From assembly GCA_017644425.1 (NCBI GenBank), contig JAEPLN010000001.1, positions 806,001 to 870,000 on the forward strand: a stretch of DNA of 64,000 nucleotides. Reading direction: 5' to 3'. This DNA is from Prochlorococcus marinus CUG1433. Its GTDB lineage: Bacteria; Cyanobacteriota; Cyanobacteriia; PCC-6307; Cyanobiaceae. How positions within the stretch are numbered: position 1 is the stretch's first letter; the number at the start of each line of letters is the position of its first letter. Positions 1 through 64,000 of the stretch are shown in pieces. The position numbers and the translations under genes are program-made. A model generated the notes under the pieces. That model was not told the origin of the DNA. It saw only the letters and a list, made by a program, of their open reading frames with translations, and did not search any database.

Positions 1-1
1 G

Positions 2-379
2 TCAACTAACGTTGACCCTTCTAATGCTGTAGATGTTACAAACCCAGCTGAAAATGTATCACCAAAAATTACCACTTCAAGCTCGCCCCAGAAGATAAAA
101 TTTGCAAAATTTTTAAATGAAAACAATATCGTTATGTATAGTGCATACTGGTGCCCACATTGCCACGATCAAAAACAATTATTTGGTAGAGAGGCAGTCA
201 AAGAATTAAAAATAGTTGAATGTGCAAGAGATGGTAAAGATAATGAGTATGAGCTATGCCAAACAAAAGGAATCAGTGGTTTTCCCTCTTGGGAAATAAA
301 TGGAGAAATCATTAGTGGTACTCGTAACCTAAGTGAATTAGCCATAAAGACAAGCTATCAAGGAGATTCTAATTTCTAA
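2..379 (+). CDS. VKOR-family protein, C-terminal thioredoxin-like domain (5' end outside window)
   Basis: The reading frame is open from the first bases of the window, so this is the C-terminal part of a longer gene. The visible part is a low-complexity Ser/Thr/Pro-rich linker followed by a thioredoxin-like segment with the motif YWCPHCHDQKQLF and, further on, GISGFPSWEINGE, the usual cis-Pro region. This matches the soluble domain fused to vitamin K epoxide reductase in cyanobacteria, which oxidises or isomerises periplasmic or lumenal disulfides using quinone as acceptor. The membrane VKOR domain itself is not visible, so the family call rests on the CPHC domain and on context. Its last 11 bases overlap the convergent nadB gene. 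Confidence 0.7.
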   Translation, partial: STNVDPSNAVDVTNPAENVSPKITTSSSPQKIKFAKFLNENNIVMYSAYWCPHCHDQKQLFGREAVKELKIVECARDGKDNEYELCQTKGISGFPSWEINGEIISGTRNLSELAIKTSYQGDSNF

Positions 380-2036
380 TAAATCTTTTATGAATTTTTT
401 GATCTAACTGTTGTCTAGTATGACATTCCCAATTTTTATCTTTATCTGGGAAATCATCTCTAAAATGCCCTCCCCTACTCTCTTCTCTAAATAAACAAGC
501 TTTTAATAAAGTCATAGTTGTTATTTGTCTATTCTTTAAATCAAGTAAAAGATTCAATGCTCTCCTATTGGGCTCACTAAGTTTGATTTTTTGATCAAAT
601 TCTATTTTTTCAAGACTATTTAGTAAAGCATTATTATGTAATTCATCGATATCATCTTGAATAACATTTTGGAATTTACTCATATTTAGCTTATTTCGAG
701 AGACACCTAAATTTAACCAACATAGTTTTCTTAGTTCATCAATTTTTTCAGCAATCTTAGAAATTTGATCTTCTTCCGGATCTTTAGTGTCAAACTCTTG
801 GGATGATCTATCATTTTGTACTAATTTAGGAGGATCATTTAAAACAATTGAAGACATTTTTCTCGCAAAAACAAGGCATTCCATCAGCGAATTACTTGCC
901 AATCTATTAGCACCATGAACACCAGTGGAAGCAACTTCTCCTACAGCATATAAACCTTTTCTTGTGGTAGATGCATTTAAATCACTTTTAACACCTCCCA
1001 TCCAATAGTGAGCTGCAGGAGCAACAGGAATAACCTCATTTAAAGGATTAACGCCATAATCCAGACATCTACTTAAGATAGTGGGAAATCTTTCTACAAT
1101 TTTTTCTGGATCAATATATCTAAGATCTAAGCCAACATGATCAATATTATTGTCATGCATATTCTTCATAATTGCCCTGCTTACTTGGTCTCTAGTGGCT
1201 AAATCACGATTTTTAAGATTTTTAACTGGACTTTCGCCATTTTTATCAACTAAAATAGCGCCTTCTCCTCTAAGTGCCTCAGATATTAAGAAACAAGGTG
1301 CTCCATAAAATTTTAAAGCCGTTGGATGAAATTGAACAAACTCTAAATCTTCAATAGCAGCTCCCGCTTTCCATGCTAAAGCTATTCCTTCTCCAGATGA
1401 TTGAGCAGGATTAGTTGTATTAGTGAATAAATGGCCACCTCCACCTGTAGCTAAAACAACAGCTCTCGATTGAATCCAATATAAATTCGCCCCATCAAGA
1501 ACCTGAACCCCTTTACATTCTTCGTTTTCAATAAGAAGTTCAGTTACTCTTACACCCCTACAGTGAAGAATATTTTTTTTATTTTCAACATGTTCTTCTA
1601 AAACTTCAACTAATGCTCTTCCTGTACGATCTTTTACATGCAAAACTCTTCTTCTAGAATGTGCTGCCTCTAAAGTAGTAGCTAGTTGATCATAACTTTG
1701 ATCAAAAACCATACCTAAATTCTGCAATCTATCCACGCAACCTGGAGCTTCCTTAACCAGCATTTCTACGGCCTGAAAATCACATAGTCCATCTCCTGCT
1801 TGTAAAGTATCATCAGCATGAAGATCGAATGAATCATCTTGTCTAATGACAGATGCTATTCCTCCTTGCGCCCATCTACTAGAAGATACCTTGCTAGTAT
1901 TTCTATTTAAAAGAAGCACTTTTAAATTTGTTGGTAATTCTAGGGAAGACATAAGACCTGCAGCCCCAGCACCTATAACGATTACATCCCAATTATTTAT
2001 TGGTATTAGGTCTTGAGAAAATGGAGGCCTAAGCAT
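369..2036 (-). CDS. nadB: L-aspartate oxidase
   Basis: FAD-dependent oxidase that converts L-aspartate to iminoaspartate, the first step of de novo NAD synthesis; NadA would use the product. The 555-residue protein has the FAD-binding GAGAAG at 22-27, RWAQGG at 54-59, the substrate-site histidine in QFHPTA (237), AHYWMGG near 342-348 and GEVASTGVHGANRLASNS at 366-383. All are typical of the succinate dehydrogenase/fumarate reductase flavoprotein family. AHYWMGG and the 555-residue length fit NadB better than SdhA or FrdA. It lies directly downstream of the DUF3120-like gene: the stop of that gene and the nadB start share base 2036, suggesting co-transcription. Confidence 0.93.
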   Translation of the reverse strand: MLRPPFSQDLIPINNWDVIVIGAGAAGLMSSLELPTNLKVLLLNRNTSKVSSSRWAQGGIASVIRQDDSFDLHADDTLQAGDGLCDFQAVEMLVKEAPGCVDRLQNLGMVFDQSYDQLATTLEAAHSRRRVLHVKDRTGRALVEVLEEHVENKKNILHCRGVRVTELLIENEECKGVQVLDGANLYWIQSRAVVLATGGGGHLFTNTTNPAQSSGEGIALAWKAGAAIEDLEFVQFHPTALKFYGAPCFLISEALRGEGAILVDKNGESPVKNLKNRDLATRDQVSRAIMKNMHDNNIDHVGLDLRYIDPEKIVERFPTILSRCLDYGVNPLNEVIPVAPAAHYWMGGVKSDLNASTTRKGLYAVGEVASTGVHGANRLASNSLMECLVFARKMSSIVLNDPPKLVQNDRSSQEFDTKDPEEDQISKIAEKIDELRKLCWLNLGVSRNKLNMSKFQNVIQDDIDELHNNALLNSLEKIEFDQKIKLSEPNRRALNLLLDLKNRQITTMTLLKACLFREESRGGHFRDDFPDKDKNWECHTRQQLDQKIHKRFIRN

Positions 2037-2803
2037 TAAACCAGTCCACTAAAAGTTGGCTGCAGAATTGCTAAAGCAATAAAAATACTATCAACAATGA
2101 GTGTCGTTTGAATTACATAACTAGAAACCAATAATGCCTTACCACTAGTAGTATTAATAGTTGCAGAATCAAAAATTTCTTTTGAAATAAACCATAGTAT
2201 AAGTCCAATAATAAGGATAGTCGATAACGATTTTATATGAATAAGATTCTCAGAGGTATTTTGAAGAATTATTGGTGCAGTTTCAGCATCTGCTGTAATA
2301 ACCTCCCTCCATTGATCCATTATTCCGATTAAAAAAATTGTAATATCAGTAACCGCAGTTCCAAATAGAGATGAGATATAAAAACTAGAACCAATTCTCC
2401 AATTAGTGTTGAGTCCAATTAACGCTAGAGGGAGAACAACAGCTTCAACAGGAATGTGCAAAATTGGGAATGGACTTAACCAACCCCAGAATAAACACCC
2501 ACCTAGCCAACTCCCTGATACACCAAGTAATAATGAACTGACAATAAACCATTTTTTTGTTCCCTTTTGACTCAAAATAAATGATCCGAAGAGAATAACA
2601 AAAGTAAAACAAAGAGCACTAATTGGTTCTAATCTAACCCAAGGGGCTTGAATAAATATAGGTAAAATGACAAAAAAAGAGGACCAAAATCTTAAAGAAA
2701 TTGGCCTCGATAAAAAAGTACTTTCGTATGAATCAACTGTTTTATGCAAGTCATAGTTAAATTTATCTTTCACTTCTAAGTTTTTCGTAAGTAAATCTTT
2801 CAA
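2036..2803 (-). CDS. DUF3120-like multi-pass membrane protein
   Basis: A 255-residue integral membrane protein of unknown function. About seven hydrophobic stretches can be seen (roughly 40-55, 62-78, 88-110, 115-130, 138-160, 193-208 and 228-250), after a charged cytoplasmic-looking N-terminus of about 30 residues. The segment with LGVSGSWLGGCLFWGW and HIPVEAVVLPLALIG resembles the cyanobacterial DUF3120 family as I remember it; this is recall, not a search. It is upstream of and touching nadB, so it probably shares its transcript. Neither the sequence nor the position assigns a substrate. Confidence 0.6.
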   Translation of the reverse strand: MKDLLTKNLEVKDKFNYDLHKTVDSYESTFLSRPISLRFWSSFFVILPIFIQAPWVRLEPISALCFTFVILFGSFILSQKGTKKWFIVSSLLLGVSGSWLGGCLFWGWLSPFPILHIPVEAVVLPLALIGLNTNWRIGSSFYISSLFGTAVTDITIFLIGIMDQWREVITADAETAPIILQNTSENLIHIKSLSTILIIGLILWFISKEIFDSATINTTSGKALLVSSYVIQTTLIVDSIFIALAILQPTFSGLV

Positions 2804-2989
2804 TGAATAAAATTTATTAGTTAATTTAATTAATTTAAATTGTGGTTTAAAAAACTGCGAATATTATATTTTAATAAATTAAAGGCCCTTAAATTCACAA
2901 CTTTATTAAGTATTTTAAAAGTATTTAATACACTTTGAGACATTTATAAGTTTAAAATAAAAAGATAGAGGAATATTTGGAATTTAATT

Positions 2990-4390
2990 GTGTGGCAGGA
3001 AATTAATTACAAAGAAGATTCTAATGATCTTTTGGTTCCCCATATTTCTTATAAAATAAATCCTGCAGAAATTGAAAGTATTGAAGCTAATTCCATCGCT
3101 CAAGAAATAGGATTTGAGTCGGGTGATTCTATAATTAGTATTAATGGGAAAAAACCAAGAGATTTAATTGATTATCAGATTCTCATTAGTGAAGAAATTT
3201 TAGAAATATCAGTCTTAGATAAAAACCTTAAAATTCATAATATAAATATTGAAAAAGATCAAGATGCCAATTTAGGTATTAATTTTAAAGATGCGTTATT
3301 TGATTCAATTAAGCAATGCAATAATAGATGTCCATTTTGTTTTATAGATCAACAGCCAAGTGGTAAAAGAAAAAGTCTTTACATAAAAGATGATGATTAT
3401 AGATTAAGCTTCCTATATGGATCTTATCTAACCCTCACAAATTTAAAAAAAGAAGACTGGGAAAGAATTTCCACACAAAAACTTTCCCCACTCTTTATTT
3501 CGGTTCATGCAACTGATCCTGCTACTCGAGAAAAATTATTAAAAAATAAAAAAGCTGGAGTAATTCTTGATCAAATTGCCTGGTTTGAAAGAAACTCAAT
3601 TCAAATACATGCCCAAATTGTTGTATGTCCAGATATAAATGACGGTAAGATTCTTGAAAAATCAATTTTTGAGCTTGCTAGATTCTATAAACAAACTTCT
3701 CAAACAGTTCTCTCAGTGGCAATAGTTCCTGTTGGACTTACAAAATTTAGGCCTGAAAATGATGGATTGAAATCAATAAGCTCAGAATACGCGATAAAAA
3801 CCATCAATCAAGTTGAAAGGATACAAGAATCGTTACAAATTAGTCTTGGGACTCGTTTTTGTTGGCTGGCGGACGAATGGTATTTAATAGCGGGTATAGA
3901 TTTACCTAGTTACAACACTTATGAGAATATGCCGCAAGAATCTAATGGAGTAGGGTCTATTAGAAGCTTTCTAAAAACATTAAATGAGAGGACTAAAAGT
4001 TTACCCCAGAAAGTAAAAAAACCAAAAACAGTTAGTTGGATAGTTGGTAAATTAGTTTATGAATCCCTCATTCCTACAGTTAAAAAATTAAATTTAATTG
4101 ATGGATTAAAGATTAATTTATATGGTTTATCTAGCATTTACTGGGGACAAGAGCAAGTTGTGACTGGTCTTCTAACTGGAGAAGATCTCATTTGCGGACT
4201 GCGAAATAAGGACTTAGGAGAGGGTATATACATACCATCAATAATGTTAAAAATTAATACTGATTTATTTCTTGACGATAAAAATATTAAAGAAGTAGAA
4301 AAGCAATTGAATACCCAAATTCACATTCTTGATGATTCGAATGATATTATAAATACTTTGATTGGCGAACCTAATAAATTAATATTATAA
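2990..4390 (+). CDS. Cyanobacterial radical-SAM-like FeS protein with N-terminal PDZ (DUF512 family)
   Basis: A 466-residue protein with a short PDZ-like start (SIAQEIGFESGDSIISING, about 35-53) followed by an iron-sulfur motif C110-x3-C114-x2-C117 in CNNRCPFCFID, then a TIM-barrel-like body and a C-terminal DUF512-type region. This arrangement is the conserved cyanobacterial FeS oxidoreductase family described in TIGR03279. The reaction is unknown. The start is GTG at 2990, because an in-frame TAG lies about 24 bases upstream and no ATG is available between them. The TolC-like gene begins 3 bases after its stop, which suggests shared transcription but not shared function. Confidence 0.8.
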   Translation: MWQEINYKEDSNDLLVPHISYKINPAEIESIEANSIAQEIGFESGDSIISINGKKPRDLIDYQILISEEILEISVLDKNLKIHNINIEKDQDANLGINFKDALFDSIKQCNNRCPFCFIDQQPSGKRKSLYIKDDDYRLSFLYGSYLTLTNLKKEDWERISTQKLSPLFISVHATDPATREKLLKNKKAGVILDQIAWFERNSIQIHAQIVVCPDINDGKILEKSIFELARFYKQTSQTVLSVAIVPVGLTKFRPENDGLKSISSEYAIKTINQVERIQESLQISLGTRFCWLADEWYLIAGIDLPSYNTYENMPQESNGVGSIRSFLKTLNERTKSLPQKVKKPKTVSWIVGKLVYESLIPTVKKLNLIDGLKINLYGLSSIYWGQEQVVTGLLTGEDLICGLRNKDLGEGIYIPSIMLKINTDLFLDDKNIKEVEKQLNTQIHILDDSNDIINTLIGEPNKLIL

Positions 4391-4393
4391 AAA

Positions 4394-5821
4394 ATGCTTA
4401 GAAAAGTAAAAAATTCTATTTTAATTTTGCCTCTTGCTCTTTTTGTTAACTCTTTAGAGGTAATATCGAGCGAAAAAAAAGACTTAATAGATAAATTTTT
4501 AGAAGAAAAATCAAATTTACCTTTTATCAATTATCAAGAGATAGAAAAAATTGTCTTAAATAATGAAGAGTTGAAATCATTAAAAAATTTAGTTACCTCA
4601 GCAAGCTTTAATCTTTCAAGTCAAATTAGCCAAAGATATCCATCCTTAGATTTTCAAGCCAATGGGTTACCAAAATATGTTTCAGGTAAAAAGTATAGTA
4701 GTAATTCGGAGACTTTAAAAACATCACAATTTACGGCAAATCCTTCTCTTAATTTAAAATGGGATTTAATAGACCCACTCAGGGGATCCGATATCAAAAT
4801 TGCCAAAGAAAATTTTAAAATTGCAGAAAATAATTATGAGATTAAGAAAAAAGATTTAATTCAAGAAGCAAGATTGAGGTATCACAAATACCAAAAGTCA
4901 TTTCAAGAAATACAAAATAAAAAATTTACCCTTGACTTATCAACTACAAGTTTAAATAATGCCAAGGCAAAGTTAGACGCTGGAATAGGTACAAAATTTG
5001 AGGTTCTTGAAGCAGATGCTCAATTGTCTCGAGATAAACAATCTCTTAATGAAAAGAAAATTGAACATAAAATCAACCAAATTTCGCTCAAAGAGATTCT
5101 TAACATAAAAGGAGATTTTGAAATTACTAAAGAGCAAAACCTAGAAGGTTTTTGGAATCATAGATTAAATAAAAATATTGCTGAGGGTTTAAATGAAAAT
5201 CTTTCTTTAAAAAATCTCATTCTTCAAAAATCTATTAAAGATAGCCAAGCAAAAAGTTTTTTATCTCAAAATAAACCCAATATTTACATAAGCAACACAT
5301 TCGCAAGTACATTTTCCAAGGGTGACTCTCTATCTAGTAATATTAATTCTGAAAAATCTGGATCTAACTATACAAATACAATCAGTTTAAATTTTACATG
5401 GAGTATTTTTAATGGCGGAAAGTCTAAAAACTCTTATAAATCAAAAATAGCAGAAGCAGAATCTGAGGAATATGCTTACAAAAATCTAAAAAATGTTTTA
5501 ACTACAAATATTAGTAAAGCCTATATGAATCTAAAATTAAATGAAGAAAAAATAATCTCTTCTCAAAAAGAAATCGAATCAAGCAAAGAGTCCGTAAGGC
5601 TTTCCAGACTTAGATATGATGTTGGCATATCAACCCTCAAAGATGTACTTGTAAGACAAAGTGAATTAAGTAATGCAATATCAAAAAACATAAATGCTAA
5701 ATACAATTACAATGTAAATATAGATGAATTGGAAAGATTAACTTTTCTTGAAAAAAGTAAAAATTGTTTGGATAACAATAATAATAAAAATATAGATTCT
5801 TTTTGCAATAGTTTAATATGA
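4394..5821 (+). CDS. TolC-like outer membrane efflux channel protein
   Basis: A 475-residue protein with a hydrophobic N-terminal signal (LILPLALFVNSL, about 10-21) and two copies of the outer-membrane efflux protein (OEP) repeat. The repeats are long Gln/Asn/Lys/Ser-rich helices interrupted by β-strand-like segments such as TNTISLNFTWSIFNGGKSKNS. The second half contains the classical helix-turn RLRYDVGISTLKDVLVRQSEL. It should form the outer-membrane tunnel of a type I secretion or tripartite efflux system. No inner-membrane ABC pump or membrane-fusion protein lies beside it, so its partner is not identifiable here. The last bases overlap the next gene by ATGA. Confidence 0.85.
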   Translation: MLRKVKNSILILPLALFVNSLEVISSEKKDLIDKFLEEKSNLPFINYQEIEKIVLNNEELKSLKNLVTSASFNLSSQISQRYPSLDFQANGLPKYVSGKKYSSNSETLKTSQFTANPSLNLKWDLIDPLRGSDIKIAKENFKIAENNYEIKKKDLIQEARLRYHKYQKSFQEIQNKKFTLDLSTTSLNNAKAKLDAGIGTKFEVLEADAQLSRDKQSLNEKKIEHKINQISLKEILNIKGDFEITKEQNLEGFWNHRLNKNIAEGLNENLSLKNLILQKSIKDSQAKSFLSQNKPNIYISNTFASTFSKGDSLSSNINSEKSGSNYTNTISLNFTWSIFNGGKSKNSYKSKIAEAESEEYAYKNLKNVLTTNISKAYMNLKLNEEKIISSQKEIESSKESVRLSRLRYDVGISTLKDVLVRQSELSNAISKNINAKYNYNVNIDELERLTFLEKSKNCLDNNNNKNIDSFCNSLI

Positions 5822-6633
5822 ATCTACCCAATTTAACTAATAAACAATTAAGTAAATTAGACTCGTTATTTGAGTTAGTTAGTCAAAGACAAAAAAAAGA
5901 TTTTGGAAATATAAGTGCTAGCAATAAAGCAGACGGATCATTGTTAACAAGTTGCGATTTATGGAGTGATAAAACAATAGTAGATGGTCTGGCTGCAATA
6001 GCCCCAGGCGAGGGCGTCTTAAGTGAAGAGGGAGGGAAGTTAATTCCAAACACAAAAGCTTATTGGGTTGTCGATCCACTTGATGGGACAACAAATTTTG
6101 CTGCAGGCATTCCTTACTGGTCTATATCAGTCGCGAGGTTTGTTGATGGCAAACCGGAATCTTCTTTTTTAATAATCCCAACATTGAAAAAAAAGTTTGT
6201 ATCTATTAAAGGCAAAGGGGTTTGGTTAAATAATAAGAAAATAAATCCTAGTCAAAATAATCACCAAAGTGAATGCATTTCTTTATGCAGTAGGTCTATA
6301 AAAATTTTACAAAAAAATCCAAACTCAGTATTTCCTGGCAAAATCAGGCTTTTAGGTGTATCTAGTTTAAATCTAACGAGTGTAGCGATGGGTCAAACTT
6401 TCGGAGCTATAGAATCAACCCCCAAAATATGGGACATTGCAGCAGCCTGGCTGCTATTAGAAGAACTCAATTGTTCTATAACCTGGTTAGAAACAAACCC
6501 TTTAAATTTAGTTGCAGGACAAAACTTAAGCGATGTTAATTTCCCATTAATTGCCTGTAGATCGATAGAAAAAATTAAAATCTTAAAACCATGGGGTGAC
6601 TTATTAATAGATAAACAGTTGCATCATAAATAA
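5818..6633 (+). CDS. Inositol monophosphatase family phosphatase
   Basis: A Mg2+-dependent sugar-phosphate phosphatase of the IMPase/SuhB/CysQ superfamily, 271 residues, the usual length. Both family signatures are present: the metal-binding EE pair at 70-71 with DPLDGTTNF at 86-94, and WDIAAAWLLLEE near 205-216. The substrate cannot be read from the sequence; cyanobacterial relatives include inositol-phosphate and histidinol-phosphate phosphatases. The ATG overlaps the stop of the TolC-like gene (ATGA), so translation is probably coupled. Confidence 0.85.
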   Translation: MNLPNLTNKQLSKLDSLFELVSQRQKKDFGNISASNKADGSLLTSCDLWSDKTIVDGLAAIAPGEGVLSEEGGKLIPNTKAYWVVDPLDGTTNFAAGIPYWSISVARFVDGKPESSFLIIPTLKKKFVSIKGKGVWLNNKKINPSQNNHQSECISLCSRSIKILQKNPNSVFPGKIRLLGVSSLNLTSVAMGQTFGAIESTPKIWDIAAAWLLLEELNCSITWLETNPLNLVAGQNLSDVNFPLIACRSIEKIKILKPWGDLLIDKQLHHK

Positions 6634-6706
6634 ATAATCGCTTGAAAAATTTCTTAATTAGATACAATAAAAAATAAATAAAAAAAAATATTTGAAGAAA
6701 ATTAAT

Positions 6707-7621
6707 ATGCAGCGAAGCTCAACATGGATCCTGAAAAGTTTATGGGGAGCTTGTGAAAGATGGAGCAAATCTGATTGCATTGATTTAAGTGCTGCCTTTG
6801 CTTACTACACACTACAATCATTTTTTCCTATTCTTCTAATTTCTCTTTCAATAGCATCGTGGTTCCTAGGTAAACAAGAGGGATTAGACCAACAAATAAT
6901 TTCTATTGCTGCTCAGCTTTTACCCCCTTCAGTAGTTGAATTAGTAGAAACAACATTATTTAATTTGATTGATCAAGGTTTTGGAGCAGGCATTCTAGGA
7001 GCTATGTTTTTGCTTTTTACAGCAGGAAATGCATATCTATCTCTTCAGAGAGGTTCAGATAGGCTTTGGGAAGACGAACTTCCTTCAAAAAAAGAAAATG
7101 CTGCTTGGAGAGTTCAAGCTTCGAGGTTTCTCCGAAATAGAATTGAAGCCTTTTTAATAGTATTCTTTATAGGTTTTTTAATGGTACTCGATCAAATTAG
7201 TGCAAATCTTAGAATGATCCCAAGTAACGTTTTAGAAAATCTCTCAAAATCTAATAATTTAATTTCAGATTTATTATTAAAGTTGCCTCTATTACAAGTT
7301 GGTCAGTTTGCAGTACCACTAATTGGCTTTTCTTTAATGGCTCTTTTATTACAAGCCCTATTACCTAGTAGAAAAGTCCCTTTAAGACCACTACTGCCTG
7401 GATCTTTTCTTATCGGTATTGGTCTAACCACTTTGAACTTAGCAGTCAGTAAAAGTATTCTCTCACTTGGTGCAAGATTTCAGGCATATGGTTTTATTGG
7501 AGGTTTTCTTGTACTTACTTTATGGGTATGGCTACTAGGAGTGATTTTATATTTCGGACAGTGTTGGAGCGTAGTTATTGCTAGTATGTCCTTAGTAAAT
7601 AAAAAAAGACATCATAGATAA
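6707..7621 (+). CDS. YihY/BrkB-type multi-pass membrane protein
   Basis: A six-helix membrane protein of the YihY/virulence factor BrkB family, once misnamed ribonuclease BN. Family hallmarks are SAAFAYYTLQSFFPILL near the N-terminus, FTAGNAYLSLQRGSDRLW in the middle, and the C-terminal pair LLPGSFLIGIGLTTLNLAV and GFIGGFLVLTLWVWLLGVILYFG. I prefer the ATG at 6707 (304 residues) to the upstream in-frame TTG at 6692. The function is unknown; a transporter or envelope role is usually assumed. A weak promoter-like pair (TTGAAA and TACAAT about 15 bases apart) lies in the 58-base gap upstream. Confidence 0.8.
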   Translation: MQRSSTWILKSLWGACERWSKSDCIDLSAAFAYYTLQSFFPILLISLSIASWFLGKQEGLDQQIISIAAQLLPPSVVELVETTLFNLIDQGFGAGILGAMFLLFTAGNAYLSLQRGSDRLWEDELPSKKENAAWRVQASRFLRNRIEAFLIVFFIGFLMVLDQISANLRMIPSNVLENLSKSNNLISDLLLKLPLLQVGQFAVPLIGFSLMALLLQALLPSRKVPLRPLLPGSFLIGIGLTTLNLAVSKSILSLGARFQAYGFIGGFLVLTLWVWLLGVILYFGQCWSVVIASMSLVNKKRHHR

Positions 7622-7632
7622 CAATAATTAAA

Positions 7633-7974
7633 ATGTATTATTTTCTTAAAGGTAATAAAAATTTTCTTACATATTTATTGATAATACTTATAGTCATTCC
7701 AATTTTTGGAATTAACTTTTTCATAAGTCTCTTAAGTAATATCCTATTACTTTTATTGCTAATCCCTCTTTTATTATTAGTTTTAGTGTTTATAGGTTTT
7801 AACTCTTACAAATCTAAAATTAATAGATGTAGTAGCTGTGGTTCTATATCATTAGGTTTCAGTGATACCTGTATTAATTGTGGGGCAGATTTAGAAAATT
7901 TAAGCCAAGGTAATCAATTGGATAAAAAGCCTAGTGATAGTATCGTTGAAGTAAAGGCAGAAGAAATAAAATAA
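7633..7974 (+). CDS. Small membrane protein with C-terminal zinc ribbon
   Basis: A 113-residue protein with two adjacent hydrophobic segments (about 12-33 and 35-57) followed by a cytosolic zinc-ribbon knuckle formed by C66-x2-C69 and C80-x2-C83 (RCSSCG and CINCG), then an acidic tail. It follows the YihY/BrkB gene by 11 bases on the same strand, so the two are probably co-transcribed. No family name is recognised. The zinc knuckle suggests a structural or protein-protein role. Confidence 0.7.
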   Translation: MYYFLKGNKNFLTYLLIILIVIPIFGINFFISLLSNILLLLLLIPLLLLVLVFIGFNSYKSKINRCSSCGSISLGFSDTCINCGADLENLSQGNQLDKKPSDSIVEVKAEEIK

Positions 7975-7978
7975 AAAT

Positions 7979-8125
7979 CTAACCTATTCCAATTTGCCTA
8001 AGAATACTTTGTCCAGTTATTAATTCAGTGCCAAGACCGATTAGAATGCCCATCATTGCCATTCGGCCATTCCAAGTTTCTGCAAAATTCACGAAACCAA
8101 ATCTTGGTTGATTGTCATTATTCAT
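7979..8125 (-). CDS. hli: High-light-inducible protein (single-helix LHC-like)
   Basis: A 48-residue protein. It begins MNNDNQPRFGFVNFAETWN and carries the chlorophyll-binding helix AETWNGRMAMMGILIGLGTE, which fits the ExxNxRxAMxG motif of HLIP/SCP proteins; the C-terminus is GQSILRQIG. These proteins bind chlorophyll and carotenoid, quench excess excitation and associate with photosystem II assembly modules in the thylakoid. The gene converges on the zinc-ribbon membrane gene, with only 4 bases between the stop codons. Prochlorococcus genomes carry many hli copies; this is one of two in the window. Confidence 0.88.
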   Translation of the reverse strand: MNNDNQPRFGFVNFAETWNGRMAMMGILIGLGTELITGQSILRQIGIG

Positions 8126-8193
8126 AATTAACAAAACTTCTTTAGTAATATTTTAACGTTTTGAGGAACTATTTATGATGAATAATAAATTAT

Positions 8194-8577
8194 TTATTTA
8201 ACGTGTCTAACACCATCAACAGGTCGATACTCATCTCCGGTTAATTCCTCATACACAATAGCTGGCAATCCAGTATCAAACATTGTTTGCAATGCTTCTT
8301 TTAGCATAGGATTCCATCCTCCAGTGCTAACTTTACCGTGTCTTACAGTCCAATCCCAAGTGCCTTGAAGATCTCTTGGCAATCTACCTTCTCTATCTCT
8401 TCGAGCAACTAAATCTAGAGACTCTACTATACCAACAATAACTGGATTCTTACCATAAGAAGGGGTTAAACTTAGTTCAAGCCTAACAGGATCTTCTTTA
8501 ACCATTTTCAAACGAAACCTTGGCGGCAATTTTAAAGATCTTATGACAGCTGAGACAATTTTTGTTCTTAATTCCAA
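8194..8577 (-). CDS. Conserved-looking soluble protein of unknown function
   Basis: A 127-residue protein, mixed α/β in appearance and without membrane segments. It is rich in charged pairs (VARRDREGRLPRDLQG) and has a Trp-containing segment GTWDWTVRHGKVSTGGWNPML that looks like a conserved core. The composition is that of a real protein: no low-complexity runs and good codon use. I do not recognise the family. It lies 25 bases downstream of the DUF2973-like gene on the same strand and may share a transcript with it. Confidence 0.6.
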   Translation of the reverse strand: MELRTKIVSAVIRSLKLPPRFRLKMVKEDPVRLELSLTPSYGKNPVIVGIVESLDLVARRDREGRLPRDLQGTWDWTVRHGKVSTGGWNPMLKEALQTMFDTGLPAIVYEELTGDEYRPVDGVRHVK

Positions 8578-8602
8578 TGTGTTTTCCTTAAATTTAGTTT
8601 AA

Positions 8603-8866
8603 CTAATCAGTTGTTGAACCCTTCTCTTCTAAAGTAGAGTCATTATCGTTTGAAAATCTTACAGTTAAAAGCTCTTCTTCAGTTATGTTTCCTGCTTTAT
8701 CTAAGAGTTCTGGATGAACTGTATATTTTTTTTGTTTAAAATTAGAAGTACCGTAACGATTTTTTTCTACCCTAGGTATATTCCAACCATTTGACATTAC
8801 TTTAAACGCTTTCCAAACTAGATAGGTCAAGGCTGCGGAATAAATAATTGGAAAAAGAATAGTCAT
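8603..8866 (-). CDS. DUF2973-like small membrane-anchored protein
   Basis: An 87-residue protein with one N-terminal transmembrane helix (about 3-22, ILFPIIYSAALTYLVWKAF). The cytosolic segment YTVHPELLDKAGNITEEELLTVRF matches the HPELLDxxGxxxxEELLxxR pattern I associate with the cyanobacterial DUF2973 family. The function is unknown. It probably forms a two-gene unit with the 127-residue gene downstream. Confidence 0.6.
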   Translation of the reverse strand: MTILFPIIYSAALTYLVWKAFKVMSNGWNIPRVEKNRYGTSNFKQKKYTVHPELLDKAGNITEEELLTVRFSNDNDSTLEEKGSTTD

Positions 8867-9040
8867 TAAACTTATAAATTAATTAGATATTTGATTAATA
8901 TCATAGCCGTAAAAAAAGAAAATTAGCTATTTTAAGTTAATAAATTGTTCTCTAAATCAAATTAATTTTATTTAGTAGTTATATTAAAACAAAGATAAAT
9001 TACTCATTTAAACTTTTATAAGAGCATAAGAAAATTAAAA

Positions 9041-10162
9041 TTGAAAAGCTACAACCACAGGCAATTTTTACTTTCCTCGCTAATTTCAATTGGTATTATA
9101 TGCCCTTTAAATGTTGTATCCCAACCAGTATCTAAAACCAAAATAAATGAAGTTAATATAATTTCAAAAAAATCTTTCATAACCAGTGCGGTAGAAAAAA
9201 CAGGTCCTTCAGTTGTAACAATTGATACTCAAAGATATGTTAAAAAAAGAAAATTCCCGAGAAATTCCCAACTATTCCTAGACCCATATTTTGAAAGATT
9301 TTTTGGATTAGATTTACCTAAAGACAACCAACCAAGTATTGAGCAAAGCCAAGGAAGTGGATTTATATTTGAAGATGGTCTTGTAATGACTAATGCTCAC
9401 GTTGTAAATGGTTCAGACAAAGTAATTATTGGTTTAAAAAATGGGAAAAAATTTAGTGGGAAAGTAATAGGTCAGGACTTTTTTACCGATTTAGCTGTGG
9501 TTAAGATTGAAGGAAAAGGGCCTTGGCCAAAAGCAAAATTGGGCGATTCAACAAAAATAAAAGTTGGTGATTGGGCAATCGCAGTTGGAAATCCATTTGG
9601 ACTAGAAAATACAGTTACTCTTGGAATTATTAGTAACCTAAAAAGAAACGTCACTCAACTAGGAATATACGATAAAAAACTTGAACTTATTCAAACAGAT
9701 GCTGCTATTAATCCTGGAAATTCTGGTGGACCATTATTAAATAGCAATGGAGAAGTAATTGGTATTAATACCTTAATCAGATCTGGTCCTGGAGCTGGTT
9801 TAAGTTTCGCAATTCCAATCAATCAAGCTAAAAAAATTGCAGATCAACTCATAAAAAATGGGAAAGTAATACATCCAATGATTGGAATAAGTCTGATAGA
9901 TAAAAATGATTCTGGAATAAATAATTACTCGGTTAGGGTGGGTTATGTAGTTCCTAATAGTCCAGCCGAAAATAGTGGAATAATGGTTAATGACGTCATC
10001 ATTAAAGTAGGTAATACAGATATTGAAAGAGCTTCAGACGTAATAAGCGAAATAAGTAAAAATGGTATTAAAAAACAAATAGATATACTTTTAAAGCGAA
10101 AAAATAAATTTATCAGAGTAAAAGTTTTACCAACTGATATAACTAATTTACAAAATAATTAA
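9041..10162 (+). CDS. HtrA/Deg family serine protease
   Basis: A 373-residue trypsin-like protease of the HtrA/HhoA/DegQ group, for periplasmic or lumenal protein quality control. The N-terminus carries a signal-like hydrophobic stretch (about 9-27). The catalytic triad is visible as H120 (TNAHVV), D150 (FTDLAVVKI) and S228 (PGNSGGPL). One PDZ domain follows at about 270-365. The start is a TTG codon at 9041. Cyanobacteria usually carry two or three HtrA paralogues, and I cannot tell which this is. It stands alone, with the small convergent 47-residue ORF behind it. Confidence 0.88.
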   Translation: MKSYNHRQFLLSSLISIGIICPLNVVSQPVSKTKINEVNIISKKSFITSAVEKTGPSVVTIDTQRYVKKRKFPRNSQLFLDPYFERFFGLDLPKDNQPSIEQSQGSGFIFEDGLVMTNAHVVNGSDKVIIGLKNGKKFSGKVIGQDFFTDLAVVKIEGKGPWPKAKLGDSTKIKVGDWAIAVGNPFGLENTVTLGIISNLKRNVTQLGIYDKKLELIQTDAAINPGNSGGPLLNSNGEVIGINTLIRSGPGAGLSFAIPINQAKKIADQLIKNGKVIHPMIGISLIDKNDSGINNYSVRVGYVVPNSPAENSGIMVNDVIIKVGNTDIERASDVISEISKNGIKKQIDILLKRKNKFIRVKVLPTDITNLQNN

Positions 10163-10167
10163 AAGTT

Positions 10168-10311
10168 TCAATTGTCGAATTCTTTAAGTAATTCCACACA
10201 TTCAGAAATACAAGTACCATCATTCAAATCACAGCTTAGGATGCAGTTAAAATAACTTTCAATAGGATCAGAAACTTGCAATTGTTTTTGATTAACATCG
10301 TAATTTTTCAT
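10168..10311 (-). CDS. Small cysteine-containing protein (47 aa)
   Basis: A short ORF of 47 codons beginning MKNYDVNQKQLQVSDPIES, followed by a four-cysteine segment of the form C-x3-C-x6-C-x3-C (FNCILSCDLNDGTCISECVE). The paired CxxxC spacing suggests two antiparallel helices joined by disulfides or a metal site, as in twin-CX3C proteins. It fills the gap between htrA and the ABC-F gene and is the only coherent ORF there. The function is unknown. The regular cysteine spacing is the main argument that it is real. Confidence 0.55.
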   Translation of the reverse strand: MKNYDVNQKQLQVSDPIESYFNCILSCDLNDGTCISECVELLKEFDN

Positions 10312-10454
10312 ATAGATAATAAAAAACTTTTTATTGTATTTTTTAGACTAAACAAGCGCAGTTGTCTTTGTAAAGATTAATGAGTGATCTTGCCTAGTTA
10401 AATGTAAACTTTATTAAAAGCGTTGTAATTATTGAATAATTACTTTTTTATTCT

Positions 10455-12068
10455 TTATTTATTTTTTTCTAAAAAATATTCGTAATTTCCATCGTATGAT
10501 AATAACTTTGAATCTTTGATTTCAACAATCCTATTTGCAACCTTTGAAATAAAATATCGATCATGAGAAATTATTAGTAGTGAACCTTTATAGTTCTTAA
10601 TTGCTAATTCTAAATTTTCTTTAGATTGCAGGTCTAAATGGTTAGTTGGCTCATCCAGAAGAAGAAAATTACTTGGATTTATAATCATAAGAGCCAACGC
10701 TAATCTTGCTTTTTCTCCCCCACTAAGTTGTTTAATATATTTAAAAACAGTTTCATTTTGAAAGCCAAAACCTCCTAAGAATGTTCTTACTTTTTTTTGT
10801 GACCATTCGGGAGATTTTTTACATATTAAGTCAATTACCCTCTCCTCAAGTAACAGTGCTTCAGCTTGGTTCTGTTCATAGTAGCTAGTAATTATATTAT
10901 GTTTTCCAAGATTAATTTCTCCAATTTCAGGATGTATTTTTTTCATAATAATTTTAAGCAATGTAGATTTACCACAGCCATTAGGTCCCAATATTGCTAT
11001 TTTCTCTCCAGCAGAAATCTTTAAATTTACATCTAAAAAAAGAATTTTATCATCATAACTATGAGATAAATTCTTGATATTTAACACTAATTTTCCTGAG
11101 CGAGGACAATCTGGAAAATCAAAAGCAGGACTTTTTGAGTTTGCTCTAGGAGCCTCGATTTTAGAAATTTTATTTAATTGTTTTTCTCTACTCTTGGCTT
11201 GAGAACTTCTTGTGGCACTAGCTCTAAATCTATCAATGTATTTTTTTTGGATCGCAATTTCTTTTTGTTGTAATTGATATGCTTTATTTTGTGATTCTTC
11301 ATTTAAAGATTTCTGTTCCACAAAAAAAGAATAGTTACCATTATATGTTTCAGATATTCCTCTATCTATAAAAATAATTTTTTGGCATAATTTATCTAAA
11401 AAATATCTATCATGGCTAATTATAATGATTGCAATCTTAAGGGATGATAGATATTCTTCCAGCCAGAAAATAGTATCTAAATCTAAATGATTAGTTGGTT
11501 CATCAAGTAAAAGTAAATCAGGTTTTTGCAAGATTATTTTTCCAAGCGCAACTTTCATCTGCCAACCACCCGAAAAATTTCCAACTAATTTATCAGCATC
11601 TTCGAGAGAAAAACCTAGTTTTGGTAAAATTTTTTCTACATCAGATTGCATTTTATAACCACCTAAAGCTTCAAATTTTGCTTGATACTTTGCAAGTTGA
11701 TTTACTAATGTTTCAAGTTCAAAGGAATTTTTTTTTATATCCAATAATTTCATTTTATTCTCAATTTCTAAAAGTTTAATGGCAACAATTTGTATATCTT
11801 TAAAAGAGCTTTCTAATTCTTCTCTCACTGAAAAATTAAAGTTACAATCTAATTCCTGTTTTAGATGGGCGATCTTAGGATTTCCCTCTTTTATAATCTT
11901 TCCACTTGTTTGCTCTTCCTCTCCAATTAAAATCTTAAATTGGGTTGATTTACCTGCACCATTAGAACCAACTAAGCCAACTTTTTCTCCTTTCTTAATC
12001 TCCCAATTAATATTTTTTAAAACAACATCTGTAGAATAAATTTTACTTATATCTTCAAATCTAATCAC
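10455..12068 (-). CDS. ABC-F family ATPase (ribosome-associated type)
   Basis: A soluble protein of 537 residues with two tandem ABC ATPase domains and no membrane segments. Walker A motifs are GSNGAGKS (34-41) and GPNGCGKST (near 360). Signature motifs are NFSGGWQMKVALGK and QLSGGEKARLALAL, with Walker B LLLLDEPTNHLDL and LLLDEPTNHLDLQ. A charged linker of about 80 residues joins the domains, as in the P-site tRNA interaction motif of ABC-F proteins. These proteins act on ribosomes (EttA, Uup, YbiT/YheS types) rather than in transport. Which subfamily this is cannot be settled by eye. Confidence 0.88.
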   Translation of the reverse strand: MIRFEDISKIYSTDVVLKNINWEIKKGEKVGLVGSNGAGKSTQFKILIGEEEQTSGKIIKEGNPKIAHLKQELDCNFNFSVREELESSFKDIQIVAIKLLEIENKMKLLDIKKNSFELETLVNQLAKYQAKFEALGGYKMQSDVEKILPKLGFSLEDADKLVGNFSGGWQMKVALGKIILQKPDLLLLDEPTNHLDLDTIFWLEEYLSSLKIAIIIISHDRYFLDKLCQKIIFIDRGISETYNGNYSFFVEQKSLNEESQNKAYQLQQKEIAIQKKYIDRFRASATRSSQAKSREKQLNKISKIEAPRANSKSPAFDFPDCPRSGKLVLNIKNLSHSYDDKILFLDVNLKISAGEKIAILGPNGCGKSTLLKIIMKKIHPEIGEINLGKHNIITSYYEQNQAEALLLEERVIDLICKKSPEWSQKKVRTFLGGFGFQNETVFKYIKQLSGGEKARLALALMIINPSNFLLLDEPTNHLDLQSKENLELAIKNYKGSLLIISHDRYFISKVANRIVEIKDSKLLSYDGNYEYFLEKNK

Positions 12069-12141
12069 TGTATTAAAAATAGAATTTACAAAATCTGAGT
12101 CTTATTTACAAAAAAAATATTCTGTGGAATAAAATTGGTTT

Positions 12142-12318
12142 ATGAAAAGAATAGAACAAATTGTAGTAATTTTCGTAGCTGCGGCTCTTGCGATTCCAAG
12201 TTATTGGTTTTTTTGGACTTTAGCTGGTGGAGGAGGCTACAACAAAAGAATACAACCTATGAAGAATCAAAACAATAATTATTCGAAACCTGTTTCTAAA
12301 GACCTCCTCGAGCCTTAA
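12142..12318 (+). CDS. Small single-helix membrane protein (58 aa)
   Basis: A 58-codon ORF starting MKRIEQIVVIFVAAALAIPS, with one transmembrane helix (about 6-28), a glycine run (AGGGGYN) and a polar C-terminal tail. It lies between the divergent ABC-F gene and the convergent Nif11-like gene, which it overlaps by 23 bases at the 3' ends. The hydrophobic helix with preceding Lys/Arg is typical of a bitopic thylakoid or plasma-membrane protein. No function can be assigned. Confidence 0.5.
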   Translation: MKRIEQIVVIFVAAALAIPSYWFFWTLAGGGGYNKRIQPMKNQNNNYSKPVSKDLLEP

Positions 12319-12526
12319 CTAACCACATTTTAGTTGCCTCGTCGTCGATAGTGCTCAAATATTCAATAACCTCTTCTTTAGTCACAGAAATATTTAACTC
12401 ATTACCTATATCACATATTTTATCTAAGGCTTTTTTGGGATTAGTCAGAGCTATCATAAACAAACTTTGTTTCTTTTTAGAATCATTTGCTATTAAGTTA
12501 TAAAGCTTTTCAGCATTACTGGACAT
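12296..12526 (-). CDS. Nif11-like small protein
   Basis: A 76-residue, mostly helical protein. The pattern LYNLIANDSKKKQSLFMIAL ... ALDKICDIGNELNISVTKEEVIEYL resembles the Nif11 domain (two helices, then an A-x-x-x-G-y/n-x-ft-x-E-E-l element). It ends in KARGGL, close to the double-glycine ending of Nif11-type leader peptides, but no core peptide follows. No peptide-modifying enzyme or peptidase-transporter is nearby, so a natural-product role is unsupported. It lies 34 bases downstream of the next minus-strand gene. Confidence 0.5.
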   Translation of the reverse strand: MSSNAEKLYNLIANDSKKKQSLFMIALTNPKKALDKICDIGNELNISVTKEEVIEYLSTIDDEATKMWLVKARGGL

Positions 12527-12560
12527 GTTTTTAAAATCTATTTATTAATAGATTATTACC

Positions 12561-12893
12561 TCAAGCTACATTTTTTTCATTATATTTATCAAAAGATAAA
12601 TCATTATCGGTATCCTTTATTTCTTTTGCTGATGCATCTGCCATACTTCTTGCGTCTAAACATAAAACCTTTCTTAGTTTCGCAAAGTTAGCTGCGTGAG
12701 ATTTTCTACCATCTTTTTGCGCAAAATACTCTGACTGTTGAAGAATATGGTGAAGATGGGTTAACAAATATGGACTAATTACAGCAGATACCAAAACATC
12801 ACTATTTTCATTATCGTCATAACTAACTAATCTTTTTTTCGGTTTATCAATTATCGACCTTTTTGGAGAATCAATTTTTCTTGAATTTTTCAT
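12561..12893 (-). CDS. Small soluble protein of unknown function, divergent from an RHH gene
   Basis: A 110-residue protein if started at the ATG at 12893; an in-frame ATG 15 bases upstream would add five residues. The N-terminus is basic (KNSRKIDSPKRS). The middle contains a helical segment LVSAVISPYLLTHLHHILQQSEYFAQ and a second part AANFAKLRKVLCLDARSMADASAKE. No family is recognised. It is divergent from the ribbon-helix-helix gene across a 117-base region containing an inverted repeat, so the two may be co-regulated. Confidence 0.55.
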   Translation of the reverse strand: MKNSRKIDSPKRSIIDKPKKRLVSYDDNENSDVLVSAVISPYLLTHLHHILQQSEYFAQKDGRKSHAANFAKLRKVLCLDARSMADASAKEIKDTDNDLSFDKYNEKNVA

Positions 12894-12933
12894 GGGACAA
12901 TAAAACAATTAATTGATACGGACATAAATTTCC

Positions 12934-12991
12934 TTACTAATAATATACACAAAGATAGTATCCTTGACTAACTGTGTATACTAATAAGTAA
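12934..12991. promoter_or_regulatory. Imperfect inverted repeat in the divergent promoter region (operator candidate)
   Basis: The left arm (12934-12951) reads TTACTAATAATATACACA. The right arm (12973-12991), read on the other strand, is TTACTTATTAGTATACACA. The inner 8 bases TATACACA/TGTGTATA are perfect, and the outer TTACT is also repeated. The arms are separated by 21 bases containing TTGACT. The element sits between the 110-residue gene and the ribbon-helix-helix gene, where an autoregulated operator would be expected. Binding by that protein is inference only. Confidence 0.45.
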
Positions 12992-13010
12992 CAGTTATCA
13001 ACTTTGACTC

Positions 13011-13313
13011 ATGGCTACCCGCCAAAACTCAACTAATGGGAAGCCTAAATCCCCCAGAATTCAAGTAGTTCTTCCAGAATTGATATGTGAGCAATTAACT
13101 ATTTTGGCTGATAATGAATCTAGGACAGTAAGTAATATGGCAAAAGTGTTAATTCAAGAGGGTATAAAAAAATATTTCGAAAAAGAAAGTAAATCACCTG
13201 TTTCAGAAAATAATTTAAATACTGATAAATTTAGAGATGAACTTGAAAAACAAAGCGTCAGGAGATTAAAAAGAGCTCCTCAAAGGATTAGATACTTTAA
13301 AAAATCTGATTAA
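13011..13313 (+). CDS. Ribbon-helix-helix (CopG-like) DNA-binding protein
   Basis: A 100-residue protein whose residues 15-56 fit the ribbon-helix-helix fold: a β-strand SPRIQVVLP, then helix ELICEQLTILADN, a turn ESRTVS, and helix NMAKVLIQEGIKKYF. A basic C-terminal tail follows (RRLKRAPQRIRYFKK). Such proteins bind DNA as dimers through the strand pair, often at short inverted repeats. The repeat just upstream (12934-12991) is a natural candidate site. No toxin gene follows, so this does not look like a toxin-antitoxin antitoxin. The target genes are unknown. Confidence 0.65.
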   Translation: MATRQNSTNGKPKSPRIQVVLPELICEQLTILADNESRTVSNMAKVLIQEGIKKYFEKESKSPVSENNLNTDKFRDELEKQSVRRLKRAPQRIRYFKKSD

Positions 13314-13319
13314 AAATAA

Positions 13320-14024
13320 TTAATTTTGAGGCAATTTCTGTAAATCTACAGTTTTACCCATGACTACCAAAATATTTCCTCTTTCCAAAATATATTTTGC
13401 TGGAGGATTAACTGTTAACTCTTCAGCAGGGCCTGCAGCAAGAACATTTACTAAATAATTTTTCCTCAAATTTAAATCTCTTAAAGATCTTCCAATAAAT
13501 TCCTCTGGAACAGTTATTTCATCTATACCAGTTTGATTATCTAGTTCCAATCTTTCGATTAGGTTTGGTCTTACTAGTTCTAAACCTAATCTTTCTCCTT
13601 GCATCCTAGATGGGAAAACAACTTTATCTGCACCTACTCTTTTTAGCATTTTTTCGTGCAAGTCACTAGTAGCTCTCGCTATTACTCTTTTCACTTTGCT
13701 ACCTTCACTATCCTTAGCAATAAGAGTTGTAGTTATACTTGCTTCAATTGGTTCACTAATACCCACTACAACAGTATTCATTTCAAGAATTCCCGATTCC
13801 TTCATAGACTCTTCATCAGTACAATCTACAACTCTCGCTTCTATCGAAGGTTCTAATTGCCTTAAATCATCAATAGCTTTTTCCGAATAATCTGCAGCTA
13901 AAACATCAGCACCATTACTAATAAGTTCTCTGCAAACTGCGGTTCCAAATCTTCCAACGCCAACAACTGCAAAAGTGAGTGCTTCATTTTCTCTCTTTTG
14001 AGACCACTGCCACCAATCAGCCAT
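13320..14024 (-). CDS. ktrA: Potassium uptake regulatory subunit (KtrA/TrkA, RCK protein)
   Basis: A cytosolic gating ring subunit of 234 residues with one RCK unit: an NAD(H)/ATP-binding Rossmann domain (VVGVGRFGTAV, GVGRFG at 22-27) and an RCK-C domain at about 150-230 (DEITVPEEFIGRSLRDLNLR ... GNILVVMG). A single RCK unit is typical of KtrA rather than E. coli TrkA, which has two. It binds nucleotide and opens KtrB for Na+-dependent K+ uptake. It is the last gene of the SLC13-ktrB-ktrA series, 18 bases after ktrB. Confidence 0.87.
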   Translation of the reverse strand: MADWWQWSQKRENEALTFAVVGVGRFGTAVCRELISNGADVLAADYSEKAIDDLRQLEPSIEARVVDCTDEESMKESGILEMNTVVVGISEPIEASITTTLIAKDSEGSKVKRVIARATSDLHEKMLKRVGADKVVFPSRMQGERLGLELVRPNLIERLELDNQTGIDEITVPEEFIGRSLRDLNLRKNYLVNVLAAGPAEELTVNPPAKYILERGNILVVMGKTVDLQKLPQN

Positions 14025-14042
14025 AATAAAACTCAGTCAATT

Positions 14043-15446
14043 CTAAACATATAGATCAGCCCTAGGATAGCCAATTCTCTTTTGTCTATCTATTCTACTC
14101 TTATAAAGAGCCTGCCAAAGTGCACTTAAAAGCAAAAGAATCCCAAGTCTGCCCACAAACATACCCACAATAAGAATAAGTTGACCAAAATGATTTAATT
14201 TTGCAGTTAAACCAATATCAAAACCAACTGTTGCAAATGCAGATATGCAAGTGAACAGAATTTCTAGGAATGTGAATGATTCTTTTTTAACAAAAGTATT
14301 AGTTGTACTAAGCAACATTGCCATTAAAAGAACAAAAAGCAAAGATCCAACTGTGATTCCAACTGCCTTTAGAATAACTTTATCTGAAATTAATCTATTG
14401 CTAATAATTACATCTTTCTGACCTCTTAAAGTTGATCTAGTTGCAGCCATTAAAGCAATAAATGTAGTTGTTTTTATACCTCCACCAGTACCTCCTGTAC
14501 TTGCTCCAATAAACATAAGCGTCATTAATAATAAGAGTCCTGTATCTGAGATAGAGGTCAAAGAAATCGGAAAATTTGTAAAGCCTGCAGTTCTTGCACT
14601 AACTGTTTCGAAGATAGATGACATCAACCGTTCAAACAAATTTAAATCATTAAAAAATTGACTATTTAGCAGTGATTCAGTGATAAAGAATCCCAATGAT
14701 CCGAACAATATTAGAGAAAAACTTGTCCTAATAACTAGTCTTGAATGAAGGCTTAATTTCTTATATGAAAGATTTTTTTTATGACTCCAAATATCATCAA
14801 TAACCCGCCAACCCAATCCACCCATAACAATGAGAAAAACAAAAACACTATTCACCAAATAATTTGTTCTATAGTCTTGAAGACTATTTGACATTAGAGA
14901 AAATCCTGCATTGTTATACGCAGAAATGCTATGAAAAATCGAGGACCATAGTCTTTCCCAATTATTTTGAATGTCTACAAATCCAAAAACATATAAGATA
15001 ATTGCGCCCAAGGATATGATAATAATCGCTGTAATAGCAATGCTTTGAAAAGTTCGACCAATTCCTCCAACTCCAAATTCATCTAAAGTCTTTCCTTTGT
15101 CTAATCTAGTTTTTAGCTTTGTCCCCTTTACAACAAACCCTTGTAAAAATGTTGTAATGGCCATTAATCCTAAACCACCTGATAAGAGCATAAAAGCTAA
15201 GAAAACTTGGCCAAAGAAATTTAAATCAACACCAATATCTATTATGGTTAAGCCAGTAACTGTTATTGCAGAAGTAGATGTAAAAAATGCTTCCCACAAA
15301 CCAACCTTTGAAGATGAACATAATGGAGAGCTCAAAATTAAAGTTCCAAGGCAAATAATAAACAAGCCTGTAACAATAGTAAATTGAGGTACAGATAGCT
15401 TTTTGTAAGCATCTTTTATCTTATAAACCTTGCTTGTGAATTTCAC
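14043..15446 (-). CDS. ktrB: Na+-dependent K+ transporter membrane subunit (KtrB/TrkH family)
   Basis: A 467-residue K+ translocating subunit with the four membrane-pore-membrane repeats of the SKT superfamily. The four filter glycines are visible in TSAITVTGLTIID, SAYNNAGFSLM, SARTAGFTNF and SAFATVGFDIG. Cyanobacterial KtrB uses Na+ for K+ uptake and supports osmotic adjustment in seawater. It follows the SLC13-like gene by 4 bases and is followed by ktrA, forming a tight operon. Confidence 0.87.
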   Translation of the reverse strand: MKFTSKVYKIKDAYKKLSVPQFTIVTGLFIICLGTLILSSPLCSSSKVGLWEAFFTSTSAITVTGLTIIDIGVDLNFFGQVFLAFMLLSGGLGLMAITTFLQGFVVKGTKLKTRLDKGKTLDEFGVGGIGRTFQSIAITAIIIISLGAIILYVFGFVDIQNNWERLWSSIFHSISAYNNAGFSLMSNSLQDYRTNYLVNSVFVFLIVMGGLGWRVIDDIWSHKKNLSYKKLSLHSRLVIRTSFSLILFGSLGFFITESLLNSQFFNDLNLFERLMSSIFETVSARTAGFTNFPISLTSISDTGLLLLMTLMFIGASTGGTGGGIKTTTFIALMAATRSTLRGQKDVIISNRLISDKVILKAVGITVGSLLFVLLMAMLLSTTNTFVKKESFTFLEILFTCISAFATVGFDIGLTAKLNHFGQLILIVGMFVGRLGILLLLSALWQALYKSRIDRQKRIGYPRADLYV

Positions 15447-15450
15447 TATA

Positions 15451-17259
15451 TTACCCGTAATTTAAAATTATCAATGCTGGCACAATAAATGACATTATAA
15501 GTGTTAATCCTGCGCCGTATTTTGCTATATCAAAAAATCTATATCTTCCAGGACCATAAACCATTAAATTTGTTTGATAACCCATTGGAGTCAAGAAAGA
15601 TTGACTTGCACCAAATAAAACAAGCATTATTAAAGCGCTTGGTGAAATTTCTAAAACATTTGAGAATTCAATAACAACAGGCAAAATCAAAGCAACCGAA
15701 GCAGCATTACTTATAAATTGTGTAAGAATAACTGTAGATACAAAAATTACGACTAGTGCAAAATAAAGAGGCATTCCGTTAAGGGCGAAGTTTAGATTAA
15801 CTGCAATTACATCTGCTAATCCAGTTATCTGCATAGCTACACTAAAACACGACAAAGATCCCAGCAATAAAATAACGTCTAACCTAATTGATTTTTGTAT
15901 CTCTGCAGGTCTTAAACATCCACAAGCAACCATTGCAATAACTGCCAAAAGAACTGAACCTACTAATGGAATATTAGAAACCGAAGGCAAAACCAACATT
16001 CCTATTGCAATTGCAATCGATATGGGTTTTTTTATCAAAAAAGGTAAGTCATCTTCGAATTGATCTAAAATAAGCAAATCATTACTAGCTTGCAAACCTC
16101 TTATTGAGTCTAGTGGTGCTTGCAATAATAAAACATCTCCAGCCCTTAAAACAGCTTGGCCTAATCTCTCCTGAACAGTTTGCTGACCTCTTCTTAATGC
16201 TAAAACTGTTGCATTATGACGCTGCCTAAATCTTAATTCTCTCAAACTTGCCCCAGCTAAAGTTGAACCAGCTGGCAACAAGGCTTCAAAGGTCTTAGTA
16301 CCTTCATCATCTGAGAAAACATTAGCCCCATCGAACGATGTTTTATTTTCTCCTAACAGAATAGTATGTTCCTGCTGCAGCCTAAACAAGTCTGCCCTTG
16401 TAACGCGGATTATTAATCTATCATTCGGTTCAATCTTTCTATCAGCCAAAGGAGGAAGAATAACTTTTCCATTTCGTTGCAATTCCAGAACATCAACGTC
16501 AAATCGTCTTTGCAATCTACTATTTCTGACAGATTGTCCAACTAATTCTGAAGTAGAGGGAATAGTAACTTCGGTAAAATATATATTCATATCACCATTT
16601 TTAATAAACTCCTTATCTCTCCCTCTATCTGGTAAAAGCACGTCAGAAACTAGAATCATATAGGTTGTACCTATCAGCCATACAGGAATTCCTATTGAAG
16701 TCAAACTAAATAATTCCAAACCTCCGTAACCTAATTGTTGACTAATATCACTTACAAGAAGATTTACTGAGCTACCTAATAATGTCAGAGTTCCACCGAG
16801 TAAAGTAGCAAAAGAAAGAGGTAATAAAACTTTTGATGGTGATATATTTCTCCGCTCGCACCAACTTTCAATTAAAGGTAACAAAGATGCTACTACTGGA
16901 GTATTAGGTACAATTCCAGATATTGGAGCAATCAAAAAAGCTATTAAAGAAATTAATTTCCTTGGAGTTCGAATACTTTCAGAAGAAATCAATTCTCTTA
17001 CTCTGTCTAAGGCACCACTTTTAAATAATGCTGAGGAAACTGCAAATAAACCCATAAGGGTAATTAAAGAAGGGCTACCAAATCCAGCTAAAGCTTTTTC
17101 AGGAGAAAGAACCCCAGTAGATATAAATATTCCGACACATAACAAACCAGTCAATTCTGGTGCAATAGTATTTCTAATAAACAAAATTATTGACATTATT
17201 AAAACAACTACCGTTATAAACGCATCAAAATTATTACTAACTACTGCAATTAAATTCAT
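15451..17259 (-). CDS. SLC13/DASS-family anion permease with two RCK-C (TrkA-C) domains
   Basis: A 602-residue membrane protein with two hydrophobic halves (about 1-205 and 405-602) separated by a soluble region containing two TrkA-C-like domains, at about 225-300 (NDRLIIRVTRADLFRLQ) and 325-400 (AGDVLLLQAPLDSIRGL). The first half contains the SLC13 element GIVPNTPVVASLLPLIESW and the second FISNAASVALILPVVIEF, with ASQSFLTPMGYQTNLMVYGPG near the end. The family carries Na+-coupled sulfate or dicarboxylate; sulfate is likely for a marine cyanobacterium but is not proven. It heads the operon with ktrBA. Confidence 0.8.
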   Translation of the reverse strand: MNLIAVVSNNFDAFITVVVLIMSIILFIRNTIAPELTGLLCVGIFISTGVLSPEKALAGFGSPSLITLMGLFAVSSALFKSGALDRVRELISSESIRTPRKLISLIAFLIAPISGIVPNTPVVASLLPLIESWCERRNISPSKVLLPLSFATLLGGTLTLLGSSVNLLVSDISQQLGYGGLELFSLTSIGIPVWLIGTTYMILVSDVLLPDRGRDKEFIKNGDMNIYFTEVTIPSTSELVGQSVRNSRLQRRFDVDVLELQRNGKVILPPLADRKIEPNDRLIIRVTRADLFRLQQEHTILLGENKTSFDGANVFSDDEGTKTFEALLPAGSTLAGASLRELRFRQRHNATVLALRRGQQTVQERLGQAVLRAGDVLLLQAPLDSIRGLQASNDLLILDQFEDDLPFLIKKPISIAIAIGMLVLPSVSNIPLVGSVLLAVIAMVACGCLRPAEIQKSIRLDVILLLGSLSCFSVAMQITGLADVIAVNLNFALNGMPLYFALVVIFVSTVILTQFISNAASVALILPVVIEFSNVLEISPSALIMLVLFGASQSFLTPMGYQTNLMVYGPGRYRFFDIAKYGAGLTLIMSFIVPALIILNYG

Positions 17260-17308
17260 ACAAAACTTATTTAACTCAATATACCCAAAAACAATATTTC
17301 AAAAAAGT

Positions 17309-18502
17309 TTAATTCGAATAATCTTTTTTAAGAAACTTTTTAAAAATAGATTTTTTTTGGAATATCCATGAAGATGCAGATTTTAAGCTTTCTGTAATAT
17401 CAGGCAATTTGGAAGCATATATAAGTCTTCTTGCCTCAAAAGCCAGTTTCCCAGATAAAGTAACCCCAAGGCCAGAAATTGAAGCTTCGCCTATTCCTAA
17501 GCTAATCATTTCACCGTTGTCTTGAAATTCAAAGGGTAAAGGATCTTTTCCTTGAATTAAAAGTTCTAAATTATTAGCAAGATGCTTTCCTTCCTGCATA
17601 GCGACCTGAGCAGTTATGGGTAAATCCTCCATTCCGTCAATAACTGAAATATCACCAATAGCAAAACAGTTTTTACGGTTTTCTATTTGCAAATTATTAT
17701 TAACTAAAATTCGTCCAAATTTTTTTGTTATTTGATCAGTTTCTAAGTAAGACAAATTAGGTTTAACACCTGCTGTCCAAATAACAATATCTTTATCAAA
17801 GGAACTTATCCCAACCTCACTAGAAATAGTAATTTTTGTTTCTGAGACTTCTTTAACTGTGGAATTCAAAAGAATGTTGATTTTTCTTTTTTCTAATGCC
17901 TTCTCTGCTTGTTCTCTATTAAAAATTTTGTTTTTATTGAGGATTTCGTTTGATTTTTCTATTACATTAATTTCAAATTGGTCTGTAAATATATCTTTAA
18001 TTTTGCATGCCAACTCGATACCAGAGGGACCACCTCCAACTATAAATAACTTTTTGTGCAACGCAGTATCTTGTGATTTTTTTAAAAAAGAGTTTAATTT
18101 ATTTAAATCGTGAGAATCATTAAAAAAATAACAATTTTCATCTACACCTTTTATAAAAAAACTATTTGGAATAGATCCTGTACAGATAACGAGATATTGA
18201 TAACTTAATTTTAATTCATCACTAAATTCAAGAATATTTTCTTTGAAGGAAATCTTTGTTAAACAATTTCTTAAAAAAGTTATACCCGCATCAGAAAAAA
18301 TATTTGCAAATTTTGGGGTAGCTTCCCAACTTCTTATCTCTTTACTTAAAACTTCGTACATTAAAGGTTTAAATATAAAGTTAGTTTGAGAATCAACCAT
18401 AAGAATCGGTAAAGAGGGATTAAGGTTCTTTAAATTCAAAGCAAATGTCATACCTGCAAAACCTGCTCCAACTATTACTATTGGTTTTTGTATTGATTTC
18501 AT
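17309..18502 (-). CDS. ndbB: Type II NADH dehydrogenase (NDH-2-like)
   Basis: A single-subunit FAD-dependent NAD(P)H:quinone oxidoreductase of 397 residues with two Rossmann motifs: FAD-binding IVGAGFAGMTFAL at 10-22 and NAD-binding LFIVGGGPSGIELACKI near 152-168. WTAGVKPN and the FAD motif NCFAIGDIS follow. It would oxidise NADH without pumping protons and reduce plastoquinone, or sense redox state. The C-terminal 35 residues are amphipathic and basic, consistent with peripheral membrane attachment. Cyanobacteria often carry several NDH-2 paralogues, so the precise name is uncertain. Confidence 0.75.
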   Translation of the reverse strand: MKSIQKPIVIVGAGFAGMTFALNLKNLNPSLPILMVDSQTNFIFKPLMYEVLSKEIRSWEATPKFANIFSDAGITFLRNCLTKISFKENILEFSDELKLSYQYLVICTGSIPNSFFIKGVDENCYFFNDSHDLNKLNSFLKKSQDTALHKKLFIVGGGPSGIELACKIKDIFTDQFEINVIEKSNEILNKNKIFNREQAEKALEKRKINILLNSTVKEVSETKITISSEVGISSFDKDIVIWTAGVKPNLSYLETDQITKKFGRILVNNNLQIENRKNCFAIGDISVIDGMEDLPITAQVAMQEGKHLANNLELLIQGKDPLPFEFQDNGEMISLGIGEASISGLGVTLSGKLAFEARRLIYASKLPDITESLKSASSWIFQKKSIFKKFLKKDYSN

Positions 18503-18597
18503 TAGAGAAATATTGTTATGCGTAAATGTATTATTAAACTATACGAATAATTTTTAAATTGAGCGAAATAAAATTAAACTCATAATCAAACTGAAGA

Positions 18598-19320
18598 ATG
18601 ATTGAAAAAATTCACAACGATATTCAAACTAACTTGAATAAATATAATCAAGATCTTCTAGATATGAAGCCTCAAAGAATGCTTACATGGGGTTATGAAA
18701 AGTTTGATCAACAATTTGCTATTACAACAAGTTTTGGCATACAGTCATCAGTACTTTTAGATATGGTCAGCAAATTATCTCTACAAAAAAAAATCAAAAT
18801 ATTTTGGATAGATACAGGTTACCTTCCTCCAGAAACATACCATTACGCTGAAAAGCTTATTGAAAGTTTATCCTTAGAAGTTGAAGTTCTGCAAAGTGAA
18901 TTATCTCCAGCAAGAATGGAGGCCAAATACGGAAAACTTTGGGAAACAAAAAAAGAGAGTGATTTAGATAAGTATCATGAATTGAGAAAGATAAAACCTT
19001 TAGAAAATGGTCTAGAAAAATATGATATTACCTGCTGGGCAAGCGGTGTTAGATCAAGTCAAACAGACAATAGAAACAAAATGAAATTCATAGACGTAAT
19101 TCGTCAAAGGCTCTCTTTAAGACCTTTATTAAATTGGACAAATAAAGATATTTTTTATTATATGGAAGAAAATAATTTACCTGCACATCCACTTTTTATC
19201 AAAGGTTATTCTTCTGTAGGAGATTGGCATTCAAGCAGTCCCGATGGTATTGAAACAAAGGGTAGGGACACAAGATTTGGAGGAATTAAACAAGAATGTG
19301 GAATTCACACTAATAATTAA
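18598..19320 (+). CDS. cysH: Phosphoadenosine phosphosulfate (PAPS) reductase
   Basis: Thioredoxin-dependent reduction of PAPS to sulfite in assimilatory sulfate reduction. The protein has 240 residues with the P-loop-like SFGIQSSVLLDM, FWIDTGYLPPETY, the substrate loop CWASGVRSSQTDNR, and the catalytic C-terminal ECGIH (Cys234). The paired cysteines that bind a 4Fe-4S cluster in APS reductases are absent: the corresponding positions read ELRKIKPL and VGDWHSS. The enzyme is therefore the cluster-free PAPS type of E. coli. The coaX gene follows after 14 bases. Confidence 0.9.
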   Translation: MIEKIHNDIQTNLNKYNQDLLDMKPQRMLTWGYEKFDQQFAITTSFGIQSSVLLDMVSKLSLQKKIKIFWIDTGYLPPETYHYAEKLIESLSLEVEVLQSELSPARMEAKYGKLWETKKESDLDKYHELRKIKPLENGLEKYDITCWASGVRSSQTDNRNKMKFIDVIRQRLSLRPLLNWTNKDIFYYMEENNLPAHPLFIKGYSSVGDWHSSSPDGIETKGRDTRFGGIKQECGIHTNN

Positions 19321-19334
19321 TTGATCATAGAACA

Positions 19335-20030
19335 ATGGTCTCAGAAATAAATTTTTTATTAGTAGGCAATAGTAGGCTTCATTGGGCTCAATATTCTAAA
19401 AATCAATCTAAATTCTTCCATACCAAAAAAGAGCAAAAAGTTCCCGAAAATATAGATCTTGATCAATTAATTTGGGCATCTGTAGGAAAACTTCCAAATT
19501 TTTTGCTGAGAAAAGAAAATGAAATAAAAACTAAAGATATCCAATTATCAAATCTTCCTGATTATTTTGGAGTTGATAGAGCTCTTGCTTGTCTCGCAGC
19601 TCTAAGCACTATTGAAAATCCTTTTAAAAAAGATTTGCTAATTACAGATTTTGGAACAATTTTATCGATAACAAAATTAAATTCAAATGGATCGATTCTT
19701 GGTGGTCAACTTGTTCCAGGTTTTCTAACACAATTAAAATCAATGGAACAAAACACAAAAAATCTTAAAGTTCCAGAAAAATTTGAAATCCCTAAAAAAG
19801 ATTTTTTGTTTAATACAGAAGAAGCGATTTTAAAAGGAGTAATCAACTCTCTTAATGGAGTTATTAATAGTTTATTTAATCCCAAAAAGGATATTTTAGT
19901 AATCTGTGGAGGAGACTCTCAATTCCTAACAAAATTTCTAGAAACGAACAAAAAAAATATAATCAATGCTCCTGATTTGGTTATGGAGGGAATGATCATT
20001 CACCACCTTGCCTTAAAAAAATTAGCTTAA
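19335..20030 (+). CDS. coaX: Type III pantothenate kinase
   Basis: First step of CoA synthesis: ATP-dependent phosphorylation of pantothenate. The 231-residue protein has the ASKHA-fold motifs LLVGNSRLHWAQ (phosphate loop), GVDRALACLAA and LITDFGTILSI, and a C-terminal VICGGDSQFL. Type III kinases are not feedback-inhibited by CoA and commonly require a monovalent cation. The first motif replaces the common DxGN with VGNSR, as seems usual in Prochlorococcus homologues. It follows cysH closely and overlaps the 3' end of bcp by 9 bases. Confidence 0.82.
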   Translation: MVSEINFLLVGNSRLHWAQYSKNQSKFFHTKKEQKVPENIDLDQLIWASVGKLPNFLLRKENEIKTKDIQLSNLPDYFGVDRALACLAALSTIENPFKKDLLITDFGTILSITKLNSNGSILGGQLVPGFLTQLKSMEQNTKNLKVPEKFEIPKKDFLFNTEEAILKGVINSLNGVINSLFNPKKDILVICGGDSQFLTKFLETNKKNIINAPDLVMEGMIIHHLALKKLA

Positions 20031-20489
20031 CCCAAGGTCTGCAATTATATGATCAGCCATTATTGCTGCTTTTACTTTTAAGTAAATTTTTTCGATGTTG
20101 CCTTCAGAATCAATCAAAAAAGTATTTCTCATCATTCCCATATATTCTTTTCCCATGAATTTCTTAAGTCCATAGCTATCGTAATCAGAAGAAACTTTAA
20201 AAGGTTCAGGATCAGTTAAAAGAATAAAAGGTAAATTAAATTTTTCTATAAACTTCTGATGAGACGATGCATTATCTTTGCTAATACCAAGCACAACAAT
20301 ATTATTTTTTGTGAGTAAATCATAATTCTCTTTAAAATTACATGCTTCTTTAGTACATCCTGGAGTGTTATCTTTTGGATAAAAATATAATATTATTCTT
20401 TTACCTTTAAAATCACTTAGAGAAACTTCTTTCTCAAAAGAATCTTTTAATTTAAATTCTGGTGCTTTGTCGCCAACCTTAAGAGCCAT
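20022..20489 (-). CDS. bcp: Peroxiredoxin, BCP/PrxQ type
   Basis: A thiol peroxidase of 155 residues when started at MALKVGDKAPEF (20489). An upstream in-frame ATG at 20525 would add twelve unlikely hydrophobic residues. The peroxidatic and resolving cysteines are in TPGCTKEACNF (Cys45 and Cys50), the one-helix spacing of the PrxQ/BCP group. It reduces H2O2 and organic peroxides with electrons from thioredoxin. It converges on coaX. Behind its start lies the decayed phosphopantetheinyl transferase. Confidence 0.9.
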   Translation of the reverse strand: MALKVGDKAPEFKLKDSFEKEVSLSDFKGKRIILYFYPKDNTPGCTKEACNFKENYDLLTKNNIVVLGISKDNASSHQKFIEKFNLPFILLTDPEPFKVSSDYDSYGLKKFMGKEYMGMMRNTFLIDSEGNIEKIYLKVKAAIMADHIIADLGLS

Positions 20490-20521
20490 TGAAATTATTA
20501 AATGAGTATGAATATAAAATA

Positions 20522-21068
20522 CCAAAAATTTGGTTTTATGAGATTAAAGATGTGCAAGATGTCGCAACTACAGAAGAAATTAAACCTGCAGAAAATAATT
20601 TTTAAAACTTTTTGATTTAGAACCCTAGAAATACAATTAATGCTTATCCTTGAGAACCACCAAGTTTAGACTCTGGCATGGACAACATCAGTTTAAATCA
20701 TTGTAAAGATACTATTACTATAGTCTGGCATAAAAGCAAAAATGGGATTGATATTGAGAGAACAGATAGAGATTTTAACCATATAAAATTCCCAGAAAAA
20801 TATTTTTTTATGCCAATAAATCAAACCATAATAATTATTTAAAAAATAAGATCCTAAATAAATGGTTAGTTTTTGAAGCAGCTGTAAAATAGGATCATAG
20901 AAAATTGGCTAAAGACATTTATCATTGGTAATTTTTTTGAAAAGCCCAAATAGTTAATTCATAAGAAGAAAAATATACTCTTAGGTTATTCATAGATTAA
21001 CTTCCATAAGTTTGACTATCGCTTTAGCCTAAGAAGAAAAAACTTCCTTTAATCCTGAGATTATTTGT
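20522..21068 (+). pseudogene. Decayed 4'-phosphopantetheinyl transferase (HetI/Sfp type)
   Basis: Translating the three forward frames piecewise recovers one protein in the correct order. An N-terminal fragment (from 20522) reads PKIWFYEIKDVQDVATTEEI. A short fragment KLFDLEP is followed by a TAG. NAYP is followed by TGA and then EPPSLDSGMDNISLNHCKD. The Mg-binding block reads WHKSKNGIDIERTDRDFNH, then the frame shifts. The last block reads NKILNKWLVFEAAVK, a TAG, then DHRKLAKDIYHW. Weak C-terminal remnants run to the end of rarA. GIDIE and WxxxEAxxK are the two signatures of Sfp-type transferases. There are several stops, at least two frame changes and an apparent deletion between AENNF and KLFDLEP, so no functional protein can be made. 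The enzyme would attach 4'-phosphopantetheine to acyl carrier protein. Confidence 0.85.
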
Positions 21069-22372
21069 TATTCGAAAAATTTTGAGTTTTCTTTTCTTCT
21101 AAGCAGTTCTTCATATTGAGTTTTTTCCCATCCAATATTATTTGGTTCCCATATTTTTAAACCTCTTAAAGATTTGGGAAGATATTCTTGTTCATCCAAA
21201 TTATCTGGATGATTATGCGGGTTGACATAACTATTAGAATTATTTTTTAAATGAAGAGGAACATCAAAAGCTTTGGCAGATTTTATTGTTTCAATTGCTT
21301 TAAAAATACTTTTCGTACTATTACTTTTTGAAGAAATAGCTAAATATAAAGAAGCCTGCGTTAAAAAATATAATCCTTCTGGAAAACCAACTCTATCAAA
21401 AGCATCACAACAGGATTGTACAACCACTATGGCATTAGGATCAGCTATTCCTATATCTTCACTTGCAGTTATAAGTAGTCTTCTAAAAATAAAATTAGGA
21501 TCTTCACCAGCCTCCAGCATATTCGCAAGCCAGAATAAAGTTGCATCTGGATCAGAACCTCTTATGGACTTGATAAAGGCACTTATTACATCGTAATGAT
21601 TTTGCCCATTTTTATCGTAAACAATATTTTTCTTTTGAAGTGCATCCTCTGCTATTGAGAGATTAATGTTGATTTCTTTAACATCATTTTCAGCAGTTGA
21701 TTCTATGGCCATCTCTAGCGCATTGATTAACGTTCTTGCATCTCCGCCAGAAAATTTAATTAAATGACTTATAGCATCTTGAGTTAAATAAACCTTTTTT
21801 GAATCTATTTTTTTAGAATAATGAGTTATGACTTTTTGTATTATTTTCTGCAAATCATTTTCTGCCAAAGGAAATAATTTAAAAATACGAGACCTGCTAA
21901 CAAGCGCTTTATTAACAGCAAAGAAAGGATTTTCAGTTGTAGCACCAATAAAAGTTATAGTTCCATTTTCTATTGAAGGTAATAAAGCATCTTGCTGAAC
22001 TGCTGTAAATCTATGAACCTCATCGATAAATAAAATTGTTTTTCTTTTTGAATTTATTAATCTATCTTTTGCACTAGCGATTTCATTTCTTAATTCTTTA
22101 ACACCCGATAATACTGCATTTAACTTAATTAATTTTGAACGAGTATAAAAGGAAATAATTTCAATTAGAGTAGTTTTACCGACACCAGGAGGGCCAGAAA
22201 AAATAAAATTACTAATCTTATCGTTTAATATTGCACTTCTTAAAAGCGAATTCTCATTCAGGATTGGTTGTTGACCCAAAAAATCCTCCAATTTCTTTGG
22301 TCTTAATTTATCTGCCAAAGGTGCATTGTCTTCTATATGAGAATAATTAGTAAATAAATTTTCTGAATGCAT
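21068..22372 (-). CDS. rarA: Replication-associated recombination protein A (AAA+ ATPase)
   Basis: A 434-residue clamp-loader-like ATPase of the RarA/MgsA/WRNIP1 family, acting at stalled replication forks. It has Walker A GPPGVGKTT (60-68), Walker B ILFIDEVHRF (near 112), sensor 1 TFIGATTENPFF, arginine finger region LVSRSRIFKL, and the C-terminal tetramerisation domain beginning YDVISAFIKSIRGSDPDATL. The length is normal. Its end meets the last remnant of the transferase pseudogene on the opposite strand. Confidence 0.92.
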   Translation of the reverse strand: MHSENLFTNYSHIEDNAPLADKLRPKKLEDFLGQQPILNENSLLRSAILNDKISNFIFSGPPGVGKTTLIEIISFYTRSKLIKLNAVLSGVKELRNEIASAKDRLINSKRKTILFIDEVHRFTAVQQDALLPSIENGTITFIGATTENPFFAVNKALVSRSRIFKLFPLAENDLQKIIQKVITHYSKKIDSKKVYLTQDAISHLIKFSGGDARTLINALEMAIESTAENDVKEININLSIAEDALQKKNIVYDKNGQNHYDVISAFIKSIRGSDPDATLFWLANMLEAGEDPNFIFRRLLITASEDIGIADPNAIVVVQSCCDAFDRVGFPEGLYFLTQASLYLAISSKSNSTKSIFKAIETIKSAKAFDVPLHLKNNSNSYVNPHNHPDNLDEQEYLPKSLRGLKIWEPNNIGWEKTQYEELLRRKENSKFFE

Positions 22373-22405
22373 ATAAATAAAATCAAAAAATAATTACTTT
22401 CAATT

Positions 22406-24043
22406 TTATGTAATTACTGTAGGAGTTTCCATTTGAGTAAGTTTTGAAATGTTCAATAAAGCATCTAAATCATTTATTAGAGGTTTTAAAGCAATCTGAG
22501 GATTTAACGAAAGATTCTGTTGAGGATCTAAAAATTTCTCAAAGTAAAGTCTTAATGTTGCTCCCTTAGTTCCAGTTCCCGAAAGGCGTACAATTACTCG
22601 AGAATTATCATCAAGGACCAATCTTAAACCTTGATTTTCGCTAAGGGAATTATCAACAGGATCTAAATATGAAAAGTTATCTGCAACTTTAACTAAATGG
22701 CCAGCAAAACTATTTCCTCTTAAAGTTTCTAGCATAGAAGCTAGATTACCAAAGATTTGATAAGCAATATTTGAGGGAATTGCCTCATAATCATGTCTTG
22801 AATAATAATTCCTACCAAATTCTTTCCAATGATTCTGCATCAAATCGCTTACCGAACATTTTTTCTCAGCTAAAACTTGTAACCAATACAAAACTGCCCA
22901 TAGTCCATCTTTCTCTCTCACATGATTACTACCTGTTCCAAAACTTTCTTCTCCACATAAAGTAATTAAATTGGAATCTAAAAGATTTCCAAAAAACTTC
23001 CAGCCAGTAGGTGTCTCAAAACAAGGTATATTTAATGCTTTAGCTACATTATCAACCGCTGAGCTGGTTGGCATGGATCGTGCCACACCTGTAATACCAT
23101 CTTTATAACCAGGAACACATTTTGTGTTAGCAGTGATAACTGCAAGGCTATCACTAGGATTTACAAAACATCCTCTTCCTAAAATCATATTCCTATCTCC
23201 ATCTCCATCACATGCAGCACCAAAACTGTAAAATTTTTTATTTAATAACAAATCAGCCAAGTGAGATGCGTAAGTAAGATTAGGATCAGGATGTAAACCT
23301 CCAAAATCTTTTAACGGGTTGCCATTCATGACACAATCATGCGCAAGACCCATTTTTTCAACAAAAATATTTTTTGCATATGGGCCTGTAACCGCATTCA
23401 TTGCATCAAAGATTAACGAGAAGTCTTTTTTTAAAAAATCACTAATTTGATCAAAATCAAAAATTTTCTCCATCAAATTAGAATAATCTTTTAATCCATC
23501 AATAATTTCTAAGGTAGTTTCACCGTAAGAATAAGTTCCATATTCACTAAAGTTAGGCAATTGAATTTTACAAATTTTATAACTAGTTAGTAATTGTGAA
23601 GCCTTGAAAATCTTATTAGTAATTATCTCAGGAGCTGGGCCACCATTAGAGATATTCAATTTCACTCCAAAGTCACCATCAATTCCACCAGGATTATGGC
23701 TTGCAGAAAGAATAATTCCACCAATAGCATTTTCTTTTCTAATTAAATGTGATGTCGCAGGAGTAGATAATAAACCGTACTTTGGAACAATAACCTTTTG
23801 GACTTTATGAGCAATGCAAATTTGGACAATTTTTTCTATCGCTTCAATATTGCCATATCTGCCATCACCACCAACTACTAATGTTGAACCTTGTAAATCT
23901 TCCAATGATTGTAAGATTGCTTCAATAAAAATTTCTAAATAATGTTCCTCCTGAAACTTTAAAGTACTTTTTCTTAAACCAGAAGTGCCTGGTTTTTGAT
24001 CTAGAAAAGGAGAATTGATATTAATTACATTAACTTGAGTCAT
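22406..24043 (-). CDS. pgm: Phosphoglucomutase
   Basis: Interconverts glucose-1-phosphate and glucose-6-phosphate, connecting glycogen and glucosylglycerol/sucrose synthesis with central metabolism. It has 545 residues and is of the α-D-phosphohexomutase superfamily. The active-site serine loop is ILSASHNPGG, the metal loop CDGDGDRNMI, the sugar-binding loop CGEESFGTGSNHVREKDG, and the phosphate-binding loop RLSGTGTKGATLRLYFE near the C-terminus. GEESFG and the 545-residue length point to the eukaryotic-like PGM group rather than phosphomannomutase or GlmM. It lies upstream of rarA with a 33-base gap on the same strand. Confidence 0.93.
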   Translation of the reverse strand: MTQVNVININSPFLDQKPGTSGLRKSTLKFQEEHYLEIFIEAILQSLEDLQGSTLVVGGDGRYGNIEAIEKIVQICIAHKVQKVIVPKYGLLSTPATSHLIRKENAIGGIILSASHNPGGIDGDFGVKLNISNGGPAPEIITNKIFKASQLLTSYKICKIQLPNFSEYGTYSYGETTLEIIDGLKDYSNLMEKIFDFDQISDFLKKDFSLIFDAMNAVTGPYAKNIFVEKMGLAHDCVMNGNPLKDFGGLHPDPNLTYASHLADLLLNKKFYSFGAACDGDGDRNMILGRGCFVNPSDSLAVITANTKCVPGYKDGITGVARSMPTSSAVDNVAKALNIPCFETPTGWKFFGNLLDSNLITLCGEESFGTGSNHVREKDGLWAVLYWLQVLAEKKCSVSDLMQNHWKEFGRNYYSRHDYEAIPSNIAYQIFGNLASMLETLRGNSFAGHLVKVADNFSYLDPVDNSLSENQGLRLVLDDNSRVIVRLSGTGTKGATLRLYFEKFLDPQQNLSLNPQIALKPLINDLDALLNISKLTQMETPTVIT

Positions 24044-24075
24044 ATTTTTAAAAAACTCCCAAAAATCTAACTAAA

Positions 24076-24246
24076 TTAATGAGGCATTTCGGATGTTCTT
24101 AACATAGCGATAAACCATAATGAAGAAATTAATAATGCACTAAGAATTCCATAGTTAACACCAAATTTAGAAATTGTAATTGGAACTATTAGTGGAAACG
24201 TCAATGCCCCAAACAAAGGAGTAAAAGCTACAATTTTTTTCAGCAT
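24076..24246 (-). CDS. Small two-helix membrane protein (56 aa)
   Basis: A short ORF of 56 codons. It starts MLKKIVAFTPLFGALTFPLI and continues as a second hydrophobic stretch (NYGILSALLISSLWFIAML), ending RTSEMPH. Two transmembrane helices with a short polar turn are predicted. It fills the gap between the DUF4912 gene and pgm on the same strand, 12 bases after the DUF4912 stop. The clean hydrophobic pattern and tight placement make it credible; the function is unknown. Confidence 0.6.
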   Translation of the reverse strand: MLKKIVAFTPLFGALTFPLIVPITISKFGVNYGILSALLISSLWFIAMLRTSEMPH

Positions 24247-24258
24247 TAATTTAATTTA

Positions 24259-25359
24259 TTAAAACCATTCAGTCTCAGCATTATCTTTTTCATTAGTATC
24301 GTCAAGAGGTGTAGTTCTATCAAATTTCATAGATATACTTTTTTCTTGATCACCAGATATATCAACTGCTTTAATATCATATTTTTGAGTCCCATCTCTA
24401 AATGGAACTTGAATTCTAAAAGTACCATCTGCAGCGAGGGGTACATCTTCTCCACCTATTGTCAGTTTTGCAGAAGGCTCTGTAGCTCCATAAACAATTA
24501 ATTCAGCATCAGCAACGAGCCAAAAAGATCTGTTTTTAACAATTCCGCTTCCAGAATCATTTAAACCTGATGACCATTTACCAGCACCTGAGTCTGTAAG
24601 ATTATCACTAAGATTTGTTGAATTTACATTTTCCATGAATTCTTCAGAACCAACTTTTCTTCTGAGAGAAATATTAGTTGCTGCTTGGTATAACCTTTCA
24701 TGCATACCATTTTGTTCTGAAGCAACAGGATTTGAAATATCTGGGATTGACTCAGAAGTAGAATCCAAATTAAAAGGTACAAATTTATCAAGAATTTGCT
24801 CAGAAGGATGAGAGCCAGGAACGTGGCTTATGGAGGAAAATGCCAATGACATCCAGTTAAAACCATATTTATAACCTAATTCAACTTTATAATCTCTATC
24901 AGCAAGTGGAATTGGCAAGTACCACTCGGTACTGTAGCTATCAACTGCTATCTCCCTTAGTGTACCTTGATTCAAGTTGCTTCCTTCTGAACCAGATGCA
25001 TCAAATAATCGTAGGCATAATCTATTAGCCCCCAAAGATTGTGCTTTTTCTCGATCTGCATCAGAAATTTGCCAAAAAACGTAAGCCCAATCAGGATCTC
25101 GAGGTAGGAATACTACATTTGTTTTCACTTCTTCACTACTATTTATAGTATTGGACTCATAAGTTTCTTCAAATTTTGGCTGGGGTGAACTGAGATATGT
25201 TTTTTGAGGAGATTTATCTTGATATTTAAGTATTAAATCAACAAGAACTGCTTTTGTTTTGCGACTATAAAGCGGTACTGATAGTTTACTTGCTTCTTGA
25301 CGTAATTGTCTTAGGGTAAGTGAGAGTAATTGATCTTTATTCATGATCCCATCAGCCAC
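24259..25359 (-). CDS. DUF4912 domain protein with Rho-N/SAP-like start
   Basis: A 366-residue cyanobacterial protein. Residues 8-50 (LSLTLRQLRQEASKLSVPLY ... KAVLVDLILKYQ) resemble the Rho N-terminal/SAP helix-extended-loop-helix nucleic-acid-binding motif. The DUF4912 core begins FLPRDPDWAYVFWQISDADR near 83 and continues through LCLRLFDASG and WYLPIPLADRDYKVELGY. A linker and a short Ig-like β-region near the C-terminus follow (LIVYGATEPSAKLTIGGEDV, GTFRIQVPFRDG). The function is unknown; a nucleic-acid or carbohydrate-binding role has been suggested only by domain look-alikes. Confidence 0.75.
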   Translation of the reverse strand: MADGIMNKDQLLSLTLRQLRQEASKLSVPLYSRKTKAVLVDLILKYQDKSPQKTYLSSPQPKFEETYESNTINSSEEVKTNVVFLPRDPDWAYVFWQISDADREKAQSLGANRLCLRLFDASGSEGSNLNQGTLREIAVDSYSTEWYLPIPLADRDYKVELGYKYGFNWMSLAFSSISHVPGSHPSEQILDKFVPFNLDSTSESIPDISNPVASEQNGMHERLYQAATNISLRRKVGSEEFMENVNSTNLSDNLTDSGAGKWSSGLNDSGSGIVKNRSFWLVADAELIVYGATEPSAKLTIGGEDVPLAADGTFRIQVPFRDGTQKYDIKAVDISGDQEKSISMKFDRTTPLDDTNEKDNAETEWF

Positions 25360-25628
25360 TTTAAAATCTCCGTTTTTGTTTGGGATCAGTATGTTCTTTT
25401 TTTTAAGGAATTGTGTGTCTTTTTGCCCTGTCGTCAGGATCCTCTGACTACTAAAAAATTCTCGAAATTAATATTTATCGTCAAAACAGTTGGTATCAAT
25501 GAAATTAATAAATTTTCAGATCTTTTTTAAATGTAAATTAATTTTCTTTTTTTTTAAATTTTATTACCTGAATTTGTTAACGACTCAACAAAAATATATT
25601 TTTTCTTCGGGATCAATTAAAAGGGGCT

Positions 25629-25982
25629 TCAGCGTTTTTCAACTAGAATTACTAAATCACCTATCTCTAAGTCCTCAATATTTTTACCAATTTTTTTTGA
25701 AAAAGTACTTAATTTTTTCGAAGTAGATTCTAACTGCTCATAAAAGAGGTCACTAAATTTTTTATCATCAAATTTTTTGGATTGATTATCACACCATTCT
25801 CTCAGGGGATTTTTATTTTGATATTCAAAACTATTCTCTTCACTGATAATTTTAAAAATCTGGAGGCAATGAGCGAGTATTCTTAGATGATGTTTCTGCA
25901 TTGTAGTTAGATCAAGATTATCAATTTCTTGAATAATTTCTATATTTAATGGATTAGACAAGGGATCAAGATGATTAGACAT
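25629..25982 (-). CDS. Unknown soluble protein, divergent from sufB
   Basis: A helical protein of 117 residues with two cysteines (AHCLQ and EWCDN) and a C-terminal GDLVILVEKR. I recognise no family. It occupies the position, divergent from sufBCDS, where several cyanobacteria keep sufR, the Fe-S-sensing repressor of this operon. It is about half SufR length, and I can see neither a winged-helix DNA-binding domain nor a SufR-like C-terminal cysteine cluster. The gap to the annotated sufB start is 96 bases. Confidence 0.55.
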   Translation of the reverse strand: MSNHLDPLSNPLNIEIIQEIDNLDLTTMQKHHLRILAHCLQIFKIISEENSFEYQNKNPLREWCDNQSKKFDDKKFSDLFYEQLESTSKKLSTFSKKIGKNIEDLEIGDLVILVEKR

Positions 25983-26078
25983 TAAATTTTAGTTTTAATA
26001 AAGGGAAAAAACTCAATATTGGGGGTATCTTTCGTTAAAGTATATAAAGCTAATTGTAATAAGTTATTTTTGGATAAC

Positions 26079-27521
26079 ATGGTCAACGAAAATTTAGTTA
26101 AAGATGTAGTAAAAGAGCCCTATAAATATGGTTTTGTTACTGATATTGAAACTGAAAAAATAGAAAAGGGGTTAAATGAAGATGTCATAAGATTAATTTC
26201 TCATAAAAAAGAAGAGCCAAAATATCTTCTTGACTTTAGATTAAAAGCCTTTAAAAAATGGCAAAAAATGAAAGAGCCTGATTGGGCAGGATTAGGATAT
26301 AAACAAATTGATTATCAAGATATAATTTATTACTCTGCTCCTAAGCAAAAAGAGAAAATTTCTAGTTTAGATGAAGTTGATCCCAAACTTCTTGAGACTT
26401 TTGACAAATTGGGAATACCCCTTACGGAGCAAAAAAAACTCACAAATGTAGCAGTAGATGCTGTCTTTGATAGTGTTTCTATAGCCACAACTTTTAGAGA
26501 AGAACTTGCTGAACATGGAGTTATATTTTGCTCAATTAGTGAAGCAGTAAAAAATCACTCGGATTTAATTGAAAAATATTTGGGTACAGTTGTTCCAGCT
26601 AGTGATAATTATTTTGCAGCACTAAATTCTGCTGTTTTTAGTGATGGTTCTTTTGTATATATTCCAAAGGGTGTTACCTGCCCTATGGACCTATCTTCCT
26701 ACTTCAGAATTAATAGTGGAGATTCAGGACAATTCGAAAGGACACTAATCATTGCTGAAGAATCAAGTTCTGTAAGTTACCTAGAAGGTTGTACAGCTCC
26801 AATGTTTGATACAAATACCCTTCATGCAGCAGTTGTAGAGCTTGTAGCATTAGACGACGCCTCAATAAAATATTCAACAGTGCAAAATTGGTATGCTGGT
26901 GATGAAGAAGGAATTGGCGGAATTTTTAATTTTGTCACCAAGAGAGGAAAATGTTTAGGCAAAAGAAGTAAAATTAGCTGGTCACAAGTTGAAACAGGCT
27001 CTGCAATTACATGGAAATATCCTAGCTGCCTTCTTCTAGGGGAAGAATCTGTAGGAGAATTTTATTCAGTGGCACTCACCAATAATCTTCAGCAAGCAGA
27101 TACCGGAACAAAAATGATCCATATCGGTCCTAAGACCAAATCAACTATTGTTAGCAAAGGCATTAGTGCAGGCAAGTCAATCAATAGCTACAGAGGTCTT
27201 GTCAAAATAGGAACAAAAGCTAGAGGATCAAGAAATTACAGTCAATGTGATTCAATGTTAATTGGGGATCAAGCTTCTGCGAATACATTCCCTTACATCA
27301 AATCTCAACAACCTAATTCCGAAATTGAGCATGAAGCAAGCACATGTAGAATCTCAGAAGATCAACTTTTTTATCTCCAAAGCAGAGGTATAGAATTTGA
27401 GGAGGCAGTATCTATGATGGTCAGCGGTTTTTGCAGAGATGTATTTAATCAATTACCTATGGAATTTGCTGCTGAAGCAGATAAGTTACTGGCACTTAAG
27501 CTAGAGGGATCAGTAGGCTAA
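26079..27521 (+). CDS. sufB: Fe-S cluster assembly scaffold SufB
   Basis: A 480-residue subunit of the SufBC2D scaffold, which builds Fe-S clusters from SufS-derived sulfur, essential for photosystem I and other proteins. Conserved parts include [26 protein letters not shown], the long β-helix ([20 protein letters not shown]), and the C-terminal catalytic region with [17 protein letters not shown] use the ATG at 26079 ([10 protein letters not shown]), which gives the normal length; an open frame extends 60 bases upstream but adds an atypical hydrophobic start. First gene of sufBCDS. Confidence 0.94.
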
Positions 27522-27542
27522 TGAATCAATTTCTAAATTGAA

Positions 27543-28328
27543 ATGCAAATTAAAATGAAAGAATCAGAACCAATTTTAGAAGTTGAAAATCTCTCTGCAT
27601 CTACTGATAATCTTCCAATTTTAAAAGGGGTTTCACTTACTGTCTATCCTGGAGAAATCCATGCCATTATGGGAAGAAATGGATGTGGCAAAAGTACACT
27701 TTCGAAAATAATTGCAGGTCATCCTTCGTATAATATTACAAATGGGGACATAAAATTTTTAGGTGAAAACATCAATTCTCTAGAACCTGAAGAGAGAGCT
27801 CAATCAGGAATTTTTCTTGGTTTTCAATATCCAATTGAGATTCCAGGTGTAAGTAATCTTGAGTTTCTTAGAGTATCAACTAATGCAAGAAGGAAATTCC
27901 TCAACAAAGAAGAATTGGATACTTTTGATTTTGAAGAATTAGTTAAAGAAAAGTTAGAAATTGTAAAAATGGATCATGCATTCCTATCAAGGAGTGTAAA
28001 TCAAGGATTTTCTGGAGGTGAAAAAAAAAGAAATGAAATCCTGCAAATGGCTTTACTGGAGCCCAAGATAGCAATATTAGATGAGACCGATTCTGGTCTA
28101 GATATTGATGCTCTAAGAATAGTGGCATCAGGAATCAAAAAAATATCTAATGCACAAACTGGGATAATACTTATTACACACTATCAAAGATTATTAGATG
28201 AAATTGAACCAAATTATGTCCATGTTATGTCAGACGGACAAATCATAAAAACTGGTGATAGTGATCTTGCTCTAGAGCTTGAGAAAAAAGGGTATGAATG
28301 GACTGATAACTTTATAAAAGAGACCTAA
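27543..28328 (+). CDS. sufC: Fe-S assembly ATPase SufC
   Basis: The soluble ABC-type ATPase of the Suf scaffold, 261 residues. Walker [10 protein letters not shown], the Q-loop [11 protein letters not shown], signature [12 protein letters not shown], Walker [15 protein letters not shown] and switch ITHYQRL are all present; the last motifs are characteristic of SufC rather than a transporter ATPase. A second ATG four codons downstream could be the true start. It follows sufB by 21 bases and sufD begins 4 bases after it. Confidence 0.94.
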
Positions 28329-28332
28329 ATAA

Positions 28333-29550
28333 ATGGAAATTATTGAAAAAATAAAAACAAATAAATCGATTGATAATCAAACAGAAATACAAAAAATCTG
28401 TCTAGATAAATTACAATCAAGTCCCCTCCCTAATCCTAAAAGTGAACAATGGAGACTTTCAAATAAATCAAAATTTTCAAACTTTTTAGACTTCTCGGTT
28501 AATGAAAAAGATCTAAAATTTGATACACCCTATCCGACAAATTCGCAAAATACTATTAGATTAATAATTGGCGAAAAGTATCAAATTAAATTAACAGAAA
28601 AAAATTATTCAATACAGCAATTAAGTGCAGATGAGTTAGATAAATATATCAAAGAACAGATATCCAGTTTTGATCAAAACGAAAATTGGAGTGACCTGTT
28701 GAATCTGTCTTTAAGTTGTAAAAAAAATATCTTAGGATTAAAGATCAATGGATCAAGAATCCCTCCTATTGAAATCTTTAGTCATGCATCAAGTAACTCT
28801 TTAAGCGCAAAAACACTAGTAATATTTTTAGAAAAGAATTGTGATGTTGAATTATTACAAGTAAATCTTGGCAAAGAAAACTCTTCGTTATCTCAATCAA
28901 CTTTCTTTTTTTTAGAAGAAAATAGTTCTTTAAATCATGGTTTTGTTTCTTACGGTGAAAAAGGATCAAACTTATTAAATTCTCTCAATGTAATCCAACA
29001 CAAAAATAGCAAATACAACTTGGGATCTTTACATTTCAAATTCAATTACGCAAGATTTGAAATTAATATTAAGCAATCTGAAGGAAACGCTAAAACAAAT
29101 ATCAAAGGTATGCAAATAACAAAAAAAGATGAACAAATTTCTACTTACACAAAAGTATTTTTTAATGGCCCTAATGGATTTCTAGATCAAATCAACAAAT
29201 CACTTGCTGACGATAAATCACATGCAATATTTGAAGGTTCAATAATAGTTCCGAAAATTGCTCAGAAAACTGACGCTTCCCAATTAAGCAGAAATTTACT
29301 TTTATCAGATCTTGCACAAATAGATACCAAGCCTCAATTAGAAATAATTGCTGATGATGTCAAATGCAAACATGGAGCTACAATTTCGCAACTAAATGAA
29401 GAAGAACTTTTTTATATGCGAACAAGAGGGATCACGTTAGCAGAAGCAAGTAAACTACAATTAAGTTCTTACTTTCAAGAAATAATTTCATTTATTCCCG
29501 TTTCAAAAGATAGATGGGATTTGCTTGATAAACTTTTAAATGAGAATTAA
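28333..29550 (+). CDS. sufD: Fe-S assembly protein SufD
   Basis: SufB paralogue forming the scaffold heterodimer with it, 405 residues. The N-terminal half is divergent, as usual. The C-terminal half has the characteristic β-helix and the segment DVKCKHGATISQLNEEELFYMRTRGI, in which Cys and His correspond to the SufB-SufD interface where the cluster forms. It overlaps the sufS start by one base (TAATG), implying coupled translation. Confidence 0.92.
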   Translation: MEIIEKIKTNKSIDNQTEIQKICLDKLQSSPLPNPKSEQWRLSNKSKFSNFLDFSVNEKDLKFDTPYPTNSQNTIRLIIGEKYQIKLTEKNYSIQQLSADELDKYIKEQISSFDQNENWSDLLNLSLSCKKNILGLKINGSRIPPIEIFSHASSNSLSAKTLVIFLEKNCDVELLQVNLGKENSSLSQSTFFFLEENSSLNHGFVSYGEKGSNLLNSLNVIQHKNSKYNLGSLHFKFNYARFEINIKQSEGNAKTNIKGMQITKKDEQISTYTKVFFNGPNGFLDQINKSLADDKSHAIFEGSIIVPKIAQKTDASQLSRNLLLSDLAQIDTKPQLEIIADDVKCKHGATISQLNEEELFYMRTRGITLAEASKLQLSSYFQEIISFIPVSKDRWDLLDKLLNEN

Positions 29551-30803
29551 TGGAAACGATTCAAAATTTTCCTGAAATAACTAAGAAAGACTTTCCTCTT
29601 TTAAATAAGAACCTAAAAAATAATGAGCATATTATTTATTTAGACCATGCTGCAACAACTCAAAAACCAATACAAGTCTTAAAAAAAATTGATGAATTTT
29701 ATAGAAACTTTAATGCAAATGTACACAGAGGCGCACATCAATTAAGTGCAAAAGCAACAGAAGAATTTGAAAATGCAAGATATTTAATTAGCAAATATAT
29801 AAAATCGAATTCACCTAAAGAAATTATTTTCACAAGAAATGCTACTGAAGCAATTAATCTGGCTGCTAGATCATGGGGCGAATCTTCATTAAAAGAAAAC
29901 GATGAAATTCTCTTATCAATAATGGAACATCATAGCAACATTGTTCCATGGCAAATGGTTGCAGCAAAAAATAAATGCAAATTAAAATTTATAGGTATTG
30001 ATAAAAATGGGAAATTAGATATAGAAGATTTTAAATCAAAACTAACATCGAGAACTAAGCTTGTTAGCCTAGTACATGTTAGTAATACTCTAGGTTGCTG
30101 TAATCCGATCAAAGAGATAACTAAATTTGCTAAACAAAAAGGTTCTTTAGTTTTAATAGACGCATGTCAAAGTTTGGCGCATCAAAAACTAGATGTGATT
30201 GATCTTGATATAGATTTCTTAGCGGGATCAGGACATAAACTTTGCGGTCCTACAGGTATTGGTTTCCTCTGGTCAAGGAAAGAAATCCTAGAAAAGATTC
30301 CTCCTCTTTTTGGAGGTGGTGAAATGATTCAAGATGTTTTTGAAGAGACAAGTACTTGGGCAGAGCTACCTCATAAATTTGAAGCTGGAACCCCAGCCAT
30401 TGCAGAAGCAATAGGTCTTGCAGAGGCAATAAAGTATATAAACTCTATTGGATTGGATAAAATTCATGAATATGAAAAGAATATTACTAAATATTTATTT
30501 GAAAAATTAAATCAAATAGAAAATATTGAAATTATTGGTCCATCGCCGAAGATAGATCCGGACAGAGCATCACTTGCCACCTTTTATATAAAAAATATAC
30601 ATTCAAATGATATTGCTGAAATTCTTGATTCAAAAGGAATTTGCATCAGAAGTGGGCATCATTGCTGTCAACCTCTTCACAGATACATTGGAATTAAATC
30701 AACGGCAAGAATTAGCATGAATTTCACAACCAATAAGGAAGAAATTGATATGTTTATAGAAAAATTAAAAGATACTATTGATTTTCTAAAAATCAATTCT
30801 TAA
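29550..30803 (+). CDS. sufS: Cysteine desulfurase SufS
   Basis: A PLP enzyme of 417 residues that removes sulfur from cysteine as a persulfide for Fe-S assembly. The PLP lysine is Lys230 in GSGHKLCGPTG, and the catalytic cysteine lies in the RSGHHCCQPLH loop near residue 372, typical of class II (SufS) desulfurases. LDHAATTQKP and ATEAINLAARSWG are also conserved. It is the last gene of sufBCDS and its 3' end overlaps the convergent peptidase gene by 4 bases. No sufE is adjacent. Confidence 0.94.
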   Translation: METIQNFPEITKKDFPLLNKNLKNNEHIIYLDHAATTQKPIQVLKKIDEFYRNFNANVHRGAHQLSAKATEEFENARYLISKYIKSNSPKEIIFTRNATEAINLAARSWGESSLKENDEILLSIMEHHSNIVPWQMVAAKNKCKLKFIGIDKNGKLDIEDFKSKLTSRTKLVSLVHVSNTLGCCNPIKEITKFAKQKGSLVLIDACQSLAHQKLDVIDLDIDFLAGSGHKLCGPTGIGFLWSRKEILEKIPPLFGGGEMIQDVFEETSTWAELPHKFEAGTPAIAEAIGLAEAIKYINSIGLDKIHEYEKNITKYLFEKLNQIENIEIIGPSPKIDPDRASLATFYIKNIHSNDIAEILDSKGICIRSGHHCCQPLHRYIGIKSTARISMNFTTNKEEIDMFIEKLKDTIDFLKINS

Positions 30804-32725
30804 AGATTCAAAGCATTTTTTAAAAATTCCTGAGATTTTTGCATTACTACTTCTTTATTTTCAATATTTCTAAAACCATGCCCTTCATTATCAAAAAAAA
30901 TAACTTCTGAATATTTATTATTCTGAATCAAAATTTCTTGAATTTTTAAAGTTTGTTTATAAGAAATAACTGTATCTTTTTTTCCATGAAACAATAAGAT
31001 AGGTTTTTTTATTTTTTTAATATGATTTATCGGTGATCTATTTATATAATCATCATGATTTTTTGCATAATTTCCTACCAAAGAATTTAAATAATCTTTT
31101 TCAAACCTATGAGTGTTGTGATGCATATCCTTCAAATCAATAACAGGATATTTACAAATTGCTGCTGTAAAAATAGACCCATATAATAAACAATTCAGGG
31201 CAGTTAACCCACCAGAACTATTCCCAAACATTACTACTTTTTCACTATCAACTTGATTTGATTTAATTAATTCAAGAGCTAGTGCTTTGCAATCATAAGA
31301 ATCAACAATACCCCATTTATAACTCAACCTCTCTCTATATGCTTTGCCAAATCCCGATGATCCTCCATAATTGACTTCAGCAACAAAAAATCCCTTCGAC
31401 GTCCAATATTGAACTTCAGAATTATATGATCCATCAAAAAATGAAGTTGGCCCACTATGAGCTCTAACAAAAAGCGGTGGTTTTCTAAATTTTTCAACAA
31501 GCGGCCTATATAAAAAAGAATGAGTAGATTTATCTTCAAAACCTTTAAACCAAAAAGATTCAGGTTTTGAACAATCTTTTATATATTCAGCATTTATTTC
31601 CTCAAAAACATTTGATAAAACTTCCTTTTTACAATCAATTTCAAGAACAATTCCCAAAAAATCAGATCCATATCCTTTTAAAAGAACTTTACTCCCAAAA
31701 ACACTGAAATCACTTATTGAGGTAAAAGGAGTAGAAAATTCTTTAACTAATACAAGATCTTTATATTGTTCAACTATTAAACTATTTTCTTTTTTTGCTA
31801 TACAAAATAAATTTTTTATATCCCCTGAAAAGAATGTTATTCCAGATACCCATTGTGGTACTCCATATTCAATCAACTTTCTCTCTTCTCTTTTCTTAAT
31901 AAAAATATTCTCAATTTCACAAACATCTAAAAATAATAAGTTCCACCATCCAGAACTATCTTCAGAACATACTAAAAGAGTTTCACTTATCCAATAAGGT
32001 TGAAAAAAAGAAACATTTTTTTTGGCATTAATCAGCTTATCTGAGAATTTTTTTATTTTTGTTATCTCTCCTTCTAAGTCAATTTGAGCAAAACAAAGAT
32101 CATTTTTCTCCCAGGGCATGTATGGATAATCCCACTCGATCCAAGAAAGTAAGCTAACAGAAGTATTAGAAGATAATTCTCCAGCGAAATTTTTAAATCT
32201 TTTTAATATATGAATATCTTGTTTAGTTTTTTTTAAGTTTAAAGAAAATAAGTAATCTCTATTATTTAATTCACAAATACCATACAAAAAAAAATTTTTA
32301 GCAATAACAAATGAAGAATCGAAATTTCCATCAATTGATTTAGATAGTTGTCTAGGTTCCTGAACTGAATCAAGATAATTATTTTTACCTATATCATTTG
32401 ATGCTGCCTCTTTAAAAATTTGAAACCATACTGCGTTGGTAATCTGATCTATCCATATCAAATAAAAATTATTTTTTAAATATATACATTTATAAGATTT
32501 ACCACCATATCCATGAAAGTTATTTTTAATATTATATTTTTTACTTGTTAATTTCTGAGGAAAAGCCTCTTTTTCATTAAATGGTCTTGCAAAAATAGCA
32601 TTTTCATTTTGACCTTCACCAACAAGATCAATCCAAAAAATGATATCCCTAACAATAGTTAATTCCTTAAAAGATTGTTTTTTAGAAACAGTTTGCTTAA
32701 CTTTTAACTGATCATCATTACTCAT
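30800..32725 (-). CDS. S9 family prolyl-oligopeptidase-like serine peptidase
   Basis: A 641-residue protein with an N-terminal β-propeller-like half and a C-terminal α/β-hydrolase domain. The catalytic triad can be assigned: nucleophile in MFGNSSGGLTALN (GxSxGG), Asp in FHGKKDTVI, and His in DNEGHGFRN. The oxyanion region VRAHSGPTSFFDGSYNSEVQYW is typical of acylaminoacyl-peptidase/dipeptidyl-peptidase-like S9C enzymes. No signal peptide is visible, so it is likely cytosolic and acts on short peptides. It is convergent with sufS. Confidence 0.85.
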   Translation of the reverse strand: MSNDDQLKVKQTVSKKQSFKELTIVRDIIFWIDLVGEGQNENAIFARPFNEKEAFPQKLTSKKYNIKNNFHGYGGKSYKCIYLKNNFYLIWIDQITNAVWFQIFKEAASNDIGKNNYLDSVQEPRQLSKSIDGNFDSSFVIAKNFFLYGICELNNRDYLFSLNLKKTKQDIHILKRFKNFAGELSSNTSVSLLSWIEWDYPYMPWEKNDLCFAQIDLEGEITKIKKFSDKLINAKKNVSFFQPYWISETLLVCSEDSSGWWNLLFLDVCEIENIFIKKREERKLIEYGVPQWVSGITFFSGDIKNLFCIAKKENSLIVEQYKDLVLVKEFSTPFTSISDFSVFGSKVLLKGYGSDFLGIVLEIDCKKEVLSNVFEEINAEYIKDCSKPESFWFKGFEDKSTHSFLYRPLVEKFRKPPLFVRAHSGPTSFFDGSYNSEVQYWTSKGFFVAEVNYGGSSGFGKAYRERLSYKWGIVDSYDCKALALELIKSNQVDSEKVVMFGNSSGGLTALNCLLYGSIFTAAICKYPVIDLKDMHHNTHRFEKDYLNSLVGNYAKNHDDYINRSPINHIKKIKKPILLFHGKKDTVISYKQTLKIQEILIQNNKYSEVIFFDNEGHGFRNIENKEVVMQKSQEFLKNALNL

Positions 32726-32805
32726 TTAAAAAAACTATAAAGAATGCAAATTAAAGTGCTAATATTTTTATAGCTAAACTCTTTAGTAAAAACCCATTTT
32801 TTAAC

Positions 32806-33411
32806 GTGGCAAACCATTTTTCACAACTTGCAAAAAAGTCAAGAACAAATGGAAACGCAGAAAAAATTGCAAAAGAACAATCAGGTAAGCCTTCTCTAGA
32901 CATTTATAAACTTGGTGATGATGTTTTAAGACAAAATTCCAAAAGAATAACTAAAGTTGACGAATCGATTAGAAAACTTGCTAGAGAAATGCTTCAAAGC
33001 ATGTATGCAGCTAAAGGAATTGGACTTGCTGCACCTCAAATTGGAATCAACAAAGAGCTTCTTGTCATAGACGTAAATTTTGAAGATTCAGCAGCAGAAC
33101 CTTTAATATTAATCAATCCAGAAATTACAGACTTTGGAACAACCCTCAATTCATACGAAGAAGGCTGCTTGAGTATACCTGGCGTCTATTTAAACGTAGT
33201 AAGACCATCAACTATAAAATTAAAATTTAGAGATGAAATGGGACGACCACGTAAAATGAAAGCAGATGGACTTCTAGCGAGGTGTATTCAACACGAAATG
33301 GATCACTTAAATGGAATATTATTTGTAGATAGAGTTACATCAAAAGATGATTTGAACAAAGAACTTTTAAAAGAAGGGTTTAACGAAAAAGACGTTATCT
33401 CAATTAATTAA
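32806..33411 (+). CDS. def: Peptide deformylase
   Basis: Removes the N-formyl group from nascent proteins. The 201-residue protein has the three metal-site motifs: GIGLAAPQIG (71-80), EEGCLSIPG with Cys121, and QHEMDHLNG with His163, Glu164 and His167. The start is GTG at 32806, giving an N-terminal extension of about 30 residues before the catalytic domain, common in cyanobacterial type 1B deformylases. It is divergent from the S9 peptidase and followed within 4 bases by the HIT gene. Confidence 0.93.
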   Translation: MANHFSQLAKKSRTNGNAEKIAKEQSGKPSLDIYKLGDDVLRQNSKRITKVDESIRKLAREMLQSMYAAKGIGLAAPQIGINKELLVIDVNFEDSAAEPLILINPEITDFGTTLNSYEEGCLSIPGVYLNVVRPSTIKLKFRDEMGRPRKMKADGLLARCIQHEMDHLNGILFVDRVTSKDDLNKELLKEGFNEKDVISIN

Positions 33412-33415
33412 TTTA

Positions 33416-33757
33416 ATGACTGAAACGACAATATTTCAAAAAATCATTAATGAAGAAATACCCTGCGATAAGCTTTATGAAGATAAGCTTTGTATTGCGT
33501 TTAATGATATCCAGGCACAAGCTCCAGTACATTTTTTAGTGATTCCTAAAAAGCCAATAATCAGTTTGTTAGAGTGTGTTGAGCAAGATGCAAATTTATT
33601 AGGGCATTTACTTTTTGTCGGTAGCAAAATAGCTAAATCAAAAAATTTAACTAATTGGAGAACAGTAATTAACACTGGAGCAGAATCGGGACAAACGGTT
33701 TTTCATTTACATATTCATTTTTTATCTGGAAGAAAAATGAATTGGCCTCCAGGTTAA
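33416..33757 (+). CDS. HIT family nucleotide-binding protein
   Basis: A short histidine-triad protein of 113 residues with the motif HLHIHF (His97, His99, His101), preceded by NTGAESGQTVFHLHIHF, which marks the HINT/HinT branch. Members hydrolyse adenosine phosphoramidates or related adenylates. It starts 4 bases after def and is probably co-transcribed. The residues around the triad are intact, so activity is plausible; the physiological substrate is unknown. Confidence 0.9.
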   Translation: MTETTIFQKIINEEIPCDKLYEDKLCIAFNDIQAQAPVHFLVIPKKPIISLLECVEQDANLLGHLLFVGSKIAKSKNLTNWRTVINTGAESGQTVFHLHIHFLSGRKMNWPPG

Positions 33758-33802
33758 AACTCTCGAAAGAAATATTAATGGGTTATAAATAAATAAAAAC
33801 AA

Positions 33803-34081
33803 ATGAATACTCCAGAGTCCTTAAAGACAGAATCTAAAAATTTATTCAATTTAATTTCGAAAAATTGGGAAGAGCTAGATGATTCACTAAAAATTAAGTT
33901 AATAAAAATTTGGAACGTTTTAACTTATAAATGGCAATTACAGATTTTATTTAATTTACCTTTTCTACTATGGTGGGCATTAGATAAATCTTTTCCAAAA
34001 GTTCATGAATTTGATGCAACAATCTTGAATTACTTAAATTTACCTAACTGGGCACTTTCATTTATTGGCTTTGGTCAATAG
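33803..34081 (+). CDS. Unknown small protein with C-terminal hydrophobic segments
   Basis: A 92-residue protein. The N-terminal half is helical and charged. The second half is hydrophobic (WQLQILFNLPFLLWWALDK and YLNLPNWALSFIGFG) and suggests a membrane hairpin or amphipathic association. I recognise no family. It lies 42 bases before the SbmA/BacA-like ABC transporter gene on the same strand, so it could belong to that unit. Confidence 0.55.
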   Translation: MNTPESLKTESKNLFNLISKNWEELDDSLKIKLIKIWNVLTYKWQLQILFNLPFLLWWALDKSFPKVHEFDATILNYLNLPNWALSFIGFGQ

Positions 34082-34123
34082 ACTGCTAAAAGTTATAATT
34101 TATTTCATAACACTAGTCGAGTA

Positions 34124-36106
34124 ATGAATAAAGCAGTTAATAATAAATCCAAAATACTGTACCAATTACAAAAATTAAGGAAGCTATCTCAGCCATTTTT
34201 TCTTCCCATAGATCAATGTAATGGATTCCAATTCATATGGCTTTTGATTTCTCTTTTATTTTGTGTTGGTGGAGTAGTACTTGTTGGTCTTACAGGAATA
34301 ATAAGTTTTTTTGAAAGCTTTCAACCAATTTTTCTTGAGAAGTATTTCGGAGGTGTAGTAAGTACTGTCAATTCAATTTGGGCTGGGAGTTGGGGATTGC
34401 TTTTCTCTGCATTATTTCTAATTGGATCAGGAAGCTTTTTTAGCTTAAGACGGCAATTAAAAAACCGTAGATGGTTACATTGGTTATTCCTTGCGATAAT
34501 TGTATTAATGCTTTTAGCTGTAAACGGAATAAACGCAGGTATTGGATTCATTGCGAGAGATTTAACAAATGCTTTAGTAGAAAAACAAGAAGATGGATTT
34601 TATCGGATATTGGGGATTTACGCTTGTTGTTTCGCTGTGGCTCTACCAATACGGGTTTCCCAAATATTTTTTACATATAAGTTAGGAATAATTTGGAGAG
34701 AATGGCTTTCAAAAAGTTTAGTCAAAGATTATATGACTAATAAAGCTTATTACCAGTTAAATCCCAATGATGAAGAACAAACCGATGTAGATAATCCCGA
34801 TCAAAGAATAACAGATGATACACGAGCTTTTACCGGGCAAAGTCTCAGTTTCACATTAGGTATTTTTGATGCCCTACTAACATTTTCACTTAATATTCTT
34901 ATTTTATGGAGTATTAGTACAACACTTACTTTTTCTTTATTTGGTTACGCCGCATTTGCAACTTCTATACTCTTAATTGCTGGAAAAAATCTTGTAAAGA
35001 TTGACTTTGATCAACTGAGATATGAAGCAGATTTTCGGTATGGCTTAGTACATATTCGAGATAATGCTGAATCAATAGCCTTTTACTCTGGGGAGAATCC
35101 TGAGCGAAGTGAAACTGAAAGACGCTTAGGAGAAGTGGTAAGAAACTTTAATTTACTGATTATATGGAGAGTAATAATAGACGTCATGAGAAGATCCATT
35201 AATTATGCTGGAAATTTCTTTCCATATTTAATAATGGCAATCCCTTACTTTAAAGGTGATATTGATTATGGACGCTTTATTCAGGCAAGCTTTGCATTTG
35301 GAATGGTTGAAGGTTCTTTATTTTTCATTGTTAATCAAATCGAAGAACTTGCTAAATTTACTGCTGGTATTGGCAGATTAGAAGGATTCCAATCAAAAGT
35401 TGAATCCATTAGTCAAACCAACCCAACAAGCAATCAAAACGTTATTTCAGATTACCCCTCAATTCTTATTAATAATGCTGACCTTCGCCCACCAGGATCA
35501 AATAAAACAATAATTAAAAATTTAAATTTGAGCATCGACAATAATCAATCACTTTTGGTAGTAGGACCATCTGGGTGCGGAAAAACATCTTTACTAAGAA
35601 TGATTAGTGGTTTATGGGAACCTGATCAAGGAGTAATTAAAAAACCAAAAATTGGGGAATTATTATTCATACCTCAAAAACCATATATGCTACTTGGTTC
35701 TTTAAGGGAACAATTATGTTATCCCACAGAAGTCAAGAAATTTAGTGATGAACATCTTACTTCTGTACTTCATGAAGTAAATTTAAAAACTTTGCTTGAT
35801 CGATATCCTAATCTTGATATCAAGCAAGATTGGCCACGAATTCTTTCCTTAGGCGAGCAACAAAGATTGGCTTTTGCAAGACTCTTACTAAATTCTCCAA
35901 GATTTGCAGTACTTGATGAAGCAACAAGTGCTTTAGATATTAACACTGAAAAAAAACTATATAGTTTACTTAAGGAAAGAGAACTTTCCCTTATTAGTGT
36001 TGGACATAGACCAAGCTTAAAAGATTTTCACGAAAATATTTTAGAATTAAATGGACAGGGAGACTGGAAATTATTGACGTCTGATAAGTATAATTTTAAG
36101 GATTAA
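34124..36106 (+). CDS. SbmA/BacA-like (ABCD-type) ABC transporter, fused permease and ATPase
   Basis: A half-transporter of 660 residues: an N-terminal six-helix membrane domain of the SbmA/BacA/peroxisomal ABCD type (LAVNGINAGIGFIARDLTNAL and the conserved NPDQRITDDTRAFT element) and a C-terminal ATPase. Walker A is GPSGCGKTS near 481-489, the signature is LSLGEQQRLAFARLLL, and Walker B is FAVLDEATSALD. NPDQRI and the EAA-like RYEADFRYGLVHIRDNAESIAFYSG are hallmarks of this family, which moves peptides, B12 or fatty acyl compounds. The substrate is unknown. An hli gene follows after 8 bases. Confidence 0.85.
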   Translation: MNKAVNNKSKILYQLQKLRKLSQPFFLPIDQCNGFQFIWLLISLLFCVGGVVLVGLTGIISFFESFQPIFLEKYFGGVVSTVNSIWAGSWGLLFSALFLIGSGSFFSLRRQLKNRRWLHWLFLAIIVLMLLAVNGINAGIGFIARDLTNALVEKQEDGFYRILGIYACCFAVALPIRVSQIFFTYKLGIIWREWLSKSLVKDYMTNKAYYQLNPNDEEQTDVDNPDQRITDDTRAFTGQSLSFTLGIFDALLTFSLNILILWSISTTLTFSLFGYAAFATSILLIAGKNLVKIDFDQLRYEADFRYGLVHIRDNAESIAFYSGENPERSETERRLGEVVRNFNLLIIWRVIIDVMRRSINYAGNFFPYLIMAIPYFKGDIDYGRFIQASFAFGMVEGSLFFIVNQIEELAKFTAGIGRLEGFQSKVESISQTNPTSNQNVISDYPSILINNADLRPPGSNKTIIKNLNLSIDNNQSLLVVGPSGCGKTSLLRMISGLWEPDQGVIKKPKIGELLFIPQKPYMLLGSLREQLCYPTEVKKFSDEHLTSVLHEVNLKTLLDRYPNLDIKQDWPRILSLGEQQRLAFARLLLNSPRFAVLDEATSALDINTEKKLYSLLKERELSLISVGHRPSLKDFHENILELNGQGDWKLLTSDKYNFKD

Positions 36107-36114
36107 CAAAAAAA

Positions 36115-36390
36115 ATGAACTCGAAAGAAGAACAAACTAACTCAGAAGTCACTAGACCAGAGAATGAGAGTTTTGTAGAACAGCAGAAAGATCCAAATTA
36201 TATCAATGAACAAATTGGAGATAATCAATTAGATGAAAAATCGATAGAAATTAAAGATGAATATAAATTTGGATGGAGTAGTTATTCTGAAAAAACTAAT
36301 GGAAGATTTGCAATGATTGGCTTTCTTTCAATAATATTGATTGAACTATTTAGTAAACAATCGTTTTTAAAATGGGCAGGAATTTTATAA
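36115..36390 (+). CDS. hli: High-light-inducible protein with acidic N-terminal extension
   Basis: A 91-residue protein whose last 40 residues carry the HLIP helix SEKTNGRFAMIGFLSIILIE (Glu59, Asn62, Arg64) followed by FSKQSFLKWAGIL. The first 50 residues are a hydrophilic, acidic extension, longer than in the shortest hli genes. It should bind chlorophyll in thylakoid membranes and dissipate excess excitation. It starts 8 bases behind the SbmA/BacA-like transporter gene and ends next to the convergent ycf66-like gene, with adjacent stop codons. Confidence 0.85.
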   Translation: MNSKEEQTNSEVTRPENESFVEQQKDPNYINEQIGDNQLDEKSIEIKDEYKFGWSSYSEKTNGRFAMIGFLSIILIELFSKQSFLKWAGIL

Positions 36391-37320
36391 TTAATCATCA
36401 AATCTAGAACTGTTATCTCTAGGTTTTTTCTTGTTTGTTCCAACGTTATATCTACTATTTTGATTTTTTGAACTTGATCTAGTTGAAGAGCTTACTCTAC
36501 GAGTTTCACGTGGTTTTTTAGCTTGATAAGCATCTTTAAATGAAGCATCTTCTACTTGAGCTGTTGAAGTTTGCTGCCTAACAGGGGATCTATTAGGTTT
36601 CTTTCTTAATGGAGAAGAATCAGCAGAAGAAGAGATATTATCTTGTCTAGAAACTGTACGATTCATTCTGGGTCTTGACCCTGTTTTAACATCATCGCGA
36701 GATAAATTTCTTCTTTCACCAAAGTTATTTGTTTCTGGTTGTTTCCTATTTCTATCTTCAGAAGTCTGTCTTCTCCTTCTTATAGGCTCGTCATTTTCAA
36801 ACTGACTTATTTCCCTTGTAGATGGCCTACTTCTACTTGCTGCAGTAGAGGGTATGGCTCTTGAAACATTCCTCCTACGAGATCTCCCCTCCGTAAAGTC
36901 TTCTTCAAATTCATCTTCTTGAGGTTTAAATCTCCTAGATAATCTTTCAGATTCTTCAAACCTATCATAATCGTCATTAAATCGACCTCTAGAATTTCTT
37001 GGAACATCAGAAATAGGATCATCATCAAAATAAGATGACCTTCTAGCTTGATCAGTAGCAACTCCCCTCAATCGCACACTTTCATATGCGAAAAAAACTG
37101 TAGTTCCTGCTAATAAAAACTGACCAAACTGAAGGATAGGATCTAACCTCCAGCCTTGAAAAAATAATATTCCGCCGCACAAAAGTCCAATTGCTGCGAA
37201 GAAAACATCATAATCCCGCGCCAAGGCAGGCTTAAAAGACCTCAAAAAATAAAGGCCTCCTCCACATACCGCGAGAACTATACCAACAATACTGGCCCAA
37301 TTGAGACTAGCATTGACCAC
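36391..37320 (-). CDS. ycf66: Ycf66-family protein
   Basis: A 309-residue protein with an N-terminal membrane region of about three helices (SIVGIVLAVCGGGLYFLRS, DVFFAAIGLLCGGILFF, FGQFLLAGTTVFFAYESVRLRG), which is the Ycf66 core, followed by a long Arg/Ser/Asp/Asn-rich disordered tail. Ycf66 is conserved in cyanobacteria and some plastids and has no established function. It lies 78 bases downstream of psbX on the same strand, the classical cyanobacterial arrangement, which supports a thylakoid location. Confidence 0.85.
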   Translation of the reverse strand: MVNASLNWASIVGIVLAVCGGGLYFLRSFKPALARDYDVFFAAIGLLCGGILFFQGWRLDPILQFGQFLLAGTTVFFAYESVRLRGVATDQARRSSYFDDDPISDVPRNSRGRFNDDYDRFEESERLSRRFKPQEDEFEEDFTEGRSRRRNVSRAIPSTAASRSRPSTREISQFENDEPIRRRRQTSEDRNRKQPETNNFGERRNLSRDDVKTGSRPRMNRTVSRQDNISSSADSSPLRKKPNRSPVRQQTSTAQVEDASFKDAYQAKKPRETRRVSSSTRSSSKNQNSRYNVGTNKKKPRDNSSRFDD

Positions 37321-37398
37321 ATTCTTTCTCCAAAAATTTATTTTTAAAGGGATTATTTATGTCCCCTATATATAGTGTACTTAAAACTTTGACAAAGA

Positions 37399-37584
37399 CT
37401 AGCGTCTTCCAGTAGAAGTACGATCAAGGGAATCTTTCTGGCTGACAAAAATCAAAAATGCAGTGGCTGGAATAACGATAAGTAAGGCAGCAGCAATAAA
37501 ACTACCTATCATTCCCACTGCGGAATTATTTGCAACTTCAGCAGAAAAATCTGCGGCCAATAATAAACTTGAGATTTGAAACAC
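37399..37584 (-). CDS. psbX: Photosystem II reaction centre protein PsbX
   Basis: A small bitopic subunit of photosystem II of 61 residues with one transmembrane helix ([21 protein letters not shown]) and a C-terminal polar [10 protein letters not shown] typical of PsbX. It lies at the periphery near cytochrome b559 and affects QB-site function and plastoquinone exchange. Its neighbour ycf66 is downstream on the same strand. The N-terminal 20 residues extend beyond the shortest PsbX proteins, which is common in picocyanobacteria. Confidence 0.85.
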
Positions 37585-37665
37585 TTTTTAAATATTAAAT
37601 TCTCAATTTATAATACGAATTAAATACGTTTTAATGGGTTATTTATTAAGATGAATTAAATATTT

Positions 37666-37980
37666 GTGATTTCCTTGCTTGTAAACTCTCTTCAAATTTT
37701 AGATATTAGTTTAGGAATTTCTCTTTCATATCTAACTATAGTTTTTCTAATAAGATTAATACTTACTTGGTACCCAAAAATTGATTTAAGTAAAGGTTTA
37801 TGGTTATTAGTTTCAATACCATCCAGTTCTATTCTTAATTTAACAAGAAAACTAATTCCTCCTATTGGAGGCGTTGATGTTGGACCCGTAATTTGGATCG
37901 GATTTATAAGTTTTTTAAGAGAAATATTAGTTGGTCAGCAAGGGCTTATAAAACTTGCATTGCATACACATAGTTCATAG
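37666..37980 (+). CDS. YggT/Ycf19 family membrane protein
   Basis: A 104-residue protein with the YggT pattern: hydrophobic helix LSYLTIVFLIRLILTWYPKI, then a conserved loop and second helix SSILNLTRKLIPPIGGVDVGPVIWIGFISFLRE. The I-P-P-x-G-G-x-D motif is diagnostic. Members affect chlorophyll distribution, cell division or thylakoid organisation; the exact role here is unknown. The start is GTG at 37666. It is divergent from psbX with an 81-base gap. Confidence 0.82.
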   Translation: MISLLVNSLQILDISLGISLSYLTIVFLIRLILTWYPKIDLSKGLWLLVSIPSSSILNLTRKLIPPIGGVDVGPVIWIGFISFLREILVGQQGLIKLALHTHSS

Positions 37981-37998
37981 AGATTATTAAATTAATCT

Positions 37999-39348
37999 TT
38001 AGTAGTTTGGCAATAATTCTTCTTCTACATATTTAGTATGTATTTTACCTTCCTTAAATTTAGCCTTATTTAATAAGGTTAGATGAAAATTAATTGTCGT
38101 AGGAATACCAGTTACTGCGCATTCATTCAAGGCCCTATTCATACGTTTAATCGCAGTATTACGATCTTTTCCCCAGACTATTAGTTTACCTATTAATGAG
38201 TCATAGAAGGGAGGTATTTCATAACCCGTATAAACATGACTATCAACCCTAACGCCAGGGCCACCAGGAGGAAGCCACCCAGTTATTTTTCCAGGTGATG
38301 GTCGGAAATTATGAGAAGGATCTTCAGCATTAATTCTACATTCAATAGCATGACCGTTTAAATGGATATCATCCTGATTAAATTCCAAATTTGCTCCGCT
38401 TGCGATTCTAATTTGCTCAGCTATTAGATCAACGCCTGTAACCATTTCAGTAACAGGATGTTCAACTTGAATCCTAGTATTCATTTCCATGAAATAAAAA
38501 TTATTATCATCATCAACTAAAAATTCAACTGTTCCAGCTCCCTCGTAACCGATACTTTTCGCGGCAGCAATAGCTGCATTTCCCATTTTTTTTCTTAGTG
38601 CAGTATTGATAGCAGGGCTTGGAGACTCTTCCAATAATTTCTGATGTCTTCTTTGAACTGAACAATCTCGCTCTCCTAAATGAACGACATTACCCGACTT
38701 ATCTGCCAAAATTTGAATTTCTACATGTCTTGGCTTCTTTATGAATTTTTCCATATATAACCCATCATTACCAAAAGCTGCTTCTGCTTCACCCTGTGCT
38801 GCTTTAAACATTTTTTCAAGATTATCAGCATTTTCAACCAACCTCATACCTCTTCCACCTCCTCCAGCAGTTGCTTTGATAATTACCGGATAGCCAATAT
38901 CATCTGCTAGTTGATAAGCTTCATCAACATTAGATAACAAGCCTTTACTACCAGGTACTGTTGGAACTCCTACTGCTTCCATAGTTTCTTTAGCCGTAGA
39001 TTTATCTCCCATAGATCTAATAGCTTTTGGAGATGGACCAATGAAAACTATCCCGTGATCATTACACATCTCAGCAAATTTATCATTTTCAGCAAGAAAT
39101 CCATAACCTGGATGAATAGCATCAACACCTCTTGATGTAGCAGCAGCTAGAATATTGGGAATATTTAAATAACTCTTATTACTTAACGAGTCTCCAACAC
39201 AAACCGCTTCATCAGCAAGCTGAACGTGCAATGCTTTTTTATCTACGGTGCTAAAAACTGCAACTGTTGCAATACCTAGTTCTCTACAACTTCTAACAAT
39301 TCGTAAAGCAATTTCTCCACGATTAGCAATTAAAACTTTTTCAACCAT
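37999..39348 (-). CDS. accC: Acetyl-CoA carboxylase, biotin carboxylase subunit
   Basis: ATP-dependent carboxylation of biotin on AccB, the first half of the committed step in fatty-acid synthesis. The protein has 449 residues, the usual length. The N-terminal domain starts [23 protein letters not shown], with [10 protein letters not shown], the glycine-rich ATP lid [14 protein letters not shown] (near 160) and catalytic [17 protein letters not shown] (near 288). The gene is single and not adjacent to accB here. Confidence 0.95.
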
Positions 39349-39609
39349 TATGAAAATAAAATTGAAGAAATGAAAATGACTTAAAATAAAAAATTCTTTG
39401 CCAAAGTACTTAACAAAATTTTTTTAGTGATCAAAGGACATTTTTTACAATACAACCTAGAACGTTATATATGTATAAATATTTGTTTTATGCAATAGAA
39501 AAACAACCTATTTTATTCAAAAATTATCTTGAGAGCTGCATAATTATTTCAGTCAATAATGTATTATGTCTTTAAGGTTTAGGTGCCCTCTGGTGCTTGA
39601 AAATCCTTT

Positions 39610-39691
39610 GCGGACGTGGCGGAATTGGTAGACGCGCACGTCTAAGGAGCGTGTGGCTTAGGCCTTGCGAGTTCAAGTCTCGCCGTCCGCA
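39610..39691 (+). tRNA. tRNA-Leu (anticodon AAG)
   Basis: A complete class II cloverleaf of 82 bases. The acceptor stem GCGGACG pairs with CGTCCGC and the discriminator is A. The D arm is GCGG-AATTGGTAGA-CGC. The anticodon stem CACGT/GCGTG encloses the seven-base loop CTAAGGA at 39642-39648, so positions 34-36 (39644-39646) read AAG. A 13-base variable arm and a T arm with stem GCGAG/CTCGC and loop TTCAAGT follow. The long variable arm and A73 fit leucine. CCA is not encoded. The tRNA lies 26 bases upstream of the LpxB-like gene. Confidence 0.93.
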
Positions 39692-39716
39692 TTTAATGTA
39701 TTCCGGTTGAACTGCA

Positions 39717-40982
39717 ATGAAAAAAAAATCAGTTGCAGTAGTTATAGTTTCTAATGGTCCTGGTGAATTAGCTACATGGGTAAATCCTGTTGTGGATGAG
39801 CTTAACAAAATAAATAAATCACTTTGTGATAACGATAAACTCGATTTCTCTCTAAGGTTAGTCCTTGTTCCTTGCCCAAATGCCACTGGTAAAGAATATT
39901 TAGTTGCAAATTCATGGAATAAATTCGAATTAATTACAAAATCCAAAAGTTTTTGGAAATTATTAATAAAGCCACATTCTTTTGCTGATTGGCCAAAAAA
40001 AGGGATAGTTATTTTCCTTGGTGGGGATCAATTTTGGAGCATTTTATTAGCTAAAAGATTTGGTTATTTAAATATCACATATGCTGAATGGGTTTCACGA
40101 TGGCCTAAATGGACCAATGAAATTGCTGCTATGAATGTAAAAGTAAAAGAGTTAATACCTAAAAGATATAAATATAAATGTAAAGTAATTGGCGATTTGA
40201 TGGCAGATATCAAACTTAATAGTGAAATATCACTAAGAAATAAAGAAAAACACTACATTGCATTATTGCCTGGTTCTAAGAAAGCAAAGCTTTCTATTGG
40301 AATTCCTTTCTTCTTAGAAGTTGCAGATCATATCGCTAAAGAAAATCAAAATATAAATTTTATAATCCCCATTGCACCAACTACTGATAAAAGGGAATAT
40401 TTATTTTTTCAAAGCAACAAAAATCCAATTGCTAAATATTACTCATCAAAAATCAAAACAATTAAAAACTTCAAAGACTCTAGTTTTGATTATGTAATTG
40501 AAACATCAAAAAAAACAAAGATTTATCTCATCAAGAAACATCCTTGCTATGAAATATTAAAAGAATGTGATCTTGCAATTACAACTGTAGGAGCAAATAC
40601 TGCAGAATTAGCCGCCATTAGTCTTCCAATGTTAGTTGTTCTGCCAACTCAACACTTAAATATGATGAACGCTTGGGATGGTATTTTTGGAGTAATTGGA
40701 AAAATTTCATTCGTAAATAGATTCCTAACTTTTATAATTAAAAATTTCTATTTTAAAAAAAAGAAGTTTTTTGCTTGGCCAAATATTAAAGCTAAAAGAA
40801 TGATTGTCCCTGAAAGGATCGGTAATATTTCGACAATAAAAATTGCAAGAGAAGTATTATTTCTTATTAAAAATAGAGATCAATTAAAAAGTATTAAGGA
40901 TAATCTAAACAAAGAAAGAGGCGATAAAGGTGCAGCAAAAAAACTTGCTTCCATAATTGTTAATTCAATAAAAAAACTTTAA
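39717..40982 (+). CDS. LpxB-related glycosyltransferase (lipid-A-disaccharide-synthase-like)
   Basis: A 421-residue protein resembling the cyanobacterial group related to LpxB (TIGR03492-like). The N-terminus VVIVSNGPGELATWVNPVVDEL has the LpxB-like glycine loop. ITYAEWVSRWPKW, IALLPGSKKAKLSIGIPFFLE and the acceptor region CDLAITTVGANTAELAAISLPMLVVLPTQ belong to the GT-B nucleotide-sugar domain. The true LpxB of lipid A synthesis is usually a separate gene, so I do not give the symbol. The product may be an outer-membrane or other glycolipid. Confidence 0.75.
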   Translation: MKKKSVAVVIVSNGPGELATWVNPVVDELNKINKSLCDNDKLDFSLRLVLVPCPNATGKEYLVANSWNKFELITKSKSFWKLLIKPHSFADWPKKGIVIFLGGDQFWSILLAKRFGYLNITYAEWVSRWPKWTNEIAAMNVKVKELIPKRYKYKCKVIGDLMADIKLNSEISLRNKEKHYIALLPGSKKAKLSIGIPFFLEVADHIAKENQNINFIIPIAPTTDKREYLFFQSNKNPIAKYYSSKIKTIKNFKDSSFDYVIETSKKTKIYLIKKHPCYEILKECDLAITTVGANTAELAAISLPMLVVLPTQHLNMMNAWDGIFGVIGKISFVNRFLTFIIKNFYFKKKKFFAWPNIKAKRMIVPERIGNISTIKIAREVLFLIKNRDQLKSIKDNLNKERGDKGAAKKLASIIVNSIKKL

Positions 40983-40985
40983 CAA

Positions 40986-42041
40986 TTACCAGGGATCATC
41001 AATTTCAAACTTTTCTGATTTTTTATTATCTTGAACTAAATTTTGTTCGTTTAGTGGTTCAATATCTAAAGTTTCAGTTGCATTTTGAATTGGTCTTTTC
41101 GAAGCTAAATTAGTAGTTGATTGTTTTTTTTGCTTTAAATCAATATTGTTTTTTTCATCTATTTGATTAACAGTATTTTGATTCTGAATCTGATCAGAAT
41201 CATCATTATCCATGTATAGCTTTTTTCTATTATTTATTGCTTCTTCAGAACCATTTATTTCAACATATTCAAGTTCATCTTCATAATCATCTTCATAATC
41301 ATCTTCATAATCATCTTGTTCAACAACTTCTTCATATTCCTGGACCAAATTGTTTTGCTGTTCTGATTCAGAACCTGAAAGTAACTGATTCTCAACAGGT
41401 ACAAGATTTGATGAGTATCCATTAACTTCCCTTTCATCCCATGAAGAACCCCCGACTCCAAGTTTCTCAAGAAGTCCACTACTTAGTTGCTTCAATTTCT
41501 CTTCCGCACCTTCATAGACAATAATCCTATCGGTACCACTACTTACAATTTCCTCAACAGGTATTTCCCAAGTACTTAAAACTCCCTCGCCTAAAAGCGG
41601 AACACCAACAGCACCCATAACAAGAGATATCAAATCCCCAGTCTCAATATCAAAAGAAAAGCCAAGAACTCTTCCCAGAAGTTGTCCAGATTCTGTAATC
41701 ACTTGACAATTAATTACCTTCCCATACCTTTCTGGAGAAAAACTTTCACTCAAAGAATCTAGGGAGTCAACTAATATAACATCTCCAACTTGCTTTATAC
41801 TTTCTAAAGGCATCCATTTTGGCAAACCTGGTAAAAATCTTGTAAGTGGATTATCTCTTAGTCCCAAAGCCACAACCTCTCTTCTATCAATATCAACAAC
41901 GACTTCGCCAACTACGCCTAGCCTCCTTCCAGTATCAGTAGTTATCACTTGTGTTCCCATTAATTCTGACCTTAACCATAAACGTTCACTAGGAATCGAG
42001 TTAGGGAGATTCTTATTAGCAGATGTGTTAGACAAGCTCAT
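40986..42041 (-). CDS. PRC-barrel domain protein with acidic repeat-containing tail
   Basis: A 351-residue protein with two PRC-barrel-like domains at about 25-85 (ELMGTQVITTDTGRRLGVVG) and 103-175 (VITESGQLLGRVLGFSFDIETG). An acidic region with the 12-base repeat product (DDYE repeats) and a Gln/Asn/Lys-rich tail follow. PRC-barrels occur in photosynthetic reaction centre H subunits and in RNA-processing proteins such as RimM; the role here is unknown. It follows smc on the same strand after 45 bases, so a link to chromosome organisation is possible but unproven. Confidence 0.7.
   Translation of the reverse strand: MSLSNTSANKNLPNSIPSERLWLRSELMGTQVITTDTGRRLGVVGEVVVDIDRREVVALGLRDNPLTRFLPGLPKWMPLESIKQVGDVILVDSLDSLSESFSPERYGKVINCQVITESGQLLGRVLGFSFDIETGDLISLVMGAVGVPLLGEGVLSTWEIPVEEIVSSGTDRIIVYEGAEEKLKQLSSGLLEKLGVGGSSWDEREVNGYSSNLVPVENQLLSGSESEQQNNLVQEYEEVVEQDDYEDDYEDDYEDELEYVEINGSEEAINNRKKLYMDNDDSDQIQNQNTVNQIDEKNNIDLKQKKQSTTNLASKRPIQNATETLDIEPLNEQNLVQDNKKSEKFEIDDPW
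41275..41310. repeat. Three perfect 12-bp tandem repeats inside the PRC-barrel gene
   Basis: The unit TCATCTTCATAA occurs three times exactly (41275-41286, 41287-41298, 41299-41310), followed by a partial fourth copy. On the coding strand it encodes the acidic repeat DDYE. The unit length is a multiple of three, so slippage would change the number of DDYE repeats without breaking the frame. Confidence 0.85.
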
Positions 42042-42086
42042 AAATTTCTTTTTATCATTCTGACGTATAAATTCAAAAAAGGGTGT

Positions 42087-45000
42087 TTATGCAGCATTTG
42101 GTAACCCAATAACTTGAGTATTAGCACCTCTTGCTTGCGCAACCCCAATTGTACGTTCAGATGCACTAATCATAGGCCTTCTATGACTTACGACTATAAA
42201 TTGAGCATTTGATGACTGATTTGATATTAGTTTTGACAACCTTTCAACATTAATACCATCTAAAAAACTATCAACCTCGTCTAAGGCATAAAAAGGTGAA
42301 GGCTTATACTTTTGCAAAGCAAATAAAAAACTTAAAGCAGTTAAAGATTTTTCACCACCTGACATAGACGCTAATCTTCTGACATTTTTCCCCTTGGGAT
42401 GAGCCACTAAAGTTAATCCTCCTTCTAAAGGAGAATTAGGATTTTCAAGTTGAAGAAATCCATCTCCATCAGATAAATTTGCAAAAATTTCTCTAAAATG
42501 TCTATCAACTTCTGTAAATGCTTGCATAAAAGCTTCTTGACGCATGGTAGATACAGTTTCTATTCTCAGCAATAATTCAGATCTTTCATTAGATAGAATT
42601 TCTAATTTTTCTCGCAAACCATTTAATCTCTCAATTAATTCTTCTAGTTCATCAAGAGCCAACATATTGACAGGTTCTAAGCTTTCTAGTTTTTCATTTA
42701 TAATCGAAATTTCTGATTGCAAAGATTCAAGACTCTTCCCTTCATATTCTCCAAACTCCGGGGAAGGATTAGGTAGATCTTTTTTATAATTTTCTAATTT
42801 TATTTTCTCGCTCCTCATCTCTTCTTTAAGGGAATGCATATCCCTTTCAAGATATTCAAGCTTTAACAGATAGTTATTATATTCTTGCCTTTTATTTGAA
42901 ATTGAAGAGTTTAATTCATCTCTTTTCCTTCGCAATAAACCTAAATTCTTCTCGAGAGAATTTTTTTGATTATCGAGATCTGAAAGCTCTTTTTTAAATT
43001 GATCTCTTTTTTCTATCCATTCACTATGAGCAATTGAGAGTTGTTTAATAGATTCCTGCAAGTTTTTTTCTTGTAGTAAAGTAATCTTTAATGAATTATT
43101 GATACGCTCTTTATTTAAAGCAAATTGATTCTTTTTATCTAGTAATGTATTTCTCTCTTTAATAAGTAATTCAAGTTTTTTATCAAGATTATTAAAATCG
43201 TCATTAAAAGCTATTAATGATGATTTTTGATTTTTTTCATAATTTGCCTTTTGAATGGTTTGTAGTTGATCAAACTTATCGTGATAAGGCTTCAATTGAT
43301 TTTTTAAATGACCTAACTCGTTAACTAATAAATTATTAATAGTATCAAGTTTATTTAATCTTGATTTACAATCCTCAATTCTTTGCGAGACAGCCTTGAG
43401 AGAATCTTGATTTACTTCAATTTCTTTATTAAATGAGGCACAATCCTCAATTATTTGACTGCGTTTAGAATTTAATATACCAAGTCTATTATTTTTTAGT
43501 ATCAAATCATTATTTGACTCTTTTAAAGCTTCTTCAATAACTAATAATCTTTCTTTTATAGGACTGGAATCATCAATATCATTATTAATTCCAAACCTAT
43601 AAGCCAAATCTTTATTTAACTTACTGCCTCCTGTAATAGCACCACTTGCCTCTAATAATTCACCACTTAAGGTAACCAACCTATTTTTTTGTGTAGATAA
43701 CCTAGCTGAGGATAAGTCTGAAAAAACCAAAGTATCTCCAAAAACATATCGAAAAACATCTGAATAAACTTCATCAAAAGTGATTAGATTTATAGCTTTA
43801 TCAATAAATCCAGTCTCCCTGTTATTTTCAAATCTTGAAATTGCATAATTCTTTTTTTGACTTTTAATTCTATTTAAAGGTAAAAAAGTTAATCTTCCCG
43901 CTTTCTTCTTTTTAAGAATTTCAATTGCTTTTGCAGCAATATGATCATTATCAACAACAATTTGTCCTAACCTATTTCCAGCAGCAATTTCTAATGCATA
44001 TCTATTTTTCTCACTGACCTCTCCAAGTTGAGCTACATAACCATGTATACCCTCTAACCCTGCCTCTAAGAGAATTCTGAGAGCATATGAACCTCTAGAT
44101 TCGTTTAAAGCTTCCTTCCTGCTTTCGAATCTAGATAAATCCTTTTCAAGCCTTAATTGCTCGTTATTTAGCCTTGATTTAGTTTTAATTAATAAATCGA
44201 TTTCATTTTTTAAAGAATTAATTTCTGCGCTATTACTTGCCAAGTTTTTATTCTTTGTATCGGATGTCTCCTTTTTTCTTTGATTTAACTGAAAAAGTTT
44301 CTGCTTTTCTAAGTCTAAGGATTCAATCTGTGACAATATCTCATCTTTTTGAATATTATTTTGAATAGTTTCTTCTTCAATTTTCCTTTTTTTTATTTCC
44401 AAAGGATTAATATGATTTTTTATACTTTCAAGCTCAGTATTTAATTTGATACTTTGTTTTGAGAATTCTCCAGATTCTCCAGCCGCATCAGAAAGTTTTT
44501 TTCTGGATAGTTTGTGTTTTAAAGTGAGATCATCAATTTGCAAGTTCAATTGATTTAAAAAATTATCATCGAAATTTTCTTGTCTCATCTTTTCTGACTC
44601 GATATTCCTCTTAGAAATTGCAATTTCATCTCTCTGTTTTTGTAATTTAATACCTTCTTCTTTGTTCAGACTTGATATCCTATCAAGTTCTCTCAAGCTA
44701 GAGTTAATACTTCCAATATCAGAATTAACTTTTATCAATTTATCCTCTCCTTTCTCCTTAAGCTCATCAACAAGTATTTTCAAAGCATCTTCTAAAACTG
44801 ATATTTCTTTACTAATAGATTCTTTTTGTTTATTAAATAAGATTTTATTTTTTTCAATTTCACTTTCTTTTTTTTCTATAGATTCAACATGCTTAACTTG
44901 TTCTTCAAAAATAAGAACTTTCTCTAATTCTATTATTTGCAATAGTTTTGCCTTTAACTCTTTATATCGCTTTGCTTTTTCACATTCTTTTTCAAGCTTA

Positions 45001-45677
45001 TTTTTACTAGATTGTAATTCATTTTCTAAAATTTCACATCTTTCTTGTCTTTCAAAAACGTCATTTAATTTCGCATTAGTTTGTTCTATTCTTGTATCAA
45101 AAAGTGCGACTCCTGCTAATTCATCAATAAGATTTCTCCTCTCCTTATTATTCATTGATACTATTCTTGTTACATCACCCTGCATAACAACATTGCTGCC
45201 CTCAGGATCAACACTAATATCTCTTAATATTCTCTGTATTTGTTGCAAGGTACATTGTTTTCCATCAGAAGTATAAGTAGAAGCATAAGAACCACCTGGC
45301 ATAAGCCTTAATTTTCTAGAAACTACCCATTCTTTTTGACCTTTATTAAGGGCAATTTCTTCTTCTTCTAGTTCCAAAGGCGGAAGGTCCTCTCTGGGAG
45401 ACCAATCTTGAATATTAAATTTTACTGATACAGATGTTTCTGATGACTTACCCTCTTTAACTTTGGAGTTATTTATTAGATCTGGTAATCTTTCAGCCCT
45501 CATCCCTCTACTATTAGCTAGACCTAAACAGAATAAAATTCCATCTAAAATATTACTTTTCCCAGAACCGTTCGGGCCTGTAACCACTGTGAAACCCTCT
45601 TCAAGAGGAATTTTTACATTTCCCCCAAAAGATTTAAAATTTTCAAACTCGACCTGATTGATATGTACCAATCTCAA
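42087..45677 (-). CDS. smc: Chromosome segregation protein SMC
   Basis: A 1196-residue condensin subunit with an N-terminal ATPase half, long coiled coils (about 175-505 and 680-1020), a hinge near 520-640, and a C-terminal ATPase half. Walker A is GPNGSGKSNILDGI near 34. The C-terminal signature is SMSGGEKSLTALSFLFALQ and Walker B is FYALDEVDSFLDG. It compacts and segregates the chromosome together with ScpA/ScpB, which are not in the window. The PRC-barrel gene follows on the same strand. Confidence 0.95.
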   Translation of the reverse strand: MRLVHINQVEFENFKSFGGNVKIPLEEGFTVVTGPNGSGKSNILDGILFCLGLANSRGMRAERLPDLINNSKVKEGKSSETSVSVKFNIQDWSPREDLPPLELEEEEIALNKGQKEWVVSRKLRLMPGGSYASTYTSDGKQCTLQQIQRILRDISVDPEGSNVVMQGDVTRIVSMNNKERRNLIDELAGVALFDTRIEQTNAKLNDVFERQERCEILENELQSSKNKLEKECEKAKRYKELKAKLLQIIELEKVLIFEEQVKHVESIEKKESEIEKNKILFNKQKESISKEISVLEDALKILVDELKEKGEDKLIKVNSDIGSINSSLRELDRISSLNKEEGIKLQKQRDEIAISKRNIESEKMRQENFDDNFLNQLNLQIDDLTLKHKLSRKKLSDAAGESGEFSKQSIKLNTELESIKNHINPLEIKKRKIEEETIQNNIQKDEILSQIESLDLEKQKLFQLNQRKKETSDTKNKNLASNSAEINSLKNEIDLLIKTKSRLNNEQLRLEKDLSRFESRKEALNESRGSYALRILLEAGLEGIHGYVAQLGEVSEKNRYALEIAAGNRLGQIVVDNDHIAAKAIEILKKKKAGRLTFLPLNRIKSQKKNYAISRFENNRETGFIDKAINLITFDEVYSDVFRYVFGDTLVFSDLSSARLSTQKNRLVTLSGELLEASGAITGGSKLNKDLAYRFGINNDIDDSSPIKERLLVIEEALKESNNDLILKNNRLGILNSKRSQIIEDCASFNKEIEVNQDSLKAVSQRIEDCKSRLNKLDTINNLLVNELGHLKNQLKPYHDKFDQLQTIQKANYEKNQKSSLIAFNDDFNNLDKKLELLIKERNTLLDKKNQFALNKERINNSLKITLLQEKNLQESIKQLSIAHSEWIEKRDQFKKELSDLDNQKNSLEKNLGLLRRKRDELNSSISNKRQEYNNYLLKLEYLERDMHSLKEEMRSEKIKLENYKKDLPNPSPEFGEYEGKSLESLQSEISIINEKLESLEPVNMLALDELEELIERLNGLREKLEILSNERSELLLRIETVSTMRQEAFMQAFTEVDRHFREIFANLSDGDGFLQLENPNSPLEGGLTLVAHPKGKNVRRLASMSGGEKSLTALSFLFALQKYKPSPFYALDEVDSFLDGINVERLSKLISNQSSNAQFIVVSHRRPMISASERTIGVAQARGANTQVIGLPNAA

Positions 45678-45753
45678 GTCTCAATAGCTAAATAAGAATA
45701 ACTAATTTGCAAAAATTCTCAATAGAAATATTACGTTTATTTATAAATGAATA

Positions 45754-46116
45754 TTAATAATTTTTGCTCAATCTACAAGAATTAGCCGAAATTTCAAACA
45801 AGCCAGAAAGAAGTTCACCATCCAAAATGAATCGATAATTTTCAGAGTACAAGTCTGTAGAAACGTTTTTAAATATTCCATGATCAATTCTTTTTACAAA
45901 ACCTCTATTATCAGAAAGTTCATGTTCTATCCTGGATAACCATATAAGCCTATGATTTGGCTGCTTAGAAATTTCTATAGAATCTTGATTTAATAGAGGT
46001 AGTTTTAAAAATTTCCAAGTTAAACAATCTATTCCATTTTCAACAAGAAAATCATAATGAATATCTTTAGAATTAGCATTATAAACTTCATGTTCCAGCA
46101 AAACCCATTTATCCAT
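45754..46116 (-). CDS. LigD 3'-phosphoesterase-like small protein
   Basis: A 120-residue protein. The pattern LEHEVYNANSKDIHYDFLVE, then WKFLKLPLLN, RLIWLSRIEHELSDNRGFVKRIDHG and FILDGELLSGLFEIS matches the phosphoesterase domain of bacterial LigD: H...HYDFxxE, then a His/Asp-containing turn and a βGxLxGxFxL ending. The catalytic His and HYD pair are retained, but the typical Arg after HYDF is replaced. In LigD the domain trims 3'-phosphate or ribonucleotide ends during DNA repair. Here it stands alone with no ligase beside it, so the activity is only inferred. Confidence 0.5.
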   Translation of the reverse strand: MDKWVLLEHEVYNANSKDIHYDFLVENGIDCLTWKFLKLPLLNQDSIEISKQPNHRLIWLSRIEHELSDNRGFVKRIDHGIFKNVSTDLYSENYRFILDGELLSGLFEISANSCRLSKNY

Positions 46117-46199
46117 TATTTAGTTGATAAATAAATTAAATCTTTTTGCAAAACAAAGTTTAGATAAAGATATTTTTTCTTAAAGATGGTCCCTTTTAT

Positions 46200-46355
46200 T
46201 TAATTACCTGCATCAGGAACAAATCTTAAAGCGATGAATAGCAAACTTCCAGCTCCAGCAATAGCTGCAGCTACTAATCCAAAATCTGTAGGGATTGTGC
46301 GAGATGCAAAAATTAAAGATGCAAATGTAATATCCATGATGAAATTTAAACTCAT
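46200..46355 (-). CDS. Small hydrophobic protein (51 aa)
   Basis: A short ORF, 51 residues from the ATG at 46355 or 45 from the next in-frame ATG (MDITFASLIFASRTIPTDFG). The C-terminal half is one transmembrane helix (GLVAAAIAGAGSLLFIALRF) ending in VPDAGN. It is the only coherent ORF in the gap between the LigD-like gene and the DUF883-like gene. The composition resembles small thylakoid subunits, but I recognise none. Its reality is uncertain. Confidence 0.45.
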   Translation of the reverse strand: MSLNFIMDITFASLIFASRTIPTDFGLVAAAIAGAGSLLFIALRFVPDAGN

Positions 46356-46524
46356 TTAATAATTCCAGTAATAGCTTAACAAAAGCTTCTTGCAGAACAG
46401 AGTAGATAAATAAAATGTAAATAAACTTTTATATGTTTTTATTCTATATAAATCCCACAATTATTTAGATAAGGGTTCCAAATTAAGAAAATGGGTCTAA
46501 TCTTAAAATAAATAAGTTTGAAAA

Positions 46525-46986
46525 ATGGAGACTTACCATCCTCCCAAAGAAGTAGAAGATAAAGAAGATAACTCTAATCTTCCTGAAAGAGAGGTTCTCT
46601 CTGAAAAATGGTTACTCGAAAAAATTGACAGTTTAATACCTTTAATAAAAGAAAAATGGCCTAACATTGCACAACAAACCCTTGAAGCCACAAAAGGGAG
46701 TATTGACGATTTAGTTGAAGTAATAGCAAGCCATAGTGGAACCTCAGCAATTAGAATAAAAAGTCAACTATTTGAAATAATTGATTCAATAAGAGAAAAC
46801 AATTGGGAAATATCAGAAAAAATTGAGCCTATAGAAAGTCAATTAGAAGAATTATTAGAAGAACTTAACGATACACTTAGACCAAAAATAGAAAGTCCTA
46901 TAAGAAAAAAACCATTATTATCTATTGCTATTGCGGCTGGTATTGGTTTACTAATAGGAACGCTCCTAAACAGTGGTAGAAAATAA
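46525..46986 (+). CDS. DUF883/YqjD-like tail-anchored protein
   Basis: A 153-residue protein: a charged, helical soluble part (about 25-125) and a C-terminal hydrophobic anchor (PLLSIAIAAGIGLLIGTLL) ending in a basic GRK. This topology and the glycine-rich anchor are typical of DUF883/ElaB-YqjD proteins, which sit at the inner membrane and can bind ribosomes in E. coli. The downstream holin-like gene starts immediately after it, so they form a two-gene unit like the YqjD-YqjE pair. Confidence 0.7.
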   Translation: METYHPPKEVEDKEDNSNLPEREVLSEKWLLEKIDSLIPLIKEKWPNIAQQTLEATKGSIDDLVEVIASHSGTSAIRIKSQLFEIIDSIRENNWEISEKIEPIESQLEELLEELNDTLRPKIESPIRKKPLLSIAIAAGIGLLIGTLLNSGRK

Positions 46987-46987
46987 T

Positions 46988-47374
46988 ATGGAAAAACCAA
47001 AAAATAAAAACTTTGCAAATACCGCCTCTAGAATTTCAGCGATTGCAAGTTCAGTTATGGATTTGCATGTAAGAATAGCTCTTCAAGAAGTAGATAGAGA
47101 AAAAAGAAGATTAATTAGTGGTGGAATATTTTTGGCAATTGGCAGCACATTATTATTATTAGTACTAATTTGCATCCATATTATTTTCTACCTTTTTCTA
47201 ACAAAATATAATAACTGGAATATTGAATATAATTTATTACTCATAATATTTATCGATTTAGTTCTTGCAGGCTTAAGTTTAAAACTTGGAGGAAAATTAG
47301 CCAAAGGACCATATCTTCCTCAAACATTAGAGGGTTTAGGCAAGACAACAAAAGCCGTTTTAGGCAAAAAATAA
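46988..47374 (+). CDS. Phage-holin-like (DUF1469/YqjE-type) membrane protein
   Basis: A 128-residue protein from the ATG at 46988; an upstream GTG at 46973 would overlap the previous gene and adds five residues. The N-terminal amphipathic helix (SAIASSVMDLHVRIALQEV) is followed by two transmembrane helices (SGGIFLAIGSTLLLLVLICI and YNLLLIIFIDLVLAGLSL). This is the pattern of the YqjE/Holin-X family (DUF1469). In many bacteria it is paired with a DUF883 protein, as here. No lysis gene is nearby, so a phage origin is not implied. Confidence 0.7.
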   Translation: MEKPKNKNFANTASRISAIASSVMDLHVRIALQEVDREKRRLISGGIFLAIGSTLLLLVLICIHIIFYLFLTKYNNWNIEYNLLLIIFIDLVLAGLSLKLGGKLAKGPYLPQTLEGLGKTTKAVLGKK

Positions 47375-47375
47375 A

Positions 47376-48500
47376 TTACCTTATTAAATACTTTATCCAT
47401 CTACAATCTATTCCCCCATTACTAACAGGAATTTTCAATGAAGATTTCATTTTCAAATATTTTGTTAGTTTTGGATTTCCACTTAGCAGCCAAAATTCCC
47501 AACCTGAAAAATTATTCTTTAGGAAGATTCCCATTTGTTCATATAAATAAATCAATTCATTTTCATCGCCTAATTTTTTGCCGTATGGAGGATTACATAT
47601 GATTATCCCAGGTATGCAACTTAATTGGAGTGCTAAAAAATCATTATTTATAAGCTCAATATAATTTTCTAGTCCAGCTAATGATATGTTTACATTCGCC
47701 TGCTCAAAAACCTTTTTATCAATTTCACATCCTATTATTGTTGGCAATTTTTCATAATTTATAATTTTATTTTTTGCCTTATTTTTTTCATTAAGATAAA
47801 TATCTTTCCTAAAGTCCAACCAATTCTCAAAAAGATATACTTGATCAATATTTATGGGAACTCCAAGGTATTGGTTGACTGCCTCAATTAAAAAAGTTCC
47901 CGAGCCGCACATAAAATCTATTAATGGAACTTTGCCATTCCATTGAGTCATATTTATCAATCCAGAAGCTAAATTTTCTTTTAATGGAGCATTTCCAATT
48001 GCTGGTCTATAGCCTCTTTTGTGTAAGCTTTCTACGCTGCTTTGAAGACTGAGAATTGCTTTATTATTGTTTAAATGCAGATGAATTATAAAATCAGGAT
48101 TATCTAAAGAAATATTTGATCTTTTATTCCAAACTGCCTGTTGCAAATCAGTTATAGAATTTTTTACTTCAAGAGCTGTGAAATGAGTATGACTTAAAGA
48201 AGATGTTCTCCCAGTTACTTGAACATTAAACGTTTTATCAAAGTGTACCCAATTTAACCAATCAAATGAATCTCTAACTCCCGCATATAAAGATTGCTTG
48301 TCATAGCAATTAAAACTTGCAATTTCTCTATAAAAACGAAAAGCTAATCTGGAATAGAAATGAACTCTATAAAAAGTTTCAAAATCACATTCAAATTTAA
48401 TAAATCTTTTATAAGTATTAATATTAAAGCCGCCTAAATTTGAAATTTCTTCTGCTAAATATTTCTCTAGTCCCTCCGGAGATGATGCCACTACATTCAT
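47376..48500 (-). CDS. THUMP-domain 23S rRNA (guanine-N2) methyltransferase-like protein
   Basis: A SAM-dependent methyltransferase of the RlmL/YcbY N-terminal type, 374 residues. An N-terminal THUMP region (about 40-155) precedes the methylase fold with PLIDFMCGSGTFLIEA and the catalytic motif IICNPPYGKKLG. It corresponds to the RlmL half that modifies G2445 in E. coli and lacks the RlmK half. Formerly such genes were called N6-adenine DNA methylases because of NPPY. It converges on the holin-like gene with adjacent stops. Confidence 0.8.
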   Translation of the reverse strand: MNVVASSPEGLEKYLAEEISNLGGFNINTYKRFIKFECDFETFYRVHFYSRLAFRFYREIASFNCYDKQSLYAGVRDSFDWLNWVHFDKTFNVQVTGRTSSLSHTHFTALEVKNSITDLQQAVWNKRSNISLDNPDFIIHLHLNNNKAILSLQSSVESLHKRGYRPAIGNAPLKENLASGLINMTQWNGKVPLIDFMCGSGTFLIEAVNQYLGVPINIDQVYLFENWLDFRKDIYLNEKNKAKNKIINYEKLPTIIGCEIDKKVFEQANVNISLAGLENYIELINNDFLALQLSCIPGIIICNPPYGKKLGDENELIYLYEQMGIFLKNNFSGWEFWLLSGNPKLTKYLKMKSSLKIPVSNGGIDCRWIKYLIR

Positions 48501-48549
48501 ATAAGATAAAACTTAGTAAAAAACTATTCAATAACCATTTTGCCTGTCA

Positions 48550-48826
48550 GAATATAAATGTCCAATTGGACTAGGTGATCTCAACCGATGTTTCGGACAG
48601 CGGTTCGATTCCGCTCAACTCCACTATTTGGGGTTGTAATGGTTTCGACGGGGCATAAGGAAGGTGACTGAAGCCGGCTCGGTTAGAGCAAAAACACAAA
48701 TGCTAACAAAATCGTTAGTTTCTCCCGTCAAACAGCACCAGTTGCTGCTTGATCCTAAAGGAGATGGGGTTATATCAGCCTTATCAACCAAATGATACGA
48801 GGAGTCTGGAAGGACTCCACTTTTTT
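48550..48826 (+). ncRNA. ssrA: Permuted two-piece transfer-messenger RNA (tmRNA)
   Basis: Ribosome rescue RNA in the permuted order. The acceptor piece comes first: T arm AGCGG-TTCGATT-CCGCT at 48599-48615, then CAACTCC and A at 48616-48623. A 6-base intervening sequence (CTATTT) follows, then GGGGTTGTAATGGTTTCGAC begins the coding piece at 48630. The acceptor stem GGGGTTG/CAACTCC contains the G3-U70 pair for alanylation. The tag reading frame at 48702-48752 gives ANKIVSFSRQTAPVAA and a TGA stop. A terminator-like hairpin closes the gene. The 5' end of the acceptor piece is approximate. Confidence 0.93.
48801..48826 (+). terminator. Intrinsic terminator of the tmRNA
   Basis: Stem GGAGTC (48801-48806) pairs with GACTCC (48813-48818), with an extra T-G pair and a GGAA tetraloop, followed by AC and six T residues (48821-48826). 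It is consistent with Rho-independent termination of ssrA; it may also form a structural helix at the 3' end of the coding piece. Confidence 0.75.
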
Positions 48827-48980
48827 AAATAACTTAAAAGTTGTAATAGATAATTTATTAGTGTGTAAATATTGCTGCAAATGCTTGTATTAAAAGGAAT
48901 TTTTTTAATTTAATAAGTATAAATACTGAGAAGATAAGTTTTAAATTAATTTATCTTATTAAAAAATCGAATCTTGCAAA

Positions 48981-49118
48981 ATGGAATCTAATAAAAAACT
49001 TAATGACTTGATAATAAATCTCAAACCAAAAGTTATTAGATTCACTGGCGAAAAATTTCCCACTGAACTATGGAATAGTGGTTATCAAATAAAAAAAAAT
49101 AAGAAGATACCTACCTAA
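48981..49118 (+). CDS. Small basic protein (45 aa)
   Basis: A short ORF of 45 codons (starting MESNKKLNDLIINLKPKVIR, ending KKIPT) downstream of the tmRNA. It is lysine-rich, with FTGEKFPTELWNSGYQ in the centre, and has no membrane segment. It is convergent with the aldo/keto reductase gene, 9 bases apart. The amino-acid composition looks like a real cytosolic protein, but no family is recognised. Confidence 0.45.
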   Translation: MESNKKLNDLIINLKPKVIRFTGEKFPTELWNSGYQIKKNKKIPT

Positions 49119-49127
49119 AAAATTTAA

Positions 49128-50090
49128 TTAAATACTCGAAAAAGGATTGTTTGGCATTTTTTTAAGACAATTTTTTGAAGCTTCCTGAAGAATTGTAAAT
49201 TCATTTTTATTTAAATTCCACTTGAATACGTTCGCTAAATCTATAACTTGAGATTTTTTTCGCATTCCAACGAGTGGAATAGTTCCTTGATAACAACACC
49301 AATTAATTGCTACTTGAGCTTGGGAAACTGATCTTTGATTCGCAATCCTTTTTAGACACTTCCGCAATGCATATGTTGGTTTTTTATAGTTTTCAAATAA
49401 TGCATTACGAATAAAACTTTTTTCTTTTTTTTCTTCTTTATCCGGATCAATACAAAGTATTCCAAAAGACAAAGGACTATAAGCAAAGAAATCAATATTA
49501 TTTTCTTCGCATATTTTTTTTACCTGATATTGTTTTTCTAAATTGGGAGCAAGCAAAGAAAACTGTATCTGAACGCTTTTTAGCCTCTGATCTCTTTTTG
49601 CCAAGAATTTAATTAATTGTTTTAACCTTTGAGGACCTATGTTTGATAAGCCGATTTGAAAATCAAAGCCTTGATCTTTTAAATCGCAAAGATTATTCAA
49701 AAGACCTAATTCCTGCCAAGGATTATATTTTGCAGTTGACCAATGTAATTGCACTATATCTAATTTGTTATTAAGTCTTTCTAAACTTTTTAAAAAAGGT
49801 TTATTAAATCCTCTTTCACCGATCCTCCAGGGATAAGGTGCAAGTTTGGTTGCTACTTGAATTCTTTTTTTCTTTGCTGAAGGAATATTTAGTAAAAATT
49901 TGCCTATCAATAATTCACTTCTACCATGAAGATTCCCAGTACCATAAGAATCTGCAGTATCAATTAGATCAAAACCTCTTCGTAATGCTTCATTAAAAGT
50001 CTCACGTAAATCATCGTCATTAGTAGATTGGTAATCCCAAAACAGCTTATTTCCCCAAGACCAAGTACCTATTCCAATTCTTTTCTTCAC
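49128..50090 (-). CDS. Aldo/keto reductase family oxidoreductase
   Basis: A 320-residue NADPH-dependent (β/α)8-barrel oxidoreductase. The active-site region DLIDTADSYGTG contains catalytic Asp and Tyr; VATKLAPYPWR supplies the Lys, and IVQLHWSTA the His. The coenzyme-binding C-terminus has IPLVGMRKKSQVIDLANVFKW. The substrate cannot be read. The sequence is typical of the plant-like AKR group found in cyanobacteria. Confidence 0.85.
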   Translation of the reverse strand: MKKRIGIGTWSWGNKLFWDYQSTNDDDLRETFNEALRRGFDLIDTADSYGTGNLHGRSELLIGKFLLNIPSAKKKRIQVATKLAPYPWRIGERGFNKPFLKSLERLNNKLDIVQLHWSTAKYNPWQELGLLNNLCDLKDQGFDFQIGLSNIGPQRLKQLIKFLAKRDQRLKSVQIQFSLLAPNLEKQYQVKKICEENNIDFFAYSPLSFGILCIDPDKEEKKEKSFIRNALFENYKKPTYALRKCLKRIANQRSVSQAQVAINWCCYQGTIPLVGMRKKSQVIDLANVFKWNLNKNEFTILQEASKNCLKKMPNNPFSSI

Positions 50091-50241
50091 TAGCCTACTT
50101 AAATAAGGAACTTTATAAGGTTATCGAAAAATACTAACCTCTTTAAAATATTTCAAAAAATAAGTTTTATAAGCATTAAAAATCAATTTCTCTTGACATT
50201 AAGAAATTATTCTCCAAAGTAAGAGAAATAAAAATAAAAAA

Positions 50242-50913
50242 TTGTTCATTACCGTTTGCGGACAAAAAGGGGGGGTGGCCAAGACCTGCACAAGTATTCA
50301 CCTTGCAAGTGTATGGCATTCTGAAGGTAAAAAAGTTTGCATAGTCGATGCCGACAAGAATAGATCTGCATTAGCGTACGCATCTAGAGGCAATCTTCCA
50401 TTTCCAGTTTTTCCCGTCAGTTCAGCTGCTAAAGCATCAAGATCATCAGAAATTGTAATAACTGATGGCCAGGCTAGCAGTGATACAGAGGAACTTAAAC
50501 ACTTAGCGTATGGTTCGGATTTAGTTATCTTGCCTACAACTGCAAAAGCAAGGTCAGTAGAATTAACTGTTGAACTAGCTAATTTATTAAGTAACTTAAA
50601 AGTTAACCATGCAGTAGTAATTGTAAAAGTTGATTTTAGACAGCAAAAAGCAGCGCAACAAGCCAAAACAGCTCTAGAAAATTATGGTTTATATGTTTTT
50701 GATACATTTATACCCTTACTTTCAGCATTTGATAAAGCGGAAGCCTCGGGAAATGCCGTATTTGAAGCTGTAGACGATTTAGGTAGATCAGATCCTCGTC
50801 GAATGACGGGCTGGTCTGCTTATTGTTCAATTGCCTCACAAATTCCATGCCTGATTTCGAAGCCCTCATCCGACACCAACAACTTAAACAACCAACAACC
50901 AATCAGCGCTTAA
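50242..50913 (+). CDS. Orphan ParA-like ATPase
   Basis: A 223-residue P-loop protein of the ParA/MinD/CbiA superfamily with the deviant Walker A KGGVAKTCTSIHLA near 9-22 and KVCIVDADKNRSALAYASRG. It begins at a TTG codon (50242). No parB or parS-like repeat adjoins it, so it is not an obvious plasmid-partition cassette; orphan ParA-like ATPases often position other cargo. A -35-like TTGACA lies at 50193-50198. The next gene overlaps its 3' end by 67 bases. Confidence 0.8.
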   Translation: MFITVCGQKGGVAKTCTSIHLASVWHSEGKKVCIVDADKNRSALAYASRGNLPFPVFPVSSAAKASRSSEIVITDGQASSDTEELKHLAYGSDLVILPTTAKARSVELTVELANLLSNLKVNHAVVIVKVDFRQQKAAQQAKTALENYGLYVFDTFIPLLSAFDKAEASGNAVFEAVDDLGRSDPRRMTGWSAYCSIASQIPCLISKPSSDTNNLNNQQPISA

Positions 50914-51095
50914 AAGTAGTTGATTCTCCTAATTTTGAAGAAGAAGAAGAAAAAAACGAAGAAAAAATAGTCCCTCAATCAGGTTTATTAGTTAATTTTT
51001 TTGGAGGTTTTATAGGTTCTGTAATTGGAACTTTAACAATCCTGTTTCTTTATACAAATGAATATATACCAACAGATTTACTAAAACTTAAGTAG
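50847..51095 (+). CDS. Small tail-anchored protein overlapping the ParA-like gene
   Basis: An 82-residue protein from the ATG at 50847; an upstream in-frame ATG at 50823 would add eight residues. It has an acidic, glutamate-rich middle (EEEEEKNEE) and one transmembrane helix (FFGGFIGSVIGTLTILFLY) near the C-terminus. The first 67 bases overlap the end of the ParA-like gene in another frame, implying coupled translation and perhaps a physical partnership. The 3' end overlaps argJ by 8 bases on the opposite strand. Confidence 0.65.
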   Translation: MPDFEALIRHQQLKQPTTNQRLKVVDSPNFEEEEEKNEEKIVPQSGLLVNFFGGFIGSVIGTLTILFLYTNEYIPTDLLKLK

Positions 51096-52326
51096 TATAT
51101 TCGCTATTTATTTCAACGTACTTTTTAGAGAGATCGCATCCCCAGGCTGTACCTTTCGATTCGCCAGAATTTAGATTAATCATAATTTGTACAATATCAT
51201 CAACTAAATATTTACCATTCATTTTGGACCTAATATATTCAGTGACTTTATTCGAATCATATTGTTTTAACTTGCCCTTTTCTAATATCTGATCATTACC
51301 AATATACAAGTCAACTTCATTTAAATTGAATTCAACTCCAGAATTACCTGCAGCTGAAATAATTCTTCCCCAATTAGGATCACAGCCATGGATCGCAGTT
51401 TTTACTAATGCAGAATTACAAACAAATTTAGCCACCATAATTGCATCTTCAGTATTTTTTGCTCCTTGAACCAAAACTTCTAATAGACAATTGGCTCCCT
51501 CTCCATCTCTTGCAATATTTTTTGCTAAGTTTTGACACACAATATCAATCCCTTTTTGAATAATTGGAAAAAATCTTTTATCAATTTTCTCTCCTGCATT
51601 TATTGCAATAAATGAATCATTTGTGCTTGTTTCTCCATCAACTGATATCGCATTAAAAGATTTTTTAACGGCAATCGAAATCATCTTGTCCCATACTTCT
51701 TTTTCAATACCCGCATCACATGTAAGAAAAGCAAGCATTGTAGCCATATTGGGGTAAATCATTCCTGAACCTTTTGCGAATCCTGCAATTTTTATTTTTC
51801 TACCTTGAATAGTCGTCTCTATTAAAATTTTTTTCAAAGTCAAATCAGTAGTTAAAATTGCTTCTGCTGCATTTTGAAAATTATTAACTTTTAAATCACT
51901 AACTAAATTTGGTAAATTTTTTACTAAATTATTTATTTGTATAGGAACACCAATTACACCAGTTGAGCACATTAAAACTTCTTCTTCCTTTATTCCTAAA
52001 AATTCCGCAATCTTTGCTGTAGCAATTTGAAAATGATGAAGTCCAAGATTTCCTGTACATGCATTTGCTTGACCAGAATTAATTAGAATTGCTCGTACAA
52101 ATCCCGAAGCTCTTTTAATTCTTTCTTCACAAATATCCACACATGAAGCGCGAACTATTGATTGGGTGAACAACCCACTAAAAATACTGCCTTCTGGAGC
52201 GAGTATTAGTGCTAAATCTTTTTTTTTAGAAGCTTTTAATCCAGCTGATATCCCAGCGAAAAGAAACCTCTTGGGTGTTCCCTTACTGTCATCAACAAAA
52301 GACCAATTGGAATCTAACTGGCTCAA
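51088..52326 (-). CDS. argJ: Bifunctional glutamate N-acetyltransferase/amino-acid acetyltransferase
   Basis: Transfers the acetyl group from N-acetylornithine to glutamate, closing the cyclic arginine pathway. The 412-residue protein has the autocleavage site in KGSGMIYPNMATMLAF (cleaved between Ala and Thr, with Thr as the nucleophile) and SVDGETSTNDSFIAINAG. The C-terminus contains CDPNWGRIISAAGNSGVEF and ends just inside the neighbouring small gene. Ability to use acetyl-CoA, which makes some ArgJ proteins bifunctional, cannot be read from the sequence. Confidence 0.93.
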   Translation of the reverse strand: MSQLDSNWSFVDDSKGTPKRFLFAGISAGLKASKKKDLALILAPEGSIFSGLFTQSIVRASCVDICEERIKRASGFVRAILINSGQANACTGNLGLHHFQIATAKIAEFLGIKEEEVLMCSTGVIGVPIQINNLVKNLPNLVSDLKVNNFQNAAEAILTTDLTLKKILIETTIQGRKIKIAGFAKGSGMIYPNMATMLAFLTCDAGIEKEVWDKMISIAVKKSFNAISVDGETSTNDSFIAINAGEKIDKRFFPIIQKGIDIVCQNLAKNIARDGEGANCLLEVLVQGAKNTEDAIMVAKFVCNSALVKTAIHGCDPNWGRIISAAGNSGVEFNLNEVDLYIGNDQILEKGKLKQYDSNKVTEYIRSKMNGKYLVDDIVQIMINLNSGESKGTAWGCDLSKKYVEINSEYTT

Positions 52327-52401
52327 ACTTTTTGGTATTTTAATTCATACTAACTATTCTTTAATACTAAAGAAACAGGTAATTAGATTATTATTAAATA
52401 T

Positions 52402-53019
52402 ATGGATATTCTTCAAAAATCAAAAAACAATCAAAGAAGAATTGGTTTAACAGGAGGTATTGCCAGTGGGAAAACAACCATAACTAATTACATTAGAAAA
52501 CATAAAAAGATTCCAATTTTAGATGCAGATAATTTATCAAGAGAATTAATCAAACCAAATACATATGGATATAAGAAAATTTTAGACTACTTTGGAAATA
52601 AAATTATTAATAATAAGAACAATCCAGAAAGGGCAATAAACAGAAAACTTTTAAGAAACATTATCTTTAAACATTCAGAAAGTAAAGATTGGCTTGAAAA
52701 ACTACTTCACCCATTAATTAAAGAAAAAATGATAGAAGAATGCAGTCGTTACAAAAATACTCAAACTTTAGTATTGGTTATTCCATTATTATTTGAAGCA
52801 AAATTTGAAGATATTTGTACTGAAATATGGTTAGTTAAATGTCCTAGAGAAACACAAAAAAAAAGACTTATGACAAGAGATAAAATGAGCGAAAAAGAAG
52901 CATACGAAACCATAAATCTTCAATTAAGTTTTGAAGAAAAAAGAAAATTTTCAGACATTATTTTAGATAATTCAGATGAACAAAATAAATGGATCAAGAC
53001 AATAAAAGAGCTTCTCTAA
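52402..53019 (+). CDS. coaE: Dephospho-CoA kinase
   Basis: Last step of CoA synthesis, phosphorylating dephospho-CoA at the 3' hydroxyl. The 205-residue protein has the P-loop GLTGGIASGKTT near 14-25, the substrate motif PILDADNLSRELIKP, and the lid segment KCPRETQKKRLMTRDKMSEKEA. Divergent from argJ with a 75-base gap and followed closely by the convergent gatB. It complements coaX (19335-20030), giving first and last steps of CoA synthesis in this window. Confidence 0.92.
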   Translation: MDILQKSKNNQRRIGLTGGIASGKTTITNYIRKHKKIPILDADNLSRELIKPNTYGYKKILDYFGNKIINNKNNPERAINRKLLRNIIFKHSESKDWLEKLLHPLIKEKMIEECSRYKNTQTLVLVIPLLFEAKFEDICTEIWLVKCPRETQKKRLMTRDKMSEKEAYETINLQLSFEEKRKFSDIILDNSDEQNKWIKTIKELL

Positions 53020-53023
53020 AGCT

Positions 53024-54502
53024 TTAGCTATTCAATTTTTCTGCAAGAAGTTTATTTGCAAGTTTAGGGTCAGCTTTGCCTTTTGTTCTTTTCATTAATT
53101 GACCAACAAAAAAACCAAGTAATTTAGTTTTACCATTTCTAAATGCTTGAACCTCATCTGGATGTTCAGTTATCAGTTCTTCAATTATTGGTAAAATACT
53201 TGAAGAATCAGATATCATAGCCAACCCTTTTTCTTCAACAACTTTTTTTGGAGAAATATTTTTTTGAATTAGTTCGGGTAAAATTTCCTTTGCAATTTTT
53301 CCACTTATAGTTTTATTTGAGATCATGCTAATCATTTCAGCAAGATTTTCAGGACTAAGTTTTAAGTCACTAAAACTAAGTTTATTTGCTTTTAAATAAC
53401 CCACAATATCACTTGTTACCCAATTTGAAGCTAGTTTGGCATCAGCACCATTAGCTACTGTTTCTTCAAAAAAGTTAGCCATATTAATTTCATCAGAAAT
53501 TACCCTTGCATCATATGCAGATAAGCCAAATTCATTTACATATTTATTTCTTTTCTTTGAAGGTAATTCTGGAAGTTCTTTTAACCATATTTCTTTTTGG
53601 GCTTTTGTGATTTCAATTGGTCCTAAGTCAGGATCAGGAAAATATCTATAGTCACTGCTGCCTTCTTTCATTCGCATACTTTTTGTTAGTTGCTTAGCTT
53701 CATCCCATAACCTTGTTTCTTGGAAAATTTTTCCTCCATTTTCATAAACTTCTATTTGTCTTGCTATTTCATAATCACAAGCCTTTTGAATTGCAGAAAA
53801 TGAATTCATATTTTTTATTTCTACTTTGGTACCGAAAGGAGCATTAGGTCCTTTTCTAACTGAAATATTGACATCACATCGCAATGAACCCTCTTGCATA
53901 TTTCCATCTGATACGCCTAGATATCTAACTGTTCTTCTGATCTCTGAAGCATATTCAGATGCCTCTTTACCTGATCTAATATCTGGTTTACTTACAATCT
54001 CACAAAGTGCTATTCCCGCACGATTGTAATCAACTAAAGAATACTTAGAACCAGCTAATCTATCACTACCTGAATGGACTAGTTTACCGGCATCTTCTTC
54101 CATATGTAACCTTTCTATACCAATTTTTTTGATATAGGGTTCATTGTTCTTTTCAATTATTTCAACCTCTAACCATCCGTTTTCAGCTAGTGGCTCATCA
54201 AATTGTGAAATTTGATAATTTTTAGGCAGATCAGGATAAAAATATTGTTTTCTATCAAATTTACAATGTTCTGCAACATTTAAATTTAATGCTAAAGAAG
54301 TTTTCACAGCATACTCAAGAACAGTCTCATTCAAAACTGGGAGAGTTCCTGGTAAACCACAAACTACAGGATCTATATGAGTATTAGGTGCATCACCAAA
54401 AGCTGTTGACGCAGATGTGAATATTTTACTTTTCGTATTAAGCTGTACATGAGTTTCCAAACCAATCACAGCTTCCCAAGATTCCAAATTGTTCATTATC
54501 AA
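53024..54502 (-). CDS. gatB: Aspartyl/glutamyl-tRNA(Asn/Gln) amidotransferase subunit B
   Basis: The kinase-like subunit of GatCAB, which converts Glu-tRNAGln to Gln-tRNAGln. The 492-residue protein begins ESWEAVIGLETHVQL, with KIFTSAS, YFYPDLPKNYQISQFDEP, and RTIRYLG-type RTVRYLGVSDGNMQEGSLRCDVN, followed by the C-terminal tRNA-binding YqeY-like tail. A second subunit is not adjacent. No glutaminyl-tRNA synthetase is visible, consistent with cyanobacterial use of this indirect pathway. Confidence 0.94.
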   Translation of the reverse strand: MIMNNLESWEAVIGLETHVQLNTKSKIFTSASTAFGDAPNTHIDPVVCGLPGTLPVLNETVLEYAVKTSLALNLNVAEHCKFDRKQYFYPDLPKNYQISQFDEPLAENGWLEVEIIEKNNEPYIKKIGIERLHMEEDAGKLVHSGSDRLAGSKYSLVDYNRAGIALCEIVSKPDIRSGKEASEYASEIRRTVRYLGVSDGNMQEGSLRCDVNISVRKGPNAPFGTKVEIKNMNSFSAIQKACDYEIARQIEVYENGGKIFQETRLWDEAKQLTKSMRMKEGSSDYRYFPDPDLGPIEITKAQKEIWLKELPELPSKKRNKYVNEFGLSAYDARVISDEINMANFFEETVANGADAKLASNWVTSDIVGYLKANKLSFSDLKLSPENLAEMISMISNKTISGKIAKEILPELIQKNISPKKVVEEKGLAMISDSSSILPIIEELITEHPDEVQAFRNGKTKLLGFFVGQLMKRTKGKADPKLANKLLAEKLNS

Positions 54503-54575
54503 AAGTCTCTTTATTAATTTTATTGGATATAAAGGAAAAGAGGACCAAAAAACAAATAAAAATATTAATTCTTAA

Positions 54576-55685
54576 ATGACACAAGAAACAAAAAATTCAA
54601 TATTAATTATTGGCGGCGGACTTATAGGTTTATCTATTGCTTATGCATTTTCTAGAAATAACTTCAAAGTTTTAGTTTTAAGCAAAAACAGAAATGAATC
54701 AGCTGGATTTGTTGCTGCAGGAATGTTAGCTACTCATGCCGAAGGGCTCGAAAATGAATTACTAAAATTTGGCCAAGAAAGTCAAAGTCTAATTCCAAAG
54801 TGGATAAAAAATATTGAAAAAGATAGTAACATAAAATGCGGTTTAAAAAAATGTGGCATAGTAGTACCTTTTAAAAATAAAGAAGATCTTGAAAAGTTTC
54901 CCACTTATAACTATGGAAAATATTTAAATCACAAAGATCTTCAAACAGAAATTAATGGAATAAATTCTATTTGGAAGCATGGTTTACTTTTTGAACAAGA
55001 TGGTCAAATAGATAACCGAAGAAGACTGATGCGTGCTCTTGAGAGAGCATGCTCCTTACATGGAGTTGAATTTCAAGAAGGATCAGAAGTAAAGGATTTG
55101 ATATTAGAAAAAAACAAAATTACTGGTGCAAAAGTTTTATGTGCCACTGGGGAACTAAAAAAAATTACCTGCGAAAAAGCAATTATATGCAGTGGTGCTT
55201 GGAGTAAAAAAATTTTTAATAAGATTCCAGTCTTTCCTATGAAGGGACAAATGCTATCAATACAAGGTCCAACAAATTTCTTGAAAAGAGTTATTTTTGG
55301 TCCAAAAACTTATCTAGTTCCTCGTGATGATGGACTGATTATTGTTGGAGCGACTGTCGAAAAAGATGCAAAATTTAATAAGGGTAATACTCCTAATGGA
55401 ATAAAACAACTACAAGAAGGTATTCATACCTTATTACCAGAAGCTATTAATTGGCCACAAATGGAACATTGGTGGGGATTTAGACCTTGCACTCCAGATC
55501 TTAAACCAATAATTGGAAAATCAAAAATTGAAAACCTTTTTATAGCTACAGGACATTACAGAAATGGAGTTTTATTCTCCGCAATAACAAGTGATCTTCT
55601 TTTAAAAATAGTTCAAAATAAAAGTCTCAAAGAAATAGAAAAAAACTTTTTAGAAAAATTTAGTTTAGATAGATTTGAGATTTAA
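54576..55685 (+). CDS. thiO: Glycine oxidase ThiO-type FAD enzyme
   Basis: Oxidises glycine to iminoglyoxylate, which supplies the C2-N3 unit of the thiamine thiazole ring. The 369-residue D-amino-acid-oxidase-like protein has the FAD motif IIGGGLIGLSIAYAF near 10-24, SAGFVAAGMLATHAEG, IICSGAWSKK and the C-terminal FIATGHYRNGVLFSAIT, where His-Tyr-Arg binds the substrate carboxylate. It is monofunctional here, lacking the fused ThiG domain seen in some cyanobacteria. Confidence 0.85.
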   Translation: MTQETKNSILIIGGGLIGLSIAYAFSRNNFKVLVLSKNRNESAGFVAAGMLATHAEGLENELLKFGQESQSLIPKWIKNIEKDSNIKCGLKKCGIVVPFKNKEDLEKFPTYNYGKYLNHKDLQTEINGINSIWKHGLLFEQDGQIDNRRRLMRALERACSLHGVEFQEGSEVKDLILEKNKITGAKVLCATGELKKITCEKAIICSGAWSKKIFNKIPVFPMKGQMLSIQGPTNFLKRVIFGPKTYLVPRDDGLIIVGATVEKDAKFNKGNTPNGIKQLQEGIHTLLPEAINWPQMEHWWGFRPCTPDLKPIIGKSKIENLFIATGHYRNGVLFSAITSDLLLKIVQNKSLKEIEKNFLEKFSLDRFEI

Positions 55686-55688
55686 ATT

Positions 55689-56147
55689 TTAATTTTCAGA
55701 TCGCCATTTCGAATCAGAAGTTTCCCAATTACATAATTCCTCTTCGTTAAACCATAGATTAATTTCAAATTTTGCTGTTTCTTCGCCATCAGAACCATGA
55801 ATTATATTCCTCCCAATATCAATAGCAAGATCGCCTCTTATTGTTCCCGGCTCTGCTTCAAGAGGCTTTGTTGCACCAATTAATTTTCTAGCACTCAAAA
55901 TAACTCCATCGCCTTCCCAAACCATCGCAACAACTGGACCACTTGAAATAAAATCAACTAAATCACCAAAAAAAGGTCTTTCTTTATGTACTCCATAGTG
56001 ATTTTGGGCAAGATCTTTTGATGGGATTAATTGTTTTAAGCCAACCAACTTAAATCCTTTTTTTTCAAATCTGCCAATAATTTCAGCAACATATCCTCTT
56101 TGAACTCCGTCTGGCTTGATTGCAATAAACGTTCTCTCTTTGGTCAT
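55689..56147 (-). CDS. ndk: Nucleoside diphosphate kinase
   Basis: Equilibrates nucleoside di- and triphosphates. The 152-residue protein has IKPDGVQRG near the N-terminus (Lys11) and the phosphohistidine motif NIIHGSDG with His117. All length and residue features are standard. It converges on thiO with a 3-base gap and is divergent from speA. Confidence 0.95.
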
Positions 56148-56269
56148 TTAATTAATAATCACTCTATGTATATTCAACTTTTGGGTGGTAACTTGGCAAG
56201 TAATCATTAAAATAAAAGATATTGTTTTGAGTTAATTTCAAAAACATTTATTAATCACTAAGACATAAA

Positions 56270-58216
56270 TTGACCAATTTTGAGCCGAAAAAATTAAAGA
56301 ATATTTGGACTATTGAAGATAGTATTTCGACTTACAAAATAGACAAATGGGGGGATAAATATTTTTCTATAAATTCCAAAGGAAATATATCAGTAAATAA
56401 AGGTATAAAATCTGAAAATAAGATTGATCTTTTCAAGCTTGTCAAAGAATTAAAAAGTAGAGAAGTAAATCCTCCATTAATCATAAGATTTGACGATATC
56501 TTGAAAGATCGAATAAATGCACTACATGATGCTTTTTTAAAAGCAATTAAAACTTACAAATATGAGAATTTTTATCAAGGAGTTTTTCCTGTCAAATGTA
56601 ATCAACAAAAGAATGTATTGGAAAAGATAATAGAGTTTGGTAGCCAATGGAATTTTGGTTTAGAAGTGGGAAGTAAATCAGAGCTATTAATTGGCCTTGC
56701 ACTTCTTGAAAACCAAAATTCATTATTGATATGCAACGGATATAAAGATAAAAAATATATTGAAATTGCTACTTTGGCCAGAAAACTCGGCAAAAATCCA
56801 ATAATAGTTATTGAACAACGAGATGAGGTAAAAAGAATTATTCAAGCAGTTCAAGAGCTTAACGCGACTCCATTGATAGGAATTAGAGCAAAGTTATCAA
56901 GTAAAAGTAGTGGTAGATGGGGCAAATCTATTGGGGATAATTCCAAATTTGGATTATCAATCCCAGAAATTATGTCGACAATAAAAGAACTTAAAGAAGC
57001 AAATCTTATAAACGAAATGAAATTGCTCCATTTTCATGTAGGAAGTCAAATAAGTGATATTGCTGTGATCAAAGATGCATTACAAGAAGCTAGTCAAATA
57101 TATGTCGAACTATGCAAACTTGGAGCCCCAATGCAATATATCGACGTAGGAGGAGGATTAGGGATAGATTTTGATGGAACAAAAACCTCCTCAAGTACCT
57201 CTACTAATTATTCTCTTCAAAATTATGCTAACGATGTAATTGCAACCATAAAAGATTCATGTGAATTAAATAATATCAAGCACCCAACTATAATCTCAGA
57301 AAGTGGAAGAGCAATAATTAGTCATTGTTCAGTTTTAATTTTTAATGTCTTAGGAACAAGCCATGTCAGCTCCAAACTAAAAATTAATAATGAAAAAAAT
57401 CAATCATTAATAATTTCTAATCTACTTGAAACTTTCTATGAATTAAAAAAACTTAAAAATAAAAGAATAAATTTATCTCAAATTATTGAACTATGGAATG
57501 ATGCAAAAAAGTTTAAAGAAGATTGCTTAGTTTCCTTTAGACTAGGGTTTTTAAGTTTAGCAGAACGAGCTTATGCCGAAGAATTAACCTGGGCTTGCGC
57601 TAAAGAAATTTCTAATACCCTAAATAATGATGAAATAAATCATCCTGATTTATCTGAGATTACAGAAACTCTTGCATCAACTTATTATGCAAATTTATCT
57701 ATCTTTAAATCTATTCCCGATAGCTGGGCAATCAATCAAATTTTTCCAATAATACCAATACATAGGCACTTAGAAGAGCCGTTCTGCAAAGGCAACTTTG
57801 CAGATTTAACTTGTGATTCAGATGGGAAACTAAATAATTTTATTGATGATGGAAAAATGAAATCATTACTCAATTTACATAAGCCAGAGCAAGATAAAGA
57901 TTATCTAATTGGTATTTTTATGACTGGAGCCTATCAAGAAGCATTAGGAAACTTGCACAATTTATTTGGCAATACAAATGTTGTTCATATAGATATAAAT
58001 CAAGATAATTCCTATAAGGTCAAAAATATTATTAAAGAAGACAGTAAATCTGAAATTTTACAATTATTGGATTACAGTTCAGCTTCTTTGGTTGAAACTA
58101 TAAGAATTAATACTGAATCAGCAATTGATCAAAAAAAATTAACTATTGAAGAAGCAAGGAAATTAATTGATCAAATCGAAATGAGTCTCAGAAAAAGTAG
58201 TTATTTATCAGAATAA
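56270..58216 (+). CDS. speA: Biosynthetic arginine decarboxylase
   Basis: PLP-dependent decarboxylation of arginine to agmatine, the entry into putrescine/spermidine synthesis in cyanobacteria. The 648-residue protein has the PLP lysine in [16 protein letters not shown] near 105-120, [10 protein letters not shown], the PLP-phosphate loop [15 protein letters not shown] and [11 protein letters not shown]. The start is a TTG codon (56270). The 3' end overlaps alaS by 16 bases on the other strand. Confidence 0.93.
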
Positions 58217-60861
58217 TTTTCTAATATTTTTTGCAAATTATCTTTAGCATAATCTAGAGCACTATTTAACTTATCAATATCTTTAGCGCCTGCTTGAGCA
58301 AAGTTAGGCTTACCTCCTCCACCTCCCGAACAAATTCTTGCAATCTCATTAATTAATTTACCTGCATGCAAGCCTATTTTTACCGCATCATCACCTAAAG
58401 AAACTACAAATAGCAACTTTCTGTTTTCTGGATTTGGTATACCACCAAGAATCACTATTGATTTATTTCCTAAATGAGAAGTTAAATTAAGTGCTGCAGA
58501 TTGCAAAGAATTTCCATCTAAACCATCAATCTGATTTACTAAAATTGAAAAAGACTTCACTATTTCTGCTGATGATTTTATAGAAGAATATTTAAAATAT
58601 GCAATTTCATCTCTCATTTTTTGTATCTCTTTATTTTTATTTATAAGCTCTACTTGCAAATTATTAACCCTTTCAAAAAGTTGATTAGGATTTGCTCTTA
58701 ACAAATCACTTAGTTGATTTACTAAAGCATTTCTATTACTGAAATAGTCGAATGCTGACTGGCCTGATAATGCTTCTATTCTTCTTACTCCAGCTGATAT
58801 TCCTTCCTCACTAATTATTTTGAAAGAACCTAATTCAGATGTAGTTTTAACATGTGTGCCTCCACAAAGTTCCATTGAAACTCCTGGTACATTAACAACG
58901 CGTACATTATCTTCATATTTTTCTCCAAACATGGCCACTGCACCCTTCTCTAAAGCCTCACTCTTAGACATACTTTTAATCTCTAGGATATGATTTTCCA
59001 TAATCCAAGAGTTAACTAGACTCTCAATCTTAAAAATTTGATCTTTAGAAATAGCATGAGAAGAATTGAAATCAAATCTTAATTTATTAAAGGCTACTAA
59101 TGAACCTTTTTGTCCAACACTTTCATCAACAACTGATTTGAGAGCAGATTGCAATAAATGGGTAGCTGTATGATTTGCAGCAGCCCTAGCTCTACTAGAG
59201 GATTTAACATTAGTCTTAACTTTTTGTCCAATAGTTAATATTCCTTTTTTGATCGTTCCATAATGTAAAAAAACATTTTTCTTTCGAATTACATTATCAA
59301 CTAAGACCTCTACATCTTTTGAAAATATCGTTCCAATATCACCAACTTGGCCGCCAGCTTCACCATAAAAAGTTGTCTGATCAAGAACAATTAAAACTTT
59401 CTGACCTTCACTTGCTTGCTTGACTAATGTTGAATCCAAGAATATACCCTTTATTTCAGCTTCCGAAGTGAGTGAATCATAACCATTAAAAACAGTTTTA
59501 TTAAAAAAATCTATTTCTCTCTCTAAGGATCCCTCTAATGTCAAATCTATATTACTTGAAGCAGCTTTCGCCCTCTCTTTTTGGGCATTCATTTCTTCCT
59601 CAAAACCCTTTACATCTACACTGATACTATTTTCTTCAGCTATTTCTATAGTAAGTTCTAGAGGGAATCCATAAGTATCATAAAGTTCAAAAGCTTTAAA
59701 ACCAGAAATTAATTTCTGCCCTGAAGAAATTAACTCATCTAGCAATTTTTCTCCCCTTTCAAGAGTTTCCCTAAACCGTACTTCTTCAATTTTTATCTCA
59801 TTCAAAATTAAATCATTATTACTTTTTAAATCAGGATAATTATTTTGCATTAAATTGATCCCAACATTAGCAATATGCGGTAAAAATTCATTTGTTATGC
59901 CTAATAATCTCCCATGTCTGACCATTCTTCTGATAAGCCTTCTTAATATATAACCCCTGCCGAGATTACTTGCTGCTACTCCATCAGAAATTAAATGAAT
60001 AACAGCTCGTGTATGATCTCCAATAATTTTTAAAGAAATTTTGTTTTTATCATTTGAGGAAAAATAATCAATATTTGCAATCTCACAAGTTTTTTTGATG
60101 ATAGGAAAAATTAAATCTGTCTCATAATTATTTTGCTTTTTTTGCAATATTTGAGCCATCCTTTCAAGGCCCATTCCTGTATCAATATTTTTAAATTTTA
60201 AATCTGTCAATTTTCCATTAGGGTCTCGATTATATTGCATAAAAACAAGATTATAAAATTCAATGAAACGATCTCCATCTTCTAAATCAATATCTTGTAG
60301 ACCTTTTTCAGGATAAAAATCATAATAAAGTTCTGAACAAGGTCCACATGGACCTGTTTTTCCAGAAGACCAAAAATTATCTTTCTCACCTAGTTTAACT
60401 ATCCTGTCTGGATGAATACCAATTTCATCTCTCCAAATTTTTGCAGACTCTCCATCTTCGTGAAAGACGCTCACAATTATATTTTCAGCAGAAAGTTGAT
60501 AAATATTAGTAACTAATTCCCAAGCCCACTGAATAGCCTCTCGTTTAAAATAATCTCCAAAAGAGAAATTACCAAGCATTTCAAAAAAAGTGTGGTGTCT
60601 AGCTGTAACTCCAACGTTTTCTATATCGTTTGTTCTAATACACTTTTGGCTAGATGTAGCCCTTTTTGATGGTCTTTCTTTTAAACCTAAAAAAACTGGT
60701 TTAAAAGGTAGCATCCCAGCAATTGTGAGCATAACCGTTGGATCATCTGGAATTAAAGATGCACTTGGAATGATTTTATGTAATTTTTCACTGTAAAATT
60801 CTAAAAAAGCATTTCTTATTTCATCTCCAGTAACTATTTTTTTAATTAGTTGAGATGTCAT
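58201..60861 (-). CDS. alaS: Alanyl-tRNA synthetase
   Basis: An 886-residue class II synthetase with a complete architecture: catalytic core ([20 protein letters not shown] near 90), tRNA recognition domain ([20 protein letters not shown]), editing domain with zinc-type motifs [12 protein letters not shown] and [19 protein letters not shown], coiled coil and C-Ala domain ending [19 protein letters not shown]. It also charges the tmRNA found upstream, whose G3-U70 pair is the alanine identity element. Confidence 0.96.
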
Positions 60862-60980
60862 TTATCCAGAATAAAAAGAACAAAAATTAAAGAAAAGCGT
60901 AATTTCGGTTATTTCGCAAAGATAATCACGCGGATTTATATTCTACATAACTAAAGTTATTGTATAACGCGATTTGTCCT

Positions 60981-62756
60981 ATGCTAGCCTCTGCCCAGAC
61001 GAGTAATTCTAAATTGCCACAAATAAATAATAAGTTGACAATTCAATCTCAAAACTTTGCTGATGATTCATATGCTATAAGATCTTTGGATTGGGATCGC
61101 AGTAGGTTTGACATTGAATTTGGCTTAAGAAATGGAACTACCTACAATAGTTTTGTTATCAAAGGTGAAAAATTAGCAATTATTGATACTAGTCACGCAA
61201 AGTTCGAAGAATTATGGTTTGAAGAATTACTTAAAAATGTAAATCCACAAGAAGTAGATTATCTAATCACAAGTCATACAGAACCTGATCATTCTGGTTT
61301 AATAGGTAATCTTTTAGAATTAAACCAAAATATCACGGTAGTTGGATCAAAATTAGCCCTTAAATTTATTGAAGACCAAATACATATCCCATTTAAGCGT
61401 CTAGAGGTTAAGAGTGGAGAGTTTTTAAATCTCGGAAGTAATCCTAATAGCGGTTTAGAACATAATATTGAATTTATAAGTGCACCAAATTTACATTGGC
61501 CAGATACAATTTTTTCATATGACCACAGCACAAATGTTCTCTACACATGCGATGCATTTGGACTCCATTATTGTTCTGACGAATTTTTTGACACAGATCA
61601 AAAAGAAATATACGATGATTTCCGTTTTTATTACGATTGCCTTATGGGTCCAAACGCTAGAAGCGTTCTCCAAGCAATTAAAAGAATAGATAAGCTACCT
61701 GAATTAAAAACAATAGCTGTTGGTCATGGGCCTTTGCTACATAATCAGGTCGATTTCTGGAAAGGAAAATATCTAGAATGGAGTAGCAACAAAAGTAAAG
61801 GCAATGATTTTGTGTCAGTCTGCTATGTAAGTGACTATGGTTATTGTGATCGACTAAGTCAAGCGATAGCTCATGGAATAAGTAAAGCAGATGCACAAGT
61901 TCAACTAATTGATTTAAGATCTTCTGACCCGCAAGAATTAACAAGTTTAATTTCCGAATCAAAAGCAGTAGTTATTCCAACATGGCCAGTAGAGTCAGAT
62001 AATGAATTAAAAGAATCTCTCGGTACTTTATTTGCAGCACTAAAACCAAAACAATTTACTGCTGTCTATGATGCATTTGGTGGAAATGATGAACCAATAG
62101 ATTCTTTAGCAAATAAATTAAGAGAACTTGGACAAAAAGAAGCTTTTTCCCCTTTAAGAGTTAAAAATATTCCAGATCCCATTGTTTATCAACAATTCGA
62201 AGAAGCTGGAACTGACTTGGGTCAATTGATCAATAAAAAGAAGAACATTGCCTCTATGAAAAGCCTTGATTCAAATTTAGATAAAGCTTTAGGTAGATTA
62301 AGTGGAGGGTTATATGTAGTTACAGCAAGCCAAGGAGAAGGTTCGACATTTAGACGAAGTGCAATGGTCGCAAGTTGGGTTAGTCAAGCAAGCTTTTCTC
62401 CACCAGGTATTACAGTTGCAGTAGCAAAAGATAGAGCTATTGAATCATATATGCAAGTTGGGAAAGGTTTTGTTGTGAATATCTTGAGAGAAGATAACTA
62501 TCAAAAAATGTTCAGACATTTTTTAAAAAGATTTGCGCCTGGAGCTGATAGATTTGCTGATGTAGATGTAATTAGCAACATCGCTGAAGGAGGACCAGTC
62601 CTCTCAGATTCACTCGCCTTTTTAGATTGTAAAGTTAGTTCCAGACTGGAGACCCCAGACCATTGGATAATTTACGGAATTGTTGAAAATGGTAATGTTT
62701 CTGACTTGTCATGCAAGACAGCAGTTCATCACAGAAAAGTTGCTAATCACTATTAA
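60981..62756 (+). CDS. Flavodiiron protein (Flv, canonical-ligand type)
   Basis: A three-domain cyanobacterial flavodiiron protein for O2 photoreduction to water downstream of photosystem I. Domain 1 is a metallo-β-lactamase fold whose diiron ligands are canonical: HTEPDH, then His in NLHWPD, Asp in CDAFGL, and His in VGHGPLL. Domain 2 is flavodoxin-like (VCYVSDYGYCDRLSQAIAHG) and domain 3 is an NAD(P)H:flavin reductase-like module (RRSAMVASWVSQASFSPPG). The length is 591 residues from ATG 60981; TTG at 60960 is the only further start. Canonical ligands point to the Flv3/Flv2 side. A paralogue, usually adjacent, is absent from the window. Confidence 0.9.
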   Translation: MLASAQTSNSKLPQINNKLTIQSQNFADDSYAIRSLDWDRSRFDIEFGLRNGTTYNSFVIKGEKLAIIDTSHAKFEELWFEELLKNVNPQEVDYLITSHTEPDHSGLIGNLLELNQNITVVGSKLALKFIEDQIHIPFKRLEVKSGEFLNLGSNPNSGLEHNIEFISAPNLHWPDTIFSYDHSTNVLYTCDAFGLHYCSDEFFDTDQKEIYDDFRFYYDCLMGPNARSVLQAIKRIDKLPELKTIAVGHGPLLHNQVDFWKGKYLEWSSNKSKGNDFVSVCYVSDYGYCDRLSQAIAHGISKADAQVQLIDLRSSDPQELTSLISESKAVVIPTWPVESDNELKESLGTLFAALKPKQFTAVYDAFGGNDEPIDSLANKLRELGQKEAFSPLRVKNIPDPIVYQQFEEAGTDLGQLINKKKNIASMKSLDSNLDKALGRLSGGLYVVTASQGEGSTFRRSAMVASWVSQASFSPPGITVAVAKDRAIESYMQVGKGFVVNILREDNYQKMFRHFLKRFAPGADRFADVDVISNIAEGGPVLSDSLAFLDCKVSSRLETPDHWIIYGIVENGNVSDLSCKTAVHHRKVANHY

Positions 62757-62911
62757 CCGGACTTTACATTTAGATTATTTATAAACCATTGATATCGTTA
62801 CTTTCAAATAGCAAAAAAATTTTTTATAAATCCAGAAAAAAAATATAGCATAAAGTTATAACTAGGTTTTTTTTAGTTGAAATTGACTCCCAATATTAAA
62901 TAAAAACATAA

Positions 62912-63355
62912 TTATTTACATTCGGCATTGCCAATTCCTGCACCTAAAACTGCACCCAAAGGGATGCTCCAACCATATGCATCACTTTTTGATAGAGACG
63001 CTGCAATTCCACCACCAATCAACCCGCCTAGAGTTGTGCTTCCAATACATTTTGGAGCAGGTTTATATTTCACATATGAAGTTTGGTGTTCATTCTTATG
63101 ATGATAATGTTTGAATGCATTGCGCTCACTATTGCATGGGATGGAAACTTTCTCACGATAAGATTTAACATAACCAGGAGACATTGAATTACCTGGTATA
63201 TATTCTTCCCTATATTCATAACGGAAGCACTTGTTTTCATATGCGTATCCTTTTTGTGACTCGTACGCTTCTCGATTACTGCGATCTCCAATGCTCTCAT
63301 AAGCATTTAGTGGAACAGAAGTACCCAATATAAGAGTTGCTATAAGAATTTTCAT
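62912..63355 (-). CDS. Secreted glycine-zipper protein
   Basis: A 147-residue protein with an N-terminal signal peptide (MKILIATLILGTSVPLNAY, cleavage near 18-20), a polar Tyr/Glu/Lys-rich middle with two cysteines, a His-rich stretch (HYHHKNEH), and a C-terminal glycine-zipper segment (STTLGGLIGGGIAASLSKSD, then GAVLGAGIGN). Glycine zippers insert in the outer membrane or oligomerise. No family name is given. It lies in the final accessory-looking stretch. Confidence 0.7.
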   Translation of the reverse strand: MKILIATLILGTSVPLNAYESIGDRSNREAYESQKGYAYENKCFRYEYREEYIPGNSMSPGYVKSYREKVSIPCNSERNAFKHYHHKNEHQTSYVKYKPAPKCIGSTTLGGLIGGGIAASLSKSDAYGWSIPLGAVLGAGIGNAECK

Positions 63356-63445
63356 TTTAAAATTAGAGTATTTTCACAACTCACTCACACAATTAAAATA
63401 TAAATTATTTGTTTTAAATTTAAAGTTAAAATATTATTCTTTAGC

Positions 63446-63465
63446 AACTGTCACATGTGACAGTT
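63446..63465. promoter_or_regulatory. Perfect 20-bp palindrome, candidate operator
   Basis: AACTGTCACATGTGACAGTT is identical on both strands. It begins 91 bases upstream of the minus-strand glycine-zipper gene start (63355), in the range for a dimeric regulator site, and downstream of the minus-strand terminator at 63519-63551. It is not the NtcA (GTA-N8-TAC) or CRP (TGTGA-N6-TCACA) arrangement. The binding protein is unknown. Confidence 0.5.
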
Positions 63466-63518
63466 AAGCAACATTCCACTATCCCTTTCCAAGCTGTAAA
63501 TCCATTAAGTGAATTTAA

Positions 63519-63551
63519 GAAAAAAATAAGAGGGCATTTGTTTGCCCTCTT
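63519..63551 (-). terminator. Strong intrinsic terminator, minus strand
   Basis: A perfect 9-bp stem, AAGAGGGCA (63528-63536) with TGCCCTCTT (63543-63551), encloses a six-base loop. On the minus strand it is followed by A and seven U (63520-63526). No T-run follows on the plus strand, so it terminates minus-strand transcripts. It lies inside an otherwise open minus-strand frame of 108 codons, which argues that the frame is not translated. Confidence 0.8.
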
Positions 63552-63700
63552 CGAGTCGTATGCACCTCGCTGCCCACAAAGTCGATGAAGTGCTTTTGAA
63601 TCCTGAATTATTTCTACTCCAACTGAATGGAAAATGATAGTCGTGACAACCACAAAGAACAAATACTCGGGTAGAAATGCCCTATAAATTTTAAGTAAAA
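63519..63700 (-). ncRNA. Candidate small RNA ending at the minus-strand terminator
   Basis: The minus-strand terminator at 63519-63551 has no convincing protein gene in front of it. The sequence upstream of it (63552-63700) contains G+C-richer segments than the surroundings, such as GTGGGCAGCGAGGTGCATAC. A possible promoter on the minus strand (TTGTCC, 17 bases, TTATAG) lies close to 63690-63712. An independent small RNA is the simplest reading; the 5' end is uncertain and I recognise no known family. Confidence 0.35.
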
Positions 63701-63735
63701 AGGAGGACAATATAAGTGTAGATACGGGAGGTCTT

Positions 63736-63882
63736 ATGAAACTAATTACTCCTTTCACTATTCTCAATCAAAACTTCCATGAAATAGATTTGATTAAAGA
63801 CGCAATGAAGAATAAAAGATTAGCAACTGAAAAATTGCATGATAATTACAGAAAAATTTATAAAAATCATCAATTTGCTTAG
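63736..63882 (+). CDS. Small helical protein (48 aa)
   Basis: A 48-codon ORF starting MKLITPFTILNQNFHEIDLI and continuing with a lysine-rich helical segment (AMKNKRLATEKLHDNYRKIYK). A good ribosome-binding sequence GGGAGG ends 5 bases before the ATG, which is unusual in this window and argues for translation. It shows no membrane segment and no recognised family. Confidence 0.5.
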   Translation: MKLITPFTILNQNFHEIDLIKDAMKNKRLATEKLHDNYRKIYKNHQFA

Positions 63883-64000
63883 ATAATCAAAAAGAAATCG
63901 TGTTCTAGTTGAAAACCCTACATTTAATAACTCATTAATGGTGCTGTTATAGGTATAATCTATTGATACATAACGGTTTCACAAGAACTAAATGTTCTGG

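Follow-up and report, generated by a model that had tools for sequence, protein, structure and literature searches.

The window analysed here is a 64,000-nt stretch of the genome of Prochlorococcus marinus CUG1433 (G000; 1.70 Mb in 4 contigs, 100% estimated completeness). Between two genes on the opposite strand, whose names bcp and rarA we take from an earlier note made from the letters of this DNA, it holds the remains of a gene for a HetI/Sfp-type phosphopantetheinyl transferase (PPTase), referred to below as the native PPTase (Table 1). The note had called this interval a pseudogene, and alignment to intact relatives, the indels, the stop codons and the codon profile all confirm it. It had placed the remains at 20522-21068; the actual span is slightly greater, its limits being the equivalents of the likely TTG start and of the stop codon in intact relatives. 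That likely start shares one base with the ATG of bcp. At the other end, rarA encodes 434 aa rather than the 429 aa found in relatives, because one substitution at 21084, in the overlap at 21068-21086, removed the stops of both rarA and the PPTase gene.

Table 1. Features of the bcp-rarA locus in the window, and the second PPTase gene of the same genome
Feature	Position	Strand	Evidence
bcp (peroxiredoxin-like), intact	20022..20489	-	ORF list, alignment
Decayed native Sfp/HetI-type PPTase gene	20489..21086	+	Alignment with intact orthologues, indels, stops, codon-position profile
Junction left by the 55-bp deletion, which shifts the frame close to the N-terminus	20593..20594	+	Comparison with intact relatives
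In-register TGA, at the place of codon 74 in intact genes; seven such stops in all	20651..20653	+	
Well preserved block around the Mg-binding GIDIE motif, still encoding VWHKSKNGIDIERT	20723..20764	+	
Remnant WLVFEAAVK (20863-20889) of the W..(K)EA..K motif, then in-register TAG at 20890	20863..20892	+	
rarA, open	21068..22372	-	ORF list, alignment
Intact second PPTase gene (L094), outside the window	G000:C1:1425493-1426164		Profile A1

Window positions 20401-21191 align at 82% DNA identity, over 853 alignment columns, with the bcp-rarA region of relative G033, where the PPTase gene is intact. Measured against intact relatives, the remnant has deletions of 55, 2, 1 and 3 bp and two insertions of 1 bp each; the 55-bp deletion, close to the N-terminus, and four others of these indels break the frame. 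Seven stop codons stand in register, at window positions 20596, 20651, 20890, 20929, 20951, 20993 and 21030. The note had named three stops, two of which (TGA after NAYP and TAG after EAAVK) are in register, whereas the TAG after KLFDLEP is not. A profile of the genus matches the remnant piecewise, and the main piece holds one TGA, three TAG and three TAA codons. The note had also suggested comparing the interval in close relatives, and this comparison bears it out: 51 of 63 bcp-rarA intervals carry an intact PPTase gene with an open frame of 207 to 231 aa, whereas the longest open frame in the interval of the window is 62 aa.

Constraint on the protein has been lost as well. Non-consensus substitutions at the first, second and third codon positions number 24/19/17 in the remnant, a profile like that of neutral sequence, whereas 43 intact genes average 7.0/4.2/16.1. 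At first- and second-position sites that are invariant in the intact genes the remnant has 22 changes, compared with 0 to 8 in leave-one-out controls. A few of the indels lie near A/T runs, which is the one point in favour of sequencing or assembly error, or of a frame rescued by recoding; we regard either as next to impossible, given six indels including one of 55 bp, seven stops, the neutral profile, the changes at invariant sites and the open genes on both sides. Moreover, eleven other genomes are broken at this locus, and in the six compared lesion by lesion the lesions are mostly different. With several disabling lesions, relaxed constraint and synteny with intact orthologues, the bcp-rarA interval of the window is a real and fairly old pseudogene of the native Sfp/HetI-type PPTase.

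The note had predicted a replacement elsewhere in the genome. Profile A1, built from eight PPTases of the genus, finds in this genome the remnant and one intact PPTase (E 2.7e-65), 0.6 Mb distant on the same 1.56-Mb contig. The prediction thus holds for the gene, and a takeover of the lost job by it would complete the picture. The second enzyme has 223 aa and the motifs SISH, GVDME and WCGLESAIK. Its gene sits in an island among sugar-nucleotide genes (assigned by eye). Upstream of it are genes of methyltransferase and PhyH-like type; downstream are those for a formyltransferase, an acetyltransferase-like and a glyoxalase-like protein, a carrier, an AMP-binding enzyme and a thioesterase-like protein. 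The small carrier protein gene is 2.3 kb away. PF00550 finds two carriers in the whole genome, this one (E 1.6e-4) and AcpP (E 7e-15), the gene of which adjoins a FabF-like gene.

A search of the genome with PF01648, also proposed in the note, returned nothing at E<=1, and so found no AcpS-type protein of about 120 aa that might load AcpP instead; the same search detects an AcpS-type domain in another genome, G004, at 7.9e-12. Because PF01648 also misses the island PPTase, its silence is weak evidence on other enzymes. The impression given by PF01648 alone, that this genome and many relatives have no PPTase, was rejected as a failure of sensitivity; a genus-specific alignment finds the enzymes. 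In many genomes of the genus this model overlooked the PPTase, and annotation pipelines may list the enzyme as absent. Standard family models miss such PPTases, and the empty PF01648 result in the present genome is a warning in this respect.

For the island PPTase, Pfam gives no family at E 0.01 and NCBIfam gives weak PPTase matches (E about 1e-5, far below the cut-off). The natives score similarly weakly, two of them reaching E 8e-5 and 2e-5 against PF01648 (23.1 and 25.3 bits; the cut-off is 25). In the PDB, the combined profile A2 recognises Bacillus Sfp (1qr0/4mrt; E 1.2e-9, positions 47-170). Native PPTases are about 218-220 aa long, and they share the G-D-x-E and W..xE..K motifs with the island copy of G000; both have the length and the Mg-binding residues of Sfp-type enzymes, the frame of the remnant itself being destroyed. 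The putative replacement in this genome is Sfp-type rather than AcpS.

The premise of the note that cyanobacteria generally lack AcpS is too broad, since the accessible part of one report contains eight cyanobacterial AcpS-type sequences (PMC5605751) and G004 has an AcpS-type domain. In that genome the domain forms the C-terminal part of a 230-aa protein (L109:9956-10648), adjoined by an 811-aa ORF that looks by eye like an AMP-ligase. The native Sfp-type PPTase gene of G004 is intact.

We searched all 266 genomes of the genus in the data set with A1, and 218 gave matches, including 82 of the 87 with completeness of 90% or more. Loss of the PPTase was considered for the five unmatched genomes of this completeness and rejected in favour of a presumably unassembled interval, since rarA is missing from four and reaches a contig end in the fifth. 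Among the 218 matching genomes, 191 gave a single strong match and 27 gave either several matches or none with E as low as 1e-75. The 27 were all inspected; 43 native-only loci were inspected individually, the 191 being otherwise counted from the match alone. On this basis, none of the 218 has a broken native and no second PPTase. Beyond the genus, A2 gives matches in 101 of 121 genomes of the family.

The native gene is broken in 12 of the 63 bcp-rarA intervals, and every one of these genomes has another PPTase (G000, G025, G206, G284, G086, G238, G193, G252, G239, G161, G129 and G190). This other enzyme is complete in ten; in G161 its gene runs off the contig, and in the assembly of G238 it has a frameshift. 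Eight of the 51 genomes with an intact native also have an extra copy (G029, G261, G204, G220, G168, G005, G073 and G248). Hence the native is broken in 12/20 genomes with an extra copy and in 0/192 without one (Fisher p 1e-14, not tree-corrected). Set aside before this count were G080 and G074, which have an extra PPTase only and an unassembled interval, G105, G114 and G084, with fragments at contig ends, and G031, which has a foreign N-terminal part and looks chimeric; a second match in G156 (E 0.07) was taken as chance and the genome was counted as native-only. In seven tree-independent pairs, the presence of an extra copy is concordant with a broken native in 5.5 on average, discordant in none and uninformative in 1.5 (median p 0.03).

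The extent of decay varies. In G238 the native gene is deleted, the interval being 189 bp; a large deletion in G252 has reduced the interval to 326 bp; and the native of G284 has two stops and no indel, which may be an early stage of decay or a sequencing error. A 9.6-kb contig of G193 holds two oppositely oriented copies of one PPTase gene (L106, G193:C36, 1519-2124 and 7493-8098), possibly by amplification or as an assembly chimera.

A tree of rarA and bcp from the 63 genomes places ten changes to the broken state on the best tree, at least seven of them forced by the starred branches; the tree search was not optimal, and a grouping of G000 with G190, G193, G025 or G206 is not rejected. Seven pseudogenes of the subclade of G000 can be aligned. 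At sites that are invariant elsewhere they share about as many substitutions as chance would give, and no indels fall in identical columns among the seven, the 1-bp deletions of G206 and G193 lying one column apart. Stop codons 168 and 189 are common to G000 and G193, and stop codon 74 to G000 and G206. Because of these shared stops and near-adjacent deletions, some losses could be older and shared. We conclude that the native PPTase has been lost multiple times, at least seven on the starred branches. The core copy has been lost repeatedly, and only where another copy is present, although the shared stops blur the count of losses.

The native enzymes also have a peculiarity of their own. The lysine of the KEA motif is absent from all 84 distinct native sequences with the motif, replaced by V in 68, I in 15 and L in 1 (two further native sequences gave no match to the motif), whereas it is present in 73/76 other members of the family and in 22/23 extra PPTases. 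The sole exception among the extra enzymes is the island copy of G000, with L at this position, so that neither it nor the natives have the canonical W/KEA lysine.

The extra PPTases are a diverse set. Compared with the enzyme of G206 they are 33 to 50% identical, apart from two at 74 and 78%. In a tree of 52 PPTases, in which bootstrap values are unsettled and some long branches meet, the island copy of G000 is a deep, long-branched sister of the native clade of the genus, grouping with 12 native sequences at 100/100. The other 20 extra enzymes lie outside the native clade, mostly not separated from enzymes of other genera of the family. The label 'extra' changes three times on this tree, two of the changes being forced, which does not fix the number of separate origins. 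In most genomes the extra enzyme is outside the native clade and was probably acquired by transfer. No PPTase source was found among viral contigs searched with A2, and a narrow, pattern-based query of GTDB contigs found no close donor or relative of the G000 enzyme. A second scan of GTDB contigs, with A3, kept 80 of 336 confirmed loci, mostly from Prochlorococcus. One contig in it, filed under a Phycisphaerae MAG (L294, PAFA01000091.1), encodes a PPTase 35% identical to the query of the A3 scan; its assignment is possibly a binning contamination.

The placement of the G000 copy raises another possibility for this genome, that its second PPTase is a fast-evolving offshoot of the native lineage, duplicated long ago or relocated, or comes from an unsampled sister lineage; in either case it would still have displaced the core copy. 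We consider this a serious but minority possibility. The grouping with the natives speaks for it, as does the fact that this copy alone among the 23 extra-type sequences shares their lack of the KEA lysine. On the other side, it is only 40-43% identical to the natives and on a long branch, it lies in a glycan island with a carrier cassette of its own, and it has neither a partner among the other 20 extra PPTases nor a relative in the narrow GTDB query.

Two pairs of genomes resemble states before and after loss of the native. The island enzymes of G204 (both genes intact) and G206 (native broken) are 78% identical in amino acids, and those of G261 (both intact) and G025 (native broken) are 55% identical. 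Related pairs of extra enzymes have dN/dS of about 0.27 to 0.42, and this excess of silent over replacement change suggests purifying selection on them.

Carrier proteins accompany many of the extra enzymes. In 10/20 genomes the extra PPTase has, no more than 10 kb away, a PF00550 match other than AcpP, in some cases below the Pfam cut-off, compared with any second carrier at all in 1/32 native-only controls (Fisher p 1e-4; the 10-kb distance was chosen post hoc). The carriers of G284 and G086 are 7 and 9 kb away. No nearby carrier was seen in 5 of the 12 broken genomes (G238, G193, G252, G129 and G190), where some contigs are short. In G206 a KASIII gene adjoins the extra PPTase, and there is a carrier-like ORF of 80 aa that escapes PF00550; KASIII-like neighbours are seen by eye in G080 and G238 and are absent in G204, despite the same type of enzyme as in G206.

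These data are consistent with a model in which the native PPTase is dead and its essential task, the transfer of 4'-phosphopantetheine to the fatty-acid carrier AcpP, has been taken over by the island Sfp-type PPTase of the same contig, which we consider very probable. The native gene has decayed, the genome has one other PPTase with catalytic motifs, a carrier and an AMP-binding enzyme are encoded near it, and the pattern recurs across the genus. That the island enzyme performs the lost function would follow by analogy from the essentiality of the PPTase in Synechocystis, where efforts to remove the sole known PPTase gene were unsuccessful (PMC5605751). As no other loader is recognised, AcpP has to be served by the island PPTase, barring an enzyme that escapes recognition. 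A PPTase arriving with a carrier-protein cassette would also load AcpP; with both enzymes present the native would be redundant and would decay by mutation in a streamlined genome, and the island copy would be kept because its own carrier needs it. Consistent with this, three foreign Sfp-type PPTases could each replace the native one of Synechocystis, with growth like that of the wild type (PMC5605751). An earlier report, as cited in the accessible part of that paper, found the Synechocystis PPTase to be narrow in its carriers, which counts against the model.

The island enzyme has its own client in the nearby carrier, and might serve that carrier only, AcpP being loaded by an unrelated, unrecognised enzyme. 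We judge this very unlikely, since it leaves unexplained why the native is broken only where another PPTase exists. In addition, PF01648 finds no other loader in G000 at E<=1, a weak point as the model misses the island enzyme too, and several cyanobacterial Sfp-type enzymes load many carriers according to the part of the report available (PMC5605751).

A takeover by the island enzyme could also have been driven by selection rather than by redundancy. Judging from the sequences, the missing KEA lysine may make the native enzyme easy to replace, and a weakened native could have given way to acquired enzymes that restore the motif. The uniform V, I or L of the natives against the lysine of the other family members and extra enzymes would fit this, as would the few decayed extra copies (the frameshifted one of G238 and possibly the weak match in G156) against 12 decayed natives. 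We nevertheless find selection an improbable driver, since the replacement in G000 itself lacks the lysine. Furthermore, natives keep the D, E and E equivalent to the Mg-binding residues of Sfp, and about 190 genomes of the genus seem to live on the native PPTase alone. The Mg ligands of Sfp are D107, E109 and E151 in the available text of one source, and the KEA lysine is not among them (PMC4103896). A fuller version, which we hold to be similarly doubtful, is that a native both weakened and narrow ceded its housekeeping role to an island bringing a canonical PPTase with a cassette, so that a phage-selected island would have become indispensable and later exchanges would have to bring a PPTase with them.

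Prochlorococcus is one of the most abundant photosynthetic genera. In it, genes that are mostly in variable islands appear to have taken over an essential step of lipid synthesis from a core locus, at least seven times on the best-supported branches; if true, a nominally flexible island becomes indispensable. Intermediate stages of gene displacement can be seen within one genus, which makes it a natural test case for the takeover of fatty-acid synthesis by promiscuous PPTases. In the literature covered (titles and abstract openings, with few subscription papers), no loss or replacement of a PPTase is reported for Prochlorococcus. Displacement itself is known, and what is new is the apparent repeated move of an essential function to variable islands, with intermediates visible.

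The PPTases described here resemble HetI of Nostoc, Sppt of Synechocystis and the Sfp-type (group II) enzymes in length and in the GIDIE and E..K motifs. NCBIfam HetI is among their best weak matches; they fall far short of its cut-off and score near or under that of Pfam. Unlike the Sfp-type family, the native genes of the genus lack the KEA lysine. Xenologous or non-orthologous gene displacement, in which a transferred gene takes over a core function, is a well-known concept, and the hypervariable genomic islands of Prochlorococcus, with their surface-polysaccharide genes, are usually described as flexible and dispensable. The island of G000 is like these in its sugar-nucleotide and glycan genes (by eye) and its strain-specific content, but unlike the usual dispensable islands it seems to carry an essential housekeeping gene. 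Xenologs have been reported in islands of S. elongatus, and cases of that type, as far as the accessible text describes them, concern islands in general or replacement in place (PMC3025956); here the core copy decays, the function enters a variable island and intermediates are visible. The closest parallel is the engineered replacement in Synechocystis, in which a single essential PPTase likewise gave way to a foreign Sfp-type enzyme with normal growth (PMC5605751). That was a direct substitution in the laboratory under a strong promoter, whereas the replacement in Prochlorococcus is natural, at another locus, passes through a two-gene stage and is repeated.
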